In this document: positions 1 to 33,769 of the stretch, piece after piece
How the letters are laid out: each line of letters opens with the position of its first letter
Position numbering within the stretch: position 1 is the first letter of the stretch
Program-made: the position numbers and the translations under genes
The notes under the pieces: generated by a model
What the model was told of the DNA's origin: nothing
Databases searched by the model: none
Seen by the model: only the letters and a program-made list of their open reading frames with translations
Source: a virus
Reading direction: 5' to 3' (one strand)
Virus record (IMG/VR): IMGVR_UViG_3300037961_004603
Coordinates: 1-33,769 of that record
Length of the DNA stretch: 33,769 nt

Positions 1-2
1 CT

Positions 3-92
3 ATTGATACACCGCAACAGTTTCTTGTTGGCACCAGTGTCACGCCAACGAATACATTTATCAAATCAACTAGAATTGATCTAAACGAATGA
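3..92 (+). CDS. C-terminal end of an unidentified upstream gene (5' truncated)
   Basis: An open frame enters the window and ends at a TGA at 90-92, giving 29 visible residues that finish in KSTRIDLNE. The stop overlaps the ATG of the next gene (ATGA at 89-92), which is the tight coupling seen through the rest of this block and argues the frame is real. Its position ahead of the gp25/gp6 baseplate genes suggests another structural or baseplate gene. Too little is visible to name it. Confidence 0.55.
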   Translation: MDTPQQFLVGTSVTPTNTFIKSTRIDLNE

Positions 93-1387
93 GTATGAAC
101 TTTAGCATAGAGGAATTCAATAAGGCACTACAAAATAGTGGTATCGATGAAAAGCTATCTGATATAACTGATACTGTTGCAACTCAACTAAACAGTATTG
201 TTGCTCTTGATGTATCTGCTGAAAGTCCTTCTACACTAAAGTCTACACTTCAATCATCTACAGATGCTATTGCTGATATAACAAATGTATTACATAATGC
301 TACTGCTGAACTAGCACCTCAGCTTACAAGTTTACAAGAAAAAATGGGTGAGGTGCTCTCTGGTAGTGCTGCTGTTGGTCAACTACAGTCTTTAATTGAT
401 AGCGTTTCAAATGACATAGACATACCTTCTGTTGAAACATTACAACAAAGAGCTAGTGATTCTATCACATCTATACAACAAACTGCATTAGATGCACTGA
501 GAGGTCAAGAAGATGACTTTGCTCCTGGAGGTACTTGGAGTGATGCATCTGGAGCAATAAGAGCTCAGTTGAATCAAGCTACTACTAGCATTACAGGTTC
601 AGCATTTGATCCAGGTAGCTTATTTGAGAATATTGTATTCAAAACTGAACCTACATTTGATGAAGATGGTATACAAAATGGTGAAAGAGTTGTTGCACAA
701 AAACTTGGTAAGGCTCCAGTACAACCAGTTAAAGATGCACTGTCTGATGTTGATCTTAAACCTTTTGAGATAAAACAACCAGCTGAAATAGTAAAGAACA
801 AGCTGTTAGAAGACAAAGGAACATCTATTGCCACACTGTCTACTGTTATAAATAAATTTAAGGAAAGAATTGCCACTGATGTGGTGTTTGATGAATCAAC
901 TGGTGAGAATATAGTGTTTGTTAGGACCATTGATGAAGATGGTGCTGAGATAACACTACCAGCTGGTTTTGCAAGTAAGAGTGACTTTGAAGAATCATTT
1001 GTGCAAGCAAGAAATGCAGCACAAGGTATGATGCAAAAGAATGCTGGTGAATTAAGAAAGTTTGTAGGAGATAACACTGAAGTAGCTCAAGATACATTTG
1101 AACGATTAAGTAAGATAGCATCTACACTACCTACTTCAGAACTAAGTGGTGGAAATGTAATAAAATTTGAAAGAGATCCAATCACTGGACTTGCTGTCAA
1201 CCCTGAGAATGCATTGAATGCTTTTGGACCTACCATAGAGGCAGCTAAGAAAGCATCTCCTGGTATTGAAAATAACTTGAAAGAGCTCTCAGAGAAATTC
1301 AAAAAGTACTTTACTCAGTTGGGTAAAGAACTACCGCCTGGTCAAGAACCAGAGCCATTCGACGAACCTGAGGAGGGTGCAGAGTGA
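89..1387 (+). CDS. Helical structural protein upstream of gp25, function unknown
   Basis: A 432-residue protein that I do not recognise. The N-terminal 150 residues are rich in Ala, Ser, Gln, Leu and Thr and look like long amphipathic helices. The middle (about 185-300) is more mixed. The C-terminus becomes charged and ends in a Pro/Glu-rich acidic tail. There is no signal peptide or membrane segment. The start at 89 overlaps the previous stop (ATGA); a second in-frame ATG two codons later is also possible. The end overlaps the GTG start of gp25 (GTGA at 1384-1387), so the two are probably translationally coupled. Position immediately before gp25 and gp6 makes a baseplate or tail role likely, but that is inference from context only. 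Confidence 0.75.
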   Translation: MSMNFSIEEFNKALQNSGIDEKLSDITDTVATQLNSIVALDVSAESPSTLKSTLQSSTDAIADITNVLHNATAELAPQLTSLQEKMGEVLSGSAAVGQLQSLIDSVSNDIDIPSVETLQQRASDSITSIQQTALDALRGQEDDFAPGGTWSDASGAIRAQLNQATTSITGSAFDPGSLFENIVFKTEPTFDEDGIQNGERVVAQKLGKAPVQPVKDALSDVDLKPFEIKQPAEIVKNKLLEDKGTSIATLSTVINKFKERIATDVVFDESTGENIVFVRTIDEDGAEITLPAGFASKSDFEESFVQARNAAQGMMQKNAGELRKFVGDNTEVAQDTFERLSKIASTLPTSELSGGNVIKFERDPITGLAVNPENALNAFGPTIEAAKKASPGIENNLKELSEKFKKYFTQLGKELPPGQEPEPFDEPEEGAE

Positions 1388-1803
1388 GTAAAGTTGCAGT
1401 TGTTACAGAGAATAGATCAGATGTTACTGTCTATTCAGATTTCTTTACAGACTTCTCTCGTAATGCAGTCACAGGTCAACTAAACAAAAAAACTAATGCT
1501 GAAGCTGTAAAACAATCAGTTAGAAACCTATTACTTACAGATAAGCTAGAAAGATTGTATCAACCAAGTGTAGGAGCTGGTCTAAGAGCTTTGTTATTTG
1601 AAAATGCAACACCATTTACTCAAATGCAAGTTCAATCATATATTAACGAAGCGATACGTAATCATGAGCCAAGAGCCGAGCTTATATCAACTGAGCTTGA
1701 GTTTAAGAATGATCAACACACTGCAGAGATAGTAGTAACATTTGCCATCATAAATATAGAAGACCCAGTAACATTTACCATAGGACTAGAGAGGACTAGA
1801 TAA
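1384..1803 (+). CDS. 25: Baseplate wedge subunit gp25-like
   Basis: A 139-residue protein of the gp25/GPW_gp25 family, close to the 132 residues of T4 gp25. These small wedge proteins sit in the core bundle of contractile-tail baseplates, next to the sheath initiation point. Family traits visible here are the AVxxSVRNLLLT helix, the LxxLLFENATPF segment, and the conserved EPR signature (NHEPRAEL, about residues 95-102) followed by two predicted beta strands. The start is GTG, overlapping the upstream stop. The stop TAA shares its last base with the ATG of gp6 (TAATG). The gp25-gp6 adjacency strengthens the call; in contractile systems these two families are standard wedge partners. Confidence 0.9.
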   Translation: MSKVAVVTENRSDVTVYSDFFTDFSRNAVTGQLNKKTNAEAVKQSVRNLLLTDKLERLYQPSVGAGLRALLFENATPFTQMQVQSYINEAIRNHEPRAELISTELEFKNDQHTAEIVVTFAIINIEDPVTFTIGLERTR

Positions 1804-3620
1804 TGGCTACGACCAATACAGAATTTTCGGTCGCCAACTTAGATTTTAGTACAATAAAATCTAACTTAATCACGTTTATGCAAGGCCAGGATATCTTTTC
1901 TGACTATGACTTCACTGGATCTAACTTAAATGTATTGATGGATCTGTTGTCATACAACACGTACTACAATTCAATATATCTTAACCATGTTGCAACTGAG
2001 ATGTTTCTTGATAGTGCACAGTTAAGAGATAGTGTGTACTCAATATCCAAGTCACTAAACTATCTACCAAGATCATTTAGATCATCGTTAGCATATGTAA
2101 ACATCAATGTGAACCCAACAAGCAATCCACATCAGATCACAATACCAAGACTTACTAAGTTAACATCTACTATTGGTGACAATACATATACATTTTCAAC
2201 CAATTCAGATATAATTGTGTATGCAAATAACAGCTATCTTGCTTCTAATGTAGCAATATACGAAGGTGATATAGTTCAAGAAGCATTTCTCGTTACAAAT
2301 ACATCACCAAACACACAAAGTTTCTTTATCAACAACTCAGATGTTGATGTTACAAGTCTTGCAGTAAAAATAAGAACTTCAAACACGGATAGTACAAATT
2401 CTGAGTACACAAGAGCAAATACACTATTTGGATTGACAAGTACAAGTAATGTATACTTTGTAGAGCCATCAACTAATGGAAGCTACAAAATTGTATTTGG
2501 AAATGGTACTTTTGGAAGACAACCATCAAATAACAATTTGGTTGAGATATCTTACAGAAGATCTAATGGAGAAGATCCAAATGGAGCTAATAATTTTTCT
2601 GCTGATAGTATCGCTGGCCACCCTGCAGCTATTAGTTTAGTTACCAGAGCTACTGGTGGATCAGGACCACAAGAACTTGATGATATAAGGTTCTCAGCTC
2701 CAAGAGCATTAGCAGTTCAAGAGAGAGCTGTTACAAAAGAAGACTATAAGACTATAGTTACAAATGAGTTCAATGATATTTCATCAATGAATGTCTATGA
2801 TGGTGCAGATGAACCTGTACCTCAGAATGGTGTTGTTAAGTTAGCAATACGTAGTGATTCATTTGACATTCTACCAACAACTCTCAAGACACAAATACAA
2901 AACTTCTTGAGAGATAAGACACCTATTGGTATAAGAACTGACATCATAGATCCAGAGTTTATTAACATAGAAGTCAAGGCAAATGTTAAGTACAACAGGA
3001 ATGCTACTACTGATGGACCTGGAACTATACAAACATCAGTTGAAACAACAGTAAATACATTCAATAATGATAATTTAGACGACTTCTTCAAGACATTCAG
3101 AAAAAGTAAGTTAATTGAAAAGATTAACGAGACAGCTACTTCTATCCTCAGTTGTGAAGTAGATGTAAGGATGATGAAACTGATAAGCCCACAAGCTGAT
3201 ATAAGTTTCAATAAAACATTGTTATTCAACCAAGCATTCAAGAGAGACAATCCAGTAGAGCCTGTATCGCAAGGATCATTTGTATCATTCTCTACTCCTA
3301 CAGTTCAATCAGAAACATTCGTATTCAATAACATTACTGGTGCATCATTGAGAGATAATGGAGCTGGAACACTACAAGTAGTGACAGCAAACTTGACAAA
3401 CATTGAAGTTTTGAGCGCTAATGTTGGCACAATTGACTATTCATCTGGGGAGGTTGCTATATCAAATCTTGTTATAAACTCATACTCATCTGGTACTTCA
3501 TCTGGTACCATAAAAATATTTGCTCGACCAGAGGATGATGACATCCAAGGACTGAGAAATGATGTTATAAGGATTAGAACAAATGAGACTAGTGTGAGTG
3601 TTATAGAACTTAGAGAGTGA
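1803..3620 (+). CDS. 6: Baseplate wedge subunit gp6-like (baseplate J family)
   Basis: A 605-residue protein, near the 660 of T4 gp6. T4-like gp6 forms the dimers that join baseplate wedges into a ring. The N-terminus has the typical helical region with NVLMDLLSYNTYYNS and the following SLNYLPRSFRSS segment (about residues 45-100). The centre has the baseplate J hallmark, in which a Gly/Ser-rich linker is followed by RAVTKEDYKTIV and then a strand-rich part containing NGVVKLAIRS (about residues 305-355). The C-terminal third is beta-rich. It begins one base before the end of gp25's stop and is followed after one base by the next baseplate gene, so it belongs to one transcription unit. Family assignment is secure. 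Confidence 0.9.
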   Translation: MATTNTEFSVANLDFSTIKSNLITFMQGQDIFSDYDFTGSNLNVLMDLLSYNTYYNSIYLNHVATEMFLDSAQLRDSVYSISKSLNYLPRSFRSSLAYVNINVNPTSNPHQITIPRLTKLTSTIGDNTYTFSTNSDIIVYANNSYLASNVAIYEGDIVQEAFLVTNTSPNTQSFFINNSDVDVTSLAVKIRTSNTDSTNSEYTRANTLFGLTSTSNVYFVEPSTNGSYKIVFGNGTFGRQPSNNNLVEISYRRSNGEDPNGANNFSADSIAGHPAAISLVTRATGGSGPQELDDIRFSAPRALAVQERAVTKEDYKTIVTNEFNDISSMNVYDGADEPVPQNGVVKLAIRSDSFDILPTTLKTQIQNFLRDKTPIGIRTDIIDPEFINIEVKANVKYNRNATTDGPGTIQTSVETTVNTFNNDNLDDFFKTFRKSKLIEKINETATSILSCEVDVRMMKLISPQADISFNKTLLFNQAFKRDNPVEPVSQGSFVSFSTPTVQSETFVFNNITGASLRDNGAGTLQVVTANLTNIEVLSANVGTIDYSSGEVAISNLVINSYSSGTSSGTIKIFARPEDDDIQGLRNDVIRIRTNETSVSVIELRE

Positions 3621-3621
3621 T

Positions 3622-6294
3622 ATGCCAGAACTCAATACTATTCAGGATAAGATATCTCCTTTAATCAAGGAGCAGTTTCCAGACGTTTATAAGAACGATG
3701 GTGAGCTTATGACATTATTTGTCAAGGCTTACTATGAATATATTGAGCAAGAGGATGAAGCGCTTGGTCTATCTAGAAATATGGCTTCTGAGATAGATGT
3801 TGACCAAGCTACTGCCAGTTTCTTGGAACATTTTAAGAAAACATATCTTTTCAGTATTCCAGAGACTATGACTATAGATCAATCGTTTGTTATCAAACAT
3901 ATTCTTGATCTTTATAGATCCAAAGGTTCTAAGAGAGCACTGCAGTTGTTTTTCAAACTGATCTATGGTAAGAATGCTGATCTGTTTATTCCAAATGAAC
4001 ATCTTGCAAAAGCATCGGATGCAACATTTGTTACTCCAAGATACATTGAAATATTTGCTGGTGAAGATGAAATACAAGCATTTTTGGGTAATGAAATCAC
4101 TGGTCAGGTCTCAGGTGCTACTGCTTTTGTAACATCTATTGTAGATACAAGTGTGCAAGGTAAGGCATTACAGATTGTTTACTTAGAAAGACTTGTTGGA
4201 GAGTTCATAAGAGACGAGTTAGTGTTTGATCCAACTGGAGTTTACTTTGCAAGAACAAATGGATCACTATCTGCTGTTACATTAACTGATGGTGGTAACA
4301 GTTATTCTGTTGGACAAGAACTTACAGTAAAGTCAAAAGCAAATACATCTACAGTAGGTAGAATAAGAGTTACTGGTGTAGCTAATGGTACAGGTGTGCC
4401 TGCAATTGAATTGCAGATAGGTGGATCTGGATATAGTGCAAATAACTCATTATCAAATGTTATAATCAGTGAAACAATACTTGAAGTTAACAATATATCT
4501 AATACTGCAGTATCAGTTGGACCTGATGGGTCAAATACTGTACCAGCTAATACATTTCAAATCTTTGAAGAGATATTCTCACCAAGAGTAGCAGTTACAT
4601 ATACATCTGGTGATAATATATTTGCTCAAACTGCTAACTCATCAAGTTATGTTCAAGGTATCAACTCTACAGCTGGTGTTATAGCAAATGGTCATATAGC
4701 AGTTAATGCAAGGGACAGTGCTTCATCTACTAATGGTACATTAACAATATATGAAACATCTGGTTCATTTGCAGCTGAAAATGGTGTTGTTAAGTTGAAA
4801 TTTGCTGGTGATGCAACTGTCAATGCAGACTTTGGTACATTTACTAACAACTATCCTACTGGAACATTCATTGGTAGAAGAGCAAACAATCTTGGTATTA
4901 CAGCTAACAGTGGTGTGTGGCCTGTAGAACCTCAAGGGTTTGTGAAAGGAGCTGTTACAAATACAGTAGCTGATATTGTAGCAAATAGATCTGGTGCAAA
5001 CGCAAATGTGTTGATAAATGCTGTTGGTAATGCTATAGCAACAAACGTATATACAGACTTCATAAAGTTTACTAACTCTGGTAATGTTCTTTCTACTGAT
5101 ATGCTTATCAATGGATCTAATAGTAATGTTACAGCAGCTGGATATGGATTTCCAAAAGATACTACTGCTGGCATAGATGATGTAATTGATAAAGCACTAA
5201 CATTTGAAACTAGTGAGCTTCTTGGTGAAGTAACATCTCTTACAGTTGTAAGTAGTGGTAATTCTTTCACTGCAGATCCAATTGTAATGACACAAAACAG
5301 ATTTGTAGATAGTTTCTTTCAAAAAGATGTTGAGATAGGCTATAGAAACAGAGCTGGTACTACTCCAGAGGTTGGAGATATGTATAGACAGTACAAAGCT
5401 CATGATACAAGAACACTTACATTTTCAACTAACACAGCTAACGACTTCTCAGTAGGTGAAGGAGTCAAGCAAGTAATCAATAGTAGTACCAATACATATG
5501 CCCAAGTTAGATCAATAACTAATACAACACATATGGTACTTGGTGGTTTGTATACATCTAACACTACTGCTGGTGCAGAAAGATTGATAGGTGATAATGC
5601 AGTTATCAATACATCAATAAATATAACTGGATTGTTAACTGGTGCAACAATAAACACTATCACTGCAACTTCTAATACTAGTGAGAATACAGTTGCATTA
5701 GCTAAAGTGCTTGCATCAAACACATCCAATAACTATCTTAAAATGAGAATGCATTCAATTGAATTTGACTACTTTGTTTCAAGTACTACCTCAGAAAGAC
5801 TACAATCAAATAACAATAACAGATCTTTTGAGATTGTTACAATAGATGATGCTACTAACAATTACAACAGATTTGTTAAAGCTGGTGTCAATGCTAACAC
5901 CTTTGCAAATGTTACTATTGGTACTGGTCTTATCACTAATGCTGAAGTTATATACTCTGGTTTAGGATTCAAAGATGGTGAGTTGTTAGACTTTACATTA
6001 GGTACTAATGCTCAAGCTGTTGTTGGTACTGCTACAGCAAATGGTACTGGTATTGGTGTAGGATATACAAAGCTCAATAGTGGTGTGTTAGGTGAGAAGT
6101 TTTCCATCCACGACAACAGCTTCTTCCAACAGTTCTCATATGAGGTGTTGTCTGAATTTGAGCTAAATAAATATGAAAGAATTTTAAAAGAAGTAGTGCA
6201 TACAGCTGGATACAAGTTGTTTGGAAGACCAGTTGTAGATACTTTCAATAACGTAGCCATATCCGTGGCAAACTCAGCTGTAAGTCAGGCGTAG
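3622..6294 (+). CDS. Large baseplate-associated structural protein in the gp7 position
   Basis: An 890-residue protein between gp6 and gp8, the place gp7 occupies in T4 (1032 residues). I cannot show real homology to T4 gp7. Residues 1-150 are helical, with FPDVYKNDGELMTLFVKAYYEY and a KGSKRALQLFFKLIYG segment, of a type I associate with structural proteins of marine T4-like phages. The middle (about 150-780) is a long beta-rich, Asn/Thr/Gly-rich stretch with several copies of a loose module resembling ITGQVSGATAFVTSI. The C-terminus returns to helices (QFSYEVLSEFELNKYERIL, then VVHTAGYKLFGRP). No membrane segment is present. The start follows the gp6 stop by one base. Confidence 0.8.
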   Translation: MPELNTIQDKISPLIKEQFPDVYKNDGELMTLFVKAYYEYIEQEDEALGLSRNMASEIDVDQATASFLEHFKKTYLFSIPETMTIDQSFVIKHILDLYRSKGSKRALQLFFKLIYGKNADLFIPNEHLAKASDATFVTPRYIEIFAGEDEIQAFLGNEITGQVSGATAFVTSIVDTSVQGKALQIVYLERLVGEFIRDELVFDPTGVYFARTNGSLSAVTLTDGGNSYSVGQELTVKSKANTSTVGRIRVTGVANGTGVPAIELQIGGSGYSANNSLSNVIISETILEVNNISNTAVSVGPDGSNTVPANTFQIFEEIFSPRVAVTYTSGDNIFAQTANSSSYVQGINSTAGVIANGHIAVNARDSASSTNGTLTIYETSGSFAAENGVVKLKFAGDATVNADFGTFTNNYPTGTFIGRRANNLGITANSGVWPVEPQGFVKGAVTNTVADIVANRSGANANVLINAVGNAIATNVYTDFIKFTNSGNVLSTDMLINGSNSNVTAAGYGFPKDTTAGIDDVIDKALTFETSELLGEVTSLTVVSSGNSFTADPIVMTQNRFVDSFFQKDVEIGYRNRAGTTPEVGDMYRQYKAHDTRTLTFSTNTANDFSVGEGVKQVINSSTNTYAQVRSITNTTHMVLGGLYTSNTTAGAERLIGDNAVINTSINITGLLTGATINTITATSNTSENTVALAKVLASNTSNNYLKMRMHSIEFDYFVSSTTSERLQSNNNNRSFEIVTIDDATNNYNRFVKAGVNANTFANVTIGTGLITNAEVIYSGLGFKDGELLDFTLGTNAQAVVGTATANGTGIGVGYTKLNSGVLGEKFSIHDNSFFQQFSYEVLSEFELNKYERILKEVVHTAGYKLFGRPVVDTFNNVAISVANSAVSQA

Positions 6295-6297
6295 GGA

Positions 6298-8061
6298 ATG
6301 ACAGAAAGAGTATATAAAGAGTTTAATGTTCACAGTGCAAGGCAGCTTGTTGAGTCAATTGAAGAAGCTGCTAACACAATGTACTATGTGTTTTCTACTA
6401 AGCACACAGCATTTTCAGAAAGCAGTACACCAACACCAAATAAATCAATAGCTAACTCATTATATCAAACATATGATGAAATGTTGTTTGGTAAACTTGT
6501 TACAGCTAATGATATTTCTCATGGAATAGAGAATTATGAGTGGGCAAATGGTACCATTTACCAACCATATGATGATCAAGATACAACATTATCAGATAAA
6601 GTTTACTACGTTTCTACACAAGAAGGTTCAGATTATCACGTATGGAAATGTATAAACAACAATGGAAATAGTGTTTCAAACTCGCAACCATTGTATTCTG
6701 ATGTGTCTAGTACTCTTGATTCTTTGTACGTAAAGAGTGCTACTGATGGATATCAATGGAGATTTATGTATACTATTCCAGCTGCTAAGTATACAAAATT
6801 TACATCTAACAACTATATTCCTGTTATATCTCATGCTAATGCACAAGGTAATGCAATCAATGGTGCACTAGATCATTACATTGTAACTGATAGTGGAAAC
6901 AACTATAACGAGTTTGCAAATGGTGCAGTAGTAACAGGCACAAACTCAACTGTATTTACAATTAACTCATCTAACTTTTCTATATCTGGTAATAATGATT
7001 TCTATAACAATTGTTCAATATACATGACTGGTGGTATAGGTAATGGTGAGATAAGAGAGATAGTAGATTATGTTGGTGCAACCAAAACTGTAACAGTCAA
7101 TACAGCATTCTCTGGTACACCAGATAGCACAAGTACATTTGAGATTACTCCAACAGTTAGAATCAAAGGTGATGGATCTAATGCTATTGCAAGAGCATTA
7201 ATTAACACATCAACAAATACTATAGCAAACATACAAATATTGCAACGAGGATCTAAGTACACATATGCAGATGTTACTATTGAAGCAAACAATATGGCTT
7301 CTGGTAACTTGGCAGCTGTCCGTGCAGTCATTGGTCCGTTTGGTGGCCACGCCCATGATCCTTTAGCTGAACTTGATGCAAGGTATGTAATCATATCAAC
7401 TGACTTTGCAAACAATGAAGCAAGCAACATACAAACAGATAATGATTTCAGAACTGTTGGCATATTGAAAAATCCATTTTATGCTAACACAAGAATAACA
7501 ATAGATTCACCAACAGCTAACTTCCAAGTAAATGAAACAGTAACTGATTCTGGTACTGGTGCTACAGGAACATTAATAACATCAAATACTACAACTGTTA
7601 GTCTTACTAATGCTTCTGGTATATTTTTGTTAACATCTAATGTGACAGGATCCATTACAGGAGCTACAGCTAATATTACAGCAGTAAGAGTTAACGATGC
7701 TGACTCTTCAAGAGCCAACTATCATTACTTCCAACAAACATCTAAGTTTGAACATAACTTAGTTTCTGGTAGTTCATTTACAGAGGATGAAAAGGTGACA
7801 CAAGCTACCAGTGGTGCAAATGGTATAGTATATCAAAGCAACGCTACACACACTTCCTTAACAACAGTACGTGGAACATTTGAAGATGCAAACAGCTATA
7901 TAGTTACTGGAGGTACTTCATCAGAAACAGCTCGATTCAAAGCTACAGTACCAGGAGATCTTGTGAGAGGATCTGGAGAGGTATTATTTTTGAAAAATAT
8001 TGAAGCAGTGTCGAGATCAAACACTTTAACCGAAACAGTCAAACTCGTGTTAAAATTTTAG
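6298..8061 (+). CDS. 8: Baseplate wedge subunit gp8-like, enlarged
   Basis: A 587-residue protein; T4 gp8 is 334. Shared landmarks are the segment DGYQWRFMYTIPA (about residues 151-163), matching DGYVWEYLFEIPP of T4 gp8, a preceding YHVWKCINNNG strand, a GGHAHDPLAELDA segment (about 350-362) and a C-terminal strand ending ETVKLVLKF, like the INILFTF end of T4 gp8. In T4, gp8 is a wedge dimer bridging gp6, gp7 and gp10. About 150-200 extra residues lie mainly between 400 and 560 and consist of loosely repeated beta modules (VTGSITGATANIT, VTQATSGANGIVY). The next gene starts nine bases after the stop, with a good ribosome site. Confidence 0.85.
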   Translation: MTERVYKEFNVHSARQLVESIEEAANTMYYVFSTKHTAFSESSTPTPNKSIANSLYQTYDEMLFGKLVTANDISHGIENYEWANGTIYQPYDDQDTTLSDKVYYVSTQEGSDYHVWKCINNNGNSVSNSQPLYSDVSSTLDSLYVKSATDGYQWRFMYTIPAAKYTKFTSNNYIPVISHANAQGNAINGALDHYIVTDSGNNYNEFANGAVVTGTNSTVFTINSSNFSISGNNDFYNNCSIYMTGGIGNGEIREIVDYVGATKTVTVNTAFSGTPDSTSTFEITPTVRIKGDGSNAIARALINTSTNTIANIQILQRGSKYTYADVTIEANNMASGNLAAVRAVIGPFGGHAHDPLAELDARYVIISTDFANNEASNIQTDNDFRTVGILKNPFYANTRITIDSPTANFQVNETVTDSGTGATGTLITSNTTTVSLTNASGIFLLTSNVTGSITGATANITAVRVNDADSSRANYHYFQQTSKFEHNLVSGSSFTEDEKVTQATSGANGIVYQSNATHTSLTTVRGTFEDANSYIVTGGTSSETARFKATVPGDLVRGSGEVLFLKNIEAVSRSNTLTETVKLVLKF

Positions 8062-8065
8062 AGGA
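8061..8065 (+). promoter_or_regulatory. Ribosome binding site for the 2187-aa structural gene
   Basis: GAGGA lies five bases before the ATG at 8071 and overlaps the last base of the gp8 stop. It is one of the clearer Shine-Dalgarno sequences in a block where most starts are coupled by overlap, and it supports the chosen start. Confidence 0.6.
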
Positions 8066-8070
8066 ACGAG

Positions 8071-11000
8071 ATGTCCAGAACCCTTGATACCAACCTTAAT
8101 GTAAGTCCATACTTTGATGACTTTGATGTTGATTCACAACATCATAGAGTATTGTTTAAGCCTTCTGTTCCAATACAAGCAAGAGAGCTTACTCAGTTAC
8201 AAAGTATATTACAGAACCAAATTGAGAAGTTTGGTGATGTTGTAGTTAAGGATGGATCTATAATTGAAGGATGTTCTTTCAATATCAAATCAGCAGAGTA
8301 TGTAAAACTTCTTGATAGAAATACAGACAATGAATTGTATACAGTTTCTGAGTTTGCAAATGGTTACATACAACATGAATCATCTAACCTTATTATGCAA
8401 ACTATTGATTCAAAAGCTGGTTTTGAAATAACCAACCCAGATCTTAACACTTTGTATGGTAGATATGTCAATACAGGCAACAGTGGTGGTACAGATAAGG
8501 TTGAATTTGTTGCTGGTGAGACAGTCAAGTTCTATCCAGCAAATGGACAAATATCAAATACATTTACAATTAATGATGGTGGAGCAGCTTTTACAAATGG
8601 AGACACTCTTATCTTCACTGCTACTCGTGGTATTAACGCTAGTGCTAATGTAACAACAAACAGTACTGGTGGAATCACAGCAGTTACTCTTATCAAAGCT
8701 GGACAAGACTTTCAAATTACTGATGTTCCAACAATTACATTTGATACAGCTGGTGGTACTGGTGCAAATATTACTTGTACAATTAATTCAACAGCATCTT
8801 TTGAGATTGCTGGCTTAGGTTTTGCATCTACAGGTAACACAGAGTTTGATCCAGTAGGAAAGACACTAAGAGTTCAAGTAAGTGATGGAACAATCTATCA
8901 AAAAGGTCACTTTGTAGAAGTATTTTCTCAAGGTGTAAATGTTAAAGATTACGATCTAAAACCAAATAATTTTTCTGTTGGTTTTATTACTGAGGAAAGT
9001 ATTGTCAATAGTTCTTCCAATACTGCTTTGTTGGATAACTCTTCAGGGTTCAATAATGAAAATGCTCCAGGTGCTGACAGACTAAAACTTACTCCAAATC
9101 TTATTTCAAATACAACAACCAATGCTCAATCAACAAACAACTTTCTTTCACTAATAAAATTTCAAAATGGTTTACCAACTACTGTAAGAGAAGAAACTCA
9201 GTTCTCAGAGATTGGTGAAGAGTTAGCTAAACGTACATTTGAAGAAAGTGGTGATTATGTTGTAAAACCATTTGCTTTTAGTACAGAAGAGAATACAGCA
9301 AACACTGACTTAGATACTATGGTTATTGGTGCTGGTAAAGCATTTGTTAAAGGCTTCCGTAATGAAACTGTTGGTGCTTCAAGAATACAAATCAGAAAAG
9401 GAACTGATTTTGCTAATGTTGAAAATGCAACGATCAGTCAAAACTATGGTAACTATATTGTTGTTAATGAGTATCTTGGTAGCTTTGATTTCAACACTGC
9501 AGCTGAAGTTAAATTATTGGATACTGCCGGTAATAGAATATCAACATGCCCTGCAGGTTCAGCAGAAACAGTTCCATCAACAAACTCAGCCACACAAGTA
9601 ACAGCTTCTGGTCCTTCATTCACAGGTAACATTGTAGGTACTGCAAGAGTAAGATCAGTTGTATACGAAGACAATACACCAGGTAGTGCTGAAGGTGAAT
9701 ATAGGTTGTACTTGTTTGACGTAAACATGAACCAAGGAAAGAACTTTGCAGACGTACGATCAGTATCATATTTTACAGGGTCTAATGCTGGAGTTGGATT
9801 TGCTGACGTTAAACTTACTAATGGTAGAGCTGTACTCCAAGATACTAACCTTAGGAAGTTTATAGTACCTACTGGAATCAAAGGTATAAAAACTTTCAAT
9901 CACAAGACAGACAACGAAGCATCATACACATACAGAACAATATCTACAGGTACTGCTGCAACAAATGGTACTATAGTTTTAACATTAACTGGTAACCAAA
10001 TCTTTGACTACACTGGTGGATCTACATTATCTACTGACCAAGAAAGAGAATTTGTTATTGTTGCAAACAATACATCTGCGCAGACTGCTGCATTGAGTGG
10101 AACTGTAACAACGACAACAAGCAATGTAGTCACAGGTAGTAGTACTACGTTTACAACAGATTTCCAAGTTGGTGATACTATTAGAGTTGCTGGTTCAGAA
10201 GATGAACTCATAACTGGTATAACAAATGCTACACATCTTACAACACTAGGTGCATTTTCAACAGCAGTTAGTGGTGCAGCATACAGAAGATTATACGTTG
10301 CAGATAAACCAATTCATCTTGATGGTACAAGCTCAAATGTTACAATAAGTTCAGACCAAAAGTCAGCTACTATCAATATGTCAAGAGGTAAAACATTAGA
10401 GTCTACCTTTGCACTATTAGTCAAACATAATGTAACAAAAAGAGAGGCTGCACAAAAAGATAAGTTACTTTCTGCAAACACTTATGTAAAAATTAATTGT
10501 GCAACTAATGCTGACACTTCTGTTGGACCATGGTGCTTAGGTGTACCTGATGTTTATCAACTTCAAAAAGTGTATGTACAATATAACAACTTTACAAGTA
10601 TAGAAGCTTCTGGTAATGACTTTACAGCTCACTTTGATTTATTACCTAACCAAAAAGATGGCTTCTATGACTTATCAAAACTTAAATTAAGAACTGATAC
10701 AGTTGGTGCACCAACAATAAACAGCACTGCAAGAATACTTGCAGTGTTTAATCACTTTAGAGAAAGTGGAAGTGGTTTTGGATACGCTACTGTTGATAGT
10801 TATCCTGTTGATGATGCAACAGCTACACTACCAGCTGATAAAATAAGAACAGAAGGTATACCAATATACCTATCACCTACAGATGGTGAAACATTTGATC
10901 TTAGAGATTCAATTGATTTCAGACCACAAGCAGCAAATACAGCAAACACAACTAACGCTACAACTGCAGCTGGTGCAACAACAAACCCAGTTAAGACAGT

Positions 11001-14000
11001 ATCATTTAGTGGTGAACAATATATTGCTGCTCCTGGTGAGAACATGACTCTTGATTACCAACATTATCTTCCAAGAATTGATAAGATAATGATGGATACA
11101 CAAGGTGTGTTTAGTACTACAGAAGGATCTGCAAGCTCTAAACCTGTACCTCCTCAAGACTCTGCCACTGCAATGACATTAGGTTTGGTTACTGTTCCAG
11201 TATTTCCAACTCTTGCAAGTCTACCTGCAGCAAGATCAGCACGACCAGATTATGCATATCAAATAGTAAGTAGACAACAACGTAACTTTACTATGAAAGA
11301 TATTTCTCAAATTAAAAATGAAGTTAGGAAGATACAATATTATACATCTCTTAACTTGTTAGAGAAACAAGCAATTGATCTTACAATTCCATCTTCTGCA
11401 AATAGTTCATTAGAGAGATTCAAAAACGGAATATTAGTAGATAACTTTGTTGATCAAACTACAGCTGACATTGGAAGCAGAGAGTTCAAAGCTGGATATG
11501 ATAAAGTTAACCAAGTTCTAACTACAAGACAAAAAAATAACATTATTGATATCACACCAAATACATTTGCAAATACAGTTAAGACTGGTGATTTGATTAC
11601 ATTAACATTTGATCATACATCAGAATATGAACAAAGATCTGCAACTAGAACTAGAAACTTAGCTGAGTTATTTTGGAGTTACAATGGTATTGTTAATGTT
11701 CTTCCAAGCTATGATAACTTTCATGATATAAGACATCCACCATCTAATGACTTTCATGTTGAGTTAGACTTAACAGCTGGTACAAGATCTCTATTGAATA
11801 GTATAAGAGATCTAGAAGCTATACAAGAGCCTCGAAGTGAAGTTATAGGTGACACATCAGTTACTAACTTTCTTGGTTCAACACAAAGTTCTGTGGTTAC
11901 TCCAGTAGCAAGTAGAACAGCTGGTGGTACAACAACAAGACAAGATACTACTACTACAACAGTCAACAACTTTCAAACTATTAGAACTATAAGACGACAG
12001 CAAAGTGAGAACCAGTTTCAAACTCAAGATATTGTCAACACACAAACTGTTGGTGAGTTTGTAAGAGATATATCATTCAATCCTTTCATAAGAGAACAGT
12101 TGTTGTACTTACATGCATTTGGATTGAAACCAAATACAAGACACTATGTATACTTTGACTCTAAAGCTGTAAGTTCACAATGTCAACCTGCTACAGTCAA
12201 TAGTTCAGATTCAATTACTGAAGCTAACTTCAGAACAACTGGTGCAGTTGGTGATGCATTAAGAACTAATGAAAATGGTGAAATATTTGTTGTATTTCAT
12301 TTACCTGCAGAAACATATCCTGTAGGTGAGAGACAAGTCAATATAGCTGATCAAACAACAGTTGCAGCAGCAAAGGATACTGGATCTAAAGCTGGTGGTG
12401 TGTTCAATGCATACAACTTTGGTATTGATAAGGCTAGCATACAACTTACAACAAGGCAACTAGAAGTTAGAAGAGAAAGAGTTATTACTGGACAAACGGT
12501 TGAAACTCAAGCTACTAGATCTAGAAGGACACAAACAAATACAGTTGCTGGTCCATCAACATTTGTAGCAGATCCTGCTCCAGCAGCTCCTCCTCCTCAA
12601 GTACTTAATACTCCTGAGCAGATAGAAGCAGCTACAGGAGATGGAGATGGTGATGGAGACGGTGATGGAGATCCATTAGCACAAACATTTATTGTTAAGA
12701 ACTTGGATACAGATACAGGACAATTCTTAACTAAAGTTGATGTATTCTTTGAAAGTAAAGATCCAACTCTTGGAGTTCTATTACAACTTAGAACTGTTGA
12801 GAATGGTTTCCCATCATCTAAAGTAATGCCTAATGGAGAAGTTCATTTAAGATCTGCAGATGTAAACACAAGTACAGATGGAAGTGTAGTTACTACATTT
12901 AACTTCCCATCACCAGTATTTGTAAGAACTGGACTAGAATATTGTATTGTATTGAAACCAGATGCAAACAATCCAAACTACAATGTGTATGTTCGTAAAA
13001 CAGGACAAGCTGATCTTACAACAAATACTATCTTAAACAGAGATGGCTTTGAAGGTGTCTTGTTCTTATCAACAAACAATAGAGCTTGGAAACCATATCA
13101 ACAAGAAGACATCAAGTTTACAATATACAGAGCTGAATTCAATGCATCAACAGGTAGTGTAGACTATCAAAATGCTGATCACGAGTTCTTTTCATTAGAA
13201 AGTATCAATGGAACATTTGAACAAGGAGAAAGAGCCTTTGTCTACGACAACAGTGCAAACATCACAGGTAACGTATCTTTTTCGGCAACTAGCGAAACGG
13301 TTACTGGATCAGGTTCGACGTTCACATCAGACCTGGCTGTAGGAAACTTTGTTGCATTAACAAATGGAACATCTCACTCAGTTAGAGAAGTAACTGCAAT
13401 TGCAAACAATACTAGCTTGACTGTAAGAGGATTTCCAGACTTTACATCTTCTTCTGCTGACATACAGTTGACTCCAACTGGTGAAGTATTCTATTATGAA
13501 AGTACTGATCAGTTGAAAGAAATGCATCTTATCAAATCTACAGCAGCAAATGCTACATTCAAGTTTGCTAACACAAACAGTATTGTTGGTAGTGATTCAG
13601 CTGCAAATGCTACAATTACAACTGTTGATAATATTAACATGACCGCATTTGATAATATGATGTATCAAATCACTCCAGCAGATACAGCACTTACACAATA
13701 CCATCAATCTAACACTGCTACTGGACAAACAGCAAATACACAAATGCCAATCAACAATAGAAACAGATTGACAGAAGTTGCTATCATTAAGAGTAGATCA
13801 AATGAGATTGTGGATGGTACAGGCAAGTCTCTGAAGCATACATTCTTATTCAACTCAGCTAAGACTCATTTGTCTCCTGTTATAGATGATGGTATCAGTA
13901 ACATACTAAGAGTTGAGAACATAATCAACAACAGTAATACTAATGAACATCTACCAGATACAGGTAGTGCATTGTCTAAGTATGTTTCAAAAGCTGTTAC

Positions 14001-14634
14001 ATTGGATGATGGATTAGATGCTGAAGATCTAAGAGTATTTGTTACAGCTACAAAACCAGGATCTGCAGAAGTAGAGGTATATGGTAGAATATCTAATGAG
14101 TTAGAAGTTGATGACTTTCAAGATAGACATTGGACAAGACTACAACTTCAAGGATTCAATAAACAATCTGCTCCAGGTTCTTTAGATGACTTTGCAGAAT
14201 ATGAATATAGAATACCTGATACACCTCCATCAACTCAATTAGATGGTAAAGGTTTAGCTGATAATGCAAACACTTTGATAGCAACAACGGATGATCAATC
14301 TAGTGCAATAGCAGCTGGTGATCTTCTAAAAATTGTCAACACAGATGCAGCTATAGATTATCAAATAGAGACTGTTACAGCAGTTAACACTACAGTGATT
14401 ACAGTTGGTAATGCAATTAGTTTTGATAATACTCAAGCAGATATATTCAAAGTTGATACACCGCAAACAGCTTTCAAAGATCCACAAAATAGTTTCATAG
14501 CAACATACTACAACTCAAATCAAAACAAATTTGATACATTCAAAAACTTTCAGATCAAAATTGTATTGTTAAGTGATAATGCAGCAAGATCACCTAGAGT
14601 CAAAGACTTTAGAGCATTAGCATTGAGTATATAA
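8071..14634 (+). CDS. Giant DUF4815-type virion structural protein
   Basis: A 2187-residue protein. The N-terminus (about 1-75) has YFDDFDVDSQHHRVLFKPS followed by IQARELTQLQSILQNQ, the pattern I associate with DUF4815 proteins of marine T4-like phages; the assignment is from memory. A long beta-rich Asn/Thr/Gly body follows. Around 1480-1540 there is an Arg/Thr-rich stretch, a Pro-rich linker (PAPAAPPPQ) and an Asp-Gly run of five and a half repeats. The next domain begins DPLAQTF and continues with LTKVDVFFESKDP and PVFVRTGLEYCIVL, a beta-sandwich-like module. Three related beta modules appear near residues 675-735, 1730-1800 and 2061-2126. There is no signal peptide or enzyme motif. By position next to gp8 it is probably a peripheral baseplate protein or fibre attachment protein; this is inference. 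Confidence 0.8.
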   Translation: MSRTLDTNLNVSPYFDDFDVDSQHHRVLFKPSVPIQARELTQLQSILQNQIEKFGDVVVKDGSIIEGCSFNIKSAEYVKLLDRNTDNELYTVSEFANGYIQHESSNLIMQTIDSKAGFEITNPDLNTLYGRYVNTGNSGGTDKVEFVAGETVKFYPANGQISNTFTINDGGAAFTNGDTLIFTATRGINASANVTTNSTGGITAVTLIKAGQDFQITDVPTITFDTAGGTGANITCTINSTASFEIAGLGFASTGNTEFDPVGKTLRVQVSDGTIYQKGHFVEVFSQGVNVKDYDLKPNNFSVGFITEESIVNSSSNTALLDNSSGFNNENAPGADRLKLTPNLISNTTTNAQSTNNFLSLIKFQNGLPTTVREETQFSEIGEELAKRTFEESGDYVVKPFAFSTEENTANTDLDTMVIGAGKAFVKGFRNETVGASRIQIRKGTDFANVENATISQNYGNYIVVNEYLGSFDFNTAAEVKLLDTAGNRISTCPAGSAETVPSTNSATQVTASGPSFTGNIVGTARVRSVVYEDNTPGSAEGEYRLYLFDVNMNQGKNFADVRSVSYFTGSNAGVGFADVKLTNGRAVLQDTNLRKFIVPTGIKGIKTFNHKTDNEASYTYRTISTGTAATNGTIVLTLTGNQIFDYTGGSTLSTDQEREFVIVANNTSAQTAALSGTVTTTTSNVVTGSSTTFTTDFQVGDTIRVAGSEDELITGITNATHLTTLGAFSTAVSGAAYRRLYVADKPIHLDGTSSNVTISSDQKSATINMSRGKTLESTFALLVKHNVTKREAAQKDKLLSANTYVKINCATNADTSVGPWCLGVPDVYQLQKVYVQYNNFTSIEASGNDFTAHFDLLPNQKDGFYDLSKLKLRTDTVGAPTINSTARILAVFNHFRESGSGFGYATVDSYPVDDATATLPADKIRTEGIPIYLSPTDGETFDLRDSIDFRPQAANTANTTNATTAAGATTNPVKTVSFSGEQYIAAPGENMTLDYQHYLPRIDKIMMDTQGVFSTTEGSASSKPVPPQDSATAMTLGLVTVPVFPTLASLPAARSARPDYAYQIVSRQQRNFTMKDISQIKNEVRKIQYYTSLNLLEKQAIDLTIPSSANSSLERFKNGILVDNFVDQTTADIGSREFKAGYDKVNQVLTTRQKNNIIDITPNTFANTVKTGDLITLTFDHTSEYEQRSATRTRNLAELFWSYNGIVNVLPSYDNFHDIRHPPSNDFHVELDLTAGTRSLLNSIRDLEAIQEPRSEVIGDTSVTNFLGSTQSSVVTPVASRTAGGTTTRQDTTTTTVNNFQTIRTIRRQQSENQFQTQDIVNTQTVGEFVRDISFNPFIREQLLYLHAFGLKPNTRHYVYFDSKAVSSQCQPATVNSSDSITEANFRTTGAVGDALRTNENGEIFVVFHLPAETYPVGERQVNIADQTTVAAAKDTGSKAGGVFNAYNFGIDKASIQLTTRQLEVRRERVITGQTVETQATRSRRTQTNTVAGPSTFVADPAPAAPPPQVLNTPEQIEAATGDGDGDGDGDGDPLAQTFIVKNLDTDTGQFLTKVDVFFESKDPTLGVLLQLRTVENGFPSSKVMPNGEVHLRSADVNTSTDGSVVTTFNFPSPVFVRTGLEYCIVLKPDANNPNYNVYVRKTGQADLTTNTILNRDGFEGVLFLSTNNRAWKPYQQEDIKFTIYRAEFNASTGSVDYQNADHEFFSLESINGTFEQGERAFVYDNSANITGNVSFSATSETVTGSGSTFTSDLAVGNFVALTNGTSHSVREVTAIANNTSLTVRGFPDFTSSSADIQLTPTGEVFYYESTDQLKEMHLIKSTAANATFKFANTNSIVGSDSAANATITTVDNINMTAFDNMMYQITPADTALTQYHQSNTATGQTANTQMPINNRNRLTEVAIIKSRSNEIVDGTGKSLKHTFLFNSAKTHLSPVIDDGISNILRVENIINNSNTNEHLPDTGSALSKYVSKAVTLDDGLDAEDLRVFVTATKPGSAEVEVYGRISNELEVDDFQDRHWTRLQLQGFNKQSAPGSLDDFAEYEYRIPDTPPSTQLDGKGLADNANTLIATTDDQSSAIAAGDLLKIVNTDAAIDYQIETVTAVNTTVITVGNAISFDNTQADIFKVDTPQTAFKDPQNSFIATYYNSNQNKFDTFKNFQIKIVLLSDNAARSPRVKDFRALALSI

Positions 14635-14635
14635 C

Positions 14636-14851
14636 ATGAGTGATGTTGTAAGATACGAGACTGATAATGACTCTTATGATCGCGATCCTAACTCCATGGC
14701 TCTTATAAATACTGATAGGAATGCCTTCGAGCTCTATAAGAGTAGAAGGAAAGATGCGATAGAAGCAAAGACATTACATAATGACGTTGAAAAACTCAAG
14801 TCAGACATTGGTGAAATAAAAGAATTGTTGCAGAATTTAGTTAGAGGATAG
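14636..14851 (+). CDS. Small coiled-coil protein, function unknown
   Basis: A 71-residue protein that starts one base after the giant gene's stop and ends one base before the next start, so it is embedded in the structural operon. Residues 1-35 are polar and acidic (YETDNDSYDRDPNS). Residues 36-70 form a charged amphipathic helix with heptad-like hydrophobics (IEAKTLHNDVEKLKSDIGEI, ELLQNLV), consistent with a short coiled coil. It could be a fibre-linking or assembly factor. I do not recognise a family. Confidence 0.7.
   Translation: MSDVVRYETDNDSYDRDPNSMALINTDRNAFELYKSRRKDAIEAKTLHNDVEKLKSDIGEIKELLQNLVRG
14704..14711 (+). promoter_or_regulatory. Possible T4-type late promoter element (TATAAATA)
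   Basis: An exact match to the T4 late promoter -10 consensus TATAAATA lies inside the 71-aa gene, 141 bases ahead of the S74-domain gene. It could give extra transcripts for the downstream fibre genes. The region is AT-rich, so an 8-base match by chance is plausible and confidence is low. Confidence 0.2.
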
Positions 14852-14852
14852 T

Positions 14853-15512
14853 ATGGCAAAAACATCTTTTTTAGGAGCTAACATTGCTGTAGCTACTGAT
14901 ACCTTCAGAGAATGGGTTGAAAGAACAAATCAACTTGTTTATGATGCAGGTACAATAATAGTTACAGTTGGTGCAGTTAGTTCTCCAAACTCAACAAACC
15001 ATACTATTACTACAGGAAATGGTCATGTAAATGGCTTCTTCTCTGCTAATACATTAGTTGCTAAGGATACAATAAGAGGTGGTACTGTTGCAACAGCAGC
15101 AGCTCTTAATGTTGCATCCAATGTTCATGTATCTGCAAATGTAACTCATGATATTGGTACACCTACTATGATGGTTGCAAATGGATATTTTAACAACATA
15201 TTAGTAGCTGGTGATGTTGAAGCTAGTTTTTCATCTGACATAAAATTGAAAACTGATATCTTACAAATGACTAATGCAATGGAAGTTGTAAGTAAAATAA
15301 ATGGTTATCAGTTTAGATGGAAGACAGATGATCAGAAAAATGGACAGCTTGATTTAGGTGTTATTGCTCAAGAGATAGAAGAAGAATTACCTTTTCTTGT
15401 TTCTACAAACGGTAACGGAAACAAAGCAGTTAAGTACCAATCGCTCATTCCTCTGTTAATAGAAGCTATTAAAGAACTCAATAATAGAGTTGAAGAATTG
15501 GAGAAAGAGTAA
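14853..15512 (+). CDS. Fibre-type protein with C-terminal peptidase S74 (intramolecular chaperone) domain
   Basis: A 219-residue protein. Residues 1-125 are beta-rich and Asn/Thr/Val-rich, with a stretch NVTHDIGTPTMMVANGYFNN typical of the stalk just before S74 domains. Residues 127-219 are an S74 domain: SSDIKLKTD, then INGYQFRWK, LGVIAQEIEEELP, VKYQSLIPLLIEAIKELN and a terminal coiled coil. In this family the domain trimerises a fibre and then releases itself by self-cleavage before the serine, using a Ser-Lys dyad. S128 and K133 are the visible candidates. AGAGGA at 14843-14848 is a ribosome site just before the start. It stands immediately before the 97-aa and giant repeat proteins, consistent with fibre assembly. 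Confidence 0.85.
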   Translation: MAKTSFLGANIAVATDTFREWVERTNQLVYDAGTIIVTVGAVSSPNSTNHTITTGNGHVNGFFSANTLVAKDTIRGGTVATAAALNVASNVHVSANVTHDIGTPTMMVANGYFNNILVAGDVEASFSSDIKLKTDILQMTNAMEVVSKINGYQFRWKTDDQKNGQLDLGVIAQEIEEELPFLVSTNGNGNKAVKYQSLIPLLIEAIKELNNRVEELEKE

Positions 15513-15805
15513 TGCCATTAAAAGTAGCTGGCGTAACTATTGTTAACAGCACCGCCAATGTTCAAACAGCAACACTTCCAGACACGGGTATATCAACTGG
15601 TAACTTTGGAAATACAACTTTTGCAATAACTGCAAATGTTACAAGTAGAGGTCTCGTGAATGCTATTAGTACTGCAGAGATAACAAAAACATCTCGCAAC
15701 TTTGAAGCAGCCTCTAACAATGATTCGTCGTATGTTGTTTACGTTAGCACATCAGGTCCATCTGGTGGTGCAAATGGAGACATCTGGTACCAGACATTTA
15801 GTTAA
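15512..15805 (+). CDS. Small fibre-like structural protein
   Basis: A 97-residue protein whose start overlaps the preceding stop by one base (TAATG at 15510-15514). It opens MPLKVAGVTIVNSTANVQ and is beta-rich and rich in Thr, Ser and Asn throughout. It ends GPSGGANGDIWYQTFS; the GGxxGDIWYQ pattern is commonly seen in phage tail-fibre and collar-type proteins. There is no membrane or enzymatic signal. It is probably a small virion component of the fibre apparatus, possibly a connector, but the exact role cannot be deduced. Confidence 0.7.
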   Translation: MPLKVAGVTIVNSTANVQTATLPDTGISTGNFGNTTFAITANVTSRGLVNAISTAEITKTSRNFEAASNNDSSYVVYVSTSGPSGGANGDIWYQTFS

Positions 15806-15819
15806 GGCATATATAAAGT

Positions 15820-18800
15820 ATGTCTTACTCTACACGACTCTACGCAAAAGAATACGCAGGAGGTGAACGAACCTTCGAGATCTCGTATACTGGAGAGAAT
15901 ACGAGAACTCCATACATTGTGTATACAAATGCGTTCCATGGATTCTACAATGGATTTGAAGGAGTCTATACCAAGAGTAGGACATCTACACTAGCTTGGC
16001 AATCTAACTTTGCTGGCAACTATACAAAGACCTATGAAGGTTTTACTAACTATCAATCTCAAGATACAACAACATACTCTAAGGCTTATACATCCTTAAA
16101 GAACTTTTCTGGTGTAGATGGATACAGAAAAGAGTATGGTTCAGAAACCAATCAGCCAGATAGTATCTGGGCTGCAATGAACATACTTGCAAACTATTCT
16201 GGTACTTACTCTTCAGATATAGGTTACAGTCGTGTAGTTGGATATGTTGGTGATGGTCCATATGATGGAGCATCATTTACTGGAACATATGAAGGTGTTG
16301 CAAACTTTACTCCAACATATTCTGGTTTCATTGGCTTTGCACAATACACAAAAACATATGAAGGATCAACTGATTATCTCAAAACATATCAGAAGACATA
16401 TGTTGGTGAAACAATTTACCAAGCTGAATGGCAAAGAGCATATGCTAAACAATATGCAGGTTTAGCAAACTATACAAAGGCATATCAAAAAGATTATGAA
16501 GGTTTAGTAAACTACTCAGCAGGTCCTTGGGTTGGAGCTGATAGCTTTATAGTTTTTACAAAAAACTATGGTGGAGCTATAACATATCTAGATTCTACTG
16601 GTGCTGGTTTCACAGGTTTCATTAACTACACAAAAGAATATCAAAATCTAAGATACTATACAGTACAGGTAAACTATACAAAAGATTATACAAAATCATA
16701 CACTGGTGCTGCTAACTATGAAAAGCAATATGTAGGTAGAGCATCATATGCTGCTGATGAAAACTTTAACAAAGACTACGTAAAAGCATATAATGTAACA
16801 GCTAACTTTACCAAAGTATGGTCTGGTGGACAATCTTATGAAGGTCCAGTAAACTATGATGGTGCATCATATACTGGAACATACCAAGGTGATACTGTTT
16901 ACTCAACACTTATCTACTATGTTGCTACATCTGATTATACTGGATCATATAGTGGTGTTGCCACCAACTCATTCTTAGGATTAGCTTATGAAGGTGTATA
17001 CAACAAAACATACGTTGGTGATTATGTAAAGACTTATACCAAAAATTGGTTGAAAGATTATACTAAGATTTGGGTTAAGGCCTATGATAAAAATTGGGTC
17101 AAAGCATATGACAAGCTGTATGTAGGTGACTACGAAAAAGAATACCTTCTCTCTTATCATAAAGATTATGAAGCAACATATACTAAATTATGGCAAGCTG
17201 ATTATCAAGTTGCATATGATAAAACATATGAAGGTACGTTTGATACAATTTATGAAAAAGCGTATACCAAAAACTGGGTAAAAGACTACAATAAAGATTA
17301 CACAAAGGCTTGGGTTGGTACTTACAATAAAGATTATGTAAAAACATATTCTAAGATATATCAAAAAGACTGGGTCAAAGATTATGATAAGATATATGTT
17401 GGACCAGTTTTCTACGGTGGCTTTGCTTCTGGATCACAAACGACAAACTATACTAAAGTATGGCAAGCAAGTTATGTAAAAGATTATGAAAAAGATTGGG
17501 AAAAGGCATACGTTAAATCATACGAAGGATCGTTTGATACCAATTATGTTATAGCATATCAAAAAGACTTTCTCAAAGATTATATCAAAGGTTACACTAA
17601 AACATATACTGGTGTATATACAAAGATATGGAACGCATCTTTCCTCAAAGACTGGGCTGCAGACTATGCCAAGATATGGACTAAGAACTATGATGAGTCT
17701 TGGGCCAAGGAATGGGAAAAGGATTACGGTAAAACATACACCAAGATCTGGGAAAAGGTATGGCAGAAAGATTATGTAACTGACTATGAAAAAGATTATG
17801 TCAAAACATATACAACAGATTACAACAAAGATTATGTAAAAACTTATTCCAAAGATTATGTAAAAACATATGAAACAGATTATACAAAAGTATGGTCAAA
17901 AGATTATGCTGATGACTATACTAGAGTTTGGGAAAAAGCATACGATAAGATCTATGAAAAAGTTTGGACCAAGACTTATACTAAGAACTGGGTAAAAGAC
18001 TACGAGAAGAATTACGTAGCAGCATACATCAAAAACTATGATAAGACTTGGGAAAAAGATTATGTAACTGATTATGATAAAGTTTATCTAACTGATTGGA
18101 ACAAAGGTTACGTCAAAACTTATACAGCTGCATATACAAAAGACTGGGATAAGGTTTGGACTAAAACTTACACCAAAGCATACGTTGGTGCTTATACTAA
18201 GATTTGGGAAAAGAACTGGGATAAGAATTATGTTAAGTCTTACGACAAAGCATGGGTTGGTGTATATCAAAAAGATTACATAACATCTTATCATGTTCCA
18301 TACGACAACTTTGATGATACTGTTCTGTTACTAAATGCAGAGGCTCCAACAGCTACAGATAATGATACAGACTTTCATGACTTGTCTGATCAAGGTAACC
18401 ATGTTACAACTGTACACGGTAATGCTGCTAAGAGTACAGATCAAAAGAAATTTGGTTCTGCATCTATAGAAGTTCCAAGTAGTGGTTCTAGTGGTCTAAC
18501 AATCAACTTTGCAGATGATGACTTTAATTTTGGCAATGAAGACTTTACAATTGAGTTTTGGTTAAGAGCTCCAGGTACAAACAATGCAACAATCTTAGAA
18601 GCATATGCATCTGCTGACAATAGTGTCAAGTGGGCTATAAGAGGTAACGATGCAAGTAGCCCAAGTCAAATTATATTCTACGAAGGAACAACTGCAAGAG
18701 TTACAGCAGATGACAATAGTCCATGGTCATCTGATACATTTAACCATGTTGCAATCGTAAGAATAAGTAACACAATCAAAGTATATATCAATGGTACAGC

Positions 18801-21800
18801 TGATGCAGCAACTTACGGAACTGCAGCAAACTTAGCTGGTGCAAATAGATTAGTTATTGGTAACAGAAGACAATTAGATGCATCCATTGGTGGTTTTATT
18901 GATGATCTTAGAATAGACAAAGCTAACGGTAAGTATACTGCTAACTTCAACGTTACTGATAATGAAACAGCTCAAGAACAAATCAACTCAGCTGATTGGA
19001 CATCATATCAAAAGAACTATGTAAAAACATACACTACTGATTACAACAAAGATTATGTCAAGGCCTACGAGAAGGCTTGGACTGGTGTATATACAAAGGA
19101 CTGGGTAAAAGATTATGATAAGATCTATGAAAAGAACTGGGTAAAAACATACGATAAAGAGTATGATAAAGTTTATCAAAAGAACTATGTTAAGACATAT
19201 ACTAAGATATATGCAAAAGATTGGGTTGGTACATACGATAAGATCTACGTTGGCCCAGTGTTCTATGGAGGTTTTGCTTCTGGTTCTCAAACAACAAACT
19301 ATACTAAAGTTTGGGAAGGGTCATTTACTGACAACTATTCAAAAGATTGGAATAAGGACTACGTAAAAGATTATACCAAGATTTGGACAAAAGATTGGAA
19401 TAAAGACTACGTAGCAGCATATACCAAAGTATGGCAGAAGAATTATGATAAGACATACGAAGGTGTGTTCAATGCCAACTATGAAAAGAACTATGTAAAA
19501 ACTTACACCAAAGATTGGAACAAAGATTATGTAAAAGATTACATTAATGTCTTTGTTGGTGAGTGGGTTAAAAACTGGGTTAAAGATTACGAAGGTTCCT
19601 TTGATGCAACATACAATAAAGATTACGTTAAGTCATATGCTAAAGATTATGATAAAGTATATGAAGGATCTTTTGATGGTAACTGGAACAAAGATTATAC
19701 TAAGATATATGATAAGATATATGAAAAAGACTGGAATAAAGAATATATTGAAACATATGAAGCAGCATATACCAAGATCTGGACTAAGAACTGGGTCAAG
19801 AATTATGATACATCATATGAAAAACAATATGATAAAGACTGGGTAAAGACATATCAAAAAGATTATGTAACTGATTATGAAAAAGATTATGTTACCAACT
19901 ATGTAAAAGATTGGATAAAAGGTTACGATAAAGTCTATGCTAAGTTGTGGGCTAAAGAATATGATAAAATCTATACCAAGATCTGGGAAAAGAACTACGT
20001 AAAAGATTACGAGAAAAATTATGTTAAGACATATACCACAGACTGGAATAAGAATTATGTAAAAACTTATACCAAAAATTGGGTAAAAGATTACGTAGTT
20101 AACTATGAAGTAGATTATGGTAAGACTTATACAAAAGCATATGAAGCTCACTATACAAGAGACTTTGTAAAACTATATCAGGGTGAATACACTAAAACAT
20201 ATGAAAAAGATTATGTTGCATCATATGAAAAGAACTATGATAAGATATATGTTAAAGACTATGTAACTGATTACAATAAGTTGTATCAAGGTGAGTACAA
20301 CAAATCATATGATGCAATCTTTGCTACGTTCCTTAAATTCTATATGGGTGCAAGGAACTTCGAAGGAGCAATCAACTTTGTTAAGAACTATGTTGGCCCA
20401 ACATATTATGTATCTCAATGGGGTACACAATATATTGGTGTCTACACTGGTGACTATTCTCATGCATATACAAAGAACTATTCTAAAGATTACAATGCTG
20501 ATTATACAAAAGCATGGAATAAAGTATATACTAAAGATTGGGTCAAAGGATATGATAAAGACTATGCAAAAGATTGGGTTGTAAATTATACAAAGACATA
20601 TCAGAAAATATATGTTGGACCTGTTTTCTATGGTGGTTTTGCATCTGGGTCACAAACAACTGATTACACTGGTGACTGGAATAAAGATTATGCTAAGGTA
20701 TGGGAAACACTATATGTTGGTACTTGGGAAAAAGCATATGCTAAAGACTATGATAAAGACTGGGAAAAAGTATACACAGGTACTTGGTCTAAAGATTATC
20801 TTAAAGATTACGTAAAAACATATTCAGGAAACTACTCAGGTACATACTCACCAGCTGCTACATTTGATACTGGATACACTGGTGCTACAGATTATTCTGG
20901 TCCAGTAAATTATCTCAAAACTTGGGAAGGTCCATATCAAGGTAGCTTTGCTCCAACATACACTGGAGAAGAAGACTTTGTACAAAGATACACTGGAGAC
21001 TGGCCTACAAATATTGCTTTTGAAGGTACAACAAGTTTTGTTGGTCCATCCTCAGGACAGCTTGATTCCGACCTTACTGGTCAACCTAAACTCCATGTTA
21101 TGCAAGATAACACTTGGAAGTCTGTCAGAAACTTATTTGTACATCAATCTGGTCAATGGAAAAAAGTTAGATACTTAAACACCAAGCAAGGTGATGAATG
21201 GAAACTTGCTTACATAGGATACGATACTACTGACATCTTCTTAGATGAAGGTGAAGCATTACTTGATGATTCTGATGCTGGATCAGCTAGAGGTGTTGAA
21301 ACACACTTAGGTAAGATAACTTACTATATCAATAACTTCAATCTTAAATCTTATCTTGAAGCTAAAGGCAAGACACCAGACTCAGTTCCACAACTTGTAA
21401 ACATATACATTGGCGATAAGAACGACTATACAAAGCAATTCATATTTGGTTCTACTGCAAACAACATACCTGCTGTTAACTTAGTTATGGATTCAGTAAC
21501 AGCAAATGTTTCTGGTGATACACAAGCAGAAATTAAACACCTTGTTCGTATTGTAAACTATACAACAGGCGTTATTGCTGGTAAAGGTGGTGATGGTGGT
21601 GATGCAAATGGTAGCACCAGAGGACTTGGAAATGATGGTAGTGATGGTGGCCATGCTATTGAAACAGGAGCCAATGTACATCTATTCATAGAGAACTATG
21701 GTATCATTGGTGGTGGTGGAGGTGGTGGAGGTGCATCAGGTATCTCTGATCCATACAGTAAAGAAGCTGGTGTTTACACAACAACATATCTTGGTGCCAC

Positions 21801-24800
21801 ATATCATGGAACTACAGCTCTTACAGAATATGCTGCTACATGGAATAAAGCGTATACAAAGGACTGGATAAAAGATTACATAAAAGACTACACTGGTGAT
21901 TATGCAAAAATATATACCAAGACTTATGAAGCTGCATACACAAAAGCATATGTTGGTGCATATGAAAAAGATTGGGTAAAAACTTATACTAAAGAATATG
22001 CTGCTGACTTCTCAAAAACATATGATAAAGTCTGGTCTAAAGATTATGAAAAAGCATACGAAGGATCTTTTGAAGAGAACTATGTTAAGACATATACAAA
22101 ACTGTGGCAAGGTAACTATGAGAAAACATATTCAAAAGACTATGCTAAGATATACTCAAAAGATTGGACAAAAGCATTTGATGCTGTCTATGTTGGAATA
22201 TATACAAAAACATATACAAAAGCATATGCAAGAATCTTTACAAAAGCATTCAATACTGATTGGGAAAGAGACTTCTCAACAGATTACAATAAAGGATATG
22301 ATGTTGATTACCAAGGTGATTATACTAAGTCTTGGGAAAAAGTTTACTCAGCAGACTACGAGAAAAATTGGGCTAAAGATTATGTAAAAGAATATGTTGG
22401 TGACTATACAACTGATTACAATAAGACATATACAAAAGCATACGTTGGTGTGTATAATAAAATATGGGCAAAAGATTATGATGCAGCTTACGTAAAAGTT
22501 TGGGAAGGCAACTACAACAAAGATTATGAAAAGAACTATGTCAAATCATATGAAGGATCATTTGATCAGGCATGGGCAAAGGTTTGGGAAAAGAATTACG
22601 AGAAAGTATGGCAAGGAACATTCTCAAAGAACTATGCAAAGAACTATCAAAAAGTTTACAGTAAACAATATCATGGAACATATGATAAAGATTACACAAA
22701 AGCATATGTTGGTAGATTGTATTGGATTGATGAAGATAAGGCAACATACACTGGACCTCTTGGATCGTTTACATCTGCAGTTGGATATGGTGATGGTGAA
22801 GTTGAATATGCAATTGATTATGGTAAGCAATATGTTTCTGGATTTACTGGAGCAACAGCATACACAGTATCATCAAGTTTTGTATCACCAGGTGAAATAG
22901 AATCATTCTCACAAGCTGAGAACTACGATGTTGATTATGTTAAACCATATGAGAGAATATACGACAAGCCATATGAGAAAGTTTATGCAAAGGCTTGGGA
23001 TTCATCAGCAGCTAACTATGCTAAGCAATGGGAAAAGAACTGGTTAAGAGATTGGTCTTCTAACTGGGTTGGATCCTTCCATGGTGGAACACAAGATGCT
23101 GCTACACCAACTGCATATGTTAAAACATTCTTACCAGATACTGGTGTTGCATTGTATGCAAAAGAGTATACAAATACATTGTACACAAGATTGTATGGTG
23201 GTTATGAAAGTGCTGGTACAATTACATCCACAGGTTCATATGCAAAAGCATACTCTAAGGCATATGAAAAAACATGGACTAAGACATACGATAAAGCATA
23301 CCTCAAAACATACACAAATATTTTTGAGAAAGCATATGACAAAGACTATGATGGACTTGGATATGATAAAGATTGGCTTAAACAATATGTTAAGACATAT
23401 GATGGAGCATCATATACAGGATCATTTGAGAAGACATATCAAAAAGAATATACAAAAGTATGGCAAGGTGACTATGTAAATGAATGGGCTGGTTCTTTCA
23501 ATAAAGAATATGCAGCAGACTATAATGCAACATATGTAAAAACATATGTTGGAGTATATACAAAAACATATGAGAGTGCTGATGCTGCTTATGTTGGACC
23601 AACTTATGATGGTGCAACATATACTAAGTCCTGGGAGAAAGACTACGAAAAAGCATATTCCAAAGATTGGGAAAAAACATATACCAAGTCTTGGGAGAAG
23701 GATTATGAAAAGGTATATGAAGGTTCATTTACAAAAGCATGGACAAAAGATTACAGTAAAGACTACAACAAAGATTTTGCATCTAACTTTACAAAAGATT
23801 ACGTAAAGAATTATGATCGTGACTATGTTGGAGACTATACAAAAACATACGAAAAAGATTACTCAGCAGACTATGCTAAAGCATGGAACAGCTCAGCTGC
23901 AACATATACAAAAGCATGGACTAAAGCATATGATAAGTTGTACCAAGGTACATATACTAAGTCATATGAAAAGAACTACGAAAAGGATTACGAAGGTGCA
24001 TTCACAAAAACTTACACCAAGGTATATCAAAAGGATTACGAAGCTGCATATGCTAAAGATTTCACGAAGGCTTGGGTCAAAGCATACGATGCAGACTACA
24101 CAAAGACTTATTCAACAGATTATACAAAGGCGTATACAAAGAACTACGACAAGGATTATGTTGGATCGTACATTGCCACATTCTCAAGATCATACGACAA
24201 AGATTATGAAGGCTCGTATGATAAAGAATATGAAAAAACCTGGACCAAAGTTTGGACCGTTGGCTTCGGGTCTACAACTTACGTAGGAGAATATACAAAA
24301 GTTTACATAGCTGATTACACCAAAAACTACGATAAAGACTTTGGTGGATCATACGATAAAGAATACGTTAAAGAGTACAATGCTGAATATGTTGGTACCT
24401 ATACAGCAACTTACATCAAGACATACTCTGAAGATTTTGTAAAAGAATATACTAAGTCTTATGATAAAGACTATGTTGCAGAGTACAATGCTACTTGGAT
24501 CAAAGAATATCTTGGTCAGTATCAAAGAGTTGGTGGTGTGTATGGAGGTTATCTCAAAACATATACAGATACGTTTGTTAGAGTATACAACACTAAAGGA
24601 TCGTTCATTGGTACATATACAAAGAACTATCAAAAAATATATGAAAGAGAATATCTTGGAACATATACTAAGTTGTATCAAAAAGCATATGAAGGTACAT
24701 TTGATAAAGACTATCTAACTAACTATACAAAAAGTTATGACAAGATTTATGTTGGCCCAGTGTTCTATGGTGGTTTTGCTTCTGGCTCACAAACAACCAA

Positions 24801-25347
24801 CTATACTAAAGTATGGAACAAAGATTACGAAAAGAACTGGATCAAAACATACACAGGTATCTTTACAAAAGATTATCTCAAAGAATACACTGGAACATAC
24901 CTTGGAACATGGACAAAAGATTATGCCAAGGTATATGAAGATAATGCATGGTCAAGAGAAGTTAATGTTTCATACATGGGCTTTGCTGAATCAACTGGTG
25001 TTGCAGGTTCTGGTGGTGCTGGTTGGAACATTGGTACAAAAGGTACAACAGAAGCTGATCACAGTCATCTATTATTCTTACCACAAGATAGTGATGTATT
25101 CAATGGTGGTGGTAGAGGTGTTCCAGATTGGGAGTATGGAAACTCAAGAGCTATAGGTGGTAGAGGTGGTAACTTAGGAAACATTGGTACCGGTGGTGGT
25201 GAAAGATTCTTGAGAAAAACAAGACTTGCTAGATCTGGTGATGGTGGTAAGCCTGGTGCAGCCATTAAAGGATACAATTCCAACTTCGTAAGTATGATAT
25301 ATCAGGGCAACATCTTGGGTGATCCTAACTATAAGTTCCAAGGGTAA
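15820..25347 (+). CDS. Giant tetrapeptide-repeat adhesin/fibre-like protein with LamG-like domain and split glycine-rich tip
   Basis: A 3175-residue protein, mostly made of four-residue units x-(K/G)-x-(Y/W/F) such as VKDY, TKIW, NKDY, EGSF. Residues 1-390 are a looser Tyr/Gly-rich version (YTKTYEG, YDGASFTGTY). Strict arrays cover about 390-825, 1058-1700, 2003-2295 and 2370-3045. A LamG/concanavalin-A-like domain lies at about 826-1055 (FTIEFWLRAP, FNHVAIVRISNTIKVYING, GFIDDLRIDKANGKYTANF). At 1748-1974 is a region with WKSVRNLFVHQSGQWKKVRY followed by Gly-rich segments ending in a run of eight Gly. The last 120 residues are Gly-rich again (GGRGGNLGNIGTGG, GDGGKPGAAIKGY), like phage receptor-recognition tips. 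There is no signal peptide or membrane segment. A weak AAGG lies 12 bases before the ATG; no nearer in-frame ATG exists. Function as an extended fibre or adhesin is inferred from context and domains. Confidence 0.8.
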   Translation: MSYSTRLYAKEYAGGERTFEISYTGENTRTPYIVYTNAFHGFYNGFEGVYTKSRTSTLAWQSNFAGNYTKTYEGFTNYQSQDTTTYSKAYTSLKNFSGVDGYRKEYGSETNQPDSIWAAMNILANYSGTYSSDIGYSRVVGYVGDGPYDGASFTGTYEGVANFTPTYSGFIGFAQYTKTYEGSTDYLKTYQKTYVGETIYQAEWQRAYAKQYAGLANYTKAYQKDYEGLVNYSAGPWVGADSFIVFTKNYGGAITYLDSTGAGFTGFINYTKEYQNLRYYTVQVNYTKDYTKSYTGAANYEKQYVGRASYAADENFNKDYVKAYNVTANFTKVWSGGQSYEGPVNYDGASYTGTYQGDTVYSTLIYYVATSDYTGSYSGVATNSFLGLAYEGVYNKTYVGDYVKTYTKNWLKDYTKIWVKAYDKNWVKAYDKLYVGDYEKEYLLSYHKDYEATYTKLWQADYQVAYDKTYEGTFDTIYEKAYTKNWVKDYNKDYTKAWVGTYNKDYVKTYSKIYQKDWVKDYDKIYVGPVFYGGFASGSQTTNYTKVWQASYVKDYEKDWEKAYVKSYEGSFDTNYVIAYQKDFLKDYIKGYTKTYTGVYTKIWNASFLKDWAADYAKIWTKNYDESWAKEWEKDYGKTYTKIWEKVWQKDYVTDYEKDYVKTYTTDYNKDYVKTYSKDYVKTYETDYTKVWSKDYADDYTRVWEKAYDKIYEKVWTKTYTKNWVKDYEKNYVAAYIKNYDKTWEKDYVTDYDKVYLTDWNKGYVKTYTAAYTKDWDKVWTKTYTKAYVGAYTKIWEKNWDKNYVKSYDKAWVGVYQKDYITSYHVPYDNFDDTVLLLNAEAPTATDNDTDFHDLSDQGNHVTTVHGNAAKSTDQKKFGSASIEVPSSGSSGLTINFADDDFNFGNEDFTIEFWLRAPGTNNATILEAYASADNSVKWAIRGNDASSPSQIIFYEGTTARVTADDNSPWSSDTFNHVAIVRISNTIKVYINGTADAATYGTAANLAGANRLVIGNRRQLDASIGGFIDDLRIDKANGKYTANFNVTDNETAQEQINSADWTSYQKNYVKTYTTDYNKDYVKAYEKAWTGVYTKDWVKDYDKIYEKNWVKTYDKEYDKVYQKNYVKTYTKIYAKDWVGTYDKIYVGPVFYGGFASGSQTTNYTKVWEGSFTDNYSKDWNKDYVKDYTKIWTKDWNKDYVAAYTKVWQKNYDKTYEGVFNANYEKNYVKTYTKDWNKDYVKDYINVFVGEWVKNWVKDYEGSFDATYNKDYVKSYAKDYDKVYEGSFDGNWNKDYTKIYDKIYEKDWNKEYIETYEAAYTKIWTKNWVKNYDTSYEKQYDKDWVKTYQKDYVTDYEKDYVTNYVKDWIKGYDKVYAKLWAKEYDKIYTKIWEKNYVKDYEKNYVKTYTTDWNKNYVKTYTKNWVKDYVVNYEVDYGKTYTKAYEAHYTRDFVKLYQGEYTKTYEKDYVASYEKNYDKIYVKDYVTDYNKLYQGEYNKSYDAIFATFLKFYMGARNFEGAINFVKNYVGPTYYVSQWGTQYIGVYTGDYSHAYTKNYSKDYNADYTKAWNKVYTKDWVKGYDKDYAKDWVVNYTKTYQKIYVGPVFYGGFASGSQTTDYTGDWNKDYAKVWETLYVGTWEKAYAKDYDKDWEKVYTGTWSKDYLKDYVKTYSGNYSGTYSPAATFDTGYTGATDYSGPVNYLKTWEGPYQGSFAPTYTGEEDFVQRYTGDWPTNIAFEGTTSFVGPSSGQLDSDLTGQPKLHVMQDNTWKSVRNLFVHQSGQWKKVRYLNTKQGDEWKLAYIGYDTTDIFLDEGEALLDDSDAGSARGVETHLGKITYYINNFNLKSYLEAKGKTPDSVPQLVNIYIGDKNDYTKQFIFGSTANNIPAVNLVMDSVTANVSGDTQAEIKHLVRIVNYTTGVIAGKGGDGGDANGSTRGLGNDGSDGGHAIETGANVHLFIENYGIIGGGGGGGGASGISDPYSKEAGVYTTTYLGATYHGTTALTEYAATWNKAYTKDWIKDYIKDYTGDYAKIYTKTYEAAYTKAYVGAYEKDWVKTYTKEYAADFSKTYDKVWSKDYEKAYEGSFEENYVKTYTKLWQGNYEKTYSKDYAKIYSKDWTKAFDAVYVGIYTKTYTKAYARIFTKAFNTDWERDFSTDYNKGYDVDYQGDYTKSWEKVYSADYEKNWAKDYVKEYVGDYTTDYNKTYTKAYVGVYNKIWAKDYDAAYVKVWEGNYNKDYEKNYVKSYEGSFDQAWAKVWEKNYEKVWQGTFSKNYAKNYQKVYSKQYHGTYDKDYTKAYVGRLYWIDEDKATYTGPLGSFTSAVGYGDGEVEYAIDYGKQYVSGFTGATAYTVSSSFVSPGEIESFSQAENYDVDYVKPYERIYDKPYEKVYAKAWDSSAANYAKQWEKNWLRDWSSNWVGSFHGGTQDAATPTAYVKTFLPDTGVALYAKEYTNTLYTRLYGGYESAGTITSTGSYAKAYSKAYEKTWTKTYDKAYLKTYTNIFEKAYDKDYDGLGYDKDWLKQYVKTYDGASYTGSFEKTYQKEYTKVWQGDYVNEWAGSFNKEYAADYNATYVKTYVGVYTKTYESADAAYVGPTYDGATYTKSWEKDYEKAYSKDWEKTYTKSWEKDYEKVYEGSFTKAWTKDYSKDYNKDFASNFTKDYVKNYDRDYVGDYTKTYEKDYSADYAKAWNSSAATYTKAWTKAYDKLYQGTYTKSYEKNYEKDYEGAFTKTYTKVYQKDYEAAYAKDFTKAWVKAYDADYTKTYSTDYTKAYTKNYDKDYVGSYIATFSRSYDKDYEGSYDKEYEKTWTKVWTVGFGSTTYVGEYTKVYIADYTKNYDKDFGGSYDKEYVKEYNAEYVGTYTATYIKTYSEDFVKEYTKSYDKDYVAEYNATWIKEYLGQYQRVGGVYGGYLKTYTDTFVRVYNTKGSFIGTYTKNYQKIYEREYLGTYTKLYQKAYEGTFDKDYLTNYTKSYDKIYVGPVFYGGFASGSQTTNYTKVWNKDYEKNWIKTYTGIFTKDYLKEYTGTYLGTWTKDYAKVYEDNAWSREVNVSYMGFAESTGVAGSGGAGWNIGTKGTTEADHSHLLFLPQDSDVFNGGGRGVPDWEYGNSRAIGGRGGNLGNIGTGGGERFLRKTRLARSGDGGKPGAAIKGYNSNFVSMIYQGNILGDPNYKFQG
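16990..18294 (+). repeat. Tetrapeptide (12-nt) repeat array 1
   Basis: A strict run of x-(K/G)-x-(Y/W/F) units, for example VKTY-TKNW-LKDY-TKIW, with an aromatic residue every fourth position. At DNA level this gives a degenerate 12-nt period around AAAGAYTAYGTA. Boundaries are approximate; the array ends where the LamG-like domain begins. Confidence 0.9.
17392..17454 (+). repeat. GPVFYGGFASGSQTT module, copy 1
   Basis: A 21-residue module (IYVG, then PVFYGGFASGSQTT, then NYT) breaks the tetrapeptide pattern and is flanked on both sides by it. It is identical in protein to copies 2 (apart from nothing visible), 4 and 5, but with different synonymous codons. Confidence 0.95.
19243..19305 (+). 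repeat. GPVFYGGFASGSQTT module, copy 2
   Basis: Protein sequence identical to copies 1, 4 and 5 over 21 residues, while several third positions differ (GGC/GGA, GTG/GTT, TAT/TAC, ACA/ACG). It is preceded by YDK and followed by KVW units. Confidence 0.95.
20608..20670 (+). repeat. GPVFYGGFASGSQTT module, copy 3
   Basis: Identical to the other copies except Asp in place of Asn at position 19 of 21. Here it is followed by GDWNKDY rather than KVW or KIW. Confidence 0.95.
21829..24955 (+). repeat. Tetrapeptide (12-nt) repeat array 3
   Basis: A third long run of the repeat, inserted between the two glycine-rich parts of the protein. It is broken by a non-repeat patch at about 22705-22925 (RLYWIDEDKATYTGPLG, SFVSPGEIESFSQAENY) and another at about 23090-23250. 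It contains two copies of an AWxSSAAxYxKxW sub-motif (near 22997 and 23882) and module copy 4. Limits are approximate. Confidence 0.9.
24745..24807 (+). repeat. GPVFYGGFASGSQTT module, copy 4
   Basis: The last copy in the 3175-aa protein, identical in protein to copies 1, 2 and 5, close to the glycine-rich C-terminus. Confidence 0.95.
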
Positions 25348-25353
25348 GAGGCT

Positions 25354-28300
25354 ATGGGTAAGCCTCTCAAGATTAAAACCACTGGTGGTGGAACTTGGGT
25401 TGCACTACAAGAAATACCTGATACCGAACTAACACACATTGTACATCAAGTTCTTTTAGAGTTTGCTTCTAGTACTTCTGGTACAGGAACTTTATCTGTT
25501 GGAACTGATACTGGTGACAGTATAGGTTCTTTTACTGATACAAATTCATCTGCAAGCTCAACAACAACAGTTTATCAGAATCTAACATCAGTTTCTGAAA
25601 CAAGTATGATCCGTCCTGTCGAATTTAGTACAACTATACAGGAAACATCGGATGCTAATCTCAACTCGATTATCATTAGTACTGCTCTTAGCAATCTTGT
25701 GTCTAACGGAATTGGGTCTTATGTCTTGTCAACCTCAAATCCTGACTCAGATAGATACGCTGCTATAACTCCAGCACTAACAGATAACACATACAATACA
25801 TCAACAAGTTATAATCTATACAGGAAGACTTCTGTTGCTACATCACCAACAGAGGTTCTACCTTTGAAGGTAAATGGTACATCATTAAAACAGATGACCA
25901 ATACAGAAATAAAAACTCTGGCAGCTAGATTAAGAAATAGAATCATTGCAACTGGTATTGGAACATATAAGTTACAAGCTACTGCTCCATCTACAGGTAC
26001 ATGGGTAGATCAAGGAACAATTTTAGATACAAAGATCATAGATTCTGATAGTGCATCATATTCTAAAGATTATGCAAAACATTGGGTACCAGATTTCACT
26101 TCAGAGTATGTAAAAAATTATGACACTGCAAACACTTGGGAAAAGGACTATGTTAAAAATTATGATAAGGACTATGTTAAGACATATGAAAAATCTTGGG
26201 AAACAGATTACGTTGGTGATACAGGAACGTACACGAAGGCTTGGGTCACTGATTACAACAAAACTTATACTAAGACATATGAAAAGGCTTATGTCAAATC
26301 ATACGTACAAAGTTATCTAAAAAATTATGAGAGAGCTTGGTCTGCTGCATTCTCAGCAGAGTGGCAAAAAGATTACGAGAAAGATTATGCTGGTAACTTT
26401 GTAGGACAGTTTGTTGGTTCATATGAAAAGGCATGGACCAAGACATACACATCTGCACAAAACTATGAAAAGATATACACTAAGGTATGGAACAAAGATT
26501 ACAACAAAGACTATATTGGTGTATATGAAGGAGTTGTTTCATACAATAGAACATTTGAAGGTGACTTTGCAAAAGATTGGATAGTATCATATTCCAAAGC
26601 ATATGCTGGATTCATACTTTACAACAAAGAGTATGATCAAACTTTTACAGCAAACTATCATAAAGATTGGATCAAAGGTTATGTTGGAATAAGAAACTAT
26701 CTTGCAGAGTATGCAAGAGATTGGAACAAGTTGTATGAAAAGCAATGGTCTGGTGAATTCCAAAAGACTGAAAACTTTGATGTTGATTATGAAGGATCGT
26801 TTGATAGAAACTATTCAGCGTCATATACAAAGTTCTATGAAGGTGAGCCAGCTTTTTCTGTAACTTACATCAAAGCATACGTAAAAGATTTTGGAAATGA
26901 TTATGCAAAGACATTCTCTGCTACAGCAAACTATACGGGAACTTCTAATAGAACATACACGAAAGACTATGGGCGAGCTTGGACTGTCGAGTTTGCAGGT
27001 CCTGGTATATTCCAGAATGAGTTCACAAAAACCTACACAACAACCTACTCAAAAAATTATGATAAGATCTGGACTAAAGACTGGATCAAAACTTATACTA
27101 CTGAGTATGCAGCACAGTATGAAAAAAGCTGGCTCCAAGACTGGATCAAAACATACTCAAAAGCGTTTGCAAAATTATATGACAAAACATATGACAAAGA
27201 CTACGTTAAAGAGTACGAAAAGACATGGAACAAAGACTATGTTACTGACTATGAAAAGAACTATGTAAAAACATATACTACTGATTACAATAAAGATTAT
27301 ATAACTGACTATGAGAAAACATATGTCAAGGCTTATGTTGGTGTATATGTTAAGAACTATGAAGCTGCATATGCAAAAGATTGGGTAACTGATTACAATA
27401 AAGACTATGAGAAGAACTATGTAAAAACATACATCAAAGATTATGTTAAAGGATACGAAGTTGATTGGAACAAAGTATGGCTTGGCATCTACACAAAAGA
27501 TTGGGTAAAGGCATACGATAAAATATATGTAAAGGATTGGGTGAAAGGATATGATGCAGACTACGCAAAACAATGGCTTGGAGAGTATGAAAAAAATTAT
27601 GTCAAGACTTATGAGAAAGACTATGTTAAGGCATACGATAGAATCTGGGCTCAGACGTACACGAAAATCTATGACGCGGCATATACTAAAATCTGGACAA
27701 AAGACTGGAACAAAGATTACGTAAAAATTTATTCAAAGAACTGGGTCAAGACTTATGATAAGGCTTACGAAGGTTCGTTTGATAAAAACTATGAAAAGAA
27801 TTACGATACAATCTATACTAAGATATGGGAAAAAACATATACAAAGAACTGGTTGAAAGACTACGTTACTGACTACAACAAAGACTATGATAAAGTATAT
27901 CAAAAAGCCTATGAAAAAAGATATGCTAAGGTATGGTTAGGTAACTATGACAGGATATATGTTGGACCTGTTTTCTATGGTGGTTTTGCATCTGGCTCTC
28001 AAACTACAAACTACACAAAAATTTGGGAAGGATCATTTGATGCAAACTACGATAAGGATTGGGTCAAAGATTATACAAAGGTATGGGTAAAGACATATAC
28101 TAAAAACTGGATCAAAGATTATACTGCAGACTATGTAAAAGCATATGATAAGACATATGAGAAAACATGGTTAAAAGATTATACTAAATCTTATGTTGGT
28201 ATATACAACAAAGATTGGAACAAAGATTATGTTGCAGACTATTCTAAGAATTGGGTAAAGACATATGATGCTAATTATGATGCTGTATACAATACTGATT

Positions 28301-29712
28301 GGTCAAAAGATTGGAACATAGATTATGTTGCTGTGTATGAAAAGAACTGGGTAAAAGCATATGATAAAGATTATGTGAAAGCATATGAAGGTACATTTGA
28401 TGCAACATATACAAAAGTTTGGGAAAAGAACTATCTAAAAGATTATACTAAGGAATGGGAAAAGGCCTACGATAAAACATACGAAGGTTCTTTTGATGCA
28501 GCATATACAAAACTGTATGCAAAGAATTGGGTCAAGGCTTATGATAAAGACTATGTTAAAACATACACAAAGACATATACTAAGAACTGGGTAACCAACT
28601 ATGATAAAGATTGGTTGAAAGACTATGAGGGTTCATTTGATGCCAACTGGGTCAAAGCCTATACAAAGAACTGGGTTAAGACATACACAAAAGATTGGAA
28701 CAAAGATTACGTCAAAGCGTACACCAAGAACTGGGTTAAGAACTACGATACAGTATATGAAAAAAACTATGTAAAGACATACACTAAACAATGGGAAGTA
28801 GATTGGAACAAGGAGTACTTAAAAAACTATGAAAAGTCATACGCTGTACAATATGAAAGAATATGGACAAAGATCTGGGAAAAGAATTATACCCGTAACT
28901 ATACAGCCACATACACAAAAGATTACACCAAGGTATGGCAAAGAGACTATGAAGGCAACTACTCAGGGTTTATCAACTATACTGGTCAATTTGTTTCAAA
29001 CTACCTCAAAGACTATGTTGGAGAAGTAACAAATACATATTCTGGCTTTGTAAACTACGAAAAACTGTTTACTAAGAGCTGGGGTCGGATGTATAATAAA
29101 GAATATGTGAACGATTGGGCTACCACTCAACAGTTCCAGAAAGAGTATGATAAGGATTATACAAAAACATTTACAGGTATTTTTACAAAGACGTATTCAT
29201 CTATTCATACCTATGAAGGAACTAGAACGGTAAACTATGAGAAAACATATACAGCAGACTATACCAAATTATATGCAGCTGATATAACTTATGAAAAAGA
29301 ATATACAGCTACAAGGTCAGAGAACTTTGAAGGAGCATTTGTTAAGTCTTATTCAAATGAAACTGATTATGTTAAAGACTATGATAAAGAATACGAAGCT
29401 GTATACTCAAGTAATTTTGGAAGTATAAATTATACTAGTGTTGCAAAGTTTGAGAAAGCATGGCAAAAAGCATATGCAAAATTTTATGATGCTAACTATG
29501 CAAAGAACTATGAAGGCTATATTGACTTTACAAAAGATTACAATAAGGATTATGAAGGTACGTTTACAGGATATTTTGAAAAGAACTTTACAAAAACCTA
29601 TGCTAAATTGTACACAGTTGACTATTTGAATAATTATATAAATACATACGTAGATACAACAAACTACGTTGGCACAGCATCTACACTTAAATTATGGGTG
29701 AGGGTTGCATAA
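25354..29712 (+). CDS. Second giant tetrapeptide-repeat structural protein
   Basis: A 1452-residue protein starting six bases after the previous stop. Residues 1-230 form a distinct N-terminal domain without the repeat (opening MGKPLKIKTTGGGTWVALQ). It contains two related helical segments, DTELTHIVHQVLLEFASSTSG and NTEIKTLAARLRNRIIATGIG, each followed by a GTG/GTY turn and a strand. The rest is the same x-(K/G)-x-(Y/W/F) repeat as in its neighbour, strict at about 250-1210 and looser with NYTGQF and FVNYEKLF near the end. Module copy 5 lies at residues 868-888. It stops at LKLWVRVA and has no glycine-rich tip or LamG-like domain, so it may pair with the larger protein. AGGG at 25341-25344 is a plausible ribosome site. 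A virion appendage role is inferred. Confidence 0.8.
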   Translation: MGKPLKIKTTGGGTWVALQEIPDTELTHIVHQVLLEFASSTSGTGTLSVGTDTGDSIGSFTDTNSSASSTTTVYQNLTSVSETSMIRPVEFSTTIQETSDANLNSIIISTALSNLVSNGIGSYVLSTSNPDSDRYAAITPALTDNTYNTSTSYNLYRKTSVATSPTEVLPLKVNGTSLKQMTNTEIKTLAARLRNRIIATGIGTYKLQATAPSTGTWVDQGTILDTKIIDSDSASYSKDYAKHWVPDFTSEYVKNYDTANTWEKDYVKNYDKDYVKTYEKSWETDYVGDTGTYTKAWVTDYNKTYTKTYEKAYVKSYVQSYLKNYERAWSAAFSAEWQKDYEKDYAGNFVGQFVGSYEKAWTKTYTSAQNYEKIYTKVWNKDYNKDYIGVYEGVVSYNRTFEGDFAKDWIVSYSKAYAGFILYNKEYDQTFTANYHKDWIKGYVGIRNYLAEYARDWNKLYEKQWSGEFQKTENFDVDYEGSFDRNYSASYTKFYEGEPAFSVTYIKAYVKDFGNDYAKTFSATANYTGTSNRTYTKDYGRAWTVEFAGPGIFQNEFTKTYTTTYSKNYDKIWTKDWIKTYTTEYAAQYEKSWLQDWIKTYSKAFAKLYDKTYDKDYVKEYEKTWNKDYVTDYEKNYVKTYTTDYNKDYITDYEKTYVKAYVGVYVKNYEAAYAKDWVTDYNKDYEKNYVKTYIKDYVKGYEVDWNKVWLGIYTKDWVKAYDKIYVKDWVKGYDADYAKQWLGEYEKNYVKTYEKDYVKAYDRIWAQTYTKIYDAAYTKIWTKDWNKDYVKIYSKNWVKTYDKAYEGSFDKNYEKNYDTIYTKIWEKTYTKNWLKDYVTDYNKDYDKVYQKAYEKRYAKVWLGNYDRIYVGPVFYGGFASGSQTTNYTKIWEGSFDANYDKDWVKDYTKVWVKTYTKNWIKDYTADYVKAYDKTYEKTWLKDYTKSYVGIYNKDWNKDYVADYSKNWVKTYDANYDAVYNTDWSKDWNIDYVAVYEKNWVKAYDKDYVKAYEGTFDATYTKVWEKNYLKDYTKEWEKAYDKTYEGSFDAAYTKLYAKNWVKAYDKDYVKTYTKTYTKNWVTNYDKDWLKDYEGSFDANWVKAYTKNWVKTYTKDWNKDYVKAYTKNWVKNYDTVYEKNYVKTYTKQWEVDWNKEYLKNYEKSYAVQYERIWTKIWEKNYTRNYTATYTKDYTKVWQRDYEGNYSGFINYTGQFVSNYLKDYVGEVTNTYSGFVNYEKLFTKSWGRMYNKEYVNDWATTQQFQKEYDKDYTKTFTGIFTKTYSSIHTYEGTRTVNYEKTYTADYTKLYAADITYEKEYTATRSENFEGAFVKSYSNETDYVKDYDKEYEAVYSSNFGSINYTSVAKFEKAWQKAYAKFYDANYAKNYEGYIDFTKDYNKDYEGTFTGYFEKNFTKTYAKLYTVDYLNNYINTYVDTTNYVGTASTLKLWVRVA
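26050..29640 (+). repeat. Tetrapeptide (12-nt) repeat array 4
   Basis: The repeat array of the 1452-aa protein, strict from about 26100 to 28980 and looser afterwards. Units such as VKAY-DKDY-VKTY-TKNW alternate with EGSFDANY-type breaks. Boundaries are approximate. Confidence 0.9.
27955..28017 (+). repeat. GPVFYGGFASGSQTT module, copy 5
   Basis: The only copy in the 1452-aa protein, identical in protein to copies 1, 2 and 4 of the neighbouring gene but with its own synonymous codons (for example ACT ACA for TT, TAC for Y). Confidence 0.95.
29637..29644 (+). promoter_or_regulatory. Candidate T4-type late promoter element (TATAAATA)
   Basis: An exact TATAAATA lies at the very end of the second repeat gene, 78 bases before the ATG at 29723. 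This is a sensible place for a late promoter of the 29723-32103 genes, which would start a transcript within the last codons of the repeat gene. Chance matches in AT-rich DNA cannot be excluded. Confidence 0.35.
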
Positions 29713-29716
29713 GGAG
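29713..29716 (+). promoter_or_regulatory. Ribosome binding site of the 263-aa gene
   Basis: GGAG (in AAGGAG) with a six-base spacer to the ATG at 29723; a textbook arrangement that fixes this start. Confidence 0.7.
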
Positions 29717-29722
29717 TAAATA

Positions 29723-30514
29723 ATGAGTGATGTGATAGACATTGATCCTGGAGCACATGGCTTCAAGGTTGATGTGTCAGGTAAAGTTGCCAGTTCAGAA
29801 GCAGAGTTGGCTAACAAAAGAATCGATGCAAAGATTCCAGAATTTGATGAAGAGATTGACCACGATGTTCCTCACAACAAGGAAGATGTGGTTGATGAAG
29901 TTTACAAAGAAAGTCTCAGTAAAGATCGTTCAGACCGTTTAGGCTTAGTCAGACCTCCTGACAAGAATATGAAGACATCATGGATGCGTGATCCTGTTGA
30001 GGCAGATGACATGGAGGAGATTAAATTGGCAGAAGAAAAAGCGGTAGAGCCTGATTGGCCATTTGGTGATGGAGAACCTATCTATGCATTCTTTTCTAAT
30101 GATGCAAGAACAGTTCTTACATTCTTTCTAAGAATGCCAGATGATAGAGTTGAGAATCATACTATTGATTCAGCTCCTATGCATGAAGCAGCATGGCACC
30201 ATCTAAGAAAAATATTCACTGAAGACCAACTGAATAAGAATACTGGTCGCGAGATCAATAAGATCCATAGGATGCGTTCTAAAGAAGAAGAGGAAGAAAA
30301 GGAACGTGAATCCAAAATGAAACAAGAAGGTTTGTTTGGAGCTAAGGTTGAAGCATTTGAATTAGATGTAGTAAGCAGGTCCACAAACAGAGAATTGAAG
30401 TCAGCAATACGAAAGTCAAAATCTACAATGGAAGTTATTGCTACTGTAGGTGCTCTCATTGCTCTTGATCATATGGAGTCTAAAAAAGAAGATGTCGCAG
30501 AAGCAGCAGAATAA
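29723..30514 (+). CDS. Acidic/helical hypothetical protein
   Basis: A 263-residue protein I do not recognise. Residues 1-110 are very acidic and probably flexible (EFDEEIDHDVPHNKEDVVDE). Residues 113-170 look like a small folded domain (GDGEPIYAFFSNDARTVLTF, then HEAAWHHLRKIF). Residues 175-210 are a highly charged helix with a run of Glu (MRSKEEEEEKERES), likely coiled coil. The C-terminus includes a short hydrophobic helix (STMEVIATVGALIALDHM). It has a strong ribosome site and a candidate late promoter, so it may open a new transcript. The downstream glycosyltransferase starts inside its last 23 bases. The role is unknown. Confidence 0.75.
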   Translation: MSDVIDIDPGAHGFKVDVSGKVASSEAELANKRIDAKIPEFDEEIDHDVPHNKEDVVDEVYKESLSKDRSDRLGLVRPPDKNMKTSWMRDPVEADDMEEIKLAEEKAVEPDWPFGDGEPIYAFFSNDARTVLTFFLRMPDDRVENHTIDSAPMHEAAWHHLRKIFTEDQLNKNTGREINKIHRMRSKEEEEEKERESKMKQEGLFGAKVEAFELDVVSRSTNRELKSAIRKSKSTMEVIATVGALIALDHMESKKEDVAEAAE

Positions 30515-31379
30515 TGGTTTTCTGTACGTTGGCTCTCTAACTAAACCTTATTATGATGCTGCTGTAATGTCTGCTGAGTCCATTAAGGACTGGTGGCCAG
30601 AAGCTAAGATAATGTTGTTTACTCATGAGCCTTGGGTACAAGAAAGAAGAGACTCAAGAATCTTCGATAAGATTGTAACTAATATTCCATGTCATTGTAG
30701 AGCTAAGTTATGGGCTCTTAACCAAACAATCTTTGACAAGACATGCTATATGGATGCGGATACATATTGTGAGTCTGAAGACATAAAGTATATCTTTGAT
30801 GATTTACCTGACAACTTTGATATGGCTATGACTACAAATAGACCATACAATGCTAAAGTTGTATACTTTATGAAAGACAGAGAACTTACTCATTACAAAG
30901 AAGAAGATAAGAAACTTATCTGGGAAGGTGGCGAACCAGATGGTAAGCCTTTGTATGCTGTACACTCATGGGAAGATAATGCCAAGAATGGTGTGTATAG
31001 AATGCTATGGCATTGTGGAATGTTTATATATAATAATAAGCCACATACATTAGATATGCTAAACAATTGGTATATCAACTACAGGGAGCAAATAGAAAAT
31101 AAGAAAAACTGGCACGAAAAGTTTGAACATCCAAGGTCTCTATGGTTTTGGGACACGTATGCTTTTTGGAGAACAAATTTCTATAAGAATTATAATGTAA
31201 AGATAAGAGAGATCCATCCAAAGTGGAACTTTGTAAATGGATATCGAGATTTTGAGTTAAGTGAGAAACACAAGAAAGTTATTCACCACTATACAGTACC
31301 ATCAAGACCACAAGACGAAGGATTAATAGATGACCCCAATATATCAAATACAATCGGAAATTTTGACATACTTAGATGA
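30492..31379 (+). CDS. GT-A-type glycosyltransferase
   Basis: A 295-residue protein if started at 30492. An in-frame ATG at 30450 would add 14 residues, but these are an unlikely hydrophobic leader read entirely within the previous gene. It resembles glycogenin/GT8-like nucleotide-sugar transferases. Near the N-terminus is a Rossmann-type strand (GFLYVGSLTKPYYDAAVMSA). At 71-90, AKLWALNQTIFDKTCYMDAD carries the DxD metal/sugar-nucleotide motif (D88, D90). Then come LWHCGMFIYNNK, like the acceptor-side NxGxF segment, FWDTYAFWR, and a late HHYTVPSRP that may complete the metal site. It would transfer a sugar from a nucleotide donor in the cytosol; the acceptor (host surface glycan, phage protein or DNA) is unknown. 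It overlaps the next gene by 50 bases. Confidence 0.75.
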   Translation: MSQKQQNNGFLYVGSLTKPYYDAAVMSAESIKDWWPEAKIMLFTHEPWVQERRDSRIFDKIVTNIPCHCRAKLWALNQTIFDKTCYMDADTYCESEDIKYIFDDLPDNFDMAMTTNRPYNAKVVYFMKDRELTHYKEEDKKLIWEGGEPDGKPLYAVHSWEDNAKNGVYRMLWHCGMFIYNNKPHTLDMLNNWYINYREQIENKKNWHEKFEHPRSLWFWDTYAFWRTNFYKNYNVKIREIHPKWNFVNGYRDFELSEKHKKVIHHYTVPSRPQDEGLIDDPNISNTIGNFDILR

Positions 31380-32103
31380 ATGGCAAAAGTTCATCTGGGA
31401 TTTAGATCTACCAAATAATTTTGGCCAAGGAAAGAAGTTCAAAGCTCGTGGTGGTAAGTTCTTCAAAGAAGGTAGATCAGAGTATGCAAGTTCTGTTGAA
31501 TGTCTTAACTCTCTAAGACACGATGAGCATGATGGATATCCTCCAGACTCATATGGATATGATTTCAATCAAATAGCTACATGGATAAAGTCTGGTACTT
31601 TATCAGCAGATATAGGTAAGCCTTTAGCTGAAAAGAGTCAGTGGTTAGATGACAATCTTGGAGCCTACTTGGGGTATAGGTTCTGTGCATTGAAAATGTA
31701 TTATCCTCCACAAGGATATATCTCGTGGCATACTAACTGGAATGTACCAAGTTACAATATCTTATTTACTTACAATCCTACTGGTGATGGTTTCTGGAGA
31801 CACATCAATCCTACTGGTTCAAAATCACATAAACCTAATATAGGAGAGAATGAAGAGAACGTAGTAACTATTCCTGACAAGCCAGGATGGTCATGTAAGG
31901 TTGGATACTATGGACGTAAAGAAGAACATGATAAGATTGTTTGGCATACAGCGTATACCAATGAACCAAGAATTACATTAGGTTATGTTATATACGAAGA
32001 AAGTATTTGGAAGAATACTGTTGAAGAGATTGCTGGTAAAGAGTTAGTATGGCCTCTAGCTCCATACGAACCAGAGACTGTACAAACATCATTTACTAAA
32101 TAA
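31330..32103 (+). CDS. 2-oxoglutarate/Fe(II) oxygenase-like (double-stranded beta-helix) protein
   Basis: A 257-residue protein. Residues 1-110 are mixed helical. Residues 111-223 look like the jelly-roll core of prolyl-hydroxylase-type enzymes: YRFCALKMYYPPQGYISWH, then T-N, strands to NILFTYN, GDGFWRHIN, GWSCKVGYYG and IVWHTAYTNEPRITLGYVIY. The second metal histidine (H206) and the Arg that would bind 2-oxoglutarate (R214) are in the right order. The usual HxD is H134-T-N136, an Asn in place of the acidic ligand, so catalysis is uncertain. It overlaps the glycosyltransferase by 50 bases, with no suitable in-frame later ATG near that stop. Its 3' end overlaps the opposite-strand gene by eight bases. 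A hydroxylase role is inference. Confidence 0.65.
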   Translation: MTPIYQIQSEILTYLDEWQKFIWDLDLPNNFGQGKKFKARGGKFFKEGRSEYASSVECLNSLRHDEHDGYPPDSYGYDFNQIATWIKSGTLSADIGKPLAEKSQWLDDNLGAYLGYRFCALKMYYPPQGYISWHTNWNVPSYNILFTYNPTGDGFWRHINPTGSKSHKPNIGENEENVVTIPDKPGWSCKVGYYGRKEEHDKIVWHTAYTNEPRITLGYVIYEESIWKNTVEEIAGKELVWPLAPYEPETVQTSFTK

Positions 32104-32485
32104 ACCTTGATCCAAACTTATGATACTCTTTATGTGACTTTTTACACACATTGACAAGTACATAGTATAATATTTTTTCATGTTGAGTCTTTACAGATTC
32201 ATGAAGGTCGATGCCAGGTACTCTATAGTTTGTCATTGTATACAATAAGTACCATACATCTTTGACACCTTTGAATACAATGTTATCTAATCCATTGTAC
32301 TCTATAGCCTTCTTGTATCCTTCCCATTGGTTCTGTACATTCATTGCATCATGTAGTTCTTTAACTATAGGTTGAATCTTTTTCCATTCACTGTCTTGTT
32401 CTGCAACAAACATTTGGTTGAATAACTGCTGACTATATAACAACATAACAAAGCCATAGATCTGGCTATCGACCATCATTCTCAT
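32096..32485 (-). CDS. Hypothetical protein
   Basis: A 129-residue protein, unrecognised. It is probably all-helical, with aromatic and Met-rich helices (IYGFVMLLYSQQLFNQMF) and a charged middle (EWKKIQPIVKELHDAMN). It starts MRMMVDSQ and ends in a Lys/His-rich tail (KKSHKEYHKFGSRFI). It lies 15 bases downstream of the PiT-like permease gene on the same strand, with AAAGG in the gap as a possible ribosome site, so the two are likely cotranscribed. Its last codons overlap the convergent oxygenase-like gene by eight bases. No membrane span is convincing. Confidence 0.65.
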   Translation of the reverse strand: MRMMVDSQIYGFVMLLYSQQLFNQMFVAEQDSEWKKIQPIVKELHDAMNVQNQWEGYKKAIEYNGLDNIVFKGVKDVWYLLYTMTNYRVPGIDLHESVKTQHEKILYYVLVNVCKKSHKEYHKFGSRFI

Positions 32486-32500
32486 TTTATGTAAACCTTT

Positions 32501-33460
32501 CTAAAGTCCGTTTGGTACAATTATATAGTGTATTGCCAGAACAACACCAACCGATGCACCAAGACCAATCATCATCTTAAAGAAGTCTTTTCCTACAAGA
32601 GGAAACACCACTTTAAATTTTTCTTTGCCAGTCATAGTAGCCATGGCAAGTTCTCGACCACAAAGAAGTCCTACAAACACCCAAGTTGTTGACATTGGAA
32701 TATCATTGAGTTCCTTAAAGAAGAATAAGATTACCCAATAAACACCATCAATAATGGTTGCACTTCGTACATAACGTGTATTGTGTTTCTCGAGGACAAT
32801 GTTCTGGATCTTACCTCCACCTTCTCTAAACATCCACCATAGACCACCAACAAATACCACACTGATACACACCATAAGGTCTACTGGAATTTCTCTAGGA
32901 AGGAACACAGCAATGTTTGCCATGTCATGAGATAACCAAGTCCACCAAAGAAAACCTGTTGTAAACCATTGACCTACTCGCCAATATATTTTATGTTCTT
33001 CTTTTACAGGTTTTGCTTCATCTAAAATTTTAGTTACACCGATCCAGATAACATAAGCTGCAACAGCTGCAACAGCATATCCCATCATGGATTTCATCAA
33101 CATTTTCTCTAACACAAAAGTTGAAGCAAATGCAGATAGTACTAAAAATGAAGTTGATACTGGTACACCTATTCGAGTAAGCAATAGAAGTAGACCAGGG
33201 GCCATAGCATGATACCATTGTATCTCTTGAAACGGTATCTTATTAAGTCGGCCATACGATATATCTCCACCGTACATATACCAACCATACCATAGTGCCC
33301 ATAATAAAACAGATGATGCAGATAACCACATCACCTTCCAATTTACTCTATCGTTATTAGATGCAATCCATGTACCTAGGGTTTGCACAGAATCGTTTGC
33401 AATTACAGAATATGCAGCAAATAAAAAACCCACTGCCATCCATAGAGTTACTAGTTCCAT
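32501..33460 (-). CDS. PiT/PHO4-like inorganic phosphate permease
   Basis: A 319-residue integral membrane protein with about nine or ten hydrophobic segments. PiT transporters move phosphate with a coupling ion and contain two inverted repeats, each with an ND/DxxN signature and a P-x-S-T loop. Both pairs are visible: AND at 21-23 (AYSVIANDSVQTLGT) with VPVSTSF at 99-105, and HDMAN at 178-182 with IPMSTTW at 254-260. The protein is shorter than typical PiT proteins (about 400-500), mostly by lacking a long central loop. It would sit in the host inner membrane. The start is supported by GGAG eight bases upstream. It reads opposite to the structural operon. It is likely an auxiliary metabolic gene; substrate and activity are inferred from family motifs only. 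Confidence 0.75.
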   Translation of the reverse strand: MELVTLWMAVGFLFAAYSVIANDSVQTLGTWIASNNDRVNWKVMWLSASSVLLWALWYGWYMYGGDISYGRLNKIPFQEIQWYHAMAPGLLLLLTRIGVPVSTSFLVLSAFASTFVLEKMLMKSMMGYAVAAVAAYVIWIGVTKILDEAKPVKEEHKIYWRVGQWFTTGFLWWTWLSHDMANIAVFLPREIPVDLMVCISVVFVGGLWWMFREGGGKIQNIVLEKHNTRYVRSATIIDGVYWVILFFFKELNDIPMSTTWVFVGLLCGRELAMATMTGKEKFKVVFPLVGKDFFKMMIGLGASVGVVLAIHYIIVPNGL

Positions 33461-33468
33461 AGTAATTT

Positions 33469-33472
33469 CTCC
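33469..33472 (-). promoter_or_regulatory. Ribosome binding site of the permease gene
   Basis: On the minus strand GGAG lies eight bases before the ATG whose first base is 33460, supporting that start. Confidence 0.55.
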
Positions 33473-33526
33473 AAAATGGTTTCAAGTCACTTGTATTTAA
33501 TTGACAAATTCATAAGTTATATTATC

Positions 33527-33532
33527 ATTATA
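33527..33532 (-). promoter_or_regulatory. Possible -10 element (TATAAT) before the permease gene
   Basis: The 86-base intergenic stretch 33461-33546 contains TATAAT on the minus strand, about 66 bases before the permease start. No good -35 box is seen at 17 bases upstream (CCCAAA there), so it is only a weak candidate for an early or host-type promoter. The rest of the gap is AT-rich with no convincing terminator. Confidence 0.2.
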
Positions 33533-33546
33533 TTAAAGTTTCATTA

Positions 33547-33765
33547 TTATTTGGGTTCGTCTCTGTTTACCTTTCCTATAACCATTATACGTTTAGCTCC
33601 TAAGAACTCTCTTGACTCACCATAATATATTTTTCTTAGGTGTGCTTGTCTTGAAAGTTCATTAGCTCCATCTGCACAGTTGATGTGCAACCATTTTACA
33701 TTTTTATTATTATTACTTTGTAGTACATACAATTTATCTGGGAACTGGTTAGTTATGTACTTCAT
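33547..33765 (-). CDS. Small hypothetical protein at the window edge (possibly 5' truncated)
   Basis: A 72-residue frame with mixed alpha/beta character: FPDKLYVLQSNNNKNVKWLHINCA, a helix (ANELSRQAHLRKIYYG) and a strand (KRIMVIGKV). The ATG at 33765 is only four bases from the window end, so the ribosome site cannot be seen and the frame may continue upstream. I do not recognise a family. It is on the same strand as the permease and separated from it by 86 bases. Confidence 0.55.
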   Translation of the reverse strand: MKYITNQFPDKLYVLQSNNNKNVKWLHINCADGANELSRQAHLRKIYYGESREFLGAKRIMVIGKVNRDEPK

Positions 33766-33769
33766 ATCC

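Follow-up and report, generated by a model that had tools for sequence, protein, structure and literature searches.

A probable phosphate permease in a T4-like phage, from a compact and divergent PiT subfamily

The window, that is, the whole stretch of DNA analysed here (33,769 nucleotides), belongs to a 43,240-base record of a marine virus, IMGVR_UViG_3300037961_004603 of IMG/VR. Near its end, an open reading frame of 319 residues carries both signature pairs of the PiT phosphate transporters, as the first-pass annotation had noticed from the letters, and it lies on the minus strand. The features of the locus are given below.

1803..3620, plus strand: T4-type baseplate wedge subunit (phrog_219, E=1.7e-149)
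6298..8061, plus strand: T4-type baseplate wedge subunit (phrog_438, E=4.4e-86)
32096..32485, minus strand: 129-aa open reading frame directly downstream of the permease gene, no family match
32501..33460, minus strand: PiT-like permease gene P0001, 319 aa (open reading frame and translation; profile, fold and context; dN/dS)
32687..32698, minus strand: repeat 2 signature PMST, residues 255-258, aligned with P(I/V)STT of canonical PiT
32915..32929, minus strand: repeat 2 signature HDMAN, residues 178-182, aligned with NDVAN of canonical PiT
33152..33163, minus strand: repeat 1 signature PVST, residues 100-103, aligned with PVSTT of canonical PiT
33392..33400, minus strand: repeat 1 signature AND, residues 21-23, aligned with GAND of canonical PiT
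33469..33472, minus strand: ribosome binding site GGAG, 8 bases 5' of the permease ATG, from the sequence

The T4-type baseplate wedge genes mark the contig as that of a T4-like phage, as had been proposed. Among cultured phages they come closest, at 34-36% identity, to Caulobacter phage Cr30, the Sinorhizobium phiM12 group, and Pelagibacter HTVC008M, all with alphaproteobacterial hosts. The gene had been assigned to a phage structural region. It does lie just after the plus-strand tail genes, but the permease itself is part of a minus-strand accessory gene group, which ends with the permease and the 129-aa open reading frame. For the latter, no relative was seen in the rest of the viral loci that were collected first. 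Upstream of the permease lies a 211-aa gene (L082:1548-2183, record 33547-34182), whose stored sequence includes a run of N; its part inside the window (33547-33768) has no family match. The rest of the minus-strand group (L082:2183-6302) comprises mutually similar open reading frames, which by eye could be glycosyltransferases, and, also by eye, one open reading frame with a radical-SAM-like motif, CxxxCxxC. With a phage contig around it and relatives on bacterial chromosomes, the permease gene qualifies as a phage auxiliary metabolic gene.

The signature context is VIANDSVQTLGTWIAS and GVPVSTSF in repeat 1, and WLSHDMANIAVFLP and DIPMSTTW in repeat 2. The spacing from the aspartate motif to the serine motif is nearly equal in the two, with 79 residues from AND to PVST and 78 from HDMAN to PMST. 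In an alignment of 52 diverse relatives, which reaches down to 51% identity, the invariant residues are N22, D23, and P100-V101-S102-T103 in repeat 1, and D179, A181, N182, and P255-M256-S257-T258-T259 in repeat 2; the signature motifs are thus no chance match. The first signature reads ND-SVQ, whereas canonical PiT has ND-VAN. Residues Q26, T27, L28, and G29 are likewise invariant in this alignment, and the ND-SVQ form is common to the chromosomal relatives. The GGAG ribosome binding site is found at the same position in most viral relatives.

The search against PF01384 proposed in the first-pass annotation gave the permease 6.1 bits, whereas 33.7 bits are needed to reach the gathering cut-off. 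Ten relatives, viral and bacterial, fell short of it too, with 30.4 bits as the best score, and such a shared shortfall points to a separate subfamily. PHROGs and a viral structure library gave no match to the permease, the PDB searched with the single sequence gave nothing, and an NCBIfam search gave nothing useful; NCBIfam matches of ZupT or HgcAB-like type were dismissed as noise. A profile of 22 viral relatives (A1) matched one PDB chain, TmPiT 6L85, at E=7.5e-4, and a profile of 52 rows (A2) gave no PDB match at E<=1, 6L85 included. When the permease family was aligned with 35 canonical PiT proteins by hhalign, the match was colinear over both halves (E=3.7e-5) with all four motifs in register, and the same comparison yielded a second alignment in which the repeats were swapped. 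The family profile also recovers canonical PiT in two bacterial genomes at E=1.3e-5 and 2.1e-5. Alignment of the N-half of the permease with its C-half was weak and unconvincing; the case for an internal repeat is therefore built on the order and spacing of the motifs and on the repeat-swapped alignment.

The predicted structure agrees with these profiles. An AlphaFold2 model built with the 52 relatives has a pLDDT of 81 and a pTM of 0.81; an earlier model from 22 near-identical viral sequences (pLDDT 41) was discarded. In a Foldseek search of the PDB, the single match below 0.001 was 6L85 (E=7.3e-5, probability 1.00), with a moderate TM score of 0.59 and an rmsd of 9.4 across the whole chain, and the two-repeat fold expected by the first-pass annotation is therefore borne out in the model. 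The permease shows the two-repeat motifs, the homology over both repeats, and the predicted fold of the PiT superfamily in its wide sense. Judged by profiles and predicted fold, it is a PiT superfamily member of a compact, divergent subfamily outside the curated Pfam family. The PiT/PHO4-like identity and two-repeat architecture first suggested for it have stood, and membership in the curated family PF01384 has not.

TmPiT, the Na+-dependent phosphate transporter of Thermotoga maritima (6L85), and the PiT/PHO4 proteins (PF01384, SLC20) have the same order of aspartate and PxST motifs in two repeats. In contrast, the permease is only about 15% identical to TmPiT and canonical PiT, is about 80 residues shorter, and lies below the Pfam cut-off. 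It has ND-SVQT and HDMAN-IAVF in place of the canonical GANDVAN, and PVSTS-F and PMSTT-W in place of the canonical PVSTTH.

A PiT-type permease in such a phage had been thought not commonplace. This holds for the 50,697 phage records in which a translated search found no permease relative, and where a canonical PiT query gave four matches only, all bacterial-looking; it does not hold for IMG/VR, where relatives are encoded on at least 597 candidate stretches and further viral clades come in when diverged members serve as queries. Genome assemblies contain 121 relatives, from marine alphaproteobacteria including Pelagibacteraceae, from Flavobacteriales, and from a few others, although the top five look like viral contigs binned into MAGs. 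Chromosomal relatives are about 60-66% identical to the window permease. A tree built from 57 members places the window gene inside a virus-only clade of 19-22 rows (SH-aLRT 93-97), and the phylogeny, which had been proposed as a way to find the donor, leaves none to be named. Well-supported branches force at least four virus/bacterium changes over the whole tree. The gene is, as read from this tree, an old phage lineage, with repeated virus-bacterium exchange elsewhere. Its dN/dS of 0.03-0.06 against 13 viral relatives indicates that the protein is kept by strong purifying selection.

The viral relatives often have phosphate-related company. A PstS-family gene lies directly beside the permease in 13 viral loci, and these neighbours match PF12849 at E=4e-42 to 1e-49, with a TIGR02136 match below its cut-off. 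The nearest relative, L002, is 98.7% identical to the window permease and has a PstS-family gene at L002:2150-3082. This gene is preceded, near position 2103, by an incomplete duplicate of the start of the permease (ACTATGGAACTAGTAACTCTTTG), which is repeated at the true start, and the region further upstream resembles that of the window. In L002, pstS thus looks like an insertion between promoter and permease. Several further elements were observed on the viral contigs. A ribose-phosphate pyrophosphokinase-like open reading frame (by eye; family f17, e.g. L060:6826-7785) lies just downstream of the permease in 11 loci. Permuted tmRNA genes of alphaproteobacterial type (RF01849 / RF04321) are present at L322:1865-2181 and L175:2979-3370, and glutamine riboswitch aptamers (RF01739) at L051:3499-3613 (tandem) and L078:6650-6698. 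A freshwater-2 RNA (RF02980) at L165:6988-7070 begins no more than 30 bases away from the permease match and extends to the start codon of the following gene.

Chromosomal copies have neighbours of a similar kind. In Flavobacteriales, a PhoB/PhoR-type pair, winged-helix response regulator plus histidine kinase, lies upstream of the permease copy, and an SBF-family transporter, by eye like the arsenite exporter ACR3, follows it. Polyphosphate kinase lies directly downstream in L092 and L100, and the phosphate-selective porin Porin_O_P adjoins the relative in L104, L152, L156, and L160. In 24 alphaproteobacterial loci, a PhoU-like DUF47 gene and a canonical PiT are found 1-4 kb away. Moreover, znuABC/zur-like genes occur near some chromosomal copies.

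The regions upstream of the viral relatives contain Pho-box-like direct repeats with an 11-bp period in 14 of 74 distinct regions, compared with 6 among 369 regions taken from these contigs as controls; the enrichment is at spacing 11 only, and the pattern was picked after some of the sequences had been viewed. This version with matched controls supersedes an initial check for TGTCA direct repeats. The site of the window gene itself is marginal (14/16) and AT-rich. Direct repeats of 11 bp, of CTTAACAT or CTGTAACAT type, were also observed upstream of the permease in L107, L109, L111, L120, and L089, which include chromosomal and other loci, and are possible candidates for PhoB sites.

A de novo search for a Pho-box motif in the viral upstream regions returned a hairpin instead, which lies just 5' of the ribosome site in many viral relatives. 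Its layout consists of GUGAGC, a 5-bp stem, the loop GGUAAAG, the closing stem, AAGCA, and AGGAG. In 30 distinct sequences, all seven pairs vary on both sides yet stay paired, and 96% of cells are paired compared with 78% after shuffling and 23-41% after sliding. A second hairpin, with a loop that is usually AACGUCGA, lies directly 5' of this main one. Over 41 sequences, the hairpin pair has 92.7% of cells paired versus 74.9% shuffled, and 104 double-change cells versus 35.7 shuffled. A constant GGUAAA loop in the first hairpin was ruled out, since it occurs in a minority and most have a CAACGUCGAG loop. A search of Rfam with the leader gave no match even at E<=5. Examples of the tandem-hairpin leader, which has about 140 further viral sites, are:

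L078:7922-7991
L176:5926-5993
L067:7922-7991

The leader is closely associated with phosphate-uptake genes. In a pattern scan of IMG/VR made independently of the permease, 117 of 120 hairpin sites had a permease within 2.2 kb downstream. Among 144 distinct leader elements, 129 precede a permease, 10 an outer-membrane-like protein (one type of which matches PF24653 Phage_OMP), 3 a PstS gene, and 1 a 55-aa Cys-rich open reading frame, while 1 runs off the contig end. Eight loci have two elements, one before a PstS or outer-membrane protein gene and the other before the permease. A generic phage ribosome-site hairpin was ruled out, because exactly one copy of the main hairpin is present in 12 of 18 large viral records and it lies nearly always 5' of phosphate-uptake genes. 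The window permease gene is without the tandem-hairpin leader. Under strict filters, the leader was not found in chromosomal permease copies either, leader R1 had no match in 289 alphaproteobacterial genomes, and leader R2 had one weak match (E=0.002) in 240. Its covariation and placement suggest that the leader is a cis-regulatory RNA dedicated to the phosphate-uptake genes of phages. A wider reading, to which we give even chances, is that marine T4-like phages run their own phosphate-uptake regulon of outer-membrane barrel, PstS, and PiT-like permease. The genes of this regulon would be recognisable by a cis-regulatory RNA of a new class, with two covarying hairpins before the ribosome site, that senses a phosphate-related signal or an RNA-binding protein.

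Taken on sequence, structural model, and gene context, the gene very probably encodes an ion-coupled inorganic phosphate permease of the compact, divergent PiT subfamily, and confidence in phosphate as the substrate is about equally high. The permease would be made from the phage genome during infection and would insert in the host inner membrane, where the paired D and S/T motifs would bind phosphate between them for transport inward with Na+ or H+. The supply of phosphate would thereby rise when the phage needs it for DNA and would feed nucleotide synthesis. Where present, a neighbouring PstS or outer-membrane barrel may raise periplasmic phosphate for the permease, with PstS presumably acting without PstCAB. 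Since hundreds of viral relatives carry the permease, often with other phosphate-uptake genes and the RNA leader, infected cells are seemingly fed phosphate for virus DNA.

The main rival to phosphate is suggested by the znuABC/zur-like neighbours of some relatives, namely that the PiT-fold permease carries a different oxyanion (sulfate as in CysP, or arsenate) or metal-phosphate and would serve another need of the phage. The PiT family includes sulfate carriers, and an ACR3-like SBF transporter beside some chromosomal copies and the ND-SVQ signature are in line with such a substrate. On the other hand, the nearest genes are often of the PstS family, a PhoB/R-type pair, polyphosphate kinase, Porin_O_P, or PhoU-like, in an untargeted survey of the neighbours. 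Arsenate enters cells by phosphate carriers, and an arsenite exporter beside a phosphate permease is for this reason to be expected. The diverged signature, which the first-pass annotation took as a hint of altered substrate, gives no sign of a substrate change in the phage because chromosomal relatives share it, and the neighbours favour phosphate. A substrate other than phosphate is thus considered unlikely.

Loss of transport altogether is far less probable. A degenerate PiT could act as a sensor that alters host phosphate signalling or as a superinfection block at the receptor; phages do use membrane proteins for exclusion, and the protein is small (319 aa) with almost no PF01384 score. 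Against this, the paired D and S/T residues are invariant in the 52 relatives, selection is strong over the whole protein, and chromosomal relatives are equally long. In addition, three of the genomes tested, those of L097, L109, and L150, have only sub-threshold PF01384 matches, as expected if the permease is their sole PiT relative. That the gene is no phage gene, and came into the contig as host DNA through mis-assembly or mis-binning, is scarcely credible even though bacterial chromosomes hold relatives: T4-type baseplate genes lie on the same contig, the 98.7% identical copy is on another viral contig, and the clade is virus-only, with chromosomal copies at most about 66% identical. A phage-borne phosphate permease of the compact subfamily remains the preferred reading.

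Several related systems are already known, namely phage pstS, the pho4 genes of algal viruses, and one phage-like ocean clone with pho4. Algal giant viruses carry pho4 phosphate transporter genes of the PHO4 superfamily, and one phage-like Pacific environmental clone with pho4 was placed near the alphaproteobacterium HIMB59 (Monier et al. 2012, PMC3429862). The algal-virus transporter is also virus-borne and of this superfamily, but it belongs to eukaryote-infecting viruses and is recognised by the PHO4 model, whereas the present case involves hundreds of tailed-phage loci, a compact subfamily below the cut-off, and PstS neighbours. In cyanophages, pstS and PhoB-controlled phage genes are tied to host phosphate signalling (Rihtman et al. 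2024, PMC10976474). The same paper cautions against trusting Pho boxes predicted in phages, which applies to the 11-bp repeats described above as well. For cyanophages, a periplasmic binding protein is described, while here a membrane permease is carried, sometimes with PstS. The Pelagibacter phage HTVC008M (Kyanoviridae) has the same order of baseplate genes, tail genes, and a minus-strand host-like group; unlike the window phage, it has 2OG-Fe(II) oxygenases in this group and no permease. What appears to be new, as far as checked, is the compact subfamily and how widely it occurs among uncultured tailed phages, together with the PstS pairing and the leader RNA; the open-licence literature searched yielded no description of them.

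Among the elemental requirements of DNA phages, phosphate comes first, and large parts of the surface ocean are poor in it. If the proposed function is true, uncultured marine phages of a common group supply a phosphate permease of their own, which has been missed so far because it lies under the Pfam cut-off and is in no PHROG family and no cultured phage record. The bacterial subfamily is named with it, and may be the sole PiT-type carrier in some SAR11-related and flavobacterial genomes. Moreover, the leader RNA would offer a handle on how phages tune phosphate-uptake genes, and the old question of whether phages raise the nutrient uptake of the infected cell would become testable.
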